Source of the DNA: Terriglobia bacterium
GTDB taxonomy: Bacteria > Acidobacteriota > Terriglobia > JAIQFV01
Assembly (NCBI GenBank): GCA_020072965.1
Contig: JAIQFY010000028.1
Span: 1-62,004 of the forward strand
Direction of reading: 5' to 3'
Length of the DNA stretch: 62,004 nt
Shown here: positions 1-62,004 of the stretch, in pieces
Layout: every line of letters starts with the position of its first letter
How positions within the stretch are numbered: the stretch's first letter is position 1
Notes under the pieces: generated by a model
Database searches by the model: none
What the model was told of the DNA's origin: nothing
What the model saw: the letters and a program-made list of their open reading frames with translations, nothing else
Position numbers and translations under genes: made by a program

Positions 1-426
1 GGAGTGGGCCTGGTTCTCGCCGCGGTCTCGTGGGGAAACTTGTATCGGTGGTTCGTCGAGACGCGCGCACATGTGCCGTCCTCGCCGCAAACCATGACCC
101 TGCGCACAATGGAGCATCCCGAGTGCCTCAACGCGCCGCGCGTCCCACTGATCGTCGACGTTGGCATCGGTGGAGCGACGGACCCGGCGCTGGCGGCGCG
201 CGGATCGCGGGTGCTGCCCCAGTATGCTCTGTATTCGGACCCACCCACGTGGATCGAGACCGCTCCGCTGCGTTGCGTGATCTTTCGCGCGCCGTTCGAC
301 GAACAAGCCGTGCAGCTAGCGCACGCCATCGAAGCCCGGTGGCCAGAGGCGCGTTCGGTGCTGGAGGTCGATCAGGCTCGAGTGATCAATGTGCGGGTGT
401 TCTACCCGCCGCACGTTCAACACTGA
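1..426 (+). CDS. C-terminal fragment of an unrecognised, probably membrane-linked protein
   Basis: This frame is open from the left edge and stops at 424-426, so only the last ~141 residues are visible. The visible start begins with a short hydrophobic stretch (LVLAAVSWGNLYRWFV), perhaps the last membrane segment of a larger protein. A soluble tail follows, with no motif I can name. It runs tail to tail with the next gene and overlaps its 3' end by about 40 bases. By position beside three membrane glycosyltransferase-like genes it could be the end of another of these, but that is inference. It could also be a spurious frame in G+C-rich DNA. Confidence 0.4.
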   Translation, partial: GVGLVLAAVSWGNLYRWFVETRAHVPSSPQTMTLRTMEHPECLNAPRVPLIVDVGIGGATDPALAARGSRVLPQYALYSDPPTWIETAPLRCVIFRAPFDEQAVQLAHAIEARWPEARSVLEVDQARVINVRVFYPPHVQH

Positions 427-2656
427 CCCGCGGCGGCGGTGAATTCTCAAGTGTGATGGAGATCCGAGCGAGGGCGTCGATTGTGGCTACGACGACCTCC
501 CCGGGAGCTCGCACTGCGATCGCGCGTGTCTGTGCGACATGCGCGGCCGCGAGGGTGCTACGGACCTGTCCGAGCAAGCTCCCGGCGTCGTCGTACACCC
601 ATACGCGGCTGCGGTCCGATCCGCAGACGTACAGGCGATCGTCGGGACCGACCGCGATGTCGGCCACCAGTCCCTGGACCATCCATTCCGCGAGCAGCTG
701 TCCGGTTGGACTGAACTTTCGAATGCGCGAGTTACCGCGCTCCGAAACAAACACGTTCCCCTGACTGTCAACACCGACACCCCAGGCGAGATCGAGACGA
801 TAACGCGGGTCGGCGCCGCGGTCCCAGGACCCGATGAGGGCGCCATCCAACCCGAGGACCAAGAGGCGCGCCCTACCCGTATCGGCCACGTAGAATCGAC
901 GCCGCACCTTATCGACGGCCAGTCCGCGTGGTGAGTACGCTCCGAAGTCAGTCAGTCGCACGACCAATTGCGTGGCCCCGTCAGGCATGAGGCGATAGAT
1001 CGCACCGGCGTTGTCGAGTCCATAGACTTCGCCCTGCGGGCCGATTGCGACGTCGGCCCACAGCAGCGGTACCGCCGGGTCTCGGCTCTCCCAGATACTC
1101 AGAAAGTTGCCGGTGGAGTCGAATCGTTCGAGGCGCCGATTCCCGTGGTCCGCGACTAGGATGTTGCCCGAGGAGTCGGTGGCTACGCCTTGGGGTTCGT
1201 TGAATTGACCGCGATCGGAGCCACCTTTGGGCCGTTGCCATTCCACGACGGCGGGCAACTCCTGCGCTGGTCGACTGCGGGCGATGAACGGCAGCTCGAA
1301 GGCGAGGCTGAGCAGAACAATTGCACCGAGTGCGAGGAAAACGCGGGCCTCGGACCTGCTGCGGGACAACGGCGGCCGCGCCGCAGCCGCGGCTGCCTCG
1401 CCCAGCACAGCGCTACCAGCGCCACGCGGGGAACGCGCGATTCTGGTGATGAGCCACAGGACCCATGCGGCGCCGAGCAGCCAGGTGGCGGCCAGGAAGC
1501 CGATGTTCCATGCGAGCATTTGATCCCGCGTGTACGCGAACGGAGCCGAGTAGGGACCGAGGATGATCGACGAGTACAGAGCCAGGTAGAAAGTCGCCAG
1601 CGCACCGCTTGTCACCAGCGTGAACGCAGTCCCGTAGCGCGGACGGAGGGCGAGAAATGGCACGACCCAGCAATAGTATTGCGCGGCAAGACCACCGACC
1701 AATGTGTAGTTCAACAACAGCGCAGCAATGATCCAACCCGCCGTGTCGGTGGCGTAGGGTCTGACGTACGCCGCAATCACCAGCAACGCATAAGCGGAGA
1801 GAAAGTAGAACCGGCCCCGCGACATCAGCACCATATGGTTCGGAATCAGTTGCGTGCGGATGCCGATCAGCGAGAGGTTGCGCGAGATGCCGCCCAGCCC
1901 GAAATCGGGGACGGAGGTGTAGTTGAAGATTTCGCGCTGGATACCTTCCCAGTTGACGAGCATGTACGGCGCCAGCGTGACGGCAGACGGCAGCGCGGCA
2001 ACGGCGATGTACACGAGCCGGTCCCACCAGCGCGGCAACATCCCCGGACGGATCAGCAACGGCAAGAGCAGCACGGGCCAACCGCGCAGCGCGATGGCGA
2101 AGCCCAACACGAACGCCGACAGCGTGTACGCACCGTCGCCGCGTTCTCGCACCTCGAGCAGGTAGTAGGCCCAGTATGCGAAGAAGACGCTCAACGGCAT
2201 GAACTGCCCGTGCATCGCTGTGGTCATGATTGAAATCGGATTGATGGCGTAGCCGAGACCGGCCCAGGTGCCTTTCCACGTGCCCCACCGGCGCGCGGCG
2301 AGCGAGAAGATCAATGCCGCCATCCCCAAATCACCAGCCAGCGGGTAGACCTTCATGATCAGATGGAAAGGCAGGCCGGTGCTCTCGGAGACGCGCAGGG
2401 CCAGAAAAGGTGCGAACAGTGACAGCGGCGTGTAGTGAAAAAGCGCGGCTAGGTCGTAGATGTCTTCGTTGCGAAGAACGGCGAGGGCCATTTCGCGGTA
2501 CATGCTGAGATCGGCGACTTCGACACCGAGATAGATCGCCGGGATGAGTCGTGCCAGGAACGTCACCACCAACACGAGAAGCAGTGCTGCGAGCGTCCCC
2601 CACTTGTCGGCGGCGACTTTGACGTGCGTTACGGTTGGTGACGAGGTGTCAGTCAC
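386..2656 (-). CDS. GT-C-type membrane glycosyltransferase fused to NHL beta-propeller (paralog 1)
   Basis: This 756-residue protein has two parts. Residues ~20-450 are a polytopic membrane region of about ten or more helices with the look of GT-C (dolichyl-phosphate-sugar type) glycosyltransferases: an early loop with VADLSMYREMA, then YTPLSLF and INPISIM. Residues ~470-735 carry repeated NHL-type blades, for example GQFNEPQGVATDSSGNILVA, DHGNRRLERF and GNSRIRKFSPTGQ. These usually form an extracytoplasmic six-bladed propeller that binds proteins, RNA or glycans. It is closely similar over its whole length to the product of 4794-7013. It lies last in a minus-strand run of three genes, 36 bases after its upstream neighbour. 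Transfer of a sugar from a lipid carrier to a cell-surface acceptor is the likely role; donor and acceptor are unknown. Confidence 0.75.
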   Translation of the reverse strand: MTDTSSPTVTHVKVAADKWGTLAALLLVLVVTFLARLIPAIYLGVEVADLSMYREMALAVLRNEDIYDLAALFHYTPLSLFAPFLALRVSESTGLPFHLIMKVYPLAGDLGMAALIFSLAARRWGTWKGTWAGLGYAINPISIMTTAMHGQFMPLSVFFAYWAYYLLEVRERGDGAYTLSAFVLGFAIALRGWPVLLLPLLIRPGMLPRWWDRLVYIAVAALPSAVTLAPYMLVNWEGIQREIFNYTSVPDFGLGGISRNLSLIGIRTQLIPNHMVLMSRGRFYFLSAYALLVIAAYVRPYATDTAGWIIAALLLNYTLVGGLAAQYYCWVVPFLALRPRYGTAFTLVTSGALATFYLALYSSIILGPYSAPFAYTRDQMLAWNIGFLAATWLLGAAWVLWLITRIARSPRGAGSAVLGEAAAAAARPPLSRSRSEARVFLALGAIVLLSLAFELPFIARSRPAQELPAVVEWQRPKGGSDRGQFNEPQGVATDSSGNILVADHGNRRLERFDSTGNFLSIWESRDPAVPLLWADVAIGPQGEVYGLDNAGAIYRLMPDGATQLVVRLTDFGAYSPRGLAVDKVRRRFYVADTGRARLLVLGLDGALIGSWDRGADPRYRLDLAWGVGVDSQGNVFVSERGNSRIRKFSPTGQLLAEWMVQGLVADIAVGPDDRLYVCGSDRSRVWVYDDAGSLLGQVRSTLAAAHVAQTRAIAVRAPGEVVVATIDALARISITLENSPPPRVSVERAAGRTPAH

Positions 2657-2692
2657 AACAGGCTCCGCCGCGTGCTGATCGTGCGTGCCGAC

Positions 2693-4774
2693 TCAATGGC
2701 TTGCTGATTCCGAGGTGGCATTGTCCCGAGAGGCAAAGCGCACGCCGCCGATTTGTGCGTAGCGCAAGACGGGGATGAGCGTGCGGTCAGTGCTCCAGAG
2801 CTCGCATTGGACTTGGACGTATGCTTCGACGGGGACCCATACGGCCGCGTGCGGATCGTCTGTCGGTGCCCACCGTGGATGCGGGGAGCCGGTCCAGTGA
2901 ATTCGCGGGGCTCGATCGGCAGAGTCGGGCGACTCAATCGTCAACCACGGGGCATTGTCCAGATCCGAAGTCGGTCCGGTTCGATAGCGTACCGCGATAC
3001 CCGCCCCGGTTGCGACGTCTGATCGCGCTGCCCAGTCGATGATGATCTTCCCGTCGTCGGAGGCGACCGGGATCACCGGCGAAGTCCAACGTCCGTCTCG
3101 TTTGGCGCGCGACGGAATGGCGTCTTGTCTCCCGCCGGACGACGTTTGCTCGTGCTGTAGCACCAGGCCACCTATTGTTTCGTCCAAAGACAGGCCCACC
3201 TCAGTTCCGGAGGCGAACGCCTCTACAGCATTACGCACCCATATTTCATATTGATCATAGAAGACCTTCTCGATGGTGTAGTTCTTTGCGAGGAATGGAG
3301 CAAGGTTCTGCACGAATTCCGGAAGGGGAAGCGCCAGGATGTACCGGGGCTTGTTGCGTTCGAGATCGGCGAGCAGCTCGCGGTCCGCTTCGGGGCGTGG
3401 ACCCAGAGTAAGGATGGGAAAGAAGTGTCGACTTGCCGGAAAGCGATCGGTAGCCCAATACACACCGGGCAGACCCCCTCCCCAACCGGCGACGTGGATG
3501 CGGTCCGCTGGTCCTGTTCGTTCGTGGATGTAACGCGCCATGCGTGCCTCATCCGGTCCAATCGTTTCAGTGGGCCACGCACGTGGCCCCGACAGGAGCA
3601 CGTCCCATGCGTGCTTCACCACCGGCTGTCGGAAGGCATATATCGCACGGAGCGATGGCCAGCTGACGAGGAGCACAGTCGCACCCACGACGAACCGCAG
3701 CGCCACCCGGGAGCGCGCTTCCTGCGGCCGCGGCTGCAGCAGCCACGCGGCGCCGATGCAGGCGACGAGGACCATTGCCGGAAACATTTGGATGAAGTGG
3801 TGCCGGAAGTACTTGCCCTCGGCCCCGACGGCCAACATGTCAGCGAGGAGCCACACGACCACTGCAATACGGAACCTGGTCGGCCGCGTCACACAGGCGG
3901 CAACGCCCAACGCGAGCCCGACCGCTATTGCAGGAAGCTCGCTCAGCAGTCGACCCATTTGCAGGCCCAGCTCTGTGACACGAGGCCACAGCGCAGCTGC
4001 AGACGCCCCCAGGTGACCGTACGCAATGAGGTCCCATAAATTGGCCTCGAGGAACTGTGGGAGCGCACCTGCATGCCAAAAGTAACCCAGCACGAGCACG
4101 AGTGGAGTGCCGAATGCCAGCAGGAACAGCGGCACGATCCTGAGAGCGGACCCGTCGGCTATGAGAATCAGTGCGGGGAGAACGACCGTCGCCCCGGGAT
4201 GTTTGAAGAGAAGGGCACCGGAGGCTGCCAATCCAGACAACGCGGCAGTGAGTGGGCTGCGCGAGGTGCGGTAGCGTGCCGCCGCAGTGACCGCCAATAT
4301 GGCAAAAATAGAAACGTACTCTTCCGTGTGCAGGCCATTGAAGTTGAAGCCGGGATGGTGGCTCAAGTATACCCATACAAACGTGCCGACCAGTGCCATC
4401 GGTCGCCCGACGTCTTCCCTGCACAACGCGTAGTAGGCCGCCCCGCCGCACAGGTACAAAACGACGTCGGTCATCCTCACGCTCCATAGCGCCACGGGAA
4501 ACACCGAGAACACGGCGGCGAAGTAATAGAAGATCGCCGGAGGTTTCGCCTCGAAGAGGTCGCGGTACGGCAAGAGCCCGTAGTGAATGCCCTTGCCGAT
4601 GAGCAGGAAGACGTGACTATCGAACCCCAGCCCAAACAGGAACTCGAAGAGATGGACCCACAACACCGACGCGACGATGGTGAGTACGATGACGATGCGC
4701 ACGATCCAGGAAGCGGTGCAGCGCCAGCCGTGCGATCCGACAGCGGGGTTGTCGCCGTGCTTCACACCGATCAT
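2693..4774 (-). CDS. GT39-like membrane glycosyltransferase with extra C-terminal domain
   Basis: The N-terminal ~420 residues form a polytopic membrane domain with features of the PMT/ArnT-like GT-C family: a first luminal loop with YRDLFEAKPPAIFYY, in which the acidic residue and the KPP turn are typical. Residues ~470-690 are soluble and resemble a beta-rich, possibly carbohydrate-binding domain; I do not recognise it. I chose the ATG at 4774 (MIGVKHG) over a TTG at 4819, because the TTG would overlap the upstream gene by 26 bases, whereas the ATG leaves 19 bases and has GAGGAA some way upstream. It sits between two paralogous GT/NHL fusions in one probable operon, which suggests a joint surface-polysaccharide or protein-glycosylation task. 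Confidence 0.7.
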   Translation of the reverse strand: MIGVKHGDNPAVGSHGWRCTASWIVRIVIVLTIVASVLWVHLFEFLFGLGFDSHVFLLIGKGIHYGLLPYRDLFEAKPPAIFYYFAAVFSVFPVALWSVRMTDVVLYLCGGAAYYALCREDVGRPMALVGTFVWVYLSHHPGFNFNGLHTEEYVSIFAILAVTAAARYRTSRSPLTAALSGLAASGALLFKHPGATVVLPALILIADGSALRIVPLFLLAFGTPLVLVLGYFWHAGALPQFLEANLWDLIAYGHLGASAAALWPRVTELGLQMGRLLSELPAIAVGLALGVAACVTRPTRFRIAVVVWLLADMLAVGAEGKYFRHHFIQMFPAMVLVACIGAAWLLQPRPQEARSRVALRFVVGATVLLVSWPSLRAIYAFRQPVVKHAWDVLLSGPRAWPTETIGPDEARMARYIHERTGPADRIHVAGWGGGLPGVYWATDRFPASRHFFPILTLGPRPEADRELLADLERNKPRYILALPLPEFVQNLAPFLAKNYTIEKVFYDQYEIWVRNAVEAFASGTEVGLSLDETIGGLVLQHEQTSSGGRQDAIPSRAKRDGRWTSPVIPVASDDGKIIIDWAARSDVATGAGIAVRYRTGPTSDLDNAPWLTIESPDSADRAPRIHWTGSPHPRWAPTDDPHAAVWVPVEAYVQVQCELWSTDRTLIPVLRYAQIGGVRFASRDNATSESASH

Positions 4775-4793
4775 CGTCGGAAGGCCGCGTTCC

Positions 4794-7013
4794 TCACCGC
4801 GGTACGGCGCTCTCGTCAATCAACAGCTTGGCCACTGCGGCCTCCGTCGTCAGCGCCACCTCGCCGGACGCGGCCACCGCGACGGCGCGCGTGCCTGGCA
4901 GGCGCCGCTCCATAAGTGCTGCCGAGACCTGCCCCAGTTGCTTGCCGTCATTATCGTATATCCACAGCCGTGGCCGGTCCGAGGCGGTGGCGTACACGCG
5001 GTCGTCCGGTCCAACGGCGATGTCGAAGAGATCACCCTTGGCCCACCACTCTGCCAGCACCACGCCCGCGGGGCTGAATTTGCGGATGCGTGAGTTTCCT
5101 TGCTCCGCGACAAACACGTTGCCCCGGCTGTCGACGCCAACGCCCCAGCCCAGGTCGAAACTGAACGCCTTGCCCTCTCCGCCCCAGGTGTCGATGAGTG
5201 TTCCATCCATACCAATCACCAGCACGCGGCCCGTGCCGGTGTCGGTGACGTAGAAACGGCGCCGCGGGTCGTCCACCGCCAGTCCGTGCGGCGTGTAGAC
5301 CGACCAGGGTTTCAGGTCCACGACTGGCGCGACGCCGCCATCCTCGTCGAGGCGCACAATCGCGCCCGCGGAATCAAGCGCGTACACCGTGCCACTGGCG
5401 CTCACCGTGACGTCCGATGGTTGAATCAACCCCGCAGACATCCCCTCTGCGCGCGGCCACAGACCCAGAAAGTTGCCGGTCGCACTAAAACGCTGCACCC
5501 GCGCGTTGGCGATGTCAGCCACGAAAACGTCTCCCGACGGATGCGCCGCCACACCGACTGCTGCTGCCAATTGCCCAGGCTTTCGGCCCCATTGGCTCAT
5601 CACCCACGCGAAGTGTGCCGGCCACTCGACTGCGGGCCGACTGTGGATCAGGTACGGCACCTCCACCACCACGGCGAGGACCACCGCGCCCGCCAGCGCG
5701 ACAATGGCTCGATTAACCCACGCCCCATCTGATCGCGCGCTGTACGACGCCGGAGGCGCGTTGCCGGCGGCGGGTACCTGCGCGTATCCCGGCAGTAGGC
5801 TGCGAAAGATTCGCAGAGTGGTCCACAGCAGCCACAGGAACCCGGTGACCCAGAGGGCTGCGAGCGAAACCAAGCCCCAGGTGACCAGGTCGGCGCGGGT
5901 GTAGGCGAACGGCAGCGCGTACGGTCCAAGCACAATCTTTGGATGCCAGGTGAGATAGAAATCGAACAACGCCGCGCCGGCGATCAGGGAGAAGATGCTC
6001 AAAAAGTACGGACGCAGCACCAGGAACGGGACGATCCACGAGAAGTACTGTGCGGCCACTCCGCCGAGCATCGTGAAGTTGAGCAGCAACGCGGCCATGA
6101 CCCAGCCGGTGGTGTCGATCACGCGCGCTCGTACATAGGCCAAGGCGACGAGGACGGTGTACGCGGACAGGAAGTAGAAGCGACTGTTCGCTAGCCAGTT
6201 CCGCGGCCACGGCATGTAGACGTTGTCGGTGCCGTAGAAGCGCCAGTAACGCCAAACCGCTACCCATCCGAAATCCGGGGTCGACTTGTAACCGAACGCC
6301 TCACGCACCACGCCCGCGCAGTTGACCAGCATGTACGGGGTGAGCACGAGCACTGCCGGCAATGCCGCAACAATGAAATACACACAGCGCTGCCGCCAGC
6401 TCATCTTGCCCGGACGTGCCAGCAACGGCGTCAGCAGGACCGGCCAGCTGCGGAGTCCAATGCCGATTCCCAGAACGAGCGCGGACAGGAGGTAGCTACG
6501 TTTGTGTGTGCCGAACTCCGCGACGTAGTACGCCCAGAACGCAAAGAAGGTGCTCAAGGGCATGATGTTGCCGTGCAGACCGGTGACCATAATCGAGATC
6601 GGATTGAAGGCGAAGGCCAAGCCCGCCAGCGTGGCTTTCACGGTCGGCCAGCGCCGGCGCGCCACCAAGTACACCAACGCCGCCGAGCCGAGATCGCCCA
6701 CAAAGGGAAAGATCTTCATCGTCATGTGAAACGGGATGCCGGTCGAGTTGGCGAGGCGCAGCCCCACCACCGGCAGGAAGAGCGACAGCGGTGTGTAGGG
6801 AAAGAAGGTGGGAATGTCGTAGATGTCCTGGTCGCGCATCACGGTCAGCGCCATGTGGCGATAGGTGCTCAAGTCAGCCACTTCGGTGCCGAGCATCCAA
6901 GCCGGGATGAACCGTGCGAGCGCCGTTGCGGCGATCACGACGAGCAGGGCGAGGCGATCGTTCCGTGTCTGCCGCGGCAGTTCGAGGCGAGGCTGGTTGT
7001 CCGAGAACGACAT
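4794..7013 (-). CDS. GT-C-type membrane glycosyltransferase fused to NHL beta-propeller (paralog 2)
   Basis: About 739 residues from the ATG at 7013 (MSFSDNQ). A TTG at 7043 would add ten residues and shows no better ribosome site. Membrane helices occupy residues ~20-430. The shared signatures are TEVADLSTYRHMA, DIYDIPTFFPYTPLS and FNPISIMVTGLHG, matching paralog 1 at 386-2656. The C-terminal half carries NHL blades (PSGDVFVADIANARVQRF, GNVFVAEQGNSRIRKF). It is the first gene of the minus-strand run. Duplication of the whole fusion, with a third glycosyltransferase left between the copies, implies that both versions are kept for different acceptors or donors. Biochemical specificity cannot be read from the sequence. 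Confidence 0.75.
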   Translation of the reverse strand: MSFSDNQPRLELPRQTRNDRLALLVVIAATALARFIPAWMLGTEVADLSTYRHMALTVMRDQDIYDIPTFFPYTPLSLFLPVVGLRLANSTGIPFHMTMKIFPFVGDLGSAALVYLVARRRWPTVKATLAGLAFAFNPISIMVTGLHGNIMPLSTFFAFWAYYVAEFGTHKRSYLLSALVLGIGIGLRSWPVLLTPLLARPGKMSWRQRCVYFIVAALPAVLVLTPYMLVNCAGVVREAFGYKSTPDFGWVAVWRYWRFYGTDNVYMPWPRNWLANSRFYFLSAYTVLVALAYVRARVIDTTGWVMAALLLNFTMLGGVAAQYFSWIVPFLVLRPYFLSIFSLIAGAALFDFYLTWHPKIVLGPYALPFAYTRADLVTWGLVSLAALWVTGFLWLLWTTLRIFRSLLPGYAQVPAAGNAPPASYSARSDGAWVNRAIVALAGAVVLAVVVEVPYLIHSRPAVEWPAHFAWVMSQWGRKPGQLAAAVGVAAHPSGDVFVADIANARVQRFSATGNFLGLWPRAEGMSAGLIQPSDVTVSASGTVYALDSAGAIVRLDEDGGVAPVVDLKPWSVYTPHGLAVDDPRRRFYVTDTGTGRVLVIGMDGTLIDTWGGEGKAFSFDLGWGVGVDSRGNVFVAEQGNSRIRKFSPAGVVLAEWWAKGDLFDIAVGPDDRVYATASDRPRLWIYDNDGKQLGQVSAALMERRLPGTRAVAVAASGEVALTTEAAVAKLLIDESAVPR

Positions 7014-7118
7014 GCCGTCCACTAGTGCCCGGAAGCGATACAAAAGTCACCCTGGGAGCCGGCTTGAGTTCTGACGGCGTTCTGTGGTTTGTCTGCGTGG
7101 GCCTGAGTGGCGTCTGCG

Positions 7119-8246
7119 ATGAGCGACAGTTACTTCCACGCTGAGGAAGCCGTGCTGCGTGCGCCGGCGCGTCGCTGCTATGAGCTGGTCCTCGCGATCC
7201 GCCGCTACGCGCAGTGGTGGCAGCGGGTGCAGTTCGAACCACTGGGACCCGAAGCGACGCTGCGCCCCGGGAGTCGCTACCGGTTCACAGGCGCGCAGTT
7301 GAGCGGCACCATGCAAGTCTCGGGCATGAAGCCGTGGCGCCGTGTCGATCTGCACTGCATCGCCGGCGACCTCCTGGGACCGTTGAGCTGGGAGTTCACC
7401 CAACGCGGCAACTCAACCGTGGTGCGCTACGCGTATCGCGGCGTCGAGCCCAACAGCGAGTCGCTGCGTCGTGCATTCACAGCTGGGCGGGGCTTGGAGG
7501 TCTACAGCGACATGCTGCAGGGCGACGCGTTCGTCGGCATGCGCCACGTGCTCGAAGAGGGATTGGACGTGAGTGGTGGTGACGTATTCGAGGCGCTGCT
7601 CACGTTGCGCAGCGTGCGCCGCTTCCGGCCCGACGCGCTGCCTGACGCGACCCTGCGTGCCATCATCGAGGCGGCAACCCACGCCCCCAGCGCGCGCAAC
7701 GCGCAGCCCTGGTACTTCCTCGCAGTGCGTGATGCGGACGTGAAGCGTACGATTGCGGCCCTGTATCTGGGTGCGTGGCAGCAGGCACAACGGTACACCA
7801 GCGAGATCGACGCAGACGCGGACATCAAGGACCGGCCGGACTACCCGCGCATGATCCGCAGTGTGGATGTGCTGGCAACGCACCTCGACAGCGCGCCAGT
7901 CATTGTCTTGGCCTTGCTCGACACCTCGCAGCTGGGTCCGATGGCCGACGGCCGCGGTACCATCCTGGCGCCGCAATCGGCGTACGCGTCGATCTTTCCC
8001 GCCGTGCAGAACCTGATGCTCGCGGCACGCGGGCTGGGCGTAGGATCGACTCTGACCACCGTGTTCTCGAGTGTCGAGGCCGAGATGCGCGCGGCCGTGG
8101 GCATTCCGCCGCACGTCCACATCGCCGCTCTCATACCACTCGGCTACCCGCGCCGGCCGTTCACTGTTACGACGCGCAAGCCGGTCGGGGGTGCACGCAC
8201 CATTGTCAGTATTGTGCCTTTGCGGCGCTCGGGAGGAAAAAACTGA
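7119..8246 (+). CDS. SRPBCC (START-like) domain fused to nitroreductase; 3' end probably disrupted
   Basis: 375 residues from ATG 7119 (a GTG lies at 7107). Residues ~1-145 resemble the SRPBCC/polyketide-cyclase fold: an early AEEAVLRAPARRCYELV strand-helix start, then WWQRVQFEPLGP and a final helix ending in MRHVLEEG. Residues ~152-365 are a flavin nitroreductase: LRSVRRFRPDALPD, then THAPSARNAQPWYFLAV, and near the end AALIPLGYPRRPF and TRKPVG. Family members normally finish soon after the RKPV-like turn with an aromatic-rich tail. Here about 20 residues of unrelated sequence follow, which are out-of-frame radical SAM codons. The gene is divergent from the glycosyltransferase run. An FMN-dependent NAD(P)H oxidoreductase acting on a hydrophobic ligand held by the first domain is a reasonable guess. 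Confidence 0.75.
   Translation: MSDSYFHAEEAVLRAPARRCYELVLAIRRYAQWWQRVQFEPLGPEATLRPGSRYRFTGAQLSGTMQVSGMKPWRRVDLHCIAGDLLGPLSWEFTQRGNSTVVRYAYRGVEPNSESLRRAFTAGRGLEVYSDMLQGDAFVGMRHVLEEGLDVSGGDVFEALLTLRSVRRFRPDALPDATLRAIIEAATHAPSARNAQPWYFLAVRDADVKRTIAALYLGAWQQAQRYTSEIDADADIKDRPDYPRMIRSVDVLATHLDSAPVIVLALLDTSQLGPMADGRGTILAPQSAYASIFPAVQNLMLAARGLGVGSTLTTVFSSVEAEMRAAVGIPPHVHIAALIPLGYPRRPFTVTTRKPVGGARTIVSIVPLRRSGGKN
8180..8200. other. Composition and gene junction (recombination or assembly breakpoint)
   Basis: Left of here the nitroreductase frame is natural up to RKPVG. Right of here, in a different frame, the radical SAM motif GCTHHCQYC begins abruptly at 8189. Neither gene is complete, and base composition drops noticeably to the right. 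Both genes share a short run around gtcgggggtgc. This is best explained as a fusion of two unrelated DNA pieces. Confidence 0.65.
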
Positions 8247-9817
8247 GGGTGCATTCGATCGAGCGGGTGGTTGCGGAACTGGAGTACATCGCCGCGCACC
8301 AAAGGCGAACCGGTAAGCACTACCTCGTCACGATTCATGACGACACCTTCACACTGTTGCCGACAAGGGCAAAGGCGTTATGCGAATTGATTGCCGGTCG
8401 AAACCTGGGCCTGACTCTTACGTGCATCACACGGGCCGATGCGATTGATGAAGAACTGCTTCGCCTCATGCGAGGAGCTGGATTCATTAACCTGTCGTTC
8501 GGGCTGGAGAGCGCCGTGCCATCCGTGCTGCGCGCCGCAGGGAAAGTAAGACCTCCCGATTGGCCCAACCCCGATCTCGAGCCGGAGAGGCGGTTCGTTG
8601 AGCAGGTCAGAACAGGCGTGATTGCAGCAAAGAAGCATGGGTTCAGTGTAGGTGTCAGTATTATACTGGGATTGCCAAGCGAGACTGTCGAAGACGGCGC
8701 CGCCACGCTCCGTTTTGTCAAAGAGCTTCCCGTCGATTACTACATGCATAACTTCCTGTGGGTTTTTCCTGGAACGCCGCTATGGGAAACGCGCGATCGC
8801 TACGGCATTAGGTGCGAGGTCAATCCCCTGGGTTTGCCAGCCACCACCGAGCACGCCTACGACCTCACTCGGCTCAGACCATGGCCGAAGTGCTCGCTTA
8901 AAGAGGAGGCGCAATTCATCAGGCTGTTGACCACTGACAGCCTCTATGCGTGCGAGGCGGGCTCAACCAGAGAGAAAGGAATCGGGGTCGTTGTGGTGAA
9001 TGCACCGGAATTATCGGCCCAGATGGCTGGATGGCTTTCCGTGATTCTGAAAATTGGGGGCGTTGTAATCCAGACCTACCCTTCCCTAAATCGAAGCGAG
9101 CAAGACCTCAAAGTCGATAGTGATCGGCGCGTATTCACCGAATACTTGGTACCCGCACGCTATTATGTCCAGGTTCTGCGAAAGCCGGACATCGCGGTTG
9201 AGGAACGATGGCTCGCCACCTTCAGGGGGGTCGATCTCTACCGTAGGCACAAGCCCAAGGTCCTTTCGATCCTCTCGTCAAAAGGACCAAGCCCACTTCT
9301 CTATTGGGTCAATGGGGTAACTACACCCTATGCGCTCTGCGAGGTGTCTGAGTACTTGGAGCAACCTGACGAACTGACTCACTTCCTGGGCCGAATGCGT
9401 GAATGTGACATCGAAGTGCGCCTTCAGCGGATGCCCGTCCCACCCGGTGTGAAGTACCCAGGGAGATGGCAGAAGGGAAGGGCTCCGTGTTTGCAATTGA
9501 GGAGGATGGAGGTCGATGCGCAAGGGAAGGTGCGCTCCTGTCGCCACGGTGAACCGATCGGGACGGTGGGAGACACCCGCAAGGACCTGATGCAGCGGCT
9601 GGCCGGTTTCGTGCACGACGCGGAGAAACGCCGTGGGTGCGCAGAGTGCCCCAACACCCATTGCCCCCGATGTCCGTTTCCCGGGATAAACGAGCAGACC
9701 TATTGCGGCATCATGACAAAACAGTATCGAGCCCTGCGCTTCCTGGACTTCATTGGATTGTATTCCCGGTTGCCTATCATTCTCGAAAGTCAATCTGAGC
9801 GAGTGGGGAGTGGTTGA
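8183..9817 (+). CDS. Radical SAM/SPASM protein, 5'-truncated
   Basis: The homologous sequence begins right at the [4Fe-4S] motif CTHHCQYC (CxxxCxxC, first Cys codon at 8192) and runs about 540 residues. Typical radical SAM elements follow: IHDDTF, a strand with CITRADAI, LSFGLES and the IILGLPSET turn. The C-terminal ~90 residues are Cys-rich in a SPASM-like pattern: C-x11-G-x4-C, then CxxCx4CxxC and a last Cys in EQTYC. This predicts auxiliary iron-sulfur clusters, which usually mark peptide- or protein-modifying enzymes. The frame stays open upstream only because it runs antiphase through the nitroreductase gene. The real N-terminus, perhaps a B12-binding or leader-binding domain, is missing. 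No start codon with a ribosome site precedes the Cys motif, so the gene as it stands is probably not functional. Confidence 0.75.
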   Translation, partial: GRGCTHHCQYCAFAALGRKKLRVHSIERVVAELEYIAAHQRRTGKHYLVTIHDDTFTLLPTRAKALCELIAGRNLGLTLTCITRADAIDEELLRLMRGAGFINLSFGLESAVPSVLRAAGKVRPPDWPNPDLEPERRFVEQVRTGVIAAKKHGFSVGVSIILGLPSETVEDGAATLRFVKELPVDYYMHNFLWVFPGTPLWETRDRYGIRCEVNPLGLPATTEHAYDLTRLRPWPKCSLKEEAQFIRLLTTDSLYACEAGSTREKGIGVVVVNAPELSAQMAGWLSVILKIGGVVIQTYPSLNRSEQDLKVDSDRRVFTEYLVPARYYVQVLRKPDIAVEERWLATFRGVDLYRRHKPKVLSILSSKGPSPLLYWVNGVTTPYALCEVSEYLEQPDELTHFLGRMRECDIEVRLQRMPVPPGVKYPGRWQKGRAPCLQLRRMEVDAQGKVRSCRHGEPIGTVGDTRKDLMQRLAGFVHDAEKRRGCAECPNTHCPRCPFPGINEQTYCGIMTKQYRALRFLDFIGLYSRLPIILESQSERVGSG

Positions 9818-9861
9818 TCGTTGAAAAAAACACATGTCCAAATACACAAGAGGGGGTCACT

Positions 9862-10089
9862 ATGCCGTCGAAGTCAAGTACTGAAACATTGGTGAAGAAA
9901 TATTTTAGAAAGAAGTCTGCAGGTGAGTTGCTGAAAAAAATCGAGAAGATGCGCAAGCTGGGTGCCGGTCGAAGTAAGATCGAAATAATGATCTCTGAAA
10001 GCCTCAAGAGTGAAATATGTGCTGTTGTTGCCAAGTGTATTTCACCATATCGCGCGCAGGATACTAAAATCACTTCATCCACCCCTTAG
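9862..10089 (+). CDS. Small basic peptide downstream of radical SAM gene (candidate substrate)
   Basis: 75 residues from ATG 9862, with AGAGGGGG upstream at a good distance. It begins 44 bases after the radical SAM stop on the same strand. The first ~45 residues are Lys-rich and helix-prone (KKYFRKKSAGELLKKIEKM). The last ~25 carry two Cys (SEICAVVAKCISPY) and a Thr/Ser-rich tail. I recognise no family. A leader-plus-core layout next to a SPASM enzyme is what a modified-peptide precursor would look like, but no core motif proves it. It could equally be a small regulatory or structural protein. Confidence 0.5.
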   Translation: MPSKSSTETLVKKYFRKKSAGELLKKIEKMRKLGAGRSKIEIMISESLKSEICAVVAKCISPYRAQDTKITSSTP

Positions 10090-10341
10090 GTATGAGGATT
10101 TTGAGTCGGGATTATTAAGAAAACACATCACCACAGAGGTGTGGTTTCGCAGGATTGTGGTGGTGGTAGAGTGGCCCGTCCGCCGGTGGATCGGAGTCTG
10201 CGAAAAGCAGAAAGCAGTGGTGATTTTGAAACGAGGAGTTTCCCTCAGGCAAATGAAGAATGTCCAGTGACTGGCGTCATTTGTGCAACCTATGATGTTG
10301 CCAGATTTCAGCGGGGATTACGAGGGGGATTCTTCTTTCTA

Positions 10342-11045
10342 TTAGGGATGGTCTGAGGAGAGGGCGAACCTGTTCTTTTCCATTGTGCTACAGGCGCGCG
10401 CTCTTTGCCGGACCAGTTCTGCTTCTTTTTGGGTGAATAGCAGATGCCGGCGCACGGCCAGTTCCCAATCGGACCGGTCCAGCCAACCCTTCATGATGCC
10501 TGAAGGGGAGTGATCGTCATTGGGCAGCAACAAATGCCCGATCTCATGCGCCATGAAATGGCCCAGAACGATGCTCTGTGCCCTGCCGATGTCCAAGTAG
10601 AAGATTCTCGCCACTTGTCCGGAAATTTGCTCGACAGGGTCATAGAAGAGATGGAAATTCCCCCGCTGCCGCCTTCCGCGACTATGCGCGCGGCATATCC
10701 AAATTGTGAGGTTTTTGATGTGAGGCGCAGCTCCCGGGCGTACCGCACCAGATGCAACGCAATTTCGCCGGAGGCGAGCGGCGGGCTGCATGAGTTCGGG
10801 TTTTCGACCTTGCTCTTGGAGCAATCAAGCCATTGAAGTTCTACGCCGGCTCTCTGGAAGATCGCCCCAGTCACCTTCTTTGCATTCTCGAGTATCTCGG
10901 GCTTGATGTTAGCCTTGTCATCGACTCGGATCTGGGGTCGCACAATCTCCGACTGGTTGCGCTCTTGCGACGGGGCAGCCCATGCCGGAAAACCCGTGAA
11001 CAGTAGAAAGCTAAGTGCCATCCCTATATTCGATTGCGTTGCCAT
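10342..11045 (-). pseudogene. Exported metzincin-like protein, copy 1, frameshifted
   Basis: The start (ATG 11045) and signal peptide (ALSFLLFTGFPAWA, cut after AWA) match the two copies downstream. The first frame runs to about GGISIS. The rest of the protein (FYDPVEQISG onward) continues in another frame. Aligned with copies 2 and 3, the change is a two-base gain in a TC run near 10645-10652. The second frame holds the zinc site HEIGHLLLPNDDHS, followed by GIM like a Met-turn. Without repair the product would lose the catalytic motif. A sequencing error at this low-complexity spot is possible. The decay appears recent, since both halves otherwise match the paralogs well. Confidence 0.7.
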
Positions 11046-11102
11046 GGGGCCTCCGGTTCGGCGGATTTGTTTTTTCCGCCCTCGGCCCCTAATGCGGGAA
11101 GG
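11046..11102 (-). promoter_or_regulatory. Conserved leader predicted to mask the SD (copy 1)
   Basis: Read on the minus strand, GGGGCC and an inner GGCGGA are followed by TCCGCC and then GGCCCC directly before the ATG. The two G-C stems nest. The outer stem takes up part of the GGAGG ribosome site. The same block precedes copies 2 and 3 with changes only in loop positions. Confidence 0.55.
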
Positions 11103-11143
11103 TCAGAGAAAAAGGTGAAAATCAGCGGTACATTGAGGAAAGT

Positions 11144-11308
11144 TTTGGTGGCCCCGCTCCGATCCATCGGAGCGGGGGATTTGTGAGCGGGGTGCAGAGA
11201 ACCAAGTTCTTTGGCGCACGGAGGGGAAGAGCCCCCGCCGGCAGAGAGCGCCGGCGAGGCTACCAGAGCCTCGCCATCCCGCTAGGCGGGATGGCGGGGG
11301 CGTTTCGC
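11144..11308. repeat. REP/BIME-like palindromic repeats
   Basis: There are two units. Unit 11144-11185 (ggtggccccgctccg with atcggagcgggg) is a short palindrome. Unit 11225-11308 holds agcccccgccgg, gcgaggctaccag and atggcgggggcgtttcg. The family consensus is a G+C-rich palindrome bordered by GGTAGCC on one side and GGGGGC(T)TTTC on the other. Confidence 0.7.
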
Positions 11309-11396
11309 TGCTGTCGGGATAGAATCAGCGGGTGGGACGAATTTTCGAAAAAACGCCGGCAACAGATCAACCTAGAATCATTGGCAGAGGGTGTGA

Positions 11397-12059
11397 CTAC
11401 CAACTCCTGGCTCGCACTCCTTGCCGAATCATCTCTGCCTGCTCGCGGGTGAATTGCAGATGCCCGCTTACGGCCAGCATCCACTCTCTCTGAAGCAGCC
11501 ACTCCTTCATGATCCCGGAGCGCGAATGATCGCCGTTGGACAGCAACACATGCCCGATCTCATGCGCGATCAGGTGACCCAGGACGATGCTTTGCGCTTT
11601 GTCGATTTTGACGTGGTAAAATGTAATTCCGTGTTCGGCAATCTGCTCGGTTCGCTCAAAGAAAATAGAAATCATACCGTTGCCCCGTTCGGGCGCCGTT
11701 CGAACGGCGTGTCCACCGGTCGAGCTGCCGGATCCGCTGGAGCGCTCCTTCGGGCGTCGAATGATGAGCAGCACGATTTCGTTGAAAGTGAGCGGCTGAC
11801 CACAGACACTCTTGTTCGCAGTGCTACTCTTCGAACAATCCATCCATTCGAGTTCCACTCCTGCCTTCCGGAAGATTTCTCCTGTCACGGCCTTCGCCCC
11901 GTCAAGTGTCCCGGGCTTAATGCCAACCTGGTCGTAGACTAGGATCCGGGGCCGGACAATCTCCGATTTGTTATGCCCTTCCCACGGGGCGGCCCAGGCC
12001 GGAAGGCCTGTGATTAAGAGAAAGCTAAGTGTCGTCCAAACAGTGAATTGCGTTTTCAT
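11397..12059 (-). CDS. Exported metzincin-like metalloprotease, copy 2 (intact)
   Basis: 220 residues from ATG 12059, chosen because it follows GAGAGG and the conserved leader; upstream in-frame codons lie in that leader. The signal peptide is residues ~1-23 (TLSFLLITGLPAWA). The mature part has the zinc-binding HEIGHVLLSNGDHS, two residues longer between the second and third His than the metzincin HExxHxxGxxH, and then SGIM where the family has a Met-turn. Two Cys (MDCSKS and VCGQPL) may form a disulfide outside the cytoplasm. It is one of three tandem paralogs that share about half their residues by eye. It is likely a secreted or periplasmic zinc peptidase; its substrate is unknown. Confidence 0.7.
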   Translation of the reverse strand: MKTQFTVWTTLSFLLITGLPAWAAPWEGHNKSEIVRPRILVYDQVGIKPGTLDGAKAVTGEIFRKAGVELEWMDCSKSSTANKSVCGQPLTFNEIVLLIIRRPKERSSGSGSSTGGHAVRTAPERGNGMISIFFERTEQIAEHGITFYHVKIDKAQSIVLGHLIAHEIGHVLLSNGDHSRSGIMKEWLLQREWMLAVSGHLQFTREQAEMIRQGVRARSW

Positions 12060-12115
12060 GGGGCCTCTCTTTTGGCGGATTAGCTTTTTCCGCCCTCGGC
12101 CCCTAATGCGGGAAG
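12060..12115 (-). promoter_or_regulatory. Conserved leader predicted to mask the SD (copy 2)
   Basis: Same nested stems as copy 1. The inner pair GGCGGA/TCCGCC is at 12074-12079 and 12089-12094. The outer GGGGCC/GGCCCC pair abuts the ATG and the GAGAGG ribosome site. Loop bases differ from the other copies; stem bases do not. Confidence 0.55.
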
Positions 12116-12216
12116 GCATGTGGAAAAGGTGAAAGAGTTCGGAAGTCTTGGCCTGTAGAATTCGGAGGGGCAGTCCCTGGGGACAGTCCAGCAGTGTTTT
12201 TCAACTTCGCATCGAG

Positions 12217-12491
12217 GAAAGCTTTGGTAGCCCCGCCACGGTCTGTGCGGCGTGGCGTTTGTGAGCGGGGCGCAGAGAACCAAGTTCTTCGTCCCGCGAA
12301 GGAAAAAGGCCCCCGCCGGCAAGGAGCGCCCAGCGAGGCTACCAAAGCGTCGCTTTGAGAAACGTTTTGGTAGCCTCGCCACCTTTTTGTGGCGGGGGCA
12401 TTTCGTAATGGTTGGGAACGAATCAGCGGTGGTGGACGAAATCCCGGAAAAGCCCCCGCCGGGCAGAAAGCGCCCGGCGAGGCTACCAAAA
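12217..12491. repeat. Cluster of REP/BIME-like palindromes
   Basis: There are four units: 12217-12262, 12301-12345, 12361-12404 and 12446-12491. The last two face each other across a spacer with gaatcagcggtggtggacga, an arrangement seen again at 13345-13498 and 61752-61875. Each unit combines ggtagccccgcc or its complement with a ggcgggggc arm. Confidence 0.75.
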
Positions 12492-12520
12492 CTTGAGGTC
12501 CGGTGGAGTTGTTGGAGTGG

Positions 12521-13252
12521 TCAGTCCTTCAATCCCATGCGGCTTTGCAGCTCTTGACTGACTGAAGAACGGGTGAAGCTCTCTTTCTCCACGACGCTCC
12601 TCACCTGAACTCCCTGCCGGATCATGTCGGCCTCCTCCCGGGTGAATCCCAAAAGGCCGGATACAGCCAGGGCCCACTCGCGGCGTCCCAGCCGCTCCTG
12701 CATGATGCCTGTAATCGAATGGCCGTCAATGGGAAGCAACAAGTGCCCGATCTCGTGTGTCATGAAATGACCCAGGATGATGCCTTGTGCCCGACCGAGT
12801 TCCAAAGGGGAGTCGCCGATCAACCGCTTGGCAATTTGCTCGATACACTCAGAGGAAATTGAGATCCAGCCGCCGCTCTCTCCGGGGATGATGCGATTGG
12901 CCAGCCCGCATTTGAAATGCCCGGATGGGTTAAGTGACCAGCTGGGGCCCTGGACAATACGCAATCCAATCTCGGGAGGAGTGAGCGGCTGGCCGCAGAC
13001 GCCGTTGAAATCTGGGCTATTCCTCGAGCAGACAATCCACAGAAGTTCGACCCTGACGGCTTTGAAGATGTTGTCGACAATCTTTTCAGCCGATTTGAGT
13101 GTTCTGGGGTCAATGTTAACTTGGTCATACATGCGGATCGTCTGTCGGAAGGCTTTGTACTCGTTTCGGCCTTCAGGATGAACTGGCCATAAGTGAGAAT
13201 TGGCGAACAGGAGAAGGCTAAGTGTCATCCATGCAGTGGATCGCGTTTTCAT
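12521..13252 (-). CDS. Exported metzincin-like metalloprotease, copy 3
   Basis: 243 residues from ATG 13252 with GGAGG four bases before it. The N-terminal hydrophobic segment (MTLSLLLFANSHLW) is a weaker signal peptide than in copies 1 and 2 and lacks a clear AxA site. The zinc site is HEIGHLLLPIDGHS, followed by TGIM. The conserved Cys pair appears as IVCSRN and VCGQPL. The C-terminus is about 20 residues longer than copy 2 (ending RMGLKD). It is the first gene in the minus-strand order of the three. The repeats between copies make separate transcription more likely than one operon. Function as for copy 2. Confidence 0.7.
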   Translation of the reverse strand: MKTRSTAWMTLSLLLFANSHLWPVHPEGRNEYKAFRQTIRMYDQVNIDPRTLKSAEKIVDNIFKAVRVELLWIVCSRNSPDFNGVCGQPLTPPEIGLRIVQGPSWSLNPSGHFKCGLANRIIPGESGGWISISSECIEQIAKRLIGDSPLELGRAQGIILGHFMTHEIGHLLLPIDGHSITGIMQERLGRREWALAVSGLLGFTREEADMIRQGVQVRSVVEKESFTRSSVSQELQSRMGLKD

Positions 13253-13312
13253 GGGGCCTCCGTTTTGGCGGATTTGTTTTTTCCGCCCTCGGCCCCTAAT
13301 GCGGGAAGGTCA
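13253..13312 (-). promoter_or_regulatory. Conserved leader predicted to mask the SD (copy 3)
   Basis: The inner stem GGCGGA/TCCGCC is at 13267-13272 and 13282-13287, the outer GGGGCC/GGCCCC stem meets the ATG, and GGAGG is inside the structure. Upstream, the strings CACCTTTT and CTGACCTTCCCGCATTAGG are also kept in the copies, which may include a promoter. Confidence 0.55.
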
Positions 13313-13344
13313 GTGCAAAAGGTGAAGATCAGCCTTACTTTGAG

Positions 13345-13498
13345 GAACGTTTTGGTAGCCTCCCCGCGGTTTCTTGCGGGGGGGGGCGTTTGGAAGCGGT
13401 CGTGGATGAATTAGCGATGGTGGACGAAATCGCGGAAAAGCCCCCGCTGGGCAAATCCGCCCATAAACATTGGCGGACGGCGTGGCTACCAAAGCTTG
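13345..13498. repeat. BIME-like pair of REP units
   Basis: Unit 13345-13391 (ttggtagcctccccgcgg with a ggggggcgttt arm) and an inverted, longer unit 13434-13498 (aaaagcccccgctgggc and ggcgtggctaccaaagc) flank a spacer with gaattagcgatggtggacga. Same order and spacer type as at 12361-12491. Confidence 0.7.
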
Positions 13499-13534
13499 GC
13501 AACCCAAAACCTTCGTCCTTATTCCATAAAGGTG

Positions 13535-13540
13535 TATAAT
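13535..13540 (+). promoter_or_regulatory. Probable -10 element for the sigma/kinase operon
   Basis: TATAAT lies 45 bases before the sigma factor start. The -35 position (about 13512) reads ttcgtc and is a poor match, so an activator or an alternative sigma factor may be needed. A strong AAAGGAGG ribosome site follows at 13573-13580. Confidence 0.4.
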
Positions 13541-13584
13541 GGGTGCAATTTCGGGATCGGTTTTACTACGGCAAAGGAGGCGCC

Positions 13585-14169
13585 GTGACACGGTCCTCCC
13601 CACAGGAAATTTCTCTCCTACTTCAAGCCTGGCGTGGTGGTGACGAGGCGGCACTGGGCACACTAATGCCTCTGGTGTACGACGAGCTGCATCGGCTGGC
13701 GCATCGCTACATGGTGCACGAGCGAGCAGGACATACGCTGCAAACCACAGCCCTGGTCAATGAAGCCTATCTCCGGCTTGTCGATGCCAACCGGGTGGAT
13801 TGGCAGGACCGGGTCCACTTTTTTGCCATTTGCGCGAACCTGATGCGTCGCATTCTGGTCGACTTCGCACGTTCGCGCGGATACCAGAAGCGGGGCGGCA
13901 ATGTGAAGAAGGTATCACTCGAAGAGTCCGTGCTGGTCTCGCCCGAGCCGGGTGTCGATCTTGTGAAACTTAATGACGCGCTGAATACCCTGACGGGATT
14001 CGACCCCAGAAAAGCGAAAGTCGTGGAGTTACGTTTTTTCGGGGGCTTGAGTGAGGAAGAAGCTGCGGAGGTGCTGAAGGTCTCGCGCGACACGGTGAAG
14101 CGCGACTGGAGGTTAGCCAAGGTTTGGCTGCTGGAGGAACTGAGCGATGAAGGTCGAGATGAAGCCTGA
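13585..14169 (+). CDS. ECF-type sigma factor of the kinase-linked class
   Basis: 194 residues from GTG 13585, chosen because AAAGGAGG sits four bases upstream; the ATG-like frame further up lies outside the homologous part. Region 2 is ELHRLAHRYM plus GHTLQTTALVNEAYLRL. Region 4 is ELRFFGGLSEEEAAEVL and VSRDTVKRDWRLAKVWL. Both are typical of the large ECF group found in Acidobacteria and Planctomycetes next to Ser/Thr kinases. It overlaps the kinase start by 23 bases, so translation is coupled. It probably directs RNA polymerase to a regulon controlled by that kinase; I see no anti-sigma gene. Confidence 0.88.
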   Translation: MTRSSPQEISLLLQAWRGGDEAALGTLMPLVYDELHRLAHRYMVHERAGHTLQTTALVNEAYLRLVDANRVDWQDRVHFFAICANLMRRILVDFARSRGYQKRGGNVKKVSLEESVLVSPEPGVDLVKLNDALNTLTGFDPRKAKVVELRFFGGLSEEEAAEVLKVSRDTVKRDWRLAKVWLLEELSDEGRDEA

Positions 14170-16780
14170 ACGCTGGCAGCAGATCGAACATCTCTACAAC
14201 TCGGTCGTTGAGCTTGAGCCGAGTGAGCGAGGCGCCTACCTCAAGGGAGCCTGTGCCGGCGATGAGTCCCTTCAGAGGGAAGTGGAACGCCTGCTCGCGC
14301 ACCAGCCGCAAGCCGAAGGCTTCATCGAATCCCCCGCGTTGGAGGTGGCGGCCAGGGACTTGGCAATGGACCCAAATGGTGAGCAGGATCTTGACTTAAC
14401 CGGCCGGTCCTTGTCGCACTACCGCGTCAACGAGAAAATCGGGGAAGGAGGGATGGGCAAGGTCTATCGTGCCTTTGATGATCACCTCCAGCGCGACATC
14501 GCTATCAAGCTACTGCCCTCCGGAGCGCTGGCCGACGAGACTGCCCGCAAACGTTTCCGCAAAGAAGCCCTGGCTCTCTCCAAGCTCAACCATCCCAACA
14601 TCGCCACCGTTCACGACTTCGACACGCAGCAAGGACTGGACTTTCTGGTGATGGAGTACATCCCGGGTGTGACACTCAGCGAAAAGTTGGCCGCCGGCCA
14701 TCTGTCCGAAAAGGAGGTTGCCGGTCTGGGAGTCCAGCTGGCTGCGGGCCTGGAGGCCGCGCACCAGGAGGGGGTTCTCCACCGGGATCTCAAGCCGGCC
14801 AATATACGACTCACCCCGGATGGCCGATTAAAGATTCTCGACTTCGGATTGGCAAAGCTGATTCGAATGGACACGCCAGACAAGTCAACTGAAAGCGTCG
14901 TCCAGACGCATGGCGTGGCGGGGACCCTGCCTTACATGGCCCCGGAACAGTTGCAGGCAGAACCCCTGGATGCCCGCACGGACATCTTCTCTGCCGGCAC
15001 TGTGCTTTACGAGATGACGACCGGAAAGAGGGCATTTCAAGAGACCCTCACTCCGCGGCTCATTGACGCCATTTTGCACCAGGCCCCCCCACTGCCCTCA
15101 GTCCTCAATCACCGCGTTTCGCCGGGGTTGGAGGGAGTCATCCTGAAGTGTCTGGAGAAAGATCCGGACAACCGCTATCAGTCGGCGAAGGAACTTGGTG
15201 TGGATCTGCGCCGACTTTTGTCTCCCGGGTCCTCCCTCCAACAAGCATCTCCACGAAAACTGAGCACCAGGAAGAAAGTGGGATTGGGTGTGATTTTATG
15301 TGGATTCCTCCTCCTGGCATTGGGGCTGGGTTTTAACTTGGCAGGCCTGCGTCAGCGATTGTTGGGAGGAACGGGGCGTCAGACCATCCACTCGCTGGCC
15401 GTGCTCCCCCTGGTGAACCTTTCCGGGGATCCTGGACAGGAATATTTTGCCGATGGAATGACCGATGAAATCATCACCGCGCTGTGGAAGATCGGCGCGT
15501 TGCGGGTCACCGCGCGTACTTCCGTCATGCAGTACAAGGAATCGAAGGCGACATTGTCCGAGATTGCTCGGAATCTCAAAATCGACGCGGTCATCGAGGG
15601 CGCGGTGTTGCGCGAGGGGAACCAGGTTCGGATTACAGCGCGGTTGATGGGTGTGGCCCCGGAGCGCCCACTTTGGGCCAGAGACTTCGTGCGCGACACG
15701 ACAAACATTCTGGCTCTACAGAGTGAAGTGGCGCAGGCGATTGTGCAAGAGGTCAGGGCCACCATCACTCCGCAGGAACAGCTCCGGCTGGCGGCAACCC
15801 ACAAGGTGGACCCGATTGCGTACGACTTATACCTCCAGGGGCGCTTCTGGTGGAACAAACGCAATGAAGAGGCGATGTTAAAGGCGAGGGACTACTTCCA
15901 GCAATCGATTGACAAAGACCCCACCTACGCCTCTGCCTGGGCCGGACTGGCGGATGCAATCAGCCTGCTCAGGGATGTGGGGTATTGGGAGATAAAGCCC
16001 GAAGAAATCCGAGCGCAGGCCCTGAAAGCTGCCTTGAAGGCGGTGGAATTGGATGACAACCTGGCGGAAGGTCATGTAGCGCTTGCCAGGGTCTACATGC
16101 TTCAAAGAAAGTGGGCCGCTGCCGAGAAGGAGTTCCAGCAGGCCATCCGATTGAATCCCAACTATCCGACTGCGCACCAATGGTACGCGTATCTCTTGCT
16201 CAGTTTGGGCCGACAAGAAGAAGGCCTCTCCGAGATCAGGAAGGCAGAGCTGGTGGATCCCAAGTCCATGGTCATCCGCACAAACGTTGCAAATCACCTC
16301 TGGTGCCTCCACCGAGGAGATGAAGCTGTCGTGTTGCTGCAGCAAGGAATTGAAATCGATCCCCAGTTTGTCAACACGCACGCACTTCTGAAGATAATTT
16401 ACGAGGAAAGGGGAATGTTCCCCGAAGCGATCCAGGAATTCGAAAAACTCTATCTCCTTATTATGCCCAGGGAGCCGGAGCGGGTGCAGACCATGGCAAC
16501 CGGATTTCGCGAAGCCTACAAAGCGGAAGGGGCACGGGGCTACCGGTTGAGATCCTTGGAACTGGCCAACCAGGAGTATCAAGCGGGATCTGCGCCAGCA
16601 ATCCAAGTCGCCGCCAATTATGCCCAAATAGGCGACGTGGATCACGCATTGCAATGGCTGATGAAGGGCTGTCGCGACTGGGAAGATGTCCCCATTATGC
16701 TGCGTTGGCCCGAGATGAACAAGGTGCGTGCGGACGCGCACTTCCGCGAGGTCCTTGATTGCCTGGGGCTCGAGCATTAA
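14147..16780 (+). CDS. Membrane Ser/Thr protein kinase with TolB-like and TPR sensor domains
   Basis: 877 residues in this order. Residues 1-75 are an N-terminal module (RWQQIEHLY, ACAGDESLQREVERLLA, GFIESPA). Residues 93-350 are a Hanks-type kinase with glycine loop GEGGMGKVY (99-107), Lys121, HRDLKPAN (212-219) and DFG (232-234). Residues ~377-399 are one membrane helix. Residues ~415-560 are a TolB-like domain (LAVLPLVNLSGDPGQEYFADG). TPR repeats run from ~570 to the end. All catalytic residues are present. The kinase half should be cytoplasmic and the TolB/TPR half outside. Overlap with the sigma factor gene indicates they work as a pair, with phosphorylation likely switching sigma activity. 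The N-terminal module recurs in the other sigma-linked kinase (44753-46096) but not in the two kinases without a sigma gene. Confidence 0.9.
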   Translation: MKVEMKPERWQQIEHLYNSVVELEPSERGAYLKGACAGDESLQREVERLLAHQPQAEGFIESPALEVAARDLAMDPNGEQDLDLTGRSLSHYRVNEKIGEGGMGKVYRAFDDHLQRDIAIKLLPSGALADETARKRFRKEALALSKLNHPNIATVHDFDTQQGLDFLVMEYIPGVTLSEKLAAGHLSEKEVAGLGVQLAAGLEAAHQEGVLHRDLKPANIRLTPDGRLKILDFGLAKLIRMDTPDKSTESVVQTHGVAGTLPYMAPEQLQAEPLDARTDIFSAGTVLYEMTTGKRAFQETLTPRLIDAILHQAPPLPSVLNHRVSPGLEGVILKCLEKDPDNRYQSAKELGVDLRRLLSPGSSLQQASPRKLSTRKKVGLGVILCGFLLLALGLGFNLAGLRQRLLGGTGRQTIHSLAVLPLVNLSGDPGQEYFADGMTDEIITALWKIGALRVTARTSVMQYKESKATLSEIARNLKIDAVIEGAVLREGNQVRITARLMGVAPERPLWARDFVRDTTNILALQSEVAQAIVQEVRATITPQEQLRLAATHKVDPIAYDLYLQGRFWWNKRNEEAMLKARDYFQQSIDKDPTYASAWAGLADAISLLRDVGYWEIKPEEIRAQALKAALKAVELDDNLAEGHVALARVYMLQRKWAAAEKEFQQAIRLNPNYPTAHQWYAYLLLSLGRQEEGLSEIRKAELVDPKSMVIRTNVANHLWCLHRGDEAVVLLQQGIEIDPQFVNTHALLKIIYEERGMFPEAIQEFEKLYLLIMPREPERVQTMATGFREAYKAEGARGYRLRSLELANQEYQAGSAPAIQVAANYAQIGDVDHALQWLMKGCRDWEDVPIMLRWPEMNKVRADAHFREVLDCLGLEH

Positions 16781-16924
16781 GCGTCCGCGTCATCCGATGG
16801 TTGTTGGATTAGAATCTCTCTGACCCGGCTCGGGATTTCAGACGCGCTCTTAAGCTCGAGCTGCGTAGTGGAGCCGCGAAGGGCGTTCCCCCTTGACGGC
16901 CCGGGCTTATTGGATGGAGGACTC

Positions 16925-17575
16925 ATGAAAACATCATCGTTTGCAGAAGTGGAAGAACGGTATGCTTCGCTGACTACCGAGGAGTTCGCGGCGATCGATC
17001 GGGCCAGCCTGACCGACGACGCAAGAGCGGCCTACGACGAAGAGGCTACCCGCCGCGGCCTTGCAGAATCGGTGGCCAGGAAATCCCCAGAAGAACAGGC
17101 GGTGGAGGCGCCTGAGGGATCTCAATATGTGGGCGTGCGAGGATGGCTGCTGCTTCTGTGCCTTGCCCTCGCAGTGTTTAGCCCTATTGTCACGATATTT
17201 TTCCTGGTTACGAATTATCAAGAGGCCGCCCAATCCTTCGAACGATTTCCAGGACTGCGGGTGATCAGCCAGATAGATATTCTCCTAAGTGTCGGGGTGA
17301 TGGCCTTCAGTGTGTACGCAGGCGTGAGCCTGTGGCGGAAGAAACACAATGCCGTCCGAATCGCGAAGGCTTATCTCTGGACCTACCTCGGGTACTCGAT
17401 CGTGGCGAGCGGCCTGCCCTTTGCCGCGGGCCTGCCTTCGTTTACCCATGAGGCCATGATTATTGAAGTCCTGAAGAATCTCTTTCGTTCTCTGTTATTT
17501 TTTGCCTTGTGGTATTCCTATTTGAATGGATCGAAGCGGGTCAAGGCGACATTTCCGCCCGGATTGTCCTCCTGA
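16925..17575 (+). CDS. DUF2569-like membrane protein
   Basis: 216 residues from ATG 16925 with GGAGG at 16916-16920. The soluble N-terminal ~60 residues (VEERYASLTTEEFAAIDR, LTDDARAAYDEEATRRGL) are a short helical region common in front of such proteins. After GVRGWLLLLCLALAVFSP there are four predicted membrane helices, ending in LFFALWYSYLNGSKRVKATF, which fits DUF2569. Its function is unknown. It lies 144 bases after the kinase on the same strand and has its own ribosome site. Confidence 0.7.
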   Translation: MKTSSFAEVEERYASLTTEEFAAIDRASLTDDARAAYDEEATRRGLAESVARKSPEEQAVEAPEGSQYVGVRGWLLLLCLALAVFSPIVTIFFLVTNYQEAAQSFERFPGLRVISQIDILLSVGVMAFSVYAGVSLWRKKHNAVRIAKAYLWTYLGYSIVASGLPFAAGLPSFTHEAMIIEVLKNLFRSLLFFALWYSYLNGSKRVKATFPPGLSS

Positions 17576-17638
17576 CCTTTCGGGGATTCCTTACATCCCG
17601 CGACGTTGGGTAAAAGATCTCGAATGGCTTGATACGAA

Positions 17639-17753
17639 ACGCAGGCAAGCAAAGAACGCATGCCTGCGGCACCCCGCCGCTACGCCATTCGACTTAAGCC
17701 GGAAAACGTTTCCATCGCAGGCATCGCCGAGAGCGCGATGCCTGCGGCACCCG
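17639..17753. repeat. Two units of GCATGCCTGCGGCAC palindromic repeat
   Basis: Unit 17639-17675 (cgcaggcaagc with gcatgcctgcggcac) and unit 17712-17753 (atcgcaggcatcgcc with gcgatgcctgcggcaccc) are hairpins of one family. Further members are at 18551-18590 and 53629-53670. The constant end is tgcctgcggcaccc. Confidence 0.75.
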
Positions 17754-17855
17754 GTTTGTTGCGACCTGAAAAATGAAATTAGGGTTAAGCGTCGTAATTG
17801 ACTATGGTCATGGACTATGGTATTAGTCGTGTCCTCACAGGAGGACAGTGTCATC

Positions 17856-18098
17856 ATGGAAGAAATCGCCATCTCGAAGTTCAAAGCGACTTGCCTGGCC
17901 ATCCTCGAGCGTGTCCGCCAGACGCGGCGTCCGATCCGCGTCACCCGGTTTGGAGAGCCCGTGGCGGAGGTTCTCCCCCCATCCCAGAAAGTGAAAAAGG
18001 GACGGTGGCTTGGCTCCATGGCCGGGACGATTGAGATCAAGGGCGACATTATCTCCCCCGCGAGTGACGAGAAGGATTGGGAGGTCCTCAACTCTTGA
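17856..18098 (+). CDS. Phd/YefM-type antitoxin
   Basis: 80 residues from ATG 17856, with CAGGAGGA at good distance. The sequence EIAISKFKATCLAILERVRQ, then PIRVTRFGEPVAEVLP, is the DNA-binding fold of Phd/prevent-host-death antitoxins. The C-terminal part (IEIKGDIISPASDEKDWEVL) is the usual toxin-binding tail. The stop overlaps the toxin start by four bases. The protein should neutralise the PIN toxin and repress the operon. Confidence 0.88.
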   Translation: MEEIAISKFKATCLAILERVRQTRRPIRVTRFGEPVAEVLPPSQKVKKGRWLGSMAGTIEIKGDIISPASDEKDWEVLNS

Positions 18099-18490
18099 AA
18101 CTTCTCCTGGACACACATATCTGGATTTGGAGCCTCGCTGATCCGCATCGGCTCAAGTCTCGTGTCCTCAAGGCACTTGAGAATCCGGCCAACGAGAAAT
18201 GGATTTCTCCGATCAGCATCTGGGAACTGATGATCCTGGTTGGGAAAGGCCGAATACGCCTGAACGCGGACGTGGGCGAATGGATCGCACAGGCGCTTCA
18301 AACCGCCCCGCTCAGAGAAGCTCCGCTCACGACCGAAGTCGTTCTGGCCACTCACAAAATCCATCTGCCTCATCGAGATCCAGCCGACGCGTTTCTGGCA
18401 GCGACGGCCAAGGTCTTTGATCTGACCCTGGTCACAGCCGACACCCGATTGCTCGCCGCGAAGGGGATTTCGTTTCTTCCAAACCGCTGA
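18095..18490 (+). CDS. VapC-like PIN-domain toxin
   Basis: 131 residues if started at TTG 18095, which gives a TTGA overlap with the antitoxin stop and matches where the PIN fold begins (LKLLLDTHIWIW). The four acidic residues of the active site are present in LLDTHIW, SIWELMIL, RDPADAFLA and TADTRL. PIN toxins of this kind cut RNA. The start upstream at 18077 would add six residues that are not family-like. The pair stands between two palindromic repeats, typical for mobile toxin-antitoxin cassettes. Confidence 0.88.
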   Translation: MKLLLDTHIWIWSLADPHRLKSRVLKALENPANEKWISPISIWELMILVGKGRIRLNADVGEWIAQALQTAPLREAPLTTEVVLATHKIHLPHRDPADAFLAATAKVFDLTLVTADTRLLAAKGISFLPNR

Positions 18491-18550
18491 GTTCTATGCA
18501 GAGCGGCACCCGACAGAATGCGGTCGGCATCCGCCAATGGGACACAGTTC

Positions 18551-18590
18551 CATCGCAGGCATGCAAAGAACGCATGCCTGCGGCACCCCG
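18551..18590. repeat. GCATGCCTGCGGCAC palindromic repeat
   Basis: The strings atcgcaggcatgcaaagaac and gcatgcctgcggcacccc form a hairpin. It is almost identical to the unit at 17639-17675. A further tgcggcacccg end follows at 18611. Confidence 0.75.
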
Positions 18591-18658
18591 CGGGGTGGGG
18601 ATGAAGTGCGTGCGGCACCCGAGTGGAGTCATAAATTGTTCTTAAGGAGGTCAATATA

Positions 18659-20020
18659 ATGAAGCGTATTTGGGTATTCCTGTACACCCTGTCAATCTTG
18701 TTGATTGGTGTTGTCGTTGCCCAGGCACAACCGAAAGCCGCACCGATCACGGCGATCAAGGCCGGACGACTCATTGATCCGGAAACCGGCACGGCGTCCA
18801 CCAGTCAGGTGATCCTTGTCGAAGGCGAAAAGATCAAGGCCGTTGGCCCGAATCTCACAATCCCCGCGGGTGCGACGGTCATCGACCTCTCGAAGCTCAC
18901 GATGCTTCCCGGCCTGGTCGATGCGCACACGCACATGGCGCTGACCTACAAGGAGCGGCCGGAGAACGATTATTACTACCTCACTTACATCACGGATTCA
19001 TCCCCCTTGCGGGCCATCCAGGCGGCATCCAACGCCATTCAGCTTCTCAACTCGGGCTTCACCGTCGTCCGCGACGTCGGGAACAACGCGCTTTACGCGG
19101 ACACGGCCTTGCGTCAGGCGATCGAACAGGGTTGGTTGCCCGGTCCCACCCTGATCCCGTCGGGGCCGATGATCGGCAGCACGGGCGGACAGTTCTGGCC
19201 GACGCCGGAAATGTACAAGTACCACAACATCATGTTTCCCGAATACATCGACGCCAACAGCCCCGACGAAATCGTCCGCGCCGTCCGTGAAAATATGCTG
19301 TTTGGAGCCAGGACCATCAAACTGTGCATCGACTGCAAGCCGTGGGGCTATTCGGTCGATGACATCAAGCTGGCCATTCGCGAAGCCGCGAAAGGCGGCT
19401 GCAAGGTCGAGGGACACGTGCAAACTCCCGAGGGAGCACAACGGGCCATCGACGCGGGCATTTACATCATCGCCCACGGCGATGCGCTGACCCCTGAACA
19501 CCACCGCCAGATGGCCGAGAAAGGGATCTTCCTGACGGGAACTGACACGCCGTTCACCCCTTACCGGGGGAGCGAGCCGGCCTTCAAAAAGACAGTCGCC
19601 CTCCTGCGCGACGCCTGGGAAAAGAAAGTGCCGCTGACTTTCTCGACCGACTTCGATTATTGGAACGACCGGATGAAAGATGAGAAGACCGGCGAATGGC
19701 TGACCCGCGGCGATCTGACGATCGACTTCCTCAAGACGTGGAAGGAGGCGGGCATTCCCGCGGCCGACATTCTGCGGGCCATGACCATCAACGGGTACAA
19801 GGCCGCCGACATCATCCAGGGGCGCGGTCCAATCAAGCCTGGCTTTTTCGCCGATCTGATTGCTGTCACGGGAGACCCCCTCGCCGATGTCGACGCCTTG
19901 CGATCAGTTCAGTTCGTGATGAAGAACGGCATGGTTTTCAAGAGGGATGGCGTGATGGTGCCGGAGAAATTCTTCCACCCCGGCCCGGTCCGGACGCCGA
20001 ATGGCAGGTGGACACGGTAA
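18659..20020 (+). CDS. Exported metal-dependent amidohydrolase
   Basis: 453 residues from ATG 18659, with AAGGAGG at 18644-18650. The signal peptide is residues 1-24 (LSILLIGVVVAQAQ). It has the amidohydrolase fold: the N-terminal beta-sandwich (AIKAGRLIDPETG, ILVEGEKIKAVGP), then LPGLVDAHTHMAL with the two metal-binding His at about 90 and 92. Later ligands are probably in GHVQT and AHGDAL, with the catalytic Asp in FSTDFDY. The end (GPIKPGFFADLIAVTGDPL) closes the sandwich. It belongs with imidazolonepropionase/prolidase-like periplasmic enzymes that hydrolyse peptides or cyclic amides. Neighbours give no hint of a pathway. Confidence 0.85.
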   Translation: MKRIWVFLYTLSILLIGVVVAQAQPKAAPITAIKAGRLIDPETGTASTSQVILVEGEKIKAVGPNLTIPAGATVIDLSKLTMLPGLVDAHTHMALTYKERPENDYYYLTYITDSSPLRAIQAASNAIQLLNSGFTVVRDVGNNALYADTALRQAIEQGWLPGPTLIPSGPMIGSTGGQFWPTPEMYKYHNIMFPEYIDANSPDEIVRAVRENMLFGARTIKLCIDCKPWGYSVDDIKLAIREAAKGGCKVEGHVQTPEGAQRAIDAGIYIIAHGDALTPEHHRQMAEKGIFLTGTDTPFTPYRGSEPAFKKTVALLRDAWEKKVPLTFSTDFDYWNDRMKDEKTGEWLTRGDLTIDFLKTWKEAGIPAADILRAMTINGYKAADIIQGRGPIKPGFFADLIAVTGDPLADVDALRSVQFVMKNGMVFKRDGVMVPEKFFHPGPVRTPNGRWTR

Positions 20021-20127
20021 GGAACGAAGGGAGACAGACACGAATTATGGGGGCATTCGCAAATGGCACCCGATCAATGGATTTCACTGCGTGAATCAAC
20101 CTCATCCCCGAAGGGGATGAATTCGAT

Positions 20128-20278
20128 AGCCCAGGGCAACGCCCTGGGTTAAGGATCACAATTTAATCCCTCGCGAATCCGCCTCGGCGGATTCAATAAG
20201 ATCGGGAATCTCATTTGATCCCGCCGAGGCGGGTTCATTAGGGAGCGGGTGTCGCAACCCAGGGCGTTGCCCTGGGCT
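20128..20278. repeat. Palindrome-in-palindrome element with 23-bp perfect inverted ends
   Basis: Ends at 20128-20150 and 20256-20278 are perfect inverted copies (agcccagggcaac and its complement), and each end is itself a hairpin. Inside lie aatccgcctcggcggatt and cccgccgaggcggg. Short hairpins flank it (tccccgaagggga at about 20105 and accctttcagggt at about 20289). Related CCCAGGG hairpins occur at 34440-34470 and 53025-53056. Confidence 0.75.
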
Positions 20279-20388
20279 GATGAATGTTACCCTTTCAGGG
20301 TACAAACCGTAAGCTTCAATAGCGCGATTCGCCAAAGGGTATCAACCAAGCGTCACTCGGGACCGACCCATTCAGCAAAGCGGGCGGT

Positions 20389-22803
20389 TCACTCATACCG
20401 CAGGGCCACCGTGGGGTCGACTCGGGTGGCGCGGCGGGCAGGAATGAATATGGCAAGCAGTGCTGCGCCTGCCAACACCAGCGCCGCCACGGCAACAGTC
20501 GGGATGTCGGCCGGGCGCACGCCGAATGGCAGGTGAGACAGAAGTCGCGTCAAGGCAACCGCACCAGCCAGACCGATTCCCAAGCCGGCCAGCATTAGGA
20601 TCCCGCCTTGTCTTAAGACCAGCTTCAAAATCGTTCCCCGTTCCGCCCCGAGGGCCATGCGAATGCCGATCTCCCTTGTGCGTTGGCCGACGCTGAATGA
20701 CACCACACCGTAAATCCCAATCACCGCCAAGAGCAATGCCACCCCCGCAAAACTCCCCAGGAGCAGGGCAGCCAGCCGTTCTGAAGCCATGCCGGCGGCC
20801 CGCGCCGCATTCAGGCTTTCCACCTTAAACACGGGCTGATCCGCATCCACTCCGCGTACCACCTCCCGCACGGCCGGCGCCAGGCTCGCGGGATCGCCAA
20901 CGGTGCGAACCGCCAATGACATCGTGGTCTTCGAATTTTGGGTGAGCGGGTAATAGACCTGCCCCAACTGGCCTTTCGTGAGGAAAGTGAGGACTGGGCG
21001 CTTCACGTCGCCGACCACTCCCACGATTTCCCGCCAGGGTTCCTTCTCCTCCAGTCTGAACCGTTTGCCCAGGGGATCCTCGTTGGGCCAATTCTGTTTG
21101 GCCGTCCATTCATCCACCAGGGCCACCAGGGCCATGTCCCTCCGGTCCTTTTCGTCGATTAATCTTCCATGCAAAAGGGGAATTTGCATCGCCTTGAAAT
21201 AGTCCGGCGTAACGGCATCATGCAGTACGATAGGTTGCTTGGTCAGTCGAGATTCCGGGCGGCCTTCAATGTGGAGGGCGGACCCGTGGACATCACTGCT
21301 GGGAGGGAGCGCATCGCAGGCACCGGCGCTTTGGACTCCCGGAAGCATCCGGATCCGCTGCAACACCCTGTCAAAAAAGGCGACCTGTTTTTCCGGAGTT
21401 GGGTATTGACGATCCGAGAGTGCGATACTCAGGGTCAACACACCGGGAGAGTTATATCCCGGAAAGTCAGAGCGTATTCGCAGGAAGGTCTTGAGCATGA
21501 CCCCGGCCAAAACAAGAAGCACGAACGTCAATGCGACTTCGCCGGCGACCAGGACACGGCCCAGGCGCTGGCGCGGGCCCCCGCTCAGGGATGTGGTCGA
21601 CTCCTTGAGGGTTTCGTTCAAGTTGGTCTTCCAAATCTGCATGGCAGGCGCCAGACCAAACAGCACACCCGTCGCCATCGAAAGAAACAATGTAAAAAGA
21701 AGAACGCCGCCATCGAGGCGGATCAGATTGGCGTTGGGCAGGCTTCCGAGACCGAATGAGGTGATGAAGTCGATTCCCCAGAGGGCCGGCAAAACTCCCA
21801 GCAGCCCTCCCATAACAGCCAGGAGCACGCTTTCCGTCATCAACAGCCGGACGAGCCCGCTGCGGCTCGCACCCAGGGCCGTGCGAATCGCCATCTCCTT
21901 TTGGCGCCCGGTGCTGCGCGCCAACGAGAGGTTGGCCACATTGACACAAGCAATCAACAGGACCAAACCCACCACGCCAAAAAGGATCCACAGCAGGACC
22001 TGAACGTCCTCCACAAAGGCCGACTCAATCGGTTGCAGCCGGATGGTGCCTCCCTCCCATTCCTTGGGAAACTGCTGTTCCAGGCGGCGAGCAAACTCCG
22101 TCATCCTCTGCTGTGCCGCGGTGAGGCCCAAGCCCGGGCGAAACCGTCCCATCACTCCCAGATGACGACTGCCACGCTCAGTGTCGCGAGGGCCCGAGAA
22201 AACCAGGGGCACAAAAATCTGCTCCTCTTCCAGGTCGACGAAATCCTTCGGCAGCACACCGACGACGGTCCGCGGCACTCCATCAAGCACGATGTTTTTT
22301 TCCAGAATATTGGGGTCGCCCCCAAACCGGGATCGCCACAAGCCATCGGTCATGATAACCACGGGCGCATGTCCCGGATCTTGATCCTCCGGCTTAAAGA
22401 TCCGACCCAACTGCGGTCTCGTTCCCAAAATTTCAAGCAGCTCTGTAGTGGCTGCAATCCCCGCTACACGTTCGGTCCGGTCTGCCAGGCGGAGACTGAA
22501 GCCTTCGTCTTCAAAGGCCGCCAGTTTTGAAAACACCCCGCTCTCGTTTTTCCAGTCCATGTAATCCGGCCCGGAAGCAGGCTCATTGTGCCAGCCCCTC
22601 GCGGGATTCTCCGTCCACACCATCACCACTCGATCCGGCTCAGGAATGGGTACTGGAGTCAGAAGGGCTGCACGAACCACGCTGAAGATGGCGGTGTTGG
22701 CGCCGATCCCGAGCGCCAGCGTCAGCGCCGCCACCGCAGTGAAACCTGGACTCTTTATAAGCAGCCTCAGGCCATAACGAAGGTCTTGTAGAAGTATCTG
22801 CAT
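20389..22803 (-). CDS. ABC transporter permease of the acidobacterial duplicated orphan (ADOP) type
   Basis: 804 residues from ATG 22803 ([15 protein letters not shown]); an ATG-proximal extension to 22845 looks non-homologous. The order is the short N-terminal motif, helix 1 ([20 protein letters not shown]), a ~220-residue MacB-like periplasmic domain, a three-helix FtsX block, a second periplasmic domain and a final FtsX block ending [15 protein letters not shown]. This is a MacB/FtsX permease duplicated in one chain. No ATPase gene is adjacent, as is usual for this family. It may export peptides or act as a mechanotransmitter. It diverges from the paralog at 23171. Confidence 0.88.
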
Positions 22804-23170
22804 TGAGGCAGCCCCCCTCGATAGTAAGAGCACTTTCACGTCCATTCAGTTGGAGCGAAAACCCTTTGCAAACATAAGATTCACAGGCCTCTGTACCTTC
22901 AGGCTGACAGAGACTGTCCGATTCTGGGACGCTCTTGTCCGAATCCGAGATGGGCGTCGCCTTCAAAATTCATCTTATTCCTATTCTCTTCGGCGACCCG
23001 AGTCGCTCATTCGTATGCCGCCCCGAAGAATCCAGCCTTTTCGAAAAAGTTTGTTTTGTGTGACAGATACTTTTTCGGGTTTCCTCAGTCTAATGGCACA
23101 GAAACTAGTTTAACCGGCTAAATTTCCCGGCTCGAAATTTCCAGTTGCGCCGGGTGGCGTGGGGTCAGTC

Positions 23171-25600
23171 ATGGACACTCTCTGGCGAGATATTCAATTT
23201 AGCTTCCGGATGCTCCGAAGGAAACCGGGTTTTACTGCTGTCGCTCTGCTCACCCTGGCGCTTGGACTGGGAGCCAACACCGCTATCTTCAGCGTGGTGA
23301 ATGCGGTCCTGCTGAGGCCGCTCCCTTATAGAAATGCTGACCAGCTCGTCGTGATGCTGCACCGTGGTCACAATCCTGTGGCCGCTGCAAACTTCGTCGA
23401 TTGGCGAGACCAAAATCACTCCTTCGAAGCCATGGCGGCAGCAGAATACTGGACGCCCAATCTGACCGGCCTTGATCAACCTGAGCATCTGTGGGCCCTG
23501 AAGGTGACTTCGGACCTATTCCCATTGTTGGGAGTTCCACCAATGATGGGACGTGACTTTCTTACTAAAGAGGAGGAGCGCGGAAGAGAGCACGTCGTCG
23601 TCCTCAGCTATCGCCTGTGGCAACGACGTTTTTCTGGAGACAAGAAGGTCCTTGGACAAACCCTGACCCTCGATGGAGAATCCTATACCGTTGTCGGTGT
23701 CATGCCGAGTGACTTTATGTTTGCCCCTTTCTGGGCCACCAAAGCTGAGCTTTGGGCGCCCCTGGCCCTGGGTGATCGAGTTACCAATCGGAGCGGCAAT
23801 AGCCTCCGCGTGTTCGCGAGACTCAAATCCGACATCACGCTGAAGCAGGCACGGAGTGATATGGCCGCAATCACCGGCCGGCTTGAGAAGGAGTTTCCAG
23901 GCACCAACCGGGACGTGAGCGTCCTTCCGTTGAAAGAGAAAGTGGTGGGACGCATCCGCCCGGCACTCCTGGTGCTGTTCAGTGCAGTGGGGTTTGTTCT
24001 AGTGATCGCCTGCGCCAACGTCGCGCACATGCTGCTGGCCCGCGCTGCGGAACGCCAAAAAGAGATGGCTATCCGGACGGCCCTTGGGGCCGGTCGGTCT
24101 CGGATGGTCAGACAGTTTCTAATCGAAAGTCTCACGCTCGCGTTCATGGGAGGCGGTGTGGGCTTACTGCTTGCAATATGGGGCATCCGGGTTCTGGTCT
24201 GGTTTAGCCCAGCGACCATCCCGCGGGTCGACACGATCGGACTCGACGGCCGGGTTCTTGCCTTCTTGTTTGTTACGGCGCTGTTGACCGGCATCGGCTT
24301 CGGCCTCGTTCCAGCAATGCAGGCATCTCTCCTCAACGTGAGCGAATCGCTCAAGGCTGGCGGACGGGGACCGAATGAAGGGACTGCGCACAGCAGGTTG
24401 CGCAACCTCCTGGTGACCTCTGAGTTTGCCCTGGCATTGATGCTGCTGGTGGGTGCCGGGTTGATGATTCGAAGTTTTATTGCGCTTCAGGCGATCGACC
24501 CCGGATTCAATCCGCACCATCTCCTGACGATGGTAGTTTCCGTGGCTGGCTCGCAGGAAATAGAACCTCACCGGCGGGCCAACTTCTACCAGGAGGCGCT
24601 TCAAAGGATTCGTACGCTGCCCGGGATAGAGTCCGCAAGCGCCATTAACCACCTCCCACTTGGGGGTGATATCTGGGGTTGGCCCTTTTCAATTGAAGGG
24701 AGACCTATGGCACGCCCGGGGGAAGCGCCAACCGCCGTCTACCGCGTTATTCTGCCGAAATATTTTCACACCATGAACATCCCCATCCTGCGCGGCCGCG
24801 ACCTCAGTGCGGACGACACCCTGAGCGCTCCCGGGGCTGTTGTGGTCAATGAACAGCTGGTCCACGAATGCTTTCCCGGTGAAGACCCTATCGGGAAGCG
24901 CATCACTTTTGATGAACCACCCAAGCTCCCTTCGTGGTTCACTATTGTTGGAGTTGTAAAAAACGTGAAGCAACAGGATTGGGCCGGGATCCCTGAAAGT
25001 GAGGTCTACCTTCCGTTCCTTCAGAATCGGCCCCTTCTTGAGAATCCGGCATCTCCGTTCGCCTACCTGACTGTGGTCGTGCGCACGAGTGGAACCCCGG
25101 CTACCTCGGCGCCCGCCCTTAAGAATGAGATCTGGTCGCTCGATAAAAACGTGACCCTCTCCGAGGTCCAGACGATGGACCAGGTCGTGGATGAATCCAA
25201 TTCTCAGCCCCGTTTCCACCTGCTTCTGCTCGGCCTTTTTGCTGCCGTCGCACTGGTTTTGGCGGCGGTGGGTATCTACGGAGTGATAAGCTACTCGGTT
25301 TCACTCCGTACGCATGAGGTTGGCGTTCGCATGGCCTTGGGAGCACAATCCCGCGATGTTCTCAAGCTGGTGGTCGGCCAGGGGTTGAAGCTGGCTCTGA
25401 GCGGACTACTTGTCGGATTGATGGGAGCGTTCGCTTTGACACGCTTGATGGCGACTTTGTTGTATGGGGTGAGCGCAACCGATACCGCGACTTTTTCCGT
25501 CATCGCGCTGCTCCTCGTAGCGGTGGCCTTGCTGGCCAGTTACCTGCCAGCCCGACGCGCCACCCGGATCGATCCGATCGTGGCATTGCGTTGTGAATGA
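23171..25600 (+). CDS. ABC transporter permease of the ADOP type
   Basis: 810-residue paralog of the permease at 20389-22803, from ATG 23171 (MDTLWRDIQFSFRMLRR). The first helix is FTAVALLTLALGLGANTAIF, the FtsX block includes IACANVAHMLLARAAERQKE and [12 protein letters not shown], and it ends RRATRIDPIVALRCE. The two permeases share the family pattern but differ considerably in the periplasmic domains. The 360-base region between the divergent starts must hold both promoters. No ATPase partner is present. Confidence 0.9.
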   Translation: MDTLWRDIQFSFRMLRRKPGFTAVALLTLALGLGANTAIFSVVNAVLLRPLPYRNADQLVVMLHRGHNPVAAANFVDWRDQNHSFEAMAAAEYWTPNLTGLDQPEHLWALKVTSDLFPLLGVPPMMGRDFLTKEEERGREHVVVLSYRLWQRRFSGDKKVLGQTLTLDGESYTVVGVMPSDFMFAPFWATKAELWAPLALGDRVTNRSGNSLRVFARLKSDITLKQARSDMAAITGRLEKEFPGTNRDVSVLPLKEKVVGRIRPALLVLFSAVGFVLVIACANVAHMLLARAAERQKEMAIRTALGAGRSRMVRQFLIESLTLAFMGGGVGLLLAIWGIRVLVWFSPATIPRVDTIGLDGRVLAFLFVTALLTGIGFGLVPAMQASLLNVSESLKAGGRGPNEGTAHSRLRNLLVTSEFALALMLLVGAGLMIRSFIALQAIDPGFNPHHLLTMVVSVAGSQEIEPHRRANFYQEALQRIRTLPGIESASAINHLPLGGDIWGWPFSIEGRPMARPGEAPTAVYRVILPKYFHTMNIPILRGRDLSADDTLSAPGAVVVNEQLVHECFPGEDPIGKRITFDEPPKLPSWFTIVGVVKNVKQQDWAGIPESEVYLPFLQNRPLLENPASPFAYLTVVVRTSGTPATSAPALKNEIWSLDKNVTLSEVQTMDQVVDESNSQPRFHLLLLGLFAAVALVLAAVGIYGVISYSVSLRTHEVGVRMALGAQSRDVLKLVVGQGLKLALSGLLVGLMGAFALTRLMATLLYGVSATDTATFSVIALLLVAVALLASYLPARRATRIDPIVALRCE

Positions 25601-25693
25601 ATCTATAAGTCCTTCGGAAGCCCGCTCGACCGTAACAGGCCCTCTCAGGCCGGTTTATTTTTCTCCATCTCAAGCCGCCTTAAAAAAAATCAC

Positions 25694-25725
25694 TTGACCC
25701 TGGAATTGATTCCAACCTTTATAAT
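25694..25725 (+). promoter_or_regulatory. MerR-type promoter with 20-bp spacer and central dyad
   Basis: TTGACC (25694-25699) and TATAAT (25720-25725) are 20 bases apart, too long for normal use. Between them lies the perfect dyad TGGAAT-tg-ATTCCA (25701-25714). This is the classic layout for activators of the MerR family, which twist the DNA to realign the two elements. The regulator is the next gene. Confidence 0.8.
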
Positions 25726-25731
25726 GCTGGT

Positions 25732-26235
25732 GTGACAGAGCATTCGACCCGGACTGGCCTCATGAGGATCGGCGAACTGGCGAAGGCCGCGGGGGTGAGT
25801 CCCGACACCTTGCGGCACTATGAACGAAAGGGTGTGTTGCCAAGAGCCATTCGCCTCCCCAACGGATATCGCCAATTTCCGGCTTCGGGGTTGGAACGCG
25901 TGCGCCTCGTTCGGCGGGCCCTGGCCCTTGGATTTACCCTTGATGAGTTGTCCCGAATCTTGAACGTCCGGGAGCGGGGAGGCGCCCCATGCCGTCAGGC
26001 CCGGGATTTGGCTGCGAGAAAGCTTTCGGAAATCGAACATCGATTTCGAGAGATGCGAAGCTTGCGTCGTGAGTTTCGTGCCCTCTTGAAGGAATGGGAC
26101 GGGCGGCTTGCCAAAACACCCACCGGGCGCGCCTACCTCCTGGAGACTCTGACCGCGAAGGAAAAAATCCGGCCGGTTGGTTCATCCCGTTCAACTTTTT
26201 TAATGTTGCAGAATTCCAAAAGGAGAAAAAAATAA
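25732..26235 (+). CDS. MerR-family metal-type transcription regulator
   Basis: 167 residues if read from GTG 25732, which would be leaderless given the -10 at 25720-25725. The ATG at 25762 (MRIGELAKAAG) is the alternative, but it has no ribosome site. The winged helix is RIGELAKAAGVSPDTLRHYE, followed by GVLPRAIRLPNGYRQF. A coiled-coil dimer helix (LAARKLSEIEHRFREMRSL) follows. There is one Cys (GGAPCRQ) at the place where metal-sensing members have one. It should control its own promoter and the next gene, which starts two bases after its stop. Confidence 0.85.
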   Translation: MTEHSTRTGLMRIGELAKAAGVSPDTLRHYERKGVLPRAIRLPNGYRQFPASGLERVRLVRRALALGFTLDELSRILNVRERGGAPCRQARDLAARKLSEIEHRFREMRSLRREFRALLKEWDGRLAKTPTGRAYLLETLTAKEKIRPVGSSRSTFLMLQNSKRRKK

Positions 26236-26236
26236 A

Positions 26237-26773
26237 ATGATCCGCAAACAACAGCACTTTTTGATTTGGCTGGTCGCGATGGCCCTCATGGCTGCCGTCC
26301 AGGTTTGGGCACAAAAGCCGGAGGAGTCAAAGCCGGGCATGGAGAATAACCCCATGCACCAAAAGCACATGGAAGAGATGAACAAGCGGGGCAATCACGC
26401 CATGGGCTTCGATCAGACCAAGACCACGCATCATTTCACCTTGCTGTCCGATGGAGGGGCCATTCAGGTGGAGGCCAAGGATCCCAAAGATACCGCCAGC
26501 CGCGATCAGGTCCGGTTGCATCTGAGCCAGATCGCCAAAATGTTTGCCGCCGGTGATTTCTCAATCCCTCTTGCGGTCCATGCCCAGGCGCCATCCGGCG
26601 TCGAGACAATGAAAAGGCTGAAGGCTGAGATCAACTACAAGTACGAGGAAGCAAAAAATGGCGGGCGCGTGCGGATCTCAACGGCCAATCAGGAAGCAGT
26701 AGCCGCCGTTCATGAATTCCTGAAGTTCCAGATTACAGAACACCAGACCGGCGATTCCTTGAAGGTTCAGTAG
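26237..26773 (+). CDS. Exported Met/His-rich protein of the MerR operon (possible metal-binding)
   Basis: 178 residues. The signal peptide is ~1-25 (FLIWLVAMALMAAVQVWA). The start of the mature protein is rich in Met and His (MENNPMHQKHMEEM, GNHAMGF, KTTHHF), fit for soft-metal binding. The rest is a compact domain (RDQVRLHLSQIAKMFAAGDF, ALAVHAQAPSGVETMKRL, INYKYEE, EFLKFQITEHQTGD) that I know only as a conserved exported family. ATG 26237 follows GGAGAAAA. Co-transcription with a MerR regulator makes a copper or similar metal response the best guess. Confidence 0.75.
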   Translation: MIRKQQHFLIWLVAMALMAAVQVWAQKPEESKPGMENNPMHQKHMEEMNKRGNHAMGFDQTKTTHHFTLLSDGGAIQVEAKDPKDTASRDQVRLHLSQIAKMFAAGDFSIPLAVHAQAPSGVETMKRLKAEINYKYEEAKNGGRVRISTANQEAVAAVHEFLKFQITEHQTGDSLKVQ

Positions 26774-27060
26774 AGGGGGAAACCCAGCGTATCGCGGTAA
26801 AAAGCGAGGCTGCGTTGAAAATCCCTGACGGGCAGTCGAGGCGTGATGCGAGTGAATGTGGACATGGTGGTGACAGGTTCCTCCGTCCGGACAAGCCGGA
26901 ACGAAAATGAATTCTATTTTGAATCCAGAAATCCATGAATTGCCGATGAAATGGCCTTCGGTCTGAACGGTCTTAACTTCCTGTATTCCTGGTTTCCTAA
27001 TGAAAGATGTGTCTTTGCGATGTCCTGCGCAAATGGGATCGGATCGGCGGCGGAATGACA

Positions 27061-27456
27061 TCAGGCTGTGGGTAGTTCAGGTCCCGGCGCGATCTGCGTT
27101 CCCTGGGCCGCAACGAGGCGCCATTCACCATGCTGCTCAACATAAACGTGAGTGTACCGGCTGCTTGTGGCAAAGGGGATGTCCGCAAACCGGCCCTTAA
27201 TTCGCGTGCGGCCGGTGATTACGGCGGTCGTCTGATAGACGCGCACGAGGTGGCCGGCACGCTCAATAATGTCAAACCTGAGCTGTCCCGCTCCGACGAC
27301 CGCGAGCAGTAATGGCCTGGCAATCTCTGATCCGGTCATGACATCGATAAGGATGAAATCGTCGCCCAAGACCCGGCCCAAGGCTTCCGTGTCGCCTTCG
27401 AGCAGGGCGCCGAAGAACCGATCCTCGGCTGCAAGTGATTCCGCTTCAGCGTTCAT
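27061..27456 (-). CDS. NTF2-like (DUF4440/SnoaL) protein
   Basis: 131 residues from ATG 27456, preceded by GAGGAGAACG. The cone-shaped NTF2 fold shows in the first helix (ESLAAEDRFFGALLEGDTEALGRVL), then DDFILIDVMTGSE, and the late strands (SSRYTHVYVEQHGEWRLVAAQGTQI). Such proteins are small hydrolase, isomerase or binding domains whose role is seldom known. It follows the racemase-family gene on the minus strand after 126 bases. Confidence 0.75.
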   Translation of the reverse strand: MNAEAESLAAEDRFFGALLEGDTEALGRVLGDDFILIDVMTGSEIARPLLLAVVGAGQLRFDIIERAGHLVRVYQTTAVITGRTRIKGRFADIPFATSSRYTHVYVEQHGEWRLVAAQGTQIAPGPELPTA

Positions 27457-27581
27457 GTTCCTACGTTCTCCTCTCGGGGTGCCGATCCCTGTACGGATCC
27501 CAGCTAGAGTTAATGTCCAGCGGCCTAACGAGTACCGCGCTGGCGCGATCTTTCGGAGGGCCACGCAGGCGAAGTGACCCT

Positions 27582-28277
27582 CTACGACAGCATCAACGCT
27601 ACAACACGTTCCACATGAAGCTTAGTGGTATCCAAAAAAGGAATTCCTTTATAGGTCGCATCACGCAGGATCAATGGCAGCTCCGTTCCGCCCAGAATTA
27701 ATCCTTCGATGCCCTCCTTCTCCGTCAACCGGTCCACGATTTTGAGCAAGCGCTCCCGTGTTTCGTCCTTAAAGACGCCCAGAACGAATTCGTTCATATA
27801 GTTTTCGTGAATATAGTCCTGCTCCTTCACATCTGGCAAGACAAGCGTTATGCCCTGCCTGGAGAAGACGTCAGCGTAGAATCGACCTTGCATAGTGAAT
27901 CGTGTGCCGAACAACCCGGCTCTTGTGATCCCCAGGGCGCGAGCGGCCTCACAGGTGGCCTCCACAATACTGACCAAAGGGATCGGCGATTGCCGTTGTA
28001 GATCCTCAAAAACGATGTGTGGCGTATTAGAAGCCAGCAATCCCAGATCGGCCCCCGCCCGTGCCAGCTTCTTCAGTTCACCCAACAGATACTCGGTGAC
28101 TCCCGTCAAATTATTGGCCTCGATCAAATCCAACATCTTCTTCAAATCGATACTGTTGATCAGGAGGGGGGGATAACTCCCGTCACGCTTCCGGTCGCGG
28201 TAGGAGGCAATGATCAGGCGGTAATATTCGATGGTGGATCCGGGGGCTATCCCACCAATGATCCCAATGGTTTTCAT
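27582..28277 (-). CDS. Aspartate/glutamate racemase-family protein lacking the catalytic cysteines
   Basis: 231 residues from ATG 28277 with GGAGTG upstream. The fold markers are TIGIIGGIAPGSTIEYYRLI, LLASNTPHIVFEDL and LILGGTELPLIL. In canonical two-base racemases (such as YgeA) each of the last two motifs carries a Cys near NTxH and in GCTE. Here the positions read Ala/Ser and Gly. The single Cys (VEATCEAAR) is elsewhere. The protein may therefore be a lyase, a one-base enzyme or a binder. Upstream lies a 182-base inverted-repeat element, so its promoter is close to the start. Confidence 0.8.
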   Translation of the reverse strand: MKTIGIIGGIAPGSTIEYYRLIIASYRDRKRDGSYPPLLINSIDLKKMLDLIEANNLTGVTEYLLGELKKLARAGADLGLLASNTPHIVFEDLQRQSPIPLVSIVEATCEAARALGITRAGLFGTRFTMQGRFYADVFSRQGITLVLPDVKEQDYIHENYMNEFVLGVFKDETRERLLKIVDRLTEKEGIEGLILGGTELPLILRDATYKGIPFLDTTKLHVERVVALMLS

Positions 28278-28338
28278 ACCTGACACTCCGTTGAGAGGTC
28301 TTTCCCGATCCTGATGCGGACACAGCACCGGATTTTGT

Positions 28339-28520
28339 GGCTCTGCCGCTCATTATTGCGGTAAGCCTTTGGCTTACTGGGGCAGGTCTTCTCCGTCTTT
28401 TTTTATGGTCCGTTGGAGCCCGCCGCCATTGGCGGCGGGCTCCAACTTGGCAAACGGGGATCAAACGCTCTCTGGTTCATGGAAAGGCTGAGCCTTTCCG
28501 CAATAATGAGCGGCAGAGCC
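28339..28520. repeat. 182-bp palindrome-in-palindrome element, 23-bp perfect inverted ends
   Basis: Ends 28339-28361 and 28498-28520 are perfect inverted copies (start ggctctgccgctcatta). Inside are gtaagcctttggcttac, a perfect 15-bp stem with a 3-base loop at 28413-28445 (ttggagcccgccgcc and its complement) and ggaaaggctgagcctttcc. No target duplication or coding frame is evident. It resembles a MITE. Confidence 0.8.
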
Positions 28521-28572
28521 GCTGACCCTACAGCGCGGTCCTGTCTATCGACGAGATAGATGATCATCCTCC

Positions 28573-29784
28573 CTAGTGACCACGCACAAGGTGGAGGAGA
28601 ATTCCAACGAATCCTCCCATAAGTACCAGCCACGCGGAGTTCAACCGAAAACGCAAGAGCGCGATCAAAGACGCCACAGCCAGCAACACCGTGTCGAGAT
28701 CGACGATGGACGCTCTCCCCAGTTGCCATGCAACCACACCCATCAGGGCGAGCGATGCGACGTTGACTCCGTCAAGGAATGCTCCCGCGAGCCGAGACTG
28801 GCGCAGGCGAGGCACAAGCGGTCCACTCACGGCAACCAGCAGGAAGGCCGGCAGGAAGATTCCAACGGTCGCCACGATGGCTCCCCTCAAGCCGCCGAGC
28901 ACATAGCCGATAAAGGTGGCGGTGGTGAAGACCGGCCCCGGCGTCACCTGGCCAATGGCGATGGCGTCGACAAGCTGGTGGTCCGTGAGCCAGCCGCGCT
29001 GCGTTACCAAGTCGGCACGAAGGAACGCCAGCAGCACGTAGCCGCTCCCAAAAACCACTGCGCCCACCTTCAGGAACACGAGAAACAGTGACCCCAAGCC
29101 AAACGGGACCATCATCGCGGCCGCACCCGCTGTGCCCGTTGCAACCGGGGCGAAAGTTCGGGAGAGCCCCCGTGTCACCGCAAGAGGCGCGAGAGATGCC
29201 ATGCTGTCTCGCTTCAGTGCGCGTCTCAACCTGTTTGTCAAGACCATCGCAAAGCCCGCCACCAGGAGCAACAAAAGTGGGTGCAAGCCGTAAATGCTTA
29301 ACGCGACAGAAGACAGGCCTATAACGGCAAGAAGCCTGTTCTTTACGGCGGTCCGTCCCAGCCCCCACAGGGCCTGGAGGATGATTGCAATCACCACGGG
29401 CTTGACGCCATAGAGAAGTGCCGATACCGCGGGTAACCGGCCGAAATGCACGTAGGCCCAGGCCAGCGCTGCGACCATTGCGGCTGCAGGCAAAATGAAA
29501 CAACAACCTGCAGTCAGAAGACCCCGCCATCCCGCCCGCTGGTAGCCAATGTGAATTGCCAGCTCGCTGGAACTGGGTCCGGGGATGAGATTGCTTGCGC
29601 CCAGCAGGTCGAGGAATCTTTCGCGGGAGAGCCACGCCCGCCGCCGGACCAACTCATCTTCCATCATGGCTACATGAGCCGCAGGACCTCCAAAGGCCGT
29701 CGTGCCCAGCCGCAGGAAAAATGAGGCGAGCTCACTGAGGGGCGCGGTTCCTCGAGCAGAATGTGAATGCGACAGTTCGGGCAT
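28573..29784 (-). CDS. chrA: Chromate-transporter (CHR) family protein
   Basis: 403 residues from ATG 29784. Two homologous halves are each led by a CHR motif: FLRLGTTAFGGPAAHVAMMEDE with SNLIPGPSSSELAIHIGY, and FLKVGAVVFGSGYVLLAFLRAD with IAIGQVTPGPVFTTATFIGY. About ten to twelve membrane helices. Two-domain ChrA proteins export chromate, and some transport sulfate. ATG 29784 is eight bases after the stop of the DoxX-like gene, so the two are one operon. With a TauE/SafE protein nearby, an anion or sulfur-oxyanion export role is possible. Confidence 0.88.
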   Translation of the reverse strand: MPELSHSHSARGTAPLSELASFFLRLGTTAFGGPAAHVAMMEDELVRRRAWLSRERFLDLLGASNLIPGPSSSELAIHIGYQRAGWRGLLTAGCCFILPAAAMVAALAWAYVHFGRLPAVSALLYGVKPVVIAIILQALWGLGRTAVKNRLLAVIGLSSVALSIYGLHPLLLLLVAGFAMVLTNRLRRALKRDSMASLAPLAVTRGLSRTFAPVATGTAGAAAMMVPFGLGSLFLVFLKVGAVVFGSGYVLLAFLRADLVTQRGWLTDHQLVDAIAIGQVTPGPVFTTATFIGYVLGGLRGAIVATVGIFLPAFLLVAVSGPLVPRLRQSRLAGAFLDGVNVASLALMGVVAWQLGRASIVDLDTVLLAVASLIALLRFRLNSAWLVLMGGFVGILLHLVRGH

Positions 29785-29791
29785 GGCCGTA

Positions 29792-30238
29792 TCAGCCTTT
29801 CCGGCGTTCTCGCCTTGAGGCCATCCAGGCATCGAGGGACCAGGTGCCCGCGCCCACAATCAGAAGAAAGATTAAGCCCAGCAGCATCGAGTAGTCCGTC
29901 CGCGCTTCGGCCTCCATCGGCCAAAAACCACTCTTCAGAAGGATGGGAACTTTGGTCGACGCGATAGCCACCGAAATATCGATGATCAGGGGAAGGGAAG
30001 CCAGGCGGGTCAATAGTCCAACCAACAAAAACAGACCACACACGATCTCAACAACACCCACGAAGGGGCCCATGATTTGAGGAGCCGGGATTCCGATCCG
30101 TGTGAAACGGCCGGCGCCCCATTGTTCCGCAAAGAGAAACTTCTTCACACCCTCAAGAAAGAAAACGCCCCCCACCAGCAGGCGGACGATCAATGTCGCC
30201 GCCGGGGCCCTGCTTTGCAATATTTTCTCCCAGGACAC
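29792..30238 (-). CDS. DoxX-family membrane protein
   Basis: 148 residues with four predicted helices. RLLVGGVFFLEGVKKFLF, then GPFVGVVEIVCGLFLLVG, and RTDYSMLLGLIFLLIVGAG with a basic end are all DoxX-like. Family members are linked with thiosulfate:quinone oxidation or redox homeostasis, but the link here is only by family. The gene is tightly coupled with the chromate transporter that follows. Confidence 0.82.
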   Translation of the reverse strand: MSWEKILQSRAPAATLIVRLLVGGVFFLEGVKKFLFAEQWGAGRFTRIGIPAPQIMGPFVGVVEIVCGLFLLVGLLTRLASLPLIIDISVAIASTKVPILLKSGFWPMEAEARTDYSMLLGLIFLLIVGAGTWSLDAWMASRRERRKG

Positions 30239-30489
30239 CTTTGAAGACCTCCCTTGCTCCAGTAGAGCTGCAGGATTCTTGCCTCATTTCATTTTCTGAA
30301 AAAACTGGATCCAATTGCCGGAGTTGTCCGTCACGATGAACCACTTCACGCGAATTCCTATTCTCCTGAAATCTCCTTCTCGAACCTGACTCTGTTGCTC
30401 TTCAGCTTCGACTCGTCCGCAACACAGAACAAAGGCGAGGCCGAAGTCGAGGAGTCTTCCTTCAACGATACGGTTCATTGGATGTTTAA

Positions 30490-30696
30490 CAGCACCCCGA
30501 TTCATCGGGGTGTCCTCTGTTCCCCCATCCATTTTCTCAACCGATTCATCGGTTTCCTCCCATTGGTGTCATCCTCTTTCAAAAGACCTAGGCCGCCCTA
30601 CTTTTCCATATTCAGTTTACCCGCTCTCGCTAAACCGTTGAAACGGTTTCAAATGATTTTTCGAGGTTCGTGCCACCCCGATGAATCGGGGTGCTG
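30490..30696. repeat. 207-bp palindrome-in-palindrome element, 23-bp perfect inverted ends
   Basis: Ends 30490-30512 and 30674-30696 are perfect inverted copies (cagcaccccgattcatcg) and each is a hairpin. Inside are aaccgattcatcggttt (30539-30555) and aaaccgttgaaacggttt (30632-30649). The architecture is the same as at 28339-28520 but the sequence differs. It fills most of the gap between the DoxX-like and TauE-like genes. Confidence 0.8.
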
Positions 30697-30768
30697 GTGA
30701 GAAGGGCAGGCAAGGTCCCCAGGCTGAGATCGGCTGGTGCCAGGTATTCTTCCCATTCACAAGCGCGC

Positions 30769-31530
30769 TTATCTAATGAAGTAAATCACGGAAACGACGA
30801 GGCCCACGGCGACGACGATCCACCGGAGCACGGCAGGCCGAATCCGTCCCGCCAGTCGGCCGCCGAGGGCCCCACCCGCGAGGGCGCCCACGGCCATCAC
30901 CAGCGCCACCCACCACACAACCTGCCCGGAAAATAAAAAAAAGATGGCCGCCGCAATGTTGATACTGAACGAGATGGCCTGTTTCAGCGCGTTGAGACGC
31001 GTCAGCGAGTCTTCCAGCACAAGGCCGAGGACAGCCAGAACGATCACGCTCACCCCGGCGCCGAAATAACCCCCGTAAATGGCGGCTGGAATGACCGGCA
31101 GGATCGTCCATTTCTCATGGGACGTCGCATGGGCGGCATGCTCCACACGGCGCAGAATCCAGGCGCGCAGGGGGTCTTGAACCGCGAGGAGCCCGGCCGC
31201 AAGCAGGATCAGGTACGGCACGAGAGAGCGAAACATCTGCTCGCTGGTGTGCAGAAGCAGAATTCCACCGGCAATTCCGCCGAGAACACCGGTGGGGAGG
31301 AGCATCCAGAGCCGCCGTTTCTGCCCAAGGAGGTCTTTTTTTTGCGCGAAAGTCGCTCCCAGGTAGCCGGGGCAGAGGGCCACGGTGTTCGTGACATTGG
31401 CAGCCACCGTCGGCACACCGACGGCGGTGAGCATCGGAAATGTAATGAGCGTTCCCCCTCCCGCGAGCGCGTTTACAGCACCCCCTGCCACCGCTCCCAA
31501 CCCCACCAGAACGTACTCCGGTCCACTCAT
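30769..31530 (-). CDS. TauE/SafE-family membrane transporter
   Basis: 253 residues with about eight helices. The family markers are [20 protein letters not shown] in the first half, then [22 protein letters not shown] and [20 protein letters not shown] in the second. These proteins export sulfite, sulfoacetate or other anions. ATG 31530 is the start. A separate promoter is likely because a 500-base repeat-rich gap separates it from the DoxX/ChrA pair. Confidence 0.85.
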
Positions 31531-32003
31531 TTCGCTCTTTGCCCTTTCCTCATCAAGGGTTCATTGGGTCATGGAGAATTACGTACTATACACGAACTTG
31601 CAGTCATGCCAAGGGAGGAAAAGGGGGTTCCACGAATTAATTTTCCGGGAGGACACGGGCAACTAGTTCGTCGGCGGGAGCCTGCGGCCTATTCCGAAAA
31701 ACAGGGTCACCTTTAGTCGCTCCGCGAGACAACGCGAGGACGGTTGGACCACAACTGTTTTGCACAGTCTTCCTCAGCGCTTTCAGAAGGAAATGACCAT
31801 CGAACGCATACACCCTGAAGAACCTTGGTCCCTCGGCTGTAATAAAGCAGACAAACCCCCTCATTCGCTGTATAGTTAATACCCACTGGCTGCCTCAAGT
31901 GGTCCGGGATCGCAACCAAAGGGTATCCCTGCCTGGTCCTTGAATCTGCAGAATTCCTGCAGAGAAGGCAAGAGATTGTCGACTGGTTCGACAAAGGAGC
32001 CTC
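31531..32003. other. Intergenic, no gene supported
   Basis: Short minus-strand frames here (31637-31864 and 31713-32108) overlap each other or the next plus-strand gene and show no family features or ribosome sites. I see no clear repeat. Confidence 0.5.
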
Positions 32004-32318
32004 ATGGTAAGTGTGCTGACCAGACCTGAAATCCTCGTGTCGAAGATAAGAGAGATCGTCAGGATCAATGGAAACGACAGTCCCCAGGATGAAACACGAA
32101 AGTTCCACTGTAGAGACTTGGAAATCGTTCGCTCGCGCGGGGGCGAACTCCGGGCGTCTTTTCGGGGAGTGATTTGTCTGACGGCACCCATGCCCGGAGA
32201 CACATCAGAAAGGATTCATGTTTATTGTTCCCATGACGAGTTTTTTAATCTTATAGAAAAGCTGCACAGGGAAGTTAACGAAGATCCGCGAAACCAGGGA
32301 CCCGCCGCTGGATGTTGA
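32004..32318 (+). CDS. Hypothetical small protein
   Basis: 104 residues from ATG 32004, with AAAGGAG at 31994-32000. No signal peptide or membrane helix. The sequence looks like a real soluble alpha/beta protein (EILVSKIREIVRI, RKFHCRDLEIVRSRGGELRA, DTSERIHVYCSHDEFFNLIEK) but I do not recognise it. The next gene follows on the same strand after 106 bases. Confidence 0.6.
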   Translation: MVSVLTRPEILVSKIREIVRINGNDSPQDETRKFHCRDLEIVRSRGGELRASFRGVICLTAPMPGDTSERIHVYCSHDEFFNLIEKLHREVNEDPRNQGPAAGC

Positions 32319-32424
32319 AGTGGACAATCATTGTTAAATCTACTTCTGAATCGGGTGAGCCACTAAGGAACATCTCGATGGTCATTCTTTAGCTCACCTA
32401 TACCTTGAAAGACTTGGAGGGAAG

Positions 32425-32793
32425 ATGCCTTGGAAGAGTGTCAATCACGGTAAAGTAAAGATCTCCGGAAGGATGGCAGATTGGATGGGTATTTTTCAGG
32501 GATGTTATGAAGAAGACTGTGAGGTAAACAGCATTGGATTTGGTCATTACGTCCTCAAACTTATCCACCTGGTCGGAGAGCAGGCAGTCGACAAATGGGA
32601 AAAGCAAACTCAAGGCACTCCAAAGATTACCATGTACAAGTCGCTGTTTGACCGCGAAGCGAAGCCACCCAAGTACAATGTATTGGACGCGATGGACTTC
32701 TTGGCCGAAAAAGTGGGGCCACGGGAAGCCGATTATTTTATTGAGGTGGCCAGGAAAGAACTGGCGCAATCTGTCCAGCGGCAAGATCAATGA
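32425..32793 (+). CDS. Hypothetical small protein
   Basis: 122 residues from ATG 32425, with GGAGGGAAG directly before it. Soluble, with a Cys pair (GCYEEDCEV) and a helical second half (KLIHLVGEQAVDKWEKQ, DAMDFLAEKVGPREADYFIEVARKEL is one continuous helical stretch broken by Gly-Pro). No family is recognised. The strong ribosome site supports it. Confidence 0.65.
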   Translation: MPWKSVNHGKVKISGRMADWMGIFQGCYEEDCEVNSIGFGHYVLKLIHLVGEQAVDKWEKQTQGTPKITMYKSLFDREAKPPKYNVLDAMDFLAEKVGPREADYFIEVARKELAQSVQRQDQ

Positions 32794-33179
32794 GGCATCA
32801 CCAATCCACGATGCCCTGAAAATCCAAAAATCATATTCATAAGAAAGCCGGGAGAGAATAGGGGTCTCTTGGTGTGCCTTCCGCTCCCACCAACCGGGAA
32901 GGGAGGACTTTAGGAAAGGTGTCCTGTTCTCCTGCTTTCCTGAGTTCGTGACCCGGACGAGTCAGAACCAAAACCAGATTTAATTAGGAAGCCAGGAATT
33001 CGGGGGATCCTTCATCGGCGGAAGGCCTGCCCCGGAGGGATCCTCTGAATCTATCCCGATTGAAAGCTCTTAACCTCCTGGTTTTCTGGTCTCCTAATAA
33101 TGGATTTTTTCCCCTGTCGGGACAAATTCTATTATCAAGTTGATGGTCTGTTACCCCTCACCGGATTCAATTCACCCAT
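32794..33179. other. Intergenic with degenerate inverted repeat
   Basis: The string attaggaagccaggaatt (about 32979) and the later cctggttttctggtctcctaat (shown as two parts, 33080-33101) form an imperfect inverted pair. A similar right half (tcctggtttcctaatgaaa) occurs at about 26983-27005. No coding frame is supported. Confidence 0.4.
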
Positions 33180-34135
33180 TCAGTCCTTCTTCAGAAAGCT
33201 GATGAGAATTAGATTCACAATCTCAGGATTCTCATAGTACGGGACGTGTGCCGAATCTTCGATGGGGTGAAACTCGGCTTGTGGAATGGCCTGCAATACT
33301 TTCTCGCTGGTGGCAAAAGGAACGTCCCGGTCGAGCTTGCCCCAAACCAGGAGCACCGGCTTGTGGCTCTGGCCCATGCGGCGGTACTCATCCGTGTCAT
33401 CGCGTGTCAGATAGTGGCGGATCGTGGAAAAAATGGCATGGCGGAATCCTTTATATTGCATTTGAGGCCGGTACCTGGCCGCGTAATCAGGAAATCGCTC
33501 GGGATGGGCGAAGTCATCCATCTGGGACGCCGGCAGAGAAGGGGCGATGGTGACGGCCATGATGTACTCGCCGACCATCGGGGCGCGGATCGGAAACGGC
33601 AGCTTCCTCCCGGTTAGATAGGCTGGATCAAACAGAGAGAGGCTGCGCACCTGCCCGGGGTGCCGGTCGGCAAAGGTAATGATGATGGGTCCGCCCATTG
33701 AGGCCCCCACCAAATCGACCGGTCGCTGAATTTTCAAGGCCGCGAGCAACTCGACCAGTTGGCGGTCAAAGAGTTCCGCATCGTAAACCCCATCCGGACG
33801 GTCCGAATAACCCCGACCATAGAGATCGTAGCGCAGAACCTGGAATCCTGCGGCAACCAAAGCATTAAAGTTCTGGTCCCAGAGGTAATACGGAACTGAG
33901 AACCCGTGAACCAGAACAATGGTGCGCTCACTGTCCTTTCCCGCTAGTTCATAATGCACATAGCCATCGGACAGGCGGACGAATCGCCGCCCGCCTGCTG
34001 CCGCGCGGCTTCATCCAAATCCCTCGTCTCAACACTGTGATGCAGATAGTTCGCGACAAAGTAGAGCGCGAATCCGGTGAAGAGGATACCGACGAGTGAA
34101 ACACAAACCTTGAGGATGCTCAAAGTTCTCTTCAT
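33180..34135 (-). pseudogene. Membrane-anchored alpha/beta hydrolase, frameshifted
   Basis: The N-terminal frame (ATG 34135) gives MKRTLSILKV, a membrane helix and DEAARQQAGG, then leaves frame. The second frame continues with RFVRLSDGYVHYELAG and a complete hydrolase. Its nucleophile is in GASMGG, with a likely Asp in KLDRDVPF and His in SAHVPYY. The two frames overlap at 33944-33959 and the continuity breaks in the run ggcgggcggcg near 33985-33995, a one-base slip. If real, the enzyme loses its anchor. A TTG or ATG restart at 33959 could still make the 259-residue soluble hydrolase. A sequencing error is an alternative. Lipase/esterase-like activity is expected; the substrate is unknown. 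Confidence 0.7.
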
Positions 34136-34208
34136 GGGTGACTCCAAGTTTCGGACATTGTACCAAACTCAAAATCATCTTTTCCTCATTTTGTATGACG
34201 GGTTTTCA

Positions 34209-34291
34209 GCCTACAACGGCAGGGCTGGACAAATCCGATCCAACGCGGCATTCTTGAATCTGTTGTAGGCCGCTCCGCTTCAGCGGAGCGG
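34209..34291. repeat. Short inverted repeat with inner hairpin
   Basis: The string gcctacaac (34209-34217) pairs with gttgtaggc (34262-34270). It is followed by the hairpin ccgctccgcttcagcggagcgg. Layout similar to the larger nested elements. Confidence 0.5.
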
Positions 34292-34397
34292 CGCCCCCCT
34301 TCGACAAAGATCAAATTGATATTTACGCCGGGTCAGGGGAGGATTGGGCACACCTGATGCTGCCTTCGCGGGATCAAACATAACCCAAATGTGACGG

Positions 34398-34500
34398 AAC
34401 CCCTTCAGGGTATTCCATGAATCACAGAACGGTCCTGACCCAGGGTTGCCCAAGGGGCAACCCTGGGCTGGTGAATGCATCCCCTTCGGGGATGGGGTTC
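34398..34500. repeat. CCCAGGG-family hairpin cluster
   Basis: The strings acccagggttgcc and ggcaaccctgggct make a strong hairpin at 34440-34470. Smaller ones flank it (accccttcagggt and atccccttcggggat). It is related to 20128-20278 and 52998-53107. Confidence 0.65.
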
Positions 34501-34637
34501 ACTCAACAGCCTGATCTCTTAAGTAAGCGCCATTCGGATCAGATCCGGAGACTGATCGTTGGAGTCTTAACTCGTTTGGGGGTTCCTGTGTGGTCGGCCC
34601 GATGAGTCCAATCACCCCTGTTTTCAAGGCTCTTCAA

Positions 34638-35798
34638 CTAGGCCCACACCCCGGGGATTTTCTCACCACAGAATCTGCATTTGTTCTGCGCAATGTTGTT
34701 TGAAAGAATCCGGAATCCTTTTCGTTCGACGATCAGCTTATTGCATCCATGACAGTAAGTGTTTTCCGCGGCATGCCCGGGGACATTACCGACATACACA
34801 TAGCGCATCCCTGCCTGCAAGGCGATTTCTCTCGCCTTCTCAAGGGTCGAAACCGGAGTCAGGGGAAGCTGGCTGAGTTTATACAGCGGAGAAAACCGGG
34901 TGAAGTGCAGGGGACAATCCCCCAGGCCGTTGGCGGCCAGCCAGTCGCTCATTCTCTTGATCATATCGAGATTGTCGGTCCAACTCGGAACAACCAGATT
35001 CGTGATTTCCAACCACACGCCCTCCTGCTTCAAGGTCTTGAGTGTCTTCAGGATTGGCGCCAATTTGCCGCCCGATAATCGGGCGTAGATCCCTTCATCA
35101 AAGCACTTCAAGTCGATATTGGCCGCGTCGAGATTTTTACACAGCAGGCGCAGGGGTTCTTCATTGATGTAGCCATTCGACTTGAAGACGTTTCTAATCT
35201 TCTTCGCCCTGGCGAGCTTTGAGGTGTCCATTACGTACTCGTAAAACGAAATGGGCTCGGAATAGGTGTACGCAATCGATTCACAACCCGAATTGACACA
35301 CTGTTCAACCACAGCCTGGGGCATTAAATCCGCATTAGCAGTTTCCTTTGGACTGACCTGGGAGATCTGCCAGTTCTGGCAGTTTAGGCACCGGAAATTG
35401 CATCCTGCCGCCGCAATCGAAAAGGCCCGGGTGGTCGGAAGAAAATGATAGAGCGGTTTTTTTTCGATGGGATCAATGTGAACTGCACAGGGATTTCCAT
35501 AGGCAATCGAGTAGAGCTTCCCCTGGTAACTCACCCGATTGCGACACTTCCCGGTGTCGTTCAGTCCCAGTTGGCAGAAGTTGGGACACTTCTGACACGT
35601 GATGGTATTGCCTGTTTTTGAATAGAAGAGTGCTTCTTTGTTCCATTTCCAGAGACCATCGGAGGCCTGGAGTACTTCCGAACTGCCGGTGATGGTCTCC
35701 ACCCAGTCCAGCCCGACAAAACATGCCCCCATCCCCAGGACGCAGTACTTACTGAATCGTCTTCTGGTCAAATTCTTCTGTTCAATCAGTTCACACAT
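34638..35798 (-). CDS. AmmeMemoRadiSam system radical SAM enzyme
   Basis: 386 residues from ATG 35798, which overlaps the upstream stop by eight bases. The N-terminus has a twin-arginine-like signal (TRRRFSK, then CVLGMGACFVGL). The iron-sulfur motif is CNFRCLNC (CxxxCxxC) in GCNFRCLNCQNWQIS. An earlier Cys-rich part (CQKCPNFCQLGL, GKCRNRV) and a zinc-finger-like end (CHGCNK, CRFCGEK) are family features. The order and partners (a MEMO1/AMMECR1 fusion and a spermidine-synthase-like membrane protein) define the known but uncharacterised AmmeMemoRadiSam system. Its reaction has not been established. An export signal on a radical SAM enzyme is unexpected. Confidence 0.85.
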   Translation of the reverse strand: MCELIEQKNLTRRRFSKYCVLGMGACFVGLDWVETITGSSEVLQASDGLWKWNKEALFYSKTGNTITCQKCPNFCQLGLNDTGKCRNRVSYQGKLYSIAYGNPCAVHIDPIEKKPLYHFLPTTRAFSIAAAGCNFRCLNCQNWQISQVSPKETANADLMPQAVVEQCVNSGCESIAYTYSEPISFYEYVMDTSKLARAKKIRNVFKSNGYINEEPLRLLCKNLDAANIDLKCFDEGIYARLSGGKLAPILKTLKTLKQEGVWLEITNLVVPSWTDNLDMIKRMSDWLAANGLGDCPLHFTRFSPLYKLSQLPLTPVSTLEKAREIALQAGMRYVYVGNVPGHAAENTYCHGCNKLIVERKGFRILSNNIAQNKCRFCGEKIPGVWA

Positions 35799-37965
35799 GG
35801 GCCAACTCACTTTCTGAAAAGACGGTGGATCGGTTTCTATTGAGCGTCGTAACGACCGCACTAAGAAAATTAAGCAATGCGACGACGAGACTCACTTTCA
35901 CGATGCCCAGAAGCGGGACCAGGAACGTCGAGACCACCAGGGCGCCGATGGCCGAGCCAATGAGGTCAATACTGTACAATTCTGAAGCCACCGACTCAAT
36001 CTTTCCCCTCCGAAGGGTTGAGGCGATGGAGAACTGCAGGCCGACGAGCGCTGCCACCATAAACGTAAGGATGACGAAGAAGGCGTGAACCATAAAGTTC
36101 CCCAGGATGGAGTCCTTCAAGACCAAAAGGATGAGGGGAAAGAGCAGGGAATAGATGCCGATGGCAAACTGGGTACCGATGAAGCCCGGAACTCCGAAAG
36201 GCCTCGATCGTTTCTGCCCGTACAAGGATCCCGCCGCCAGCCCGGTCATGAATAGAGTGATGATCAACCCCGTGGCCTGATAGACATAGCCATAGATGAT
36301 CTGAAACGAAATCAGGAGCAGGATTTCCATGGAGGAGGCCGCGAACCCCCCTGTAAACAATCCGAAACTGATTGCATTGAGCTTCACTGTCACGACCGCG
36401 AGAAGGAGGATCAGGACTCCGCCCGGGATCCAGGGACTGAATTGGAGGGAGCTGAGCCAGTACAGTAATTGGCGATAGTAGGCGATTGGAGCATAGTCTC
36501 TGTTTAAGACGGTGTGAGCATAGATACTCTGGGCTATGGCTTCGCTCCTTTGGCGCAAGGACAGATCGTCGACATAATTGGAATTCACGTAGCTGTTGTT
36601 TATGCCGCGTTGCTCAATCCTCCGGGTGATTTCGATATCCAACGGGCCGTCAGAGGCGAGGTAGTAATTACGCAGCCCGGGGACAATCAGCACATTCTTG
36701 AAGACGCTTCGCAGCGTATTGTTCATGATGGAGCTGAGCTGGCGGGCTTCAGTCCCCTGATAGTCCACCGACGGGAGCAGGCTGAAGGAGACCACCGCCC
36801 CTGCATTCAGCTTCGTCTTGAGCAGCTGAAGGAACTCTACGGTATAGTACCGGTTAATTTGGGCGGTGACCGGATCGGGCACGTTGACCAGTGCGACATC
36901 GTAGTGTCCGTCCCCATTTCTGAGAAACCTTCTGGCATCGTCCGCGAAGACATGAAGCTTGGGGCTCGTTAAAGAGGAGGTGTAGTCTCTCCCCATCTCG
37001 ATGATCCAGGGATTGAGCTCGACATAATCGATCCGGTCCACTTCATATTTCAGGATCTCCCGGGTCGTCCCCGAAATCCCGCCCGAGATGAGGATGACGC
37101 TGCGGGGTCGTGGATGCTGGATCATCGCATAGTGGACCGCTTCTTCATTGGACATCACATCATTTGTAGAAAAAAGAAGGACGCTATTCTCGTAAAAGTT
37201 CTTCTGCTCCCCCTGTTGGGTGAGGGTTAAATTGCCGTAAGGGGTGTCCACATAAAAAAGGAGCTCCTGGTTCCGGAATAAGAACCGCTTCGAAAGTGCA
37301 TCGAGGTTGAAGGAAAGAGCCAGCACGACAGCCAAACCTCCAACGAGCAGGATGGCGTACTTTAAGACGGGCTGTCCATATTTCAAGGAAACAAGGAAGC
37401 AGATGCTGAGGTTAATGACGGTTAGGAGGATGAGGGCTTGAAAGGTCGAAAGCACAAAGATCAACACCAGATTGAATAGAAAGCCCCCGACGATACTCCC
37501 CAGGGACTCCCACGAGTACACGCTGGCAATGAGATTGCAGTTCCCCTGTTCCGAGGCGGTCTGTGCAAAGAGGGTGAAGAGGAGCCCCGAAGTCACACAG
37601 TAGGGGACCAGGAGCAGGAATGAGCTGTACAGGCTTTCGACGAGGCCGATCTGGGCACCCAAGGGGAAAACAAGATTTCTGAGATAGCTCAAGAGGAAGA
37701 CGGTGGCGATCGGAAGCAGGGCAGTGAGAAGGAACAGAATAATGATGAGGTCCAGCCGCTGTTTTGCCTTGCCGGCGAACCTCCCCAGGAATGATCCCGC
37801 ACCGGTCAGAATCATCCAGCTGGCCAGCACAATCCCGATCACCAGTTCATTCCCGGAAAAGACGGCCAGGAATTCACGCAACAGGATCGTCTGTGTCATG
37901 ATCGACGTAAAGCCGACCGCAGCGATGGCTAGGATGATCCTTCTGTCAATACTCGAATGAACCAT
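35791..37965 (-). CDS. Membrane protein with spermidine-synthase-like domain (AmmeMemoRadiSam-associated)
   Basis: 724 residues. About seven helices (residues ~10-230), then a Rossmann methyltransferase/spermidine-synthase-like domain at ~235-500 (DTPYGNLTLTQQGEQ, ILISGGISGTTREIL, RIDYVELNPWIIEMG, FADDARRFLRN, YDVALVNVPDPVTA), then about seven more helices. The usual acidic residues for putrescine binding are not obvious, so polyamine synthesis is not implied. Fused MFS/spermidine-synthase proteins are recurrent partners of AmmeMemoRadiSam. It lies between the other two genes of the operon, 87 bases after the first. Confidence 0.8.
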   Translation of the reverse strand: MVHSSIDRRIILAIAAVGFTSIMTQTILLREFLAVFSGNELVIGIVLASWMILTGAGSFLGRFAGKAKQRLDLIIILFLLTALLPIATVFLLSYLRNLVFPLGAQIGLVESLYSSFLLLVPYCVTSGLLFTLFAQTASEQGNCNLIASVYSWESLGSIVGGFLFNLVLIFVLSTFQALILLTVINLSICFLVSLKYGQPVLKYAILLVGGLAVVLALSFNLDALSKRFLFRNQELLFYVDTPYGNLTLTQQGEQKNFYENSVLLFSTNDVMSNEEAVHYAMIQHPRPRSVILISGGISGTTREILKYEVDRIDYVELNPWIIEMGRDYTSSLTSPKLHVFADDARRFLRNGDGHYDVALVNVPDPVTAQINRYYTVEFLQLLKTKLNAGAVVSFSLLPSVDYQGTEARQLSSIMNNTLRSVFKNVLIVPGLRNYYLASDGPLDIEITRRIEQRGINNSYVNSNYVDDLSLRQRSEAIAQSIYAHTVLNRDYAPIAYYRQLLYWLSSLQFSPWIPGGVLILLLAVVTVKLNAISFGLFTGGFAASSMEILLLISFQIIYGYVYQATGLIITLFMTGLAAGSLYGQKRSRPFGVPGFIGTQFAIGIYSLLFPLILLVLKDSILGNFMVHAFFVILTFMVAALVGLQFSIASTLRRGKIESVASELYSIDLIGSAIGALVVSTFLVPLLGIVKVSLVVALLNFLSAVVTTLNRNRSTVFSESELAHV

Positions 37966-38052
37966 AAAATTGCAGGTCGGATCACTGAATCGTGTTAGGA
38001 GTGTCAGGCGGGATTCCCGAATCTTGGGCTCGGACGCATCTCGGGGTCCGGG

Positions 38053-39582
38053 TCAATGTTTCAGAACTTCCTTTTCACTGAACACGATCGCCTCGTAGAC
38101 GTAAATTTCAGCATCCTTCCACCCATTCCAACCCAGCCCCGCCTTATCCTGGGCGCAATGGCCCAGGAACTCTTCCTTCGTCCAGTGGGTATCAGTGGCC
38201 ACCTGCGGCAGAAATGTTCCAGACCTCAGTCCCTTGCGGAGATAAATGCCATGCTTGCCCATTTCAATCTCATCGATGGAGTGGATGCGCCGCAAGGGGG
38301 TGAGCACTGAGATTTCGATTTCGAGTTTGTTTAATTCTCTGGCTTCCACCGGATCGAAGCGGGGGTCTTCTGTAGCCGCGGCTACGGACATTTGTTGGAC
38401 CACCTTATACAACGGCTCACTCGCATCAAAACGTCCGATGCACCCTCTCAATTGACCGTTTTGCGTCAGTGTTACGAAGGCGCCGCACTTCGCTGTGATG
38501 GTCTCAGAGAGAATGGAAGCGTCAATCTCAGGGAGTCGTCGATCTTGGAGATACTCGTCGAGTGCCGTCCGGGCGATCCTCAATAAATCTCCCTTCTCCT
38601 TTTCTGTCAGGCTGAATCCCCCGCCGGCAGCTCTCTCCTGGAGTGACACGGTGATGGCATGGTATCCAACGACCTGCTGACGAAGGCCCGGGTCCGCATC
38701 TCCCGAATTCTTGTACTGAATCGCCGTGTAAGTGACGAGGGGGTTGTCCTGGGTCATATACAGCAGCGTCAAGACGCCCGATAACCCGCACATGCTGGTC
38801 GCCAGATTGGGGATGTTCTTCTGCGCGTTTGCCCTGACTGTTTTCATGAGGTTTCCAGGGGAATTGGTGAGCACGGCATCGCCCGTGGCCTTGTCGACTG
38901 TGACCGCGTCAGCATAGGCGGGATAGTGGGAGAAATCAGTGCTGATCACGAAGAGGTTCCTCGAATTCAGGTATGGACGCAAGGCTTCGGCGATCTGCGC
39001 GTACATCTCGGCTGACCCTGAGCCCACAACCACGGGAACAATCCGGAAGTCCTTTTTCATCACCGTCTGCAGAAAGGGAAGCTGCACTTCAATGCTGTGC
39101 TCGGATTGGTGAGCGTCAACCCGGTCGGAGAGGAACTTGTGTTTCCGGATGAGTTCCCGGGCAAGCCGGGTGTTGACTTTGACCGTTCCCAGCGGCGTGA
39201 CAAAATTGCCTTGGGAATAAAGGGAGGCTCCCTCGAAACCAATATGATGGCTGGGACCCAAAATGAATATGTTTTCGTATTCCTTTTCCGGATCGATTTG
39301 GTTGAAGCTCGAAGCGGCCACTTCTCCAGAGTAAGGATACCCCGCGTGCGGTGAAATTATTGCGATCACATTTTTGAGATGCTTTGGTGGAACTGCTCTT
39401 GAGAACAACTGGTGGAGCATAGTCTGCAGTTGTTCTCTTTCGGCCGGATAGAACTGTCCGGCGACCGCAGGTTGCCGGTCCGTTGGCTCGGTGTGCCTGG
39501 GAGACTGCGCATTCTGGGAGTTGCAGCTTGTAACGGACCATAAACTCAAAATGAGAATTAGAGGGAATAATCTGTTTTTCAT
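38053..39582 (-). CDS. Lipoprotein MEMO1-AMMECR1 fusion (AmmeMemoRadiSam proteins B and A)
   Basis: 509 residues from ATG 39582 (MKNRLFPLILILSLW). The lipoprotein signal ends at VTSC, so the product should be anchored outside the cytoplasm. Residues ~38-305 are MEMO1-like (AVAGQFYPAE, IISPHAGYPYSG, HSIEVQLPFLQ, STDFSHY). Residues ~335-505 are AMMECR1-like (AKCGAFVTLTQNGQLRGCIG, then LPQVATD). The fusion of A and B in one chain is known. MEMO1 is related to extradiol dioxygenases and binds metal, and AMMECR1 is of unknown function. First gene of the operon. Confidence 0.85.
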   Translation of the reverse strand: MKNRLFPLILILSLWSVTSCNSQNAQSPRHTEPTDRQPAVAGQFYPAEREQLQTMLHQLFSRAVPPKHLKNVIAIISPHAGYPYSGEVAASSFNQIDPEKEYENIFILGPSHHIGFEGASLYSQGNFVTPLGTVKVNTRLARELIRKHKFLSDRVDAHQSEHSIEVQLPFLQTVMKKDFRIVPVVVGSGSAEMYAQIAEALRPYLNSRNLFVISTDFSHYPAYADAVTVDKATGDAVLTNSPGNLMKTVRANAQKNIPNLATSMCGLSGVLTLLYMTQDNPLVTYTAIQYKNSGDADPGLRQQVVGYHAITVSLQERAAGGGFSLTEKEKGDLLRIARTALDEYLQDRRLPEIDASILSETITAKCGAFVTLTQNGQLRGCIGRFDASEPLYKVVQQMSVAAATEDPRFDPVEARELNKLEIEISVLTPLRRIHSIDEIEMGKHGIYLRKGLRSGTFLPQVATDTHWTKEEFLGHCAQDKAGLGWNGWKDAEIYVYEAIVFSEKEVLKH

Positions 39583-40471
39583 GATGGCACCGGATAGAAT
39601 TGTTTGCCGGAAAGGGGCCCATTGCATTATCAAGTTACTCGAGGACTACATCGTCTGGAAGGTTCGAGAAATCCATCTCTGGCTGGCTGTTACCCGGTTG
39701 GGTGGAGTTACGCTCAAATGCACCTTCGGTGGCAGAGAGCGGACTTCTCAAATCTTTGCCGTTCGGACACCGGTGTGCCGAAACCAAAGTGGCAAGCCCC
39801 CTCAATGACGAGCAAGGGGGGGCGGGAAGCCCTCCCTCACCCTCATTTCTCTCCCATAGTATATCCCCTAAAACGCTCTCTCGCCAGTTGAGCTCATAAA
39901 ACGCCGGAGCGGAGGTCGATGGATGCGTTGTTTTCAATTCTCACAGTGAAGAAATCAACCTTCTAAAGCTTCTCCTGGTGACTGCGATTGCCCGCTGTAT
40001 GAAAAGTTCTAATCATCAATCCTTTTTTCGTCCCCCGATCCTGTTTCCTCAAAGTCACAACGAACGAGCTTGATTGTTAAAGGTTTAAAGGTTCATACTA
40101 TAAGCAGTTTGCGGGCTTTCCACTTTTGGTGTTTCACCGACGCTTGGCTTTCGGCAGAGGATGTCGTGTACATACGTGTCTGATTTCAGGCCGTCTACAG
40201 ACTTATGGACGTCAGGAATAGTGGAAGAGTGATAGGGTACTCATTAATCCCTGCTTGAAATCAATTCCTGTGCAAAATGCACATCAAAAACCATTCCAGG
40301 ATGCAGGTTTGCGGTGATCAGGTCCTGATCCACCTCCTGCTTAAGGTGAATCGAGATTTAGGACTCCAGATCGTTGTGAGGCGAGTTCGCATCGGCTGAG
40401 TCGAATTTGGCTTTTGGCCGATGAACCTTGGTTATGTGACGAATCAGTAATCGGGTAATTTCCTGGACCGT
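39583..40471. other. 890-bp divergent intergenic without gene
   Basis: Frames here are short, contradict each other and lack ribosome sites. The part 40060-40440 is less G+C-rich and may hold regulation for the kinase at 40472. No palindromic repeat of the families listed elsewhere is seen. Confidence 0.5.
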
Positions 40472-43069
40472 ATGGCTCTGGCAACCGGCACTCGACTATG
40501 TTCCTACGAAATACTCGGCTCCCTCGGCGCTGGCGGGATGGGAGAGGTTTACAAGGCGCGAGATACCAAGCTCGGACGGGAAGTAGCCATCAAGATCATC
40601 CCTGAAGCCTTCGCCGGGGATACACTGCGGCTGTCGCGGTTCGAGCGCGAAGCACGTCATCTCGCCGCCCTCAATCATCCGAACGTCGCCGCCATCTATG
40701 GACTTGAGGACTGTGAGGGGATGCGGTTCCTCGTTCTGGAATTTGTTCCCGGCCTCACCCTTGCTGAAAAAATCGCTGTTGCTCCATTACCCGTCCAAGA
40801 TGCCCTCCAGTTGGCCAGCCAGATCGCGGAGGGGCTGGAAGCCGCTCACGAGAAGGGCATTGTTCATCGCGACCTGAAACCATCGAACATTAAGATCACC
40901 CCAGAAGGGAAGGTGAAAGTTCTCGATTTTGGATTGGCCAAAGGCACTGATGGGGAGGCAACAACGGATGAGATTTCCGAATCTCCAACCCTCACCGTGG
41001 AGGGAACCAGTCAGGGAACCGTTCTGGGCACCGCAGCGTACATGAGTCCGGAACAAGCGCGAGGCAAGCCAGTCGACAAGCGGACCGACATCTGGTCGTT
41101 TGGCTGTGTTGTTTATGAGATGCTTCGCGGCAAGAAGGCCTATGACGGGGAGACCAGATCTGACAAGATTGCGGCAATTCTCACCAAGGATCCTGACTGG
41201 GAGGCGCTTCCCAAAGAAACGCCGGAGCTGGTTCGGGAATTGCTGCAGCGCTGCATGCAGAAGGATTTGAGGAATCGTCTCCGGGACATTGGAGACGCCC
41301 GGATGCAGATTGAGGCTGTCCTTGCTGCACCCGGTCGGGCGGATGGTTGGCTGGGGAAGCATATGTATCAGCTCCTGGGTGTACTTCTGATTGCACTGAT
41401 GCTGCTGGTGTCCTGGGTTGTCCGGAAGTCTCCTCCTTCGCAGCGAGAATCCCTCCCCGCTCAAAAACATCTCGTCGTCATGCCATTCAAGGATTTGAGT
41501 GGTGACCCCCACGGCCAGCTTTTTGCAGAGGGTCTTGCGGCGGTGGTGAGTGCCCGCCTGCAAGACGTATCCGGCGTCCAGGTGATGACTCCCGCCATGG
41601 TTCAAAGCCTCTCTATCCCCGAAACGGATCTTCCCCGAATTGTGAAGGAACTGGGAGCGAACCTGATTCTGAGCGCCTCAGTGCAACGCATGGGAGATCA
41701 ACTTCGGGTTGTCTTTTCACTTTTAAGCGGATCAAGGCGGAGTCAAATTGCGGGGGATACTGTGAACGGTTCCGCCGAAGATCTTTTTGCCCTTGAGGAT
41801 CGCGTGGCGCAGAGCGTCGTGAATGCGCTGCAATTGCAGGTTCCGGCACGAACCGAACCGGTCCAGCGAACCGGTCTGGAAACAGCCGCTGCCCACGATC
41901 ACTATCTCCAGGCGCTCGGTTACCTGCAGCGATTTGAGAACGAATCCTCTGTTGACAGTGGGATTGCCTTGCTCAAGGAATTGGCGAGGACGGGTTCGGA
42001 CTCGGCACTTGTGGAGGCAGGACTATGCCGGGCCTATCTCTACAAGTACGATTTAAGCCACGAAACCAGCTGGGCACAGCAGGCGATTAACCTTTGCCAG
42101 CGCGCCGAGCAGTTGGATCCCCGGATGCCGGAGGTCCATGTGACCCTTGGTCTCCTCAGAACGCGGACAGGCCACGCGGTGGAGGGAATCACGCAGTTCC
42201 AGCAAGCGTTATCGAAACAGCCCAACTCTGCCGATGCAACGCTCGGATTGGCCGAAGCATACGAAAAAGCGGGGAGGCCCTCGGAAGCCGAGACAACTTA
42301 TGACCGCGCCAATCAGCTGCAGCCGGATTATTGGTCCGGTTACAACAAGCTGGGGAAATTTTATATCGAACGCGGTCAGTATCCCAAGGCCCTCAAGATG
42401 TTCCAACGCGTGGTAGAGCTATCTCCGGATAATGCCCGCGGCTATTACAATCTCGGAGCCGCCCTTCAATTGGTCGATCGAATGGATGAGGCCAGGAGTG
42501 CTTACTTGAAGGCGATTCAGCTGAATCCCACTGGGGACGCTTATTCGAATTTGGGAACACTCGAGTTTGCGTTGGGTCGTTACCGTGAAGCCGCGGAGGC
42601 TTATGAGAAAGCCGTGGCGCTGAAGCCGGGATACTATCTGCTTTGGGCCAACCTGGGGGATGCGTATCGCTGGACCCAAGGAATGCAACCGCGTGCCAAG
42701 GACGCCTACGACAAGGCCATCCAGCTTGTCACAAAGGACTTGCAGATAAATGCGGGCGACGCGGAAGCTTATTTGACGCTGGCTCTCTGCCTTGCCAAGA
42801 CGGGCGATCTGAAGGAGGCACAGAAAAATCTCCAGCGTGCCATCGATATGAATCCGAACGACCCCAACAACCTTTTCCAGGCCGCCGAAGTCGACAACCT
42901 CTGTGGCAAGAAACAAGAGGCCCTTATTTGGATTCGGCGGGCAGTCGAAGGGGGGTACCCGGTGGCCGATATTGTCCGGGACCCAGAGCTGGCCAACCTG
43001 CGAAACGAGGGGGCCTTTCGGGAAGCACTGAAGACGGGAGCAAAACCAAAATCATCGAAAGAGCAGTAA
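40472..43069 (+). CDS. Membrane Ser/Thr protein kinase with TPR sensor domain
   Basis: 865 residues. Kinase at residues ~10-275 with loop LGAGGMGEVY, Lys41, HRDLKPSN (132-139) and DFG (152-154), all catalytic residues present. One membrane helix near 300-318 (LLGVLLIALMLLVSWVV). Then a TolB/FlgO-like domain (LVVMPFKDLSGDPHGQLFAEG) and at least eight TPR units to the end. It lacks the N-terminal module of the sigma-linked kinases and has no sigma gene beside it. Two small genes follow at once on the same strand, with good ribosome sites, suggesting an operon. Confidence 0.9.
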   Translation: MALATGTRLCSYEILGSLGAGGMGEVYKARDTKLGREVAIKIIPEAFAGDTLRLSRFEREARHLAALNHPNVAAIYGLEDCEGMRFLVLEFVPGLTLAEKIAVAPLPVQDALQLASQIAEGLEAAHEKGIVHRDLKPSNIKITPEGKVKVLDFGLAKGTDGEATTDEISESPTLTVEGTSQGTVLGTAAYMSPEQARGKPVDKRTDIWSFGCVVYEMLRGKKAYDGETRSDKIAAILTKDPDWEALPKETPELVRELLQRCMQKDLRNRLRDIGDARMQIEAVLAAPGRADGWLGKHMYQLLGVLLIALMLLVSWVVRKSPPSQRESLPAQKHLVVMPFKDLSGDPHGQLFAEGLAAVVSARLQDVSGVQVMTPAMVQSLSIPETDLPRIVKELGANLILSASVQRMGDQLRVVFSLLSGSRRSQIAGDTVNGSAEDLFALEDRVAQSVVNALQLQVPARTEPVQRTGLETAAAHDHYLQALGYLQRFENESSVDSGIALLKELARTGSDSALVEAGLCRAYLYKYDLSHETSWAQQAINLCQRAEQLDPRMPEVHVTLGLLRTRTGHAVEGITQFQQALSKQPNSADATLGLAEAYEKAGRPSEAETTYDRANQLQPDYWSGYNKLGKFYIERGQYPKALKMFQRVVELSPDNARGYYNLGAALQLVDRMDEARSAYLKAIQLNPTGDAYSNLGTLEFALGRYREAAEAYEKAVALKPGYYLLWANLGDAYRWTQGMQPRAKDAYDKAIQLVTKDLQINAGDAEAYLTLALCLAKTGDLKEAQKNLQRAIDMNPNDPNNLFQAAEVDNLCGKKQEALIWIRRAVEGGYPVADIVRDPELANLRNEGAFREALKTGAKPKSSKEQ

Positions 43070-43087
43070 CAAAACAAGGAGGATCAA

Positions 43088-43402
43088 GTGCCATTTCACA
43101 ATGAAGTGCCCATCATGGTCTTCGTCGAAGATCTGAACGATCCTAATAGCGTCGTGGTTGTGCCGGACGAGGCTTATGTGATTTCCCAAAAACAAAAACC
43201 CCATTGGGTCTCCTGGCAGGGAGAAATTGTGGACGTCGAGTTCGAAAAGGCCTCCGGGAGCCCGGAGAAGCCGGTTTGTGCCCATGGGCATGCGAAATCG
43301 AAAAGTCATCCTCCTACCCCAGGAAGCTATAAGTACAAGGTCTCGCTGCGGGTCAATGGAAGGATCTATACGGGCGATCCGAGACTTGTGGTTGGCAACT
43401 AA
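43088..43402 (+). CDS. Small beta-rich protein, cupredoxin-like (paralog 1)
   Basis: 104 residues from GTG 43088 with AGGAGGA six bases upstream. No signal peptide. A beta-rich pattern (NSVVVVPDEAYVISQKQKPHWVSW, EIVDVEFEK, SYKYKVSLRVNGRIYTGDPRLVVGN are separate strands). The ending DPRLVVGN and the HW pair recur in the exported protein at 43494. It looks like a small cupredoxin/Ig-like fold, but copper ligands are not evident. Starts 18 bases after the kinase, so probably co-transcribed. Confidence 0.65.
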   Translation: MPFHNEVPIMVFVEDLNDPNSVVVVPDEAYVISQKQKPHWVSWQGEIVDVEFEKASGSPEKPVCAHGHAKSKSHPPTPGSYKYKVSLRVNGRIYTGDPRLVVGN

Positions 43403-43493
43403 TCGCCATCGGGTTCGACAGGATGTCCCGCAAGAAGAGTCGTTGTAAACCCGCATTTGAATTCACAACGCTTTGTGCAAAGGGGAGGGAACT

Positions 43494-43892
43494 ATGTCAA
43501 ATCAACAGACCACGCGGTTCCGCTATCTAGCGGGGGTACTCTTAATGGGTTTGATCTTAGCGCTGTCTGTCTGCAAAGCACCCGAAAGAGTTTCCCCCGA
43601 GGTCTCAGCCGACTTCAGCATCGATGCCAACGGGAGAGCCGGTGTAAGCCCGGACCCGATTTACGTCAAGGCGGGAAAACAAAAGGTGCATTGGCATTAC
43701 AAGGTCGAGAAGCTGGAGATTCACTTCGGTAACGATCGACCGTTTCCAGACCCTGACTGCAAGAATAGCAACTGCTTTTCTGACATCCCGGGCACGGACA
43801 AGATTCGTGACACCCCTTACAAGTACACGGTCTCAGGAATTGACAACGGCAAGCCGTTCCAGTTGGATCCTCGACTGATTATTGGGAATTGA
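43494..43892 (+). CDS. Exported small beta-rich protein, cupredoxin-like (paralog 2)
   Basis: 132 residues from ATG 43494, with GGGGAGGG upstream. Signal at ~1-25 (YLAGVLLMGLILALSVC), possibly lipoprotein-like with the Cys in SVCKAP. The mature domain (PIYVKAGKQKVHWHYKVEKL, then YKYTVSGIDNGKPFQLDPRLIIGN in two parts) matches the domain in 43088-43402. A Cys pair (DCKNSNCF) sits in a loop. One cytoplasmic and one exported version of the same domain, both next to a sensor kinase, suggest a ligand-carrying or partner role; this is inference. Confidence 0.65.
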   Translation: MSNQQTTRFRYLAGVLLMGLILALSVCKAPERVSPEVSADFSIDANGRAGVSPDPIYVKAGKQKVHWHYKVEKLEIHFGNDRPFPDPDCKNSNCFSDIPGTDKIRDTPYKYTVSGIDNGKPFQLDPRLIIGN

Positions 43893-43997
43893 CCGAGAGT
43901 AAAAGGATAGCGGGGGAGAGAGGATCAATGGACTGATATCCCCCCTTGTGTCTGGAGCCGACAGAGGAGAAGGAGTTCTGTGACCTCGGGCGGCCTT

Positions 43998-44540
43998 TTA
44001 TTTCCGGGCAGATGGCTGTTTGAACTGTCCTTCGATTTTCCACTTACCTCGGCTGCGTTTCAATTTCGCAATAGTGATCCCATGCGGGTTTCCGCAGCTG
44101 CGCCGGTGCGTTCTCTCCCATGTGTGCCCGGCACAGGGGTCGGCTGACTCGAAGGCGATCTCAAACCCCTCTTCTATCCGGGTGTTTTGCATGGCATCTT
44201 GTTCTTCCGAAACAGGACCTCCCGCTGCGGGAACTGGACCTGTCTCCTTTTCGACATACCGGAGTGTGAGGTAGGCGATGTCTCCCGCCTCAGGCAGGCG
44301 GGACTCAACCGGCCCGGAAACAGTGATTTCCTGCCCCCGACAATCTATAGCCATACCTGGAGTAATATTTATGGTAGTGACCCCATCGGTCGAAATCTCC
44401 AGACCGCATACGACCCCGTATCCATGCAGGTGTCGATTGTGCCTTCGATGCTTTTCCAAAAAGTAGTCCTGTTCCGTGACGAAATCATCGGTTGTCAAAA
44501 GTTGACCCGTGAAGTATCGAACTCTCTTTAAGGGATTCAT
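43998..44540 (-). CDS. Conserved protein with NPLKRVRYFTGQLLT N-terminus
   Basis: 180 residues. The start (NPLKRVRYFTGQLLTTDDF, EQDYFLEKHRRHNRHLHGYG, VVCGLEI) is a conserved motif I associate with proteins in contractile injection or tail-like loci, but no such neighbours are here. The body is beta-rich (TTINITPGMAIDCRGQEITV) with a Lys/Arg-rich end. No signal peptide. ATG 44540 has a GGAGTG ribosome site. Function unknown. Confidence 0.6.
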   Translation of the reverse strand: MNPLKRVRYFTGQLLTTDDFVTEQDYFLEKHRRHNRHLHGYGVVCGLEISTDGVTTINITPGMAIDCRGQEITVSGPVESRLPEAGDIAYLTLRYVEKETGPVPAAGGPVSEEQDAMQNTRIEEGFEIAFESADPCAGHTWERTHRRSCGNPHGITIAKLKRSRGKWKIEGQFKQPSARK

Positions 44541-44752
44541 TTTGCACTCCTCTGTCCCTAGGGACTGTCCCTTTTCCGGTTAGGCGTAATGGAACACAAG
44601 GAGTTGAATTCGAAGAAGGTCACTCCAACCCCTTACTCTCGTTCATCCGAACAATTAGAACGAAATGCCAGGAGTCCTATTGGACGGTACTGATTCAAAA
44701 TGTGATTTTCATGGGGCGCCTGGCAAACTGCGAGATGGAGCCTCTTGGGGCA

Positions 44753-46096
44753 CTACCGTTGGGCCATGTAAAAGAAGTAAACCATCGCGGCAATGAAGAG
44801 CACCCCGATCAGGATCGCAACCCCGAGGTTGACTCGTTTGATCGTTCTGGAACGAATCGCCGCACTCGAGGTCGGGGACGAGGCGGGGAGACCGCGCATA
44901 GGCGGCTTATCAATGGCCCCGGGGGTTGAGCGCAGCCCCTCTCTGCCCTGCACCGCTCCATCCGGCACTTGACCTCGCCCGTCGGTTTGTTCGGACCGTT
45001 CCAGTTCGGCCGCAATCTCCATGTGACGCCTCAGGTCTTTGAGATCACTCTCCAACTCGTTGGCGGTTTGATACCGCTTCGACCGGTCTTTCTGCATTGC
45101 TTTGGAGACGATCCGCTGCAACTCTTGAGGGACGGCCTGCTCTTCATGGGTCAGGGGTGGAGGATCCTGGAGCAGGATTGACGCCATGACATCACTGGGC
45201 GTTTCGCCTCCAAAGGGCGGACGGCCTGCAACCATTTCATAAATCACAATCCCCACGCTGAAAATGTCGCTTCGTCCGTCGATGTTCAGCCCGCGGGCCT
45301 GTTCTGGAGACATGTAATTGGCGGTTCCCAACACCACTCCTGTGTGCGTCTGAACGTCCGCGAGGGTGGAGACCTCAGGATCAATTTGGAGCAAAGGCGA
45401 CTGAATCAGCTTGGCCAATCCGAAGTCCAGAATCTTTATGTAGCCGTCCCGCCGCCGCATGATGTTTTCAGGTTTGATGTCTCGATGCACTACTCCCGCG
45501 TCGTGGGCTGCCGCCAACGCACTGGTGACCTGTATGCCAATGTCAAGTGCTTCGCGGGGATCCATCCTTCCTTCGATCAAGTGCCGGCGCAATGTCTTTC
45601 CATCGATGAACTCGGTGGCGATGAAGTGGAACGATTCAGATTGTCCCACTTCGTAGATGGTGAGGATCCCGGGATGGTTGAGGGCGGAAACGGCACGGGC
45701 CTCCTGCTCGAAGCGGCGTATCCGGTCTCCATCCTGGGTGAGGCTGGCAGGAAATACTTTCAGGGCAACGAGTCGGTCGAGCTTGGTATCTTTAGCCAGA
45801 TAAATCTGGCCCATCCCCCCAGCCGCCAGGGGCTGCAATATCCTATAAGAGCCGACCAGCCGTCCCATCATGGACTTGGTTTGCTGGCTGGACAGCGACT
45901 GGGCAGCAATTTCAACAGCGGGTCTTTCGATAAAGGTTCGGGCTTGCTCGTCGGAGGCCAGCAGGGATTCAACCTGCTTCCGTAATGCCTCATCACCGGC
46001 GCAGGCTTGCTCAAGGAATGTTGCGCGCTCGAGGGGTTCGCGTTCCAGGGCGGCTTCGAAAACTTTATCAATCTGCTTCCAACGTTCATGTTCCAT
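44753..46096 (-). CDS. Membrane Ser/Thr protein kinase without C-terminal sensor
   Basis: 447 residues. N-terminal module at 1-68 (RWKQIDKVFEAALE, ACAGDEALRKQVESLLA, TFIERPA). Kinase at ~85-345 with AAGGMGQIYLAKD, Lys113, HRDIKPEN (204-211) and DFG (224-226). A proline-rich linker and one membrane helix at ~425-443 (VAILIGVLFIAAMVYFFY) follow, and the chain stops three residues later. Other kinases here continue into TolB/TPR domains, so this one either senses through a partner or has lost the domain. A kinase with a matching ECF sigma gene (46259-46843) upstream on the same strand. Confidence 0.88.
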   Translation of the reverse strand: MEHERWKQIDKVFEAALEREPLERATFLEQACAGDEALRKQVESLLASDEQARTFIERPAVEIAAQSLSSQQTKSMMGRLVGSYRILQPLAAGGMGQIYLAKDTKLDRLVALKVFPASLTQDGDRIRRFEQEARAVSALNHPGILTIYEVGQSESFHFIATEFIDGKTLRRHLIEGRMDPREALDIGIQVTSALAAAHDAGVVHRDIKPENIMRRRDGYIKILDFGLAKLIQSPLLQIDPEVSTLADVQTHTGVVLGTANYMSPEQARGLNIDGRSDIFSVGIVIYEMVAGRPPFGGETPSDVMASILLQDPPPLTHEEQAVPQELQRIVSKAMQKDRSKRYQTANELESDLKDLRRHMEIAAELERSEQTDGRGQVPDGAVQGREGLRSTPGAIDKPPMRGLPASSPTSSAAIRSRTIKRVNLGVAILIGVLFIAAMVYFFYMAQR

Positions 46097-46099
46097 AGA

Positions 46100-46140
46100 G
46101 GCAGTTGTCGGTTGTCAGTTCTCAGTTGCCAGTATAACAG
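46100..46140. repeat. GTCAGTT heptamer-type repeat
   Basis: The string cagttgtcggttgtcagttc is followed by tcagttgccagt. A simple 7-base repeat family, more extensive at 48253-48318 and 48425-48563. Confidence 0.65.
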
Positions 46141-46258
46141 TCGAGACTAAACAGTTGGGGTCAAGGACAGCAGGCCGTTCATCAGGTCAACCCGGGCTCA
46201 TAGCCTTCCCTTGAAGCCTGTTCCCACCTCAGTCTACCAGGCCTCGCCATGGCCCCGG

Positions 46259-46843
46259 TCACTTGCCACCTTCCACTCCCTTGTTAATCGCCAAGTAGAG
46301 CCACGCTTTGGCTCTTTGCCATTCCCTCTTTACCGTGGTTGGCGAGATTTCCAAAACCTCGGCGGTCTCCTCGGTATTCAATCCGCCGAAGAAACGTAGT
46401 TCGACAATCTGACTCTTTTGGGGATCAAAGACCGCCAGATCGTTGAGGGCTTCTTCAAGGGCGATGAGTTCGGCCGAAGTATCCTCCGACAAGACCATCG
46501 CTTCGTCCAGAGATACCTGAAATGCGCCTCCACCGCGCTTGGCATAGTGCCGGCGTCGAGCGTAATCGACCAGGATGCGGCGCATGACTTGCGCAGCAAT
46601 GGCGAAGAAGTGGGCCTTGTTTTGCCAGCGTATGTTCCTGTAGTCGGTGAGCCGGAGATAGGCTTCGTTAATGAGTGCTGTGGTTTGAATTGTGTGCCCC
46701 GGGCGTTCCTCACCCATGTAGCGATGTGCCAACCGATGCAATTCTTCGTGGACCAGCGGGACCAGCGCATCCAGGGCGGCCTTGTCCCCTTTGCTCCAAT
46801 CGAGCAACAACTGGCTGACCTTCTCCGGCGGGGGCAAGCGCAT
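46259..46843 (-). CDS. ECF-type sigma factor of the kinase-linked class
   Basis: 194 residues from ATG 46843 (MRLPPPEKVSQ); a TTG at 46858 would add five residues. Region 2: ELHRLAHRYMGEERPGHTIQ and TALINEAYLRL. Region 4: ELRFFGGLNTEETAEVL and ISPTTVKREWQRAKAWL. Same class as 13585-14169 and very similar. The kinase lies downstream after 162 bases, which carry a simple repeat, so translation is not coupled as in the first pair. Confidence 0.88.
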   Translation of the reverse strand: MRLPPPEKVSQLLLDWSKGDKAALDALVPLVHEELHRLAHRYMGEERPGHTIQTTALINEAYLRLTDYRNIRWQNKAHFFAIAAQVMRRILVDYARRRHYAKRGGGAFQVSLDEAMVLSEDTSAELIALEEALNDLAVFDPQKSQIVELRFFGGLNTEETAEVLEISPTTVKREWQRAKAWLYLAINKGVEGGK

Positions 46844-47122
46844 CTGATCTCTCTTCAATGGGATGGATTCGGGGCCCGGTCGATTCTAACACCAATTCCC
46901 CTCACCGTGGACCGCTCGAAAAAAAACTCTCCAGGGATGGACCGTTTTCCATCGTTTTCCCGCCTATATAGGTAGAGGACAAAAGCCGCCATATGAGGCG
47001 GGGTCGAGGCGAACACTTGCGAGGGGCAATCGGTTGCCAGGGTGAGACCGGACCGATTGAGATCCCAGGGAGGTCGCAATCAGGTTCGCCTCGATAAGTG
47101 AGATCCAAAGGAGGAGAATTCT

Positions 47123-47620
47123 TTGATTAGGCAAGGGTGGAAGATTGTTGTGATGATCGGGGCGCTCATCCTGATGGGGGCCGAATCCTCCCGGGGTCAG
47201 AGCGACGCCATGGCTACGTTCAACATCCCATTTCAATTTCTCGTCGGCGAGAACATATTTCCCCCCGGGGATTACACGGTCACGCGCCATCTCCCGACCC
47301 TGTACCAGGGGGTGTTGCGTATTCATCAACGAGTGGGGTATCTCGGTATGATCATCCAGCCCCCCTTGCCGCTGACAAGCCCCCGGGGAAAGATGTCTGA
47401 TAAAGGGATGCTCGTCTTCAACCGCTATGGGAACCAGTCTTTCCTGTCCGAAGTTTGGATACCGGGAGACAGCGTCGGAAGGAAACTCGCTCCATCGCGG
47501 CTGGAACAAGAGCTCTCTTACGTCTTCGTAGAGACGAAGAATCACGGGGGACTGGAAAGTGTGGTCTTGCATGCAGGGGAGGTCGAGGGCAGCGGAACGG
47601 AATCAGGTTCTGAGAAGTGA
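47123..47620 (+). CDS. Exported small protein with PFxFxVGxxxFPPGxYTV motif
   Basis: 165 residues if begun at TTG 47123, chosen because AAAGGAGGAG lies about seven bases upstream. Signal peptide ~1-25 (VVMIGALILMGAESSRG). The mature start ATFNIPFQFLVGENIFPPGD, then YTVTRH, is typical for a family of exported acidobacterial proteins of unknown function. Two strands later comes the conserved NRYGNQSFLSEVW. Divergent from the sigma factor gene. Confidence 0.72.
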   Translation: MIRQGWKIVVMIGALILMGAESSRGQSDAMATFNIPFQFLVGENIFPPGDYTVTRHLPTLYQGVLRIHQRVGYLGMIIQPPLPLTSPRGKMSDKGMLVFNRYGNQSFLSEVWIPGDSVGRKLAPSRLEQELSYVFVETKNHGGLESVVLHAGEVEGSGTESGSEK

Positions 47621-47793
47621 TGCCTCCAGGGGAGAGGGAACTCCGCCGGGAGCGGAATGGGAATTCAGCGTGTCTTGGCCTTCGTGCGCTGAGGGCTCTG
47701 CCGGCGAGAGGCGGGTCCAGGAGTGGGTAGCCCCTGGACCATGAGGATGTCGCCACCGAATAAACGAATCCGGCGAGGAAGCGACCCAAACCT

Positions 47794-48246
47794 ATGTCAA
47801 TCATAGCCGCGATTCTTCTGTGTATTGCGGTAACATTTCACATCATTGCGTTGGGATATCTCTATCGCTTCATCAGATGCCGTGTCTGGGGAGATGAGAG
47901 ATATCCCTCCCTGGGACAATTCCAGGTGTCGATGAAAGAGTTCGTGGGTCTGAAAAATAGTCAGATCGCCGCGCCGCAGCCAGCAATGCCCGGTTCTGAT
48001 GTTCCTTCGTTTCCTCCGCACTGGGCTCCCTCAACATTTTCGCATCAAGGAGCCGATCCGAATCTCAAGATGCCCCATGTATTCAAGGTCCGGATTGTTG
48101 ACGGCAAGCATCCTGAAGACGAAAAGGAGTTTGTGGGAATGGCGGACTCCCCGGAGCAGGCCGTCGAGTTCGCCCTGTCCATGGTGTCGGACTGCGAGGT
48201 GCCTCTTGTTTTTAGTGTGGAGAGAATTTCGGTGTTAGATATTTGA
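47794..48246 (+). CDS. Small membrane-anchored protein, unknown
   Basis: 150 residues from ATG 47794. One N-terminal helix (IIAAILLCIAVTFHIIALGYLY) followed by a basic stretch, a Pro-rich linker (PQPAMPGSDVPSFPPHW) and a soluble domain with HVFKVRIVDGKHPEDEKEFV and SPEQAVEFALSMVSDCEV. The second half looks like a small alpha/beta domain; no family is recognised. No strong ribosome site. Confidence 0.5.
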   Translation: MSIIAAILLCIAVTFHIIALGYLYRFIRCRVWGDERYPSLGQFQVSMKEFVGLKNSQIAAPQPAMPGSDVPSFPPHWAPSTFSHQGADPNLKMPHVFKVRIVDGKHPEDEKEFVGMADSPEQAVEFALSMVSDCEVPLVFSVERISVLDI

Positions 48247-48252
48247 GAAGAA

Positions 48253-48563
48253 CAGTTGTCAGTTGTCAGTTGTCAGTGAGAAGCTATCAGCCGTCAGCTA
48301 TCAGCCGTCAGCTAAAGCCGAGCAACAAAGAGATGAACTGCCATTAAGTTTTCAACGAAATCAAATTATTGTTCGATTGAGAGAATGAACAGCCGGACAA
48401 CCCCCAAGATCTGCTCGAGATTCTCTGACAACTGAGAACTGGCAACTGGCAATTGCTTGCTGACAGCTGATCGCTGACCGCTTCTCACTGACAACTGAGA
48501 ACTACTTGTTGACGGCTGATACCCGATAGCTTCTATCTGGCAACTGACCACTGGCAACTGCCA
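48253..48563. repeat. GTCAGTT heptamer-type repeat tract
   Basis: Part 1 (48253-48318): cagttgtcagttgtcagt plus atcagccgtcagct repeated. Part 2 (48425-48563): mostly inverted, with gacaactgagaactggcaac and ctgacagctgatcgctgac. Both orders occur, giving a loose inverted repeat around 48320-48425. The tract ends exactly at the stop of the kinase on the minus strand. Confidence 0.7.
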
Positions 48564-51044
48564 CTATCTCGCAAACCCCACCCGCCGCTTCAGCGCTGCG
48601 AACCTCGGATCGGAGCGCAGGTTGTCGAGATTCGGATCCACTTCCAGCCAGACCAGGTAAAATGGACGTTCTTCGAAGGCCTTTTCGAGCCACAGGAATG
48701 CTTCGTCCTTCTCACCCAACCCGGCATAAATGATCGCGATGCTGTAAGGCGAGACGTAACTTCGCGTAGACCGCTGTTTCAACTCTTCGAGCACCTGCTC
48801 TGCTTCGCTCCTCATTCCCGATAGGGCATACGCATGGCCCAATGTCGCGTCGATCTCAGGGATGGCATCTTCGATCAGCTTTGTTCTCTTGAATTCGGCG
48901 ATGGCTTCGGGAAGCCTTCCCGACTGTGCGAAGCACCTTCCGAGAAACACATGCGCCCACCAGTAATTCGGATTCGCCCGGATGACCTCCTGAAGTTGTT
49001 GGGCCGCTTCATCGTAGCGACGCGCAAAGAACAGATTGACACCCAGGTAGGTGTTGACCTGGGGTGACAGAGGATCCAGTTCGATGGCCCTCTTCGCTTC
49101 TCGCATACCCTCGTCCACTCTTCCGGTCCATGCCAGGAACGATCCGTAGAACTGATGCGCGGAGGCATCATTGGGATTGAGTTCCAGGGCCCGCTTCAAC
49201 TCTCTTTCCGCCGCCGCCCAGTCGTAGTCGTACCAGTAAGAAACGATGGCCCGGGAGGTATGGGCTTCAGAAAGTGCGTTGTCAATCTCCAATGCGGTCT
49301 GGAGCGCCGCCTTGGCTTTTGGCATGGCTTCCCTGGGCGACATAAACCAGTCGGCCGCCGTCACGTAGTAATAAGCGACTCCATCGTAGGCAAGCGCATA
49401 GGAAGGATCGATGGCAATCGCCTGGTTGAAATAGTTGAGCCCCCTGTCCAAGCCTTCCTTGGTAAACTTGGCCGCAAAGTACCGCCCCTTGAGATACAAC
49501 TGGTAAGCTTCAGTGTTCTCAGTGTAATTCTTCGTTAAGCGGTTCTTCTCGGCCCCCGTCAGCCTCAGCCTCAGATTCTTTGAAATTTCGCCGGCAATTT
49601 CGCTTTGCAGGGCGAGGATATCCGAAAGCTTACGGTGATATTGTTCTCCCCAGAGGTGGGTGTTGTTGCGCACATCCACGAGCTCGGCGCTGATGTCGAG
49701 GTCATCGCCACGCTGCAGGACCCTTCCTGTCAGGACGGCTTGGACCTTCAATTTGCGTCCGGCCTCCTGGACATCGAGTTCGCGGCCTTTGTACCGAAAG
49801 ACCGAGCTTCGGGACATCACCGTGAGGTTCGGCAACTGGGCCAGGCGGTTGATAAGGCTTTCGGTGATGCCATCCGGAATGTACTCGGTGTTGGGATCTG
49901 CGGTGATATTGGCAAAGGGCAGGACCGCCAGAGAACTTATGGCTTTCCCGCTTCGGGTTTGGATATAGATCACCCCACTGAGCGCGAGGACCAGCAAGGC
50001 AAGAACCAGGAATGTGGTTCTCTTGTGGCGTTTGATCTCGGTCACCAGATACTCGGCGCTGGACGTCACGTGAGGTATGGGTTGCCACCCGGAGACCATG
50101 GCGGCCGGCTCTCCCTCCGTGGCGATCGCCCGTGTTCCACTCGAGCTGAGCTGACCCACGCGCTCGCGTTTGGCCTCAAATTCCAGATCCTCCTTCAAAC
50201 TCTTCAAGTCGATCTGAAAGTCCCGGGCCGTTTGATAGCGTACCTCACGGTCCTTCCTCAAGGCTTTACTGACAATTCTTTCAACCTCGTTAGGAACATC
50301 GCGCGCATACCGGGCCAGCGGCGGGGGCTCCCGGTCGAGTATGGCAGCAATGACTTCGCTTTTACTCCCGCCCTCGAAAGGGGGAATGCCGGCGACCATT
50401 TCGTAGAGAACCACACCCAGACTGAAGATGTCGGTGCGGGCATCGACGGCGGCTCCTCGCACTTGCTCGGGTGACATGTAACTCACCGTCCCCACCACGA
50501 CACCCGTCTCAGTCTTCACCGTCGCCCGAGTGGGTGACTCGGAATCAGACGGTGTCGGCTCGGTCAGCTTGGCCAGACCGAAATCCAGGACCTTCACATA
50601 GCCATCCGGCCGCAACATGATGTTTTCGGGCTTGATGTCGCGATGCACGATGCCCACCCGATGGGCCGCACTCAAGGCGCCTGCAACTTGAACGGCCACA
50701 TCAACGGCATCTCTCAAACTCAGTTTTGCTTTGGCCAGATACCGGCGGAGTGTTTCTCCTTCGATGAACTCAGTGGCGATGAAGTTGAAGTTTTCGACAC
50801 GACCGACATCGAAGATGGTAATGATGTTGGGATGATTCAAGGCGGAGGCGGCGCGCGCTTCCTGCTCGAAGCGGTGCATTCGCTCTTGGTCCTGGATGAA
50901 CTCGGCCGGCAACAGCTTCAGCGCGACCTTGCGACCCAACCGCGTGTCTTCAGCCAGGTAGACCTCACCCATCCCGCCGGAGCCGAGGAGGGAAAGAATC
51001 CGGTAGTGGGAGAACGACGTGCCTGTTTCAATCAGTTCCTTCAT
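48564..51044 (-). CDS. Membrane Ser/Thr protein kinase with TolB-like and TPR sensor domains
   Basis: 826 residues. Kinase at ~12-275 with LGSGGMGEVYLAED, Lys43, HRDIKPEN (134-141) and DFG (154-156). One membrane helix near 340-359 (FLVLALLVLALSGVIYI). TolB-like domain (LAVLPFANITADPNTEYIPDG) and six or more TPR units up to the end (RSDPRFAALKRRVGF). All catalytic residues are present. No N-terminal module and no sigma gene adjacent. The layout is like the kinase at 40472. Confidence 0.9.
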   Translation of the reverse strand: MKELIETGTSFSHYRILSLLGSGGMGEVYLAEDTRLGRKVALKLLPAEFIQDQERMHRFEQEARAASALNHPNIITIFDVGRVENFNFIATEFIEGETLRRYLAKAKLSLRDAVDVAVQVAGALSAAHRVGIVHRDIKPENIMLRPDGYVKVLDFGLAKLTEPTPSDSESPTRATVKTETGVVVGTVSYMSPEQVRGAAVDARTDIFSLGVVLYEMVAGIPPFEGGSKSEVIAAILDREPPPLARYARDVPNEVERIVSKALRKDREVRYQTARDFQIDLKSLKEDLEFEAKRERVGQLSSSGTRAIATEGEPAAMVSGWQPIPHVTSSAEYLVTEIKRHKRTTFLVLALLVLALSGVIYIQTRSGKAISSLAVLPFANITADPNTEYIPDGITESLINRLAQLPNLTVMSRSSVFRYKGRELDVQEAGRKLKVQAVLTGRVLQRGDDLDISAELVDVRNNTHLWGEQYHRKLSDILALQSEIAGEISKNLRLRLTGAEKNRLTKNYTENTEAYQLYLKGRYFAAKFTKEGLDRGLNYFNQAIAIDPSYALAYDGVAYYYVTAADWFMSPREAMPKAKAALQTALEIDNALSEAHTSRAIVSYWYDYDWAAAERELKRALELNPNDASAHQFYGSFLAWTGRVDEGMREAKRAIELDPLSPQVNTYLGVNLFFARRYDEAAQQLQEVIRANPNYWWAHVFLGRCFAQSGRLPEAIAEFKRTKLIEDAIPEIDATLGHAYALSGMRSEAEQVLEELKQRSTRSYVSPYSIAIIYAGLGEKDEAFLWLEKAFEERPFYLVWLEVDPNLDNLRSDPRFAALKRRVGFAR

Positions 51045-51301
51045 CGCGGGTGATTTGATCAGTTGTTGGCAAGAAACTTACTGAGGTCGTGCATTCTCCA
51101 GTGAAATGATTCCCTGCGAGTATACGCCCGGTCAAATTCAGAGGCAAGGTCGCGGAATGATCCGCTGGGGTCCAGGGATTAAATGGTTGAGGTGTAGAAT
51201 GCAAAATGAAAAAGAACGGCGGTTTCATCAGGGCTTCTGTGCGGGTGCGGGATCGTGGCTCAATCACGGGGCAAGGCAAAAGATTTGAACGAAAGGATCG
51301 G

Positions 51302-52783
51302 ATGAACAGCGCCGGGTCCAGGTCGCTCCGATGGAAATCACATTTATATGTGGTTCTCGTTCTGTCCTTTGTGGCTCCCTCCTATTCCCAGGGCTTGATC
51401 CGAGAAGATCCCCAGGCGAGTGCTCAAGTCCGGCAGGAGGAGGGGGATGAGAAGTCTGCCGCACGGCATCAGCACCCGGCCCCGCCCCCTGATAGGGCTG
51501 CAGGAGCTCAAGCGTCCGAACACGATCATTCGAAGATGGACAAGATGTCCATGCCGGAGATGGAGATGCCGGAGCTGAACCCATCAGGGATGTTTCTGAT
51601 GGAGCAGGGCTCCGGCACCAGTGTCAATCCGGGTTCTTCACCCATGCACATGAAGATGATCAATGCTCGCTCTTGGAACCTCATGTTTCACGGCTCGGCG
51701 TTCATTGGGGACATCCAGCAGAGCGGTCCGCGGGGCGGCGACAAGCTGTTCTCCTCGAACTGGTTCATGGGAATGGCTCACCGCCAGGTGGGGAGAGGCA
51801 GCTTCATGGTCCGGGCAATGCTGAGCCTGGAACCGGCCACGGTGACCGAGCGCCGATATCCTTTGCTCTTCCAAACCGGTGAGACCGCCTTTGGCCATGC
51901 CGTCGTCGACGGGCAGCATCCCCACGACCTCTTCATGGAGCTGAGCGTGCAGTACGCGCGCCATCTCGGTGAGAAGACCCTCGTCGATTTCTATTTTGCT
52001 CCGGTGGGCGACCCGGCCCTCGGGCCGGTGGCCTATCCTCATCGCGTCTCTGCGGCGGAGCTTCCGCAGGCCACCCTCTCGCATCATCTGCAGGATTCTT
52101 CTCATATCGTCAACGAGGTGCTCACCGCCGGGCTCAAGGTGGGCGTGGTCCGGATCGAGGGGAGTGGATTTCATGGCCGCGAGCCCAACGAGAACCGCTG
52201 GAACATCGATCACGGGGCGATCGATTCCTGGTCCACACGGCTCACCCTGACCCCTGCGAGCAATTGGAGCGCGCAGGTTTCAGTGGGTCGATTAAAGCAT
52301 CCCGAGGAACTCGAGCCGGGCGACATCGTTCGTTCGACGGCCTCGGTGACCTACAACCGGCCTCTGGCCACTGGACATTGGGCAACCAGCGTCATCTGGG
52401 GACGCAATCACAAGGTGGCGGAGCGACGCAACATCAATTCATACCTGGTGGAATCGGTCGTTCAGTTTCGGAACAAAAACTATCTCACCGGACGAATCGA
52501 GTTGGTCGACAAAGACGAGCTATTCGACAACCAACCGGAGGTCAAGGAATTCCTTGCCCGCACGGTGGGCTCGGTGTTTCGCATTCAGGCTTACACGATC
52601 GGATATACGCGGGATATCAAAGAGATTGCGGGGATTAAAATCGGGTTGGGAGGGAACTTCTCCACTTATGGGGTCCCTACAGCAATCAAACCGTTTTACG
52701 ATAATCACCCGGTAGGTTTTATGATGTATCTGCGATTGCGGCTAAAGGGAGACGATCACCTGCACTATCATCACGGGCCATAG
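51302..52783 (+). CDS. Exported, probably outer-membrane, protein with Met/His-rich N-terminus
   Basis: 493 residues from ATG 51302 (MNSAGSRSLRW), the start nearest to the signal sequence (HLYVVLVLSFVAPSYSQG). The mature N-terminus is rich in His and Met (ARHQHPAPPP, HDHSKMDKMSMPEMEMPEL, MHMKM). The rest alternates short polar/aromatic strands (NLMFHGSAFIGDIQQ, SNWFMGMAHRQVG, TGRIELVDKDELF) like a beta-barrel, ending in HYHHGP. The family is seen with copper genes in other bacteria to my recollection, but none is adjacent here. Confidence 0.7.
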   Translation: MNSAGSRSLRWKSHLYVVLVLSFVAPSYSQGLIREDPQASAQVRQEEGDEKSAARHQHPAPPPDRAAGAQASEHDHSKMDKMSMPEMEMPELNPSGMFLMEQGSGTSVNPGSSPMHMKMINARSWNLMFHGSAFIGDIQQSGPRGGDKLFSSNWFMGMAHRQVGRGSFMVRAMLSLEPATVTERRYPLLFQTGETAFGHAVVDGQHPHDLFMELSVQYARHLGEKTLVDFYFAPVGDPALGPVAYPHRVSAAELPQATLSHHLQDSSHIVNEVLTAGLKVGVVRIEGSGFHGREPNENRWNIDHGAIDSWSTRLTLTPASNWSAQVSVGRLKHPEELEPGDIVRSTASVTYNRPLATGHWATSVIWGRNHKVAERRNINSYLVESVVQFRNKNYLTGRIELVDKDELFDNQPEVKEFLARTVGSVFRIQAYTIGYTRDIKEIAGIKIGLGGNFSTYGVPTAIKPFYDNHPVGFMMYLRLRLKGDDHLHYHHGP

Positions 52784-52997
52784 CCGACATCTTTCACCCA
52801 GAACTATAGCGGGGTGGGTGGAGTGCCAGAATGAAAATCAAGTGACAATGACTCTTGGGTTTTGTTTGGATTTTGGAGTTTGGAATTTGATCTCCTGGCG
52901 GGTGGGTAGCGCATACATCGCGTTCTTTGCGATGGAAAACTTTGGGGGTCAGGCACGAATGGCGCTTCGTTAAGAAATTGAGATGGCGATTGATCCG

Positions 52998-53107
52998 CTT
53001 CCCCGAAGGGGAAGTCTTCAATAGCCCAGGGTTGGCCGCCTTGCGGCCTACCCTGGGTGAGGATCGCCCCAAGAGAAGAAGGAACCCTGAAGGGGTTCCT
53101 TCCCCAT
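52998..53107. repeat. CCCAGGG-family hairpin cluster
   Basis: Hairpins cttccccgaaggggaag, agcccagggttggccgcc with its complement (to 53056) and aaccctgaaggggttcc follow one another. Same order as 34398-34500, reversed. Confidence 0.65.
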
Positions 53108-53205
53108 GAGGATCTGGGGTCGATCCCGCCAGAATAGGACCAAAGACACCTCCTCCAGCGCCACCCTAAGCGCTGAGTGGGACGGTCATAAGCGTCTTTT
53201 CTGGG

Positions 53206-53487
53206 ATGAGGTCAGGTCCGCTTTCCCATTATCTTAACTTAGCGCCATTCGGGTCGGGCACCCACAAGCCTGTAGATCCTGAAAAGCAGGGCAAGCCACT
53301 GGTCGAAGAGTTGGCAGGCTATCGAAGTCTTCGAGCGGTGGGCCAACGATACCGGATTATCTACCGGGTCGACCGGAGCCTCGTGATCGCTGTGGGCATT
53401 CGCAAAGCCGGAAGTCAGAGGGATATTTATTCTCTCGCCAAGAAATTGATCCGTCTCCGCCTCGTGGAGCCTTCCAAGGCGAAATGA
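53206..53487 (+). pseudogene. RelE/ParE-type toxin remnant (5' part missing)
   Basis: Residues after about position 25 read [33 protein letters not shown] and [19 protein letters not shown], the C-terminal two thirds of a RelE-like toxin including its Arg/Tyr-rich active face. The normal start (a first strand and helix of about 35 residues) is absent, and unrelated repeat DNA stands in its place. No antitoxin is found on either side. Confidence 0.6.
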
Positions 53488-53628
53488 ATCCTGGTGGGAT
53501 GGCGTCTTCCCGCTGGGGTTTTGTTTGGCCTTTGGAATCCTTTTCTTCTGAGTCTGCTCCGACAAACCTCCCTTCCATATTGAATCCCTTCCCTGATAAA
53601 CATAATGGTCCTGTACAGAAGGCCATCC

Positions 53629-53670
53629 CTGCGCAGGCATGCTAGGAACGCATGCCTGCGGCACCCGGCT
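53629..53670. repeat. GCATGCCTGCGGCAC palindromic repeat
   Basis: The strings tgcgcaggcatgctagg and gcatgcctgcggcacccg form a hairpin of the family at 17639-17753 and 18551-18590. Confidence 0.75.
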
Positions 53671-53850
53671 CCAGGAAGACTTTGTGGGGCAGGCACCAGC
53701 AATATAACTAACTTTAGGGGTCAGGCACTTAAAGATCCCACTGCCTGGCTTAGAATTTGGGTTTTGCTTAGATTTTGGACCTTGGACTCGGTTCTCTTGA
53801 GGAGGCTTGAATTCTGGGGTCAGAAGCTAGCAATAGTTATGCCCAGAATC

Positions 53851-53898
53851 AAGGAAAAGCCCCCGCCGCAAAAGGCGCGGCGAGGCTACCAAAGCTTC
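53851..53898. repeat. Single REP/BIME-like unit
   Basis: The strings aaggaaaagcccccgccgc and gcgcggcgaggctaccaaag match the family at 11144-13498 and 61752-61875, but without a partner unit. Confidence 0.7.
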
Positions 53899-54544
53899 TG
53901 CTTCGGTCAGGGAATTCTGAAAGTCAGACGATGGCAAGGTAATGGCCTGAAAATACACAATTTATATTACTTGTGAAAAAAACATCAATAACGTGGAAAG
54001 TTCCACCCGGATTTCTCGCTTTATAGAGTAGGCGCATCGATAAACTTAATCCTCAAAGCATCTTGCGCCAGCGGGTAGGGAATTGCACGCATTCTCCTCT
54101 CGTTAAAGAGCCCCTGCCCCTTTGGAGAGAAAGCCAACCGTTAAATAACCGGGACCTGATTTAGTAGGGCTGCAGGAGGTGAACTTCTCGACAAAGTAAA
54201 TAGAGTGACCGTGTCTACTTTCTTATGTTTTTGATTAATGAAAAAGGGGGATGGTGACGATAAGCTAATCAGAATGAGAAGAATGGGGGGAGCCCCGAAC
54301 AGCGGGCAGCCCACATTTTTCAAAGGCCCTCGATTCTGCTTCGTCTTCTTCCGAAGACTGAATCTTGAGATGTAGAAGCACATCTCGGATAGTTGCAGGT
54401 GTCACCCGAACAAAACAGGGGCAGACTCATCATTCATTCTTTCCTGATGGGTCTAATCCATTCCGACGTAATCATTGTCATTCTTGGATCGGTGCACGTA
54501 TTGAAAATGAAATTTGGGGGAGGATTCTCTCGAAAGGTTTCGTT
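53899..54544. other. Intergenic without gene; likely holds operon promoter
   Basis: The region is relatively A+T-rich from 53940. Frames are short and unsupported. The string gaaagg lies six bases before the ATG at 54545; the better ggggagg is too far away. Confidence 0.45.
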
Positions 54545-57500
54545 ATGAGCATCAACTTGGGACTGGACATCGGCGCAGTCAGTTTGAAGCTGGCGGCGGT
54601 CGGCACACCGGCCGATGAACACATGCTTCGCCGCCTCGTTGAGAAATCGGGGCCGTTCTTTGCCGCCCGGTTCCCCGAGGCATGCGGACTAGCCGATCAT
54701 CCCTTAATCCTCTCGCACTATCGGCGGATTCAAGGCAGTCCTGCAGAGGCGGCCTATCGCTTGTTAAAGGAATTCATTGCACATGTCCCGGAGCGAGGTA
54801 TCGAGGGGATCCGGGTGACAGGTTCGGGTGGCCGGCTCATCGCCAGGATCCTCGGCCTCTCTGTAGATAACGAGTTTCGAGCCATTGCGAAGGGCTTGCG
54901 GACCATTTGCCCCGAAGTACGCACGGTGTTTGAGATGGGTGGCGAGACCTCGAAGTACCTGCGGCTGGAACCCACGGACACCGGCAAGGGCCTGGGGATT
55001 GTGGACTACCAAAGCAGTTCGGAATGCGCGGCAGGTACAGGTTCTTTTATTGACCAGCAGGCTTCGCGCCTGTTGTATTCAATCGAGGAGGTGGGCCCCG
55101 CTGCTTGCGGGGCCAGCAGTGCCGCGCGCATCGCGGGCCGTTGTTCCGTTTTTGCAAAGAGCGACATGATTCATGCTCAGCAGAAGGGTTTCAAGACGGA
55201 TCAGATTTTGCGCGGGCTTTGCGACGCCGTGGCGCGCAATTTCAAGTCGAGTATCGTGCGTGGAAGGCCGATCGTTCCACCGGTGGCCTTCATTGGGGCC
55301 GTTGCTCTCAACCAGGGCGTCCATCGCGCGCTACGTGAAGCGTTTAAGCTCAAGGAAGAGGATTTCCTGGTTCCGGAACTCTTTGGATGGATGGGTGCGG
55401 TGGGCGCCGCTCTCTTCGAGGCAGAAGAACGAAGGAAGAGGCCCGCCAGGTCCATCCGCCTGTTGGGGGAGGAAGAGACGACGGGGAAAGAGTCTGTGTG
55501 CGCTAGTCCCCTTTCAATGGCCAACGTGCTCCTATTGCGCAACCAGGTGAAGCAGGTGAATCTCCCTTTGCCGGGGCAGCGAATCGAGGCCTACCTCGGC
55601 ATCGATATCGGCTCGGTGAGCACAAATCTCGTGGTGACCGACGCGGAAGGGAACCTGATCAAGGAAATTTATCTATACACTGAGGGCCGGCCTATTGAGG
55701 TTGTGAGCCGCGGGTTGATGACCATCGAAGCTGAGCTGGGGTCTTCCCTCGATATCCATGGTGTCGGGACGACAGGCTCGGGACGCGAGTTGATCGGCGA
55801 ACTGGTCGGTGCGGACACGGTGAATGACGAGATCACGGCGCACAAAACCGGCGCCATGCACGTTTGTCAGCGGTACGGGATCGAGCCCGTAGACACTATC
55901 TTCGAGATCGGCGGTCAGGATTCCAAGTTCATCAGCATGGAGAAGGGTGTTGTCGTGGATTTTGCCATGAACGAAGCCTGTGCCGCGGGCACCGGCTCGT
56001 TCCTGGAAGAGCAGGCGGAGAAACTGGGAATCTCCATCAAGGGACAATTCGCCCAACTCGCCCTTTCCTCCGCGCATCCCGCACAACTCGGCGAACGATG
56101 CACCGTTTTCATGGAGCGGGACGTCACGGCGCTCAGGCTCAGAGGCGCCGACCTGGCGGATCTGGTGGCAGGGTTGGCTTCCTCCGTGGCGCTCAATTAT
56201 CTCAACCGCGTGGTGCGAGAACGCAAGATCGGCAACGTCATCTTCTTCCAGGGCGGCACGGCCTACAATGACGCGGTCGCAGCGGCGTTCTCTCAGATCC
56301 TCGGGAAGCGCATCATCGTCCCTCCCCACAATGGTGTGATCGGCGCCATTGGCATGGCGCTCATCGCACGGGATCGCATGCAGGGATCCCGACGCCCCAG
56401 CCGCTTCCGGGGTTACGATCTCTCCAAGCTCGAGTTCACATCGCGTGACTTTGTCTGCCGCGCCTGCTCGAACTATTGTGACATGAAGGAATTCCTCATT
56501 GAGGGGGAACGGTCCTACTGGGGCGACCAGTGCTCAGATAAGTTCCGGAAGCGAACCGTTTCCGACCGCCAACCCGTCATTGAGGACCTGATCGAATACC
56601 GCGAAGCGCTTTTTGAAAAGGTGCTTGTTCCGCGCGGCGGTGACCGGTTGATAGTCGGGATCCCCCGCGCCATGTTCTTCTATGAGTCCTTCCCTTTCTG
56701 GGGTACCTACTTCCAGGAGCTGGGTTTCGACTTGGTGGTGTCGCCGTCCACCGACCGCAAGATGGCCGCCACGGGAGAAGAGCTGGCAATCGCCCAGCCT
56801 TGTTTCCCCGTGCAAGTGGCGCACGGGCACGTCCAGGAATTGCTCAACCAGAAAGTTGATTTCATTCTGTTACCCAATGCCATCGATGCGGAGGCGCCCG
56901 ACTCCGAAATCCCCTCGCATTTTTGCCCCTGGAGCCAGACGCTGCCGTTTGTCATGCGCGTTGTGCCCCAGATGGAGAAAGATCGCGCGCGGTTTCTCAC
57001 ACCCACCGTGCATTTTCGCCTTGGACGGAAGTTCGTGGAGAAGGAGCTGGCCGCATTTGCGGAACGACTCTTGATCTCGCGGCGTCACAGCGACCGAGCG
57101 GTAAAGGCCGCCTACGCTGCCCAGGACGAGTTTGTGGGGGCATCCCTTGCCGCGGGGGAAAAGGTCCTGGAGCGTATAAGGCAAAGCGGCGAACCGGGCG
57201 TGATTCTGGTGGGACGCGCCTACAATCTTTACGACCACGGCGTCAACTGCGATATCCCAAGAAAACTGCGCCTGCTGTACGGAGTCAATGTGATTCCCAT
57301 GGACTTCCTCCCGCTCGATGGGGAGGACATTACGGAGGTTAATTCCAACATGTACTGGAACTCCGGCCGGCGCATCCTCGCCGCGGCAAACCTCGCGCGC
57401 CGGTTCCCCAACCTGCACCTGGTTCACATCTCCAATTTCAAATGCGGGCCGGATTCCTATATCAAATCCTTCCTGGGCGACGCTGCGGGCAAGCCTTCCC

Positions 57501-57613
57501 TGGTGCTTCAGTTTGACGGCCATTCAAACGACGCGGGCTTCATCACTCGTTGTGAAGCCTATCTCGATAGCAAAGGATTCCTACGATGCCCATCTTCCAC
57601 CGCTGTCATGTGA
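54545..57613 (+). CDS. Acyl-CoA dehydratase activase, double ASKHA with DUF2229 domain
   Basis: 1022 residues from ATG 54545 (MSINLGLDIGAVSLKL); the frame upstream lacks homology. The first ASKHA ATPase domain, ~1-300, includes VFEMGGETSKY and ECAAGTGSFIDQQA with GRCSVF. The second, ~340-600, includes LGIDIGSVSTNL, FEIGGQDSKFI, NEACAAGTGSFLEEQA and GERCTVF. Both domains keep the Cys pair that in the HgdC/BadF family bridges a [4Fe-4S] cluster between subunits. A CxxCxxxC motif (CRACSNYC) follows at ~640. From ~700 to the end is a DUF2229-like part (VGIPRAMFFYESFPFWGTYF). Such proteins drive low-potential electrons with ATP. Partner gene overlaps by 28 bases. Confidence 0.88.
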   Translation: MSINLGLDIGAVSLKLAAVGTPADEHMLRRLVEKSGPFFAARFPEACGLADHPLILSHYRRIQGSPAEAAYRLLKEFIAHVPERGIEGIRVTGSGGRLIARILGLSVDNEFRAIAKGLRTICPEVRTVFEMGGETSKYLRLEPTDTGKGLGIVDYQSSSECAAGTGSFIDQQASRLLYSIEEVGPAACGASSAARIAGRCSVFAKSDMIHAQQKGFKTDQILRGLCDAVARNFKSSIVRGRPIVPPVAFIGAVALNQGVHRALREAFKLKEEDFLVPELFGWMGAVGAALFEAEERRKRPARSIRLLGEEETTGKESVCASPLSMANVLLLRNQVKQVNLPLPGQRIEAYLGIDIGSVSTNLVVTDAEGNLIKEIYLYTEGRPIEVVSRGLMTIEAELGSSLDIHGVGTTGSGRELIGELVGADTVNDEITAHKTGAMHVCQRYGIEPVDTIFEIGGQDSKFISMEKGVVVDFAMNEACAAGTGSFLEEQAEKLGISIKGQFAQLALSSAHPAQLGERCTVFMERDVTALRLRGADLADLVAGLASSVALNYLNRVVRERKIGNVIFFQGGTAYNDAVAAAFSQILGKRIIVPPHNGVIGAIGMALIARDRMQGSRRPSRFRGYDLSKLEFTSRDFVCRACSNYCDMKEFLIEGERSYWGDQCSDKFRKRTVSDRQPVIEDLIEYREALFEKVLVPRGGDRLIVGIPRAMFFYESFPFWGTYFQELGFDLVVSPSTDRKMAATGEELAIAQPCFPVQVAHGHVQELLNQKVDFILLPNAIDAEAPDSEIPSHFCPWSQTLPFVMRVVPQMEKDRARFLTPTVHFRLGRKFVEKELAAFAERLLISRRHSDRAVKAAYAAQDEFVGASLAAGEKVLERIRQSGEPGVILVGRAYNLYDHGVNCDIPRKLRLLYGVNVIPMDFLPLDGEDITEVNSNMYWNSGRRILAAANLARRFPNLHLVHISNFKCGPDSYIKSFLGDAAGKPSLVLQFDGHSNDAGFITRCEAYLDSKGFLRCPSSTAVM

Positions 57614-59019
57614 GCAACCAGCTCGAATCCGGCAACCCACTGGCCGGCAAAAAGCTCTATTTCGGAGTCATGGCGGAGGGCAGCTCTGAGATGCTTGCTG
57701 CCGTATTTCGCCGGCTGGGGGTTGAGGCGTGCGTCACGCCACCGTCCGACAGTCGAACGCTGGAATTGGGGGGCAAGGTCACCAGCGGTGATGAGTGCTA
57801 CCCCGCCAAGGTGGTCCTCGGCGATCTTTTTCGCGTCATCCAGGAACCGGGGTTCGACCCGGCACGCGCGGCCTTCTTCGTACCCACCACGGACGGCCCA
57901 TGCCGCTTCGGCCAATACGTCCCATCGCTCAAAAAAGTGCTGCGCCAGGCGGGCTACTCCCAGATCGAAATTATTTCGCCTACCGATAAAAACGGTTACG
58001 CCGACCTCGGAAACCTTGCCGACCGGTTTGTGCGTATGGTCTGGCGAGCGGTAGTGGCCTCGGACACCATTCATCGGCTTCTGCTCAAAACGCGGCCTTA
58101 TGAGACGACGCCGGGCGCGGCCGACCATGCTTTCCAGGAGAGTCTGCTCGACCTTTGCGAGACCGTCGAGTCGGGCTGTGATGATCCCGGCTGCCAGCTC
58201 CGTTCTCTGGTCGAGTCCTTGACTCGGGCGCGCAACCGCTTCCGCGGGATCTCCATCTCGGACGACCCCGATGTTCCGCTTATCGGCGTCGTGGGCGAGA
58301 TCTTTTGTCGCTTGAATACCTTCTCCAACGAGGACTTGATTCGCCGCCTGGAGAGCTATGGCGCTGAAGTCTCGCTCAGCCACATCAGCGAGTGGATCTA
58401 CTACACCAACAATGAACAACGTCGTCGGCTGCGGCTCGTGGGTCGAACGCTTTCGCTGGAGATGCTGGGTTCCCTGGTTCGTGAACACTTCCAGAAATCC
58501 GACGAACATGCCCTGCTGGCGCCCTTCCGGGAGGATTTTGAAGGCCACGATGAGCCACAGGTTGAAGAGGTTATCAAGCTGGCCTGGCCTTACCTGCCCG
58601 CCTCCGGGGTGATCGGTGAAATGGTTTTGAGTACCGGCCTGGCGGCCTATCATGCCCTCCACGGAGCCGATGGCGTCATCGACATCAGCCCCTTTACCTG
58701 TATGAACGGCATCGTCAGTGAAGCCATCTATCCGCGGGTGAGCCGCGACTACGGCGGGATCCCCATCCGCAATTTCTACTTTGACGGCACGCAGTCGGAT
58801 CTTGACAGAGATCTGGGGATCTACCTGGAACTCGCCCGCTCCTATCGCGAGAAGAAAACGTTCAAATCACCCCACAGGAATCGCCAGGTTGAGCCGAAAA
58901 GGGCAGAAAGCAAAGTGAGACCGGCTGTTTCGACGTTAAAAGAGCCGGCATTCGCTTTTTGGGAGGGACGGGGTATCGAAGCGTCAGAGGCGGTATCAGA
59001 CGGTGAAACCACGGATTGA
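57586..59019 (+). CDS. 2-hydroxyacyl-CoA dehydratase-like (HgdB-type) protein
   Basis: 477 residues. Start ATG 57586 overlaps the activator stop by 28 bases and follows AAAGGATT. Conserved Cys in SGDECYPAK, DGPCRFGQY, EIFCRLNTFSN and FTCMNGIVS are likely iron-sulfur ligands, in the pattern of the HgdB/double-cubane superfamily. The C-terminal ~45 residues (KKTFKSPHRNRQ) are a basic, low-complexity tail. No CoA transferase or amino-acid fermentation gene is near, so a function other than glutamate fermentation is likely. It would accept electrons from the activator. Confidence 0.82.
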   Translation: MPIFHRCHVSNQLESGNPLAGKKLYFGVMAEGSSEMLAAVFRRLGVEACVTPPSDSRTLELGGKVTSGDECYPAKVVLGDLFRVIQEPGFDPARAAFFVPTTDGPCRFGQYVPSLKKVLRQAGYSQIEIISPTDKNGYADLGNLADRFVRMVWRAVVASDTIHRLLLKTRPYETTPGAADHAFQESLLDLCETVESGCDDPGCQLRSLVESLTRARNRFRGISISDDPDVPLIGVVGEIFCRLNTFSNEDLIRRLESYGAEVSLSHISEWIYYTNNEQRRRLRLVGRTLSLEMLGSLVREHFQKSDEHALLAPFREDFEGHDEPQVEEVIKLAWPYLPASGVIGEMVLSTGLAAYHALHGADGVIDISPFTCMNGIVSEAIYPRVSRDYGGIPIRNFYFDGTQSDLDRDLGIYLELARSYREKKTFKSPHRNRQVEPKRAESKVRPAVSTLKEPAFAFWEGRGIEASEAVSDGETTD

Positions 59020-59226
59020 CCCTGACCCGGACTGTGGGGCAAATTGCTATGGAGTTCAATGACCTCAGATGAGGGGGCCTGTCACAGAACAAATGCCTCA
59101 CGCCCCGGTTCAACGCAGTGTGTAGTGGCCGCGTTTCCGGCCCGACGACCCTATGGCCCATCCGTTCGGGTACATCATCCGAGAACCTGGCACAGAAGAA
59201 CAATTCGATCACGAATGGTGGCCGAT

Positions 59227-59592
59227 ATGAGAAGTCCTACGAAGCAACTGCTGTTCTGGGGGCCGAGAATCCTATGCCTCCTCTTTGCCCTCTTTATCAG
59301 CCTTTTTGCGCTCGATGTGTTCAGCGAAGGAAATGGTTTCTGGAAGACGGTCTTGGCCCTGCTGATGCATCTAATCCCGACCGGTGTCATTCTCATCGTC
59401 CTGGCGATTTCCTGGCGCCGGGAATGGGTGGGCGCAATCTTGTTCCCTGTCTGTGGGCTGTTTTACCTCGAGAAGGTTTGGGGACGATTCCACTGGTCGA
59501 ACTACTTGATAATCCCCGGGCCGCTCTTCCTGATTGGCATCCTGTTTTTCATCAACTGGCTTTACAGAAGGAGCCTTCGGGCCGGTTCCTAA
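59227..59592 (+). CDS. Small membrane protein, DUF7670-like
   Basis: 121 residues from ATG 59227. The frame extends upstream to 59044 but with no hydrophobic or conserved content. Four helices: LLFWGPRILCLLFALFISLF, VLALLMHLIPTGVILIVLAI, GAILFPVCGLFYL and YLIIPGPLFLIGILFFINWLY. It matches a family of small membrane proteins that I recall as DUF7670. Function unknown. No ribosome site is clear. Confidence 0.65.
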   Translation: MRSPTKQLLFWGPRILCLLFALFISLFALDVFSEGNGFWKTVLALLMHLIPTGVILIVLAISWRREWVGAILFPVCGLFYLEKVWGRFHWSNYLIIPGPLFLIGILFFINWLYRRSLRAGS

Positions 59593-59696
59593 TCCAAACA
59601 GTTGTATCATCTCGCAATCAGGCTTGACTGGATCCCGCTCTCTCCTTCCTCCTCTGACGCTCGATGTCGCCGTCGATTCCACGGCCGGAGGTCGTC

Positions 59697-61730
59697 ATGA
59701 AGCCCTTGACGGTCATGTTACACACCTTCGTTTTAGTGGCTTTGCTGCTGGTGGCTGTTGAGATGTGGCCAGCAACGGAGGTGCAAGAACAGTGGCCGTC
59801 CATCCCGCCCGAAGAATTCGCATTGAAAGACATCCCCGGGAATCCCGGTGCAGGCGCCATAATTCTTTTCCGGCAAGTGATTCAGGACGACGTCAAGGCG
59901 TTCGAAAGAAATTACTATCGGATCAAGATTCTCACCGACGAAGGGAAGAAATATGCGGATGTGGAAATACCGTACGTTGAGAAGGCCTTCTCAATTGAAG
60001 ACATCCGCGCCCGGACTGTTCAGCCCGACGGAAAGTTCGTGGATTTCGGCGGCCAGGTCTTCGACAAACTGATCGTGAAGGCCAAGAAAGTGAAAGTGCA
60101 AGTGAAGACGTTCACGCTGCCGGATGTCCATGCAGGAAGCATCATCGAGTACTCCTATTCAATCCGCTGGCGTAATAGAGGCCTTGATATCCTGGTGAAC
60201 CCCGAACGCTATGAGATTCCGATCTCGGTCAACGGATCTTCCATTCCCACGGCGCACTGGACTATTTCACAGGACCTGTTTACACGACGAGCGTACTTTT
60301 CCATGAATCCCTTTCCCAAGGCTCACCTCATTTGGACGACCTTTGGGCTGACCAAGGACCAGCAGCTCCGGAGGCAGCCCGACGGCACAATTCAACTGGA
60401 GGTGCAAAACGTCCCTGCTTTTCAGGAGGAAGAACACATGCTCCCCGAGAGTATCCTCAAAACCCGCATGAGCTTGTATTACATCATCGGGTTTATGGAA
60501 GACTCCAAGTACTTTTGGAGACAACTCGGCACCCGGAAGGCAGAGGAATACGAGAAGTTCATCGGCGAGCCCAAGCGGGTTGAGCGGACGGTGAACGAAA
60601 TCGTCGCCCGGGACGACCCGCCGGAGACCAAGCTGCGCAAGCTCTATGATCGGGCACAACAGATTCGATACCTGAGCTATGAGCACACCAAGACCGAGAA
60701 GGAGCAAAAAAGGGAAGATTTGAGAATCAATAAGAATGTCGAGGATGTCCTGAAGCGGGGATATGCCTCGGCCAACGAGATCAATCTCCTGTTCGTTGCC
60801 TTCGCCCGGGCCGCCGGTTTCAAGTCCTCACCCGTGCTGCTTGTGCCCCGGGACCATGGTATGTTTCAGCTGGAGGAACCAGATCCCAGCCAGCTAAGCG
60901 CCATGGTGGCCTGGGTTGAAGCAGGATCGAAGGAGTACTATCTCGATCCCGCCACCCTCTATTGTCCTTTTGATCTGCTCCCGTGGATCGAAACGGGCGC
61001 CATAGGAATCCGCGTCGAAAAGGAGGGCGGCGTCATTGTGACTACCCCCGGCCCGAAGAGTTCAGAGGCGCTCACAATTCGGTCGGCATCCCTGCGGTTG
61101 GACTCTGAAGGAGGCCTGAACGGAGAGTTGCATATCAGTTTCAAGGGACAGGAAGCCCTGGAGAAACGCATCGAGTACCGGGAGAGTGATGAAATTGCTC
61201 GTCGCAAGGGATTGGAGGATGAGGTCAAGGGATGGCTGCCGGCTGGAGCCAAGGTCGACCTCAAAAATGTGAAGCACTGGGGGCAGGCCAACGAGCCTCT
61301 TGATGCAGAATTCTCTCTTCAGGCGCCCAACCTGACCACCAGTGCCGGACGTCGCTCGTTGTTGCCCCTGGCGATCTTCGCGAGAAAAGACCAGCTTTCT
61401 TTTCGGAACGCGAAGCGGGTGCAATCCGTCTATTTGGAATACCCGTACCAGGAGTTGGATGAAATCACACTGCAACTTCCCGCATCTCAAGTGGTCGAGA
61501 CTCTACCCGAGACACGGATGCAGAATTCCGCCTTTGGAAATTACGAGATTTCATACCAGAAGAATGCCGGCACAGTCTCCCTGCATCGGAAGATGGTCAT
61601 GGATGGCATCCTTTTCAAGGTGGAATACTACGGGGCGTTGCGGCGTTTTTTTGACAACGTGAGGATGGGTGACGAAGGCCAGATCGTGCTGCAGAACGCT
61701 TCCGCTGCCGCCGCCTCGCCGTCAAAGTAA
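59697..61730 (+). CDS. DUF3857 transglutaminase-like exported protein, catalytic Cys absent
   Basis: 677 residues from ATG 59697 (MKPLTVMLHTFVL). Signal or anchor at ~5-25. The DUF3857 domain (~45-240) includes YRIKILTDEGKKYADVEI and VHAGSIIEYSYSIRW. A transglutaminase-like core (~295-440) follows: NVEDVLKRGYASANEINLLF. In active members this place reads GDCKD; here it is SANE, so the nucleophile is missing. The DUF3858-like tail (~555-640) ends the protein. It should be periplasmic. Probably a binding or scaffolding version. Confidence 0.78.
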   Translation: MKPLTVMLHTFVLVALLLVAVEMWPATEVQEQWPSIPPEEFALKDIPGNPGAGAIILFRQVIQDDVKAFERNYYRIKILTDEGKKYADVEIPYVEKAFSIEDIRARTVQPDGKFVDFGGQVFDKLIVKAKKVKVQVKTFTLPDVHAGSIIEYSYSIRWRNRGLDILVNPERYEIPISVNGSSIPTAHWTISQDLFTRRAYFSMNPFPKAHLIWTTFGLTKDQQLRRQPDGTIQLEVQNVPAFQEEEHMLPESILKTRMSLYYIIGFMEDSKYFWRQLGTRKAEEYEKFIGEPKRVERTVNEIVARDDPPETKLRKLYDRAQQIRYLSYEHTKTEKEQKREDLRINKNVEDVLKRGYASANEINLLFVAFARAAGFKSSPVLLVPRDHGMFQLEEPDPSQLSAMVAWVEAGSKEYYLDPATLYCPFDLLPWIETGAIGIRVEKEGGVIVTTPGPKSSEALTIRSASLRLDSEGGLNGELHISFKGQEALEKRIEYRESDEIARRKGLEDEVKGWLPAGAKVDLKNVKHWGQANEPLDAEFSLQAPNLTTSAGRRSLLPLAIFARKDQLSFRNAKRVQSVYLEYPYQELDEITLQLPASQVVETLPETRMQNSAFGNYEISYQKNAGTVSLHRKMVMDGILFKVEYYGALRRFFDNVRMGDEGQIVLQNASAAAASPSK

Positions 61731-61751
61731 ACTTCTTGTGCCGGCAGGACC

Positions 61752-61875
61752 TGGTAGCCCCGCCACGCTCTTAGTGGCGGGGGCATTTAGTTGCGGTGTG
61801 GTATGAACCCACGATGATAGGCGAACGATTGGAAAAGCCCCCGCTCCGATAGATCGGAGCGGGGCTACCAAAGCT
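61752..61875. repeat. BIME-like pair of REP units
   Basis: Unit 61752-61790 (tggtagccccgccacg and gtggcgggggcatttag) and inverted unit 61830-61875 (ggaaaagcccccgctccg and cggagcggggctaccaaag) flank a spacer with gtatgaacccacgatg. Same arrangement as at 12361-12491 and 13345-13498. Confidence 0.75.
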
Positions 61876-61906
61876 GAATGATAGAACTTGGCGTCTCTGC
61901 GGTGAA

Positions 61907-62004
61907 TCAGCCCGGATAGGTCGAGCGGATCGGCAATCTGCGGATGCGCTTGCCGATGGAGGCGAAAATGGCGTTAGCGACCGCCGGAGCTACCGGAGGC
62001 AACC
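61907..62004 (-). CDS. C-terminal end of a xanthine dehydrogenase-family molybdopterin-binding subunit (partial)
   Basis: The minus strand from the right edge reads [19 protein letters not shown] and then [12 protein letters not shown] before a stop at 61907-61909. The [12 protein letters not shown] block, then GKRIRRLPI, is the closing signature of large subunits of aldehyde/xanthine/isoquinoline oxidoreductases. Only 31 residues are visible. The gene lies outside the window. Confidence 0.7.

Follow-up and report, generated by a model that had tools for sequence, protein, structure and literature searches.

A candidate translation-restraining leader hairpin before exported HEXXH protein genes in Terriglobia

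The tandem HEXXH genes and their leaders

The window, by which we mean the whole 62,004-nt stretch analysed (contig JAIQFY010000028.1 of a Terriglobia bacterium), contains three tandem genes of one protein family, arranged divergently from a gene pair for an ECF sigma factor and a Ser/Thr kinase (Table 1). The sigma factor scored 218 bits, compared with a curated TIGR02999 cut-off of 126. The broken frame of copy 3 represents either a pseudogene or a sequencing error.

Table 1. Coordinates of genes, leader hairpins, promoter-like motifs and Shine-Dalgarno (SD) sequences at the tandem locus
Feature	Position	Strand	Basis or remark
Copy 1, exported HEXXH protein, 243 aa	12521..13252	-	signal peptide by eye
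Copy 2, exported HEXXH protein, 220 aa	11397..12059	-	signal peptide by eye
Copy 3, same family as copies 1 and 2	10342..11045	-	frame broken near 10647-10674
ECF sigma factor, divergent, TIGR02999 / PF07638	13543..14169	+	profile
Ser/Thr kinase with TPR repeats, after the sigma factor gene	14147..16780	+	
Copy 1 leader hairpin	13253..13296	-	sequence, fold, nested stems in 2/3000 shuffles
Copy 2 leader hairpin	12060..12103	-	sequence, fold, nested stems in 9/3000 shuffles
Copy 3 leader hairpin	11046..11089	-	sequence, fold, nested stems in 7/3000 shuffles
Promoter-like motif CTTTT-N9-TTCCCGCATT, copy 1	13298..13321	-	common to ECF-sigma-type loci of other species
Promoter-like motif CTTTT-N9-TTCCCGCATT, copy 2	12105..12128	-	
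Promoter-like motif CTTTT-N9-TTCCCGCATT, copy 3	11091..11114	-	
SD GGAGG, copy 1	13257..13261	-	only last GG paired in outer stem
SD GAGG, copy 2	12064..12067	-	weaker SD
SD GGAGG, copy 3	11050..11054	-	only last GG paired in outer stem

Signal peptides, recognised by eye, together with the HEXXH motif agree with the original prediction that exported proteases are encoded here. Their description as metzincin-like held only in part. In a 13-member alignment of the family, HEXXH is invariant and followed by a GIM turn. The metzincin zinc motif is HEXXHXXGXXH/D, and this textbook form was not found in the family alignment; for instance, P0001 has seven residues, not five, between the second and third histidines. 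Searches of Pfam and NCBIfam gave no family at or above its cut-off, the best PDB sequence matches (karilysin and fragilysin) were weak (E 0.8-1), and an AlphaFold model built from two sequences was poor, with a mean pLDDT of 47.

The nested-stem leader predicted before all three genes was confirmed both in the letters and by folding, which returned the nested stems in 3/3 window leaders. On the minus strand, each leader reads GGGGCC-GAG-GGCGGA-(9 nt)-TCCGCC-(8 nt)-GGCCCC-ATG, that is, 44 nt with nested stems of 6+6 bp. The inner stem (GGCGGA/TCCGCC) carries a 9-nt apical loop, and the outer stem (GGGGCC/GGCCCC) ends at position -1 relative to the ATG. As had been proposed, the outer stem includes part of the SD: 2/5 bases of the core are paired (40%; the GG of GGAGG), and GGA lies in the internal loop. 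Equally in line with the prediction, copy-to-copy changes are confined to loops and the stems are invariant. The 44-nt leaders differ pairwise at 2, 4 and 6 positions, none of them in a stem, and these fall in the apical loop (-25, -23) or on the 3' strand of the internal loop (-14, -11, -10, -9).

The shuffle counts in Table 1 come from 3000 trials per copy, in which the upstream part was shuffled and the last 9 nt were kept fixed. The pattern GGCGGA-N{5,30}-TCCGCC was observed four times in the window, three of these being the leaders, compared with 0.38 expected. The free-energy z-scores of the short leaders, by contrast, were unremarkable (-1.85, -1.76 and -0.88 for copies 1, 2 and 3). Extended to 72 nt, the leaders are identical pairwise at 61-68 positions (85-94%), and the three proteins are 35-50% identical. 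Since the stems are invariant in the window, the evidence must come from homologs. A regulon within the same genome was considered and rejected, as the leader DNA there is represented by the three copies only, the other 14 matches having E above 1.

Homologous leaders across the class

The protein family is present in 77 of the 399 genomes of the class. Its 96 ORFs yielded 90 rows and finally 88 distinct leaders, after removal of matches without the N-terminal part of the domain, of L097 (no start) and of L090, which repeats L055. Starts were chosen by SD, blind to the hairpin and by the same rule for family and neighbouring genes; this choice is wrong for L068 and L040, where the true start is probably a TTG after the hairpin, and the counts were kept unchanged. 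A stem score of at least 20 was reached by 34/88 family leaders, compared with 8/212 neighbouring genes (p=7e-14). Similarly, hairpin energies were -16.8 kcal/mol in the family and -11.8 kcal/mol in the neighbours, and 8-pair stems abutting the start were present in 22/88 and 3/212, respectively. Owing to high GC, family leaders shuffled upstream of -14 scored at least 20 in 180/1760 cases, with a mean hairpin energy of -14.0.

The letters of these hairpins vary, as 18 different 5' arms were counted among 27 start-abutting stems. The covariation score was matched in 0/500 shuffles for the alignment not fitted to structure and in 1/500 for the structure-fitted one, and the count of pairs changed on both sides was equalled in 23/500 shuffles (unfitted alignment). 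Uncompensated stem changes in homologous leaders had been named as evidence that would speak against the prediction, and they are present to some extent: nine consensus pairs are formed in 80-82% of alignment cells, and 54/88 family leaders score below 20 (42/88 below 18). Among 33 further leaders, taken from a second collection, 12 scored at least 18, compared with 20/212 controls (p=2e-4), the controls being the neighbour genes of the first set. The two other genomes covered from the family and order of the source contained no homolog, and a first contig scan with two query sequences gave no match.

A covariance model also picked up the leader in front of genes for aspartyl proteases and for divergent HEXXH proteins. 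Of the 12 matches that model R2 gave in the class beyond its training rows, 8 lie ahead of protease-like genes, namely 1 family gene, 4 aspartyl proteases and 3 divergent HEXXH proteins, 2 of the latter with interrupted frames. Two aspartyl-protease paralogs of one genome have the stem arms GTCGTCCT and GTCGCTCT, each with a matching partner arm. In a phylum sample, R2 matched in 2/396 genomes, both from the same class as the source. In the source genome itself, R2 gave no match at 0.001, and R1 gave five matches, all with E of 1.9 or more. Neither model recognised the window leader, which is therefore counted as a member by its gene, position and shape.

Other readings of the leader were tried and rejected. 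An extension of the coding region was discarded because a TGA closes the leader frame in copies 1 and 3 and is followed by no ATG, GTG or TTG; an upstream ATG occurs in copy 2 only. A uORF at TTGAGGTA closes at once in several leaders (TTG AGG TAG), and no conserved uORF was seen by eye. A DNA operator fits poorly, as the two dyads do not share a centre (3 and 8 nt separate the arms) and the hairpin length varies among homologs from 23 to about 60 nt.

Divergent regulators and the upstream element

Neighbouring genes were typed by profile, regex typing having proved too strict. A divergent winged-helix ORF lies upstream of 55/88 family genes, 54 of them within 400 nt; the window has the upstream divergent ECF sigma factor and kinase in its place. 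Regulators of the CadC/ToxR type are winged-helix proteins encoded beside their target gene. The present ones resemble them in being long proteins with an N-terminal Trans_reg_C-type domain, encoded next to the target, and differ in that the linked targets are exported proteases with a structured leader.

The hairpin was compared between these genes and other targets of the same regulator type, for which 28 loci minus L179 (no start) and L171 (itself HEXXH) left 26 picks. Scores of at least 20 were found in 25/57 winged-helix-linked family leaders and in 0/26 other picks, of which L133, L160, L165, L166, L169, L170 and L185 seem to be wrong ORFs. About 17/27 of the other winged-helix targets look exported by eye. 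With few exceptions these targets are without the hairpin, which suggests that it tracks proteases.

In winged-helix-type leaders, a conserved CAUUGAGGUA stretch lies 21-24 nt upstream of the hairpin (manual count). At least 7/8 letters of CATTGAGG were found in 31/57 winged-helix-type, 0/9 ECF-type and 1/22 other leaders. The conserved part of the leader consists of a short stretch and one hairpin.

A proposed translational restraint and its alternatives

On balance, we lean towards reading the leader as a hairpin that restrains translation, mainly with exported proteases, below a transcriptional layer of control. We infer that the stem arises in vivo, that it reduces translation and that some signal opens it. 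The 3' arm of the mRNA stem would reach the base before the start codon and cover part or all of the SD, so that 30S loading would be slow unless the stem were opened or by-passed. The transcriptional layer above would come from the regulator that is often encoded divergently from the protease gene; where one is seen, this is mostly a winged-helix protein, and in the window it is the ECF sigma factor with its Ser/Thr kinase. Two such locks would hold a potentially harmful secreted protease off until needed. As the opener, we think that a trans-acting factor, or ribosome loading on CAUUGAGGUA, is more likely than heat. The chief reservation for the window is that the promoter-like motif stops, with TTCCCGCATT, one base short of the outer 5' arm, which the transcript could therefore be without; in addition, only 2/5 bases of the SD are paired there.

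The window leader could instead be mainly the region where the divergent ECF sigma factor binds and transcription initiates, retained in every copy for its transcription; the GGGGCC arm would then lie at the transcription start or upstream of it, and the outer stem would not form at all. We consider this unlikely, and it is the promoter-like motif that speaks for it. The original reading had overlooked this hairpin-abutting motif, along with the adjoining regulatory gene pair. The form (G/C)TTTT-N9-TTCCCGC(A/C)TT is common to the window and the ECF-type loci L035, L038, L044, L072 and L092 (N7 in L092), and a search on both strands of loci totalling 946,504 nt gave 12 occurrences of TTCCCGC(A/C)TT, 8 of which sit 30-56 nt before family genes. 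Conservation in the window reaches upstream of the hairpin. In L035, L038, L044 and L092, moreover, only 20-26 nt separate the motif from the ATG, which is too short for such a hairpin downstream of it. Against a purely promoter role, the three copies keep the 44 nt after the motif just as well, with perfect nesting, and the ECF-type L072 has an analogous nested stem pair in different letters. The motif is also missing from the ECF-type L107, and from L091, L095, L096 and L103 if the BLAST cluster is counted. In winged-helix-type leaders, the 21-24 nt gap after CATTGAGG places the hairpin probably whole in the mRNA.

It appears improbable that the leaders are alike through recent gene conversion or duplication and that the hairpin is a by-product of GC-rich sequence. 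The three copies do stand in tandem and repeats are shared between them, and GC-rich family leaders yield chance stems at the shuffled frequency given above. However, fourfold sites in the coding sequence downstream are only 41-56% identical, which would require a conversion tract to stop near the leader in every copy, and homologs elsewhere carry the hairpin in different letters. In RNA thermometers such as ROSE and fourU, a hairpin at the start codon pairs the SD, and the window leader, whose SD is partly paired in a start-adjacent hairpin before exported proteases, is alike in this respect; warming would then melt the stem and free the SD. We regard this as very improbable, since predicted SD pairing varied by at most 0.06 from 15 to 65 C in ten leader versions with the hairpin intact, with no loss over the physiological range in silico, and fell with temperature only in a window version shortened to remove the outer arm. 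The stems are also GC-rich, and neither the window nor 20 homologous loci gave an Rfam match at the gathering threshold; these loci and the window likewise contained no aptamer-like core or described class that would indicate a riboswitch. The RNA switch originally proposed is half borne out: a start-blocking structure is supported, since many homologous leaders of the class place the SD in a start-adjacent hairpin whose stem changes are compensated, and a heat-operated form finds no support in silico.

Extending the translational restraint beyond the window, we tentatively raise the possibility of a new class of cis-acting RNA leader set by target function. In Acidobacteria, non-homologous exported proteases (HEXXH and aspartyl) would all carry this start-blocking hairpin, preceded by a common CATTGAGGTA that would serve for ribosome standby or for binding a factor. 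Together with a divergently encoded winged-helix regulator or sigma factor-kinase pair, each would make up a module with two locks. According to the sections of PMC7708055 considered here, the tisB mRNA of E. coli has a sequestered RBS and a standby site 100 nt upstream, which needs a 5' pseudoknot. The present leaders would resemble it in their predicted hidden RBS, in a product potentially harmful in excess and in a possible single-stranded ribosome site upstream; they differ in that the putative SD-like GAGGUA lies 21-24 nt before the hairpin and occurs in 0/9 ECF-type leaders. Genes of ECF43-type sigma factors adjoin Ser/Thr kinase genes (PMC8103513), as in the window, a likeness of gene arrangement; the sections of that source considered here make no mention of a protease target or hairpin leader. 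Acido-1 and Acido-Lenti-1 (RF01686, RF01687) are likewise structured RNA candidates of Acidobacteria, listed as not cis-regulatory in the part of PMC2864571 considered here, and the window and the 20 loci matched neither. Among the open-licence titles and abstract openings listed, none described such a leader.

Leaders that hide the SD are already known, and what stands out here is their sharing among unrelated exported proteases. This sharing, together with the scarcity of the hairpin before the other exported genes that adjoin this type of regulator, suggests an extra translational lock on proteases, which offers a handle on the control of secreted proteolysis in abundant, mostly uncultured soil bacteria. 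The covariance model and the gene arrangement can be searched by others. The leader-like matches extend beyond proteases: in L154, L130/L159 and L133 they precede or lie close to genes of small exported proteins outside the recognised proteases.

Nested stems ahead of three tandem genes

The three tandem minus-strand genes (copies 1 to 3) share the layout GGGGCC-GAG-GGCGGA-(9 nt)-TCCGCC-(8 nt)-GGCCCC directly before each ATG, and folding predicts two nested 6-bp stems in 3/3 leaders, bearing out the original prediction. The original observation that copies differ in loops alone also held, as the pairwise differences within the 44-nt leader number 2, 4, and 6, none of them in a stem. Shuffles that kept the last 9 nt produced the nested 6+6 stems in 2, 9, and 7 per 3000 trials (copies 1, 2, and 3), and the folding energies are ordinary for the composition (z of -0.88, -1.76, and -1.85 for copies 3, 2, and 1).

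Genes with the hairpin leader in the window
Feature	Positions	Strand	Remark
Copy 1, exported HEXXH protein gene	12521-13252	minus	
Copy 2, exported HEXXH protein gene	11397-12059	minus	
Copy 3, exported HEXXH protein gene	10342-11045	minus	frame broken near 10647-10674

The leaders are better conserved than the genes behind them: 72-nt leaders differ pairwise at 4, 8, and 11 positions, while identity is 35-50% for the proteins and 41-56% at fourfold sites, with copy 3 compared only as far as its frame break. Because the stems are invariant, selection on pairing cannot be demonstrated from the window alone. A search with the leader DNA returned no further place at E below 1 in its own 5.9-Mb genome. 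Aligned with the other two, copy 3 shows two extra bases that split the frame and the HEXXH motif, its leader being intact. REP-like palindromic repeats around TTTTGGTAGCCTCGCC occupy the intergenic DNA that separates and flanks the three genes (11253-13494); of 8 copies in the window, counted with up to 2 mismatches against 0.04 expected, 7 lie inside this interval.

Stem statistics and covariation in homologous leaders

The protein family was matched in 77 of 399 Terriglobia genomes (E up to 1e-5) and had no match in the two other genomes examined from the window's order; the family proteins tried against Pfam and NCBIfam reached no curated family at cut-off. Homologous loci yielded 96 family ORFs, which gave 88 distinct leaders. 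Their starts were picked on Shine-Dalgarno (SD) strength and on the start codon without regard to structure, and helices that end at -1 or -2 were given a stem score. A score of at least 20 was found in 34/88 family leaders versus 8/212 neighbouring genes given the same treatment (Fisher 7e-14), and in 180/1760 family leaders shuffled upstream of -14. With an SD of at least 5 nt, a score of at least 18 occurred in 38/66 family leaders versus 6/95 neighbours. Stems of eight pairs abutting the start, with no more than a single bulge and a single G-U permitted, were present in 22/88 family leaders versus 3/212 controls; together with those of 5/10 further leaders, they use 18 different 5' arms. 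Mean hairpin energies were -16.8 for the family, -11.8 for controls, and -14.0 for shuffles; an earlier, looser hairpin measure separated the sets less well (72/88 versus 114/212, shuffles 588/880). Elsewhere, too, tandem or paralogous family genes each carry a leader (L055 343-2166, L054, and L071); in the last two the hairpin is long, about 60 nt, and built in two storeys.

A second collection provided at least 66 loci, 64 of them labelled Acidobacteria or a subgroup, and 33 new leaders among the matches listed. Twelve of these 33 reached score 18, versus 20/212 first-set controls (p=2e-4), seven reached score 20, and 19 had an opposite-strand winged-helix ORF.

Row selection in the covariation alignments favours structure, and the whole-set stem counts are independent of it. 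When 26 leaders chosen for a compact hairpin were aligned with plain MAFFT, a nine-pair helix formed in 82% of cells and its covariation score, well over all slid registers, was matched by 0/500 shuffles; the five both-sided pair changes were equalled by 23/500. The model-fitted alignment of 33 leaders showed both-sided changes in 7/9 pairs (2/500 shuffles).

Genes behind the leader and their divergent regulators

The covariance model R2 gave 42 matches in 30/399 class genomes (E up to 0.001), comprising 30 training rows and 12 others. Across 396 genomes sampled from the phylum it matched in only two, both of the same class, and the second collection gave 18 matches (E up to 0.01), several apparently already present in the class set. 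Among the 12 non-training matches, four stand before aspartyl proteases (Pfam searches with two of these gave PF13650 over cut-off each time, and the remaining two are alike by eye), three precede divergent HEXXH proteins (frames interrupted in L149 and L150), one is an additional family gene, and one lies about 985 nt upstream of a family fragment; two stand beside a winged-helix gene, at L154 (small exported protein) and L152 (ambiguous ORF), and the last looks like chance. Small exported proteins also follow the leader in training row L130, after a short ORF, and at L133, a weaker match (27.8 bits with model R1, 30.1 with R2) whose protein has no Pfam family; the leader is therefore not strictly confined to proteases. 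L149 and L150 (from 1564), which belong to two species of one genus, have the same leader, and a one-base difference past the start codon shifts the frame in one; the L150 frame stops ahead of the HEXXH stretch. Training row L131 has no family gene behind its leader (1501-1578, minus), whose start codon and stem-foot base pairs are altered in a way that suggests decay once the gene was lost.

In 73/88 family genes the closest ORF upstream is divergent, a few such ORFs being spurious. A winged-helix regulator ORF is present at 57/88 loci and at 4/4 aspartyl-protease loci; it lies upstream on the opposite strand in 55/88 family genes, in 54 cases no more than 400 nt away. Trans_reg_C domains are too few for chance proximity, with only 5, 21, 16, and 12 in four genomes that measure about 6 Mb each. 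Whether the hairpin accompanies the regulator or the protease was compared at 28 other winged-helix loci from these four genomes (26 usable picks): 0/26 reached score 20 (one at 18) versus 25/57 linked family leaders (p=1e-5). About 7 of the 26 seem to be misidentified ORFs, and L133's true target belongs to the small-exported-protein exceptions. The only strong hairpin there (L171, score 31) precedes a HEXXH protein. Genes for various sorts of exported protein often lie divergent from a winged-helix regulator across L160-L186, a layout that appears to be general in these genomes.

An ECF sigma ORF was recognized by motif at L035, L038, L044, L072, L092, and L107, by profile in the window, and by BLAST cluster at L091, L095, L096, and L103. 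Upstream motifs differ by regulator type: CATTGAGG occurs in 31/57 winged-helix-type leaders, 0/9 ECF-type, and 1/22 others. TTCCCGC(A/C)TT, mostly 9 nt past (G/C)TTTT, is present at L035, L038, L044, L072, and L092 as well as in the window (variant in L039), and not in L107, L091, L095, L096, or L103. This second motif occurs 12 times in 946,504 nt, and 8 of these places precede family genes, so the conserved block is probably promoter in its upstream half.

Proposed mechanism and novelty

Start-blocking hairpins are an already known kind; the new part is a hairpin common to unrelated exported proteases and its pairing with divergent regulators. Rfam returned no family at gathering threshold for the window or for 20 homologous loci (sub-threshold matches were weak and outside the hairpins), and we found no account of such a leader in the open-licence literature.

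In winged-helix-type leaders, the 30S subunit could hardly reach the SD unless the stem opens; predicted pairing shifts by at most 0.06 across 15-65 C in silico. In the window, the outer stem covers part of the SD, as originally noted, pairing only the GG of GGAGG, and the promoter-like motif stops one base ahead of GGGGCC. Transcription starting at AGGGGCC would make the hairpin the extreme 5' end; a start well past the motif would remove the outer stem. In ECF-type L072 the outer 7-bp and inner 6-bp stems around a 9-nt loop use different letters, which speaks for structure, but the 5' arm there overlaps the promoter-like motif; four further ECF-type relatives have no space for such a hairpin. 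The partial SD pairing, the motif position, and these relatives thus leave a moderate case for the hairpin in the window and a strong one for the winged-helix type.
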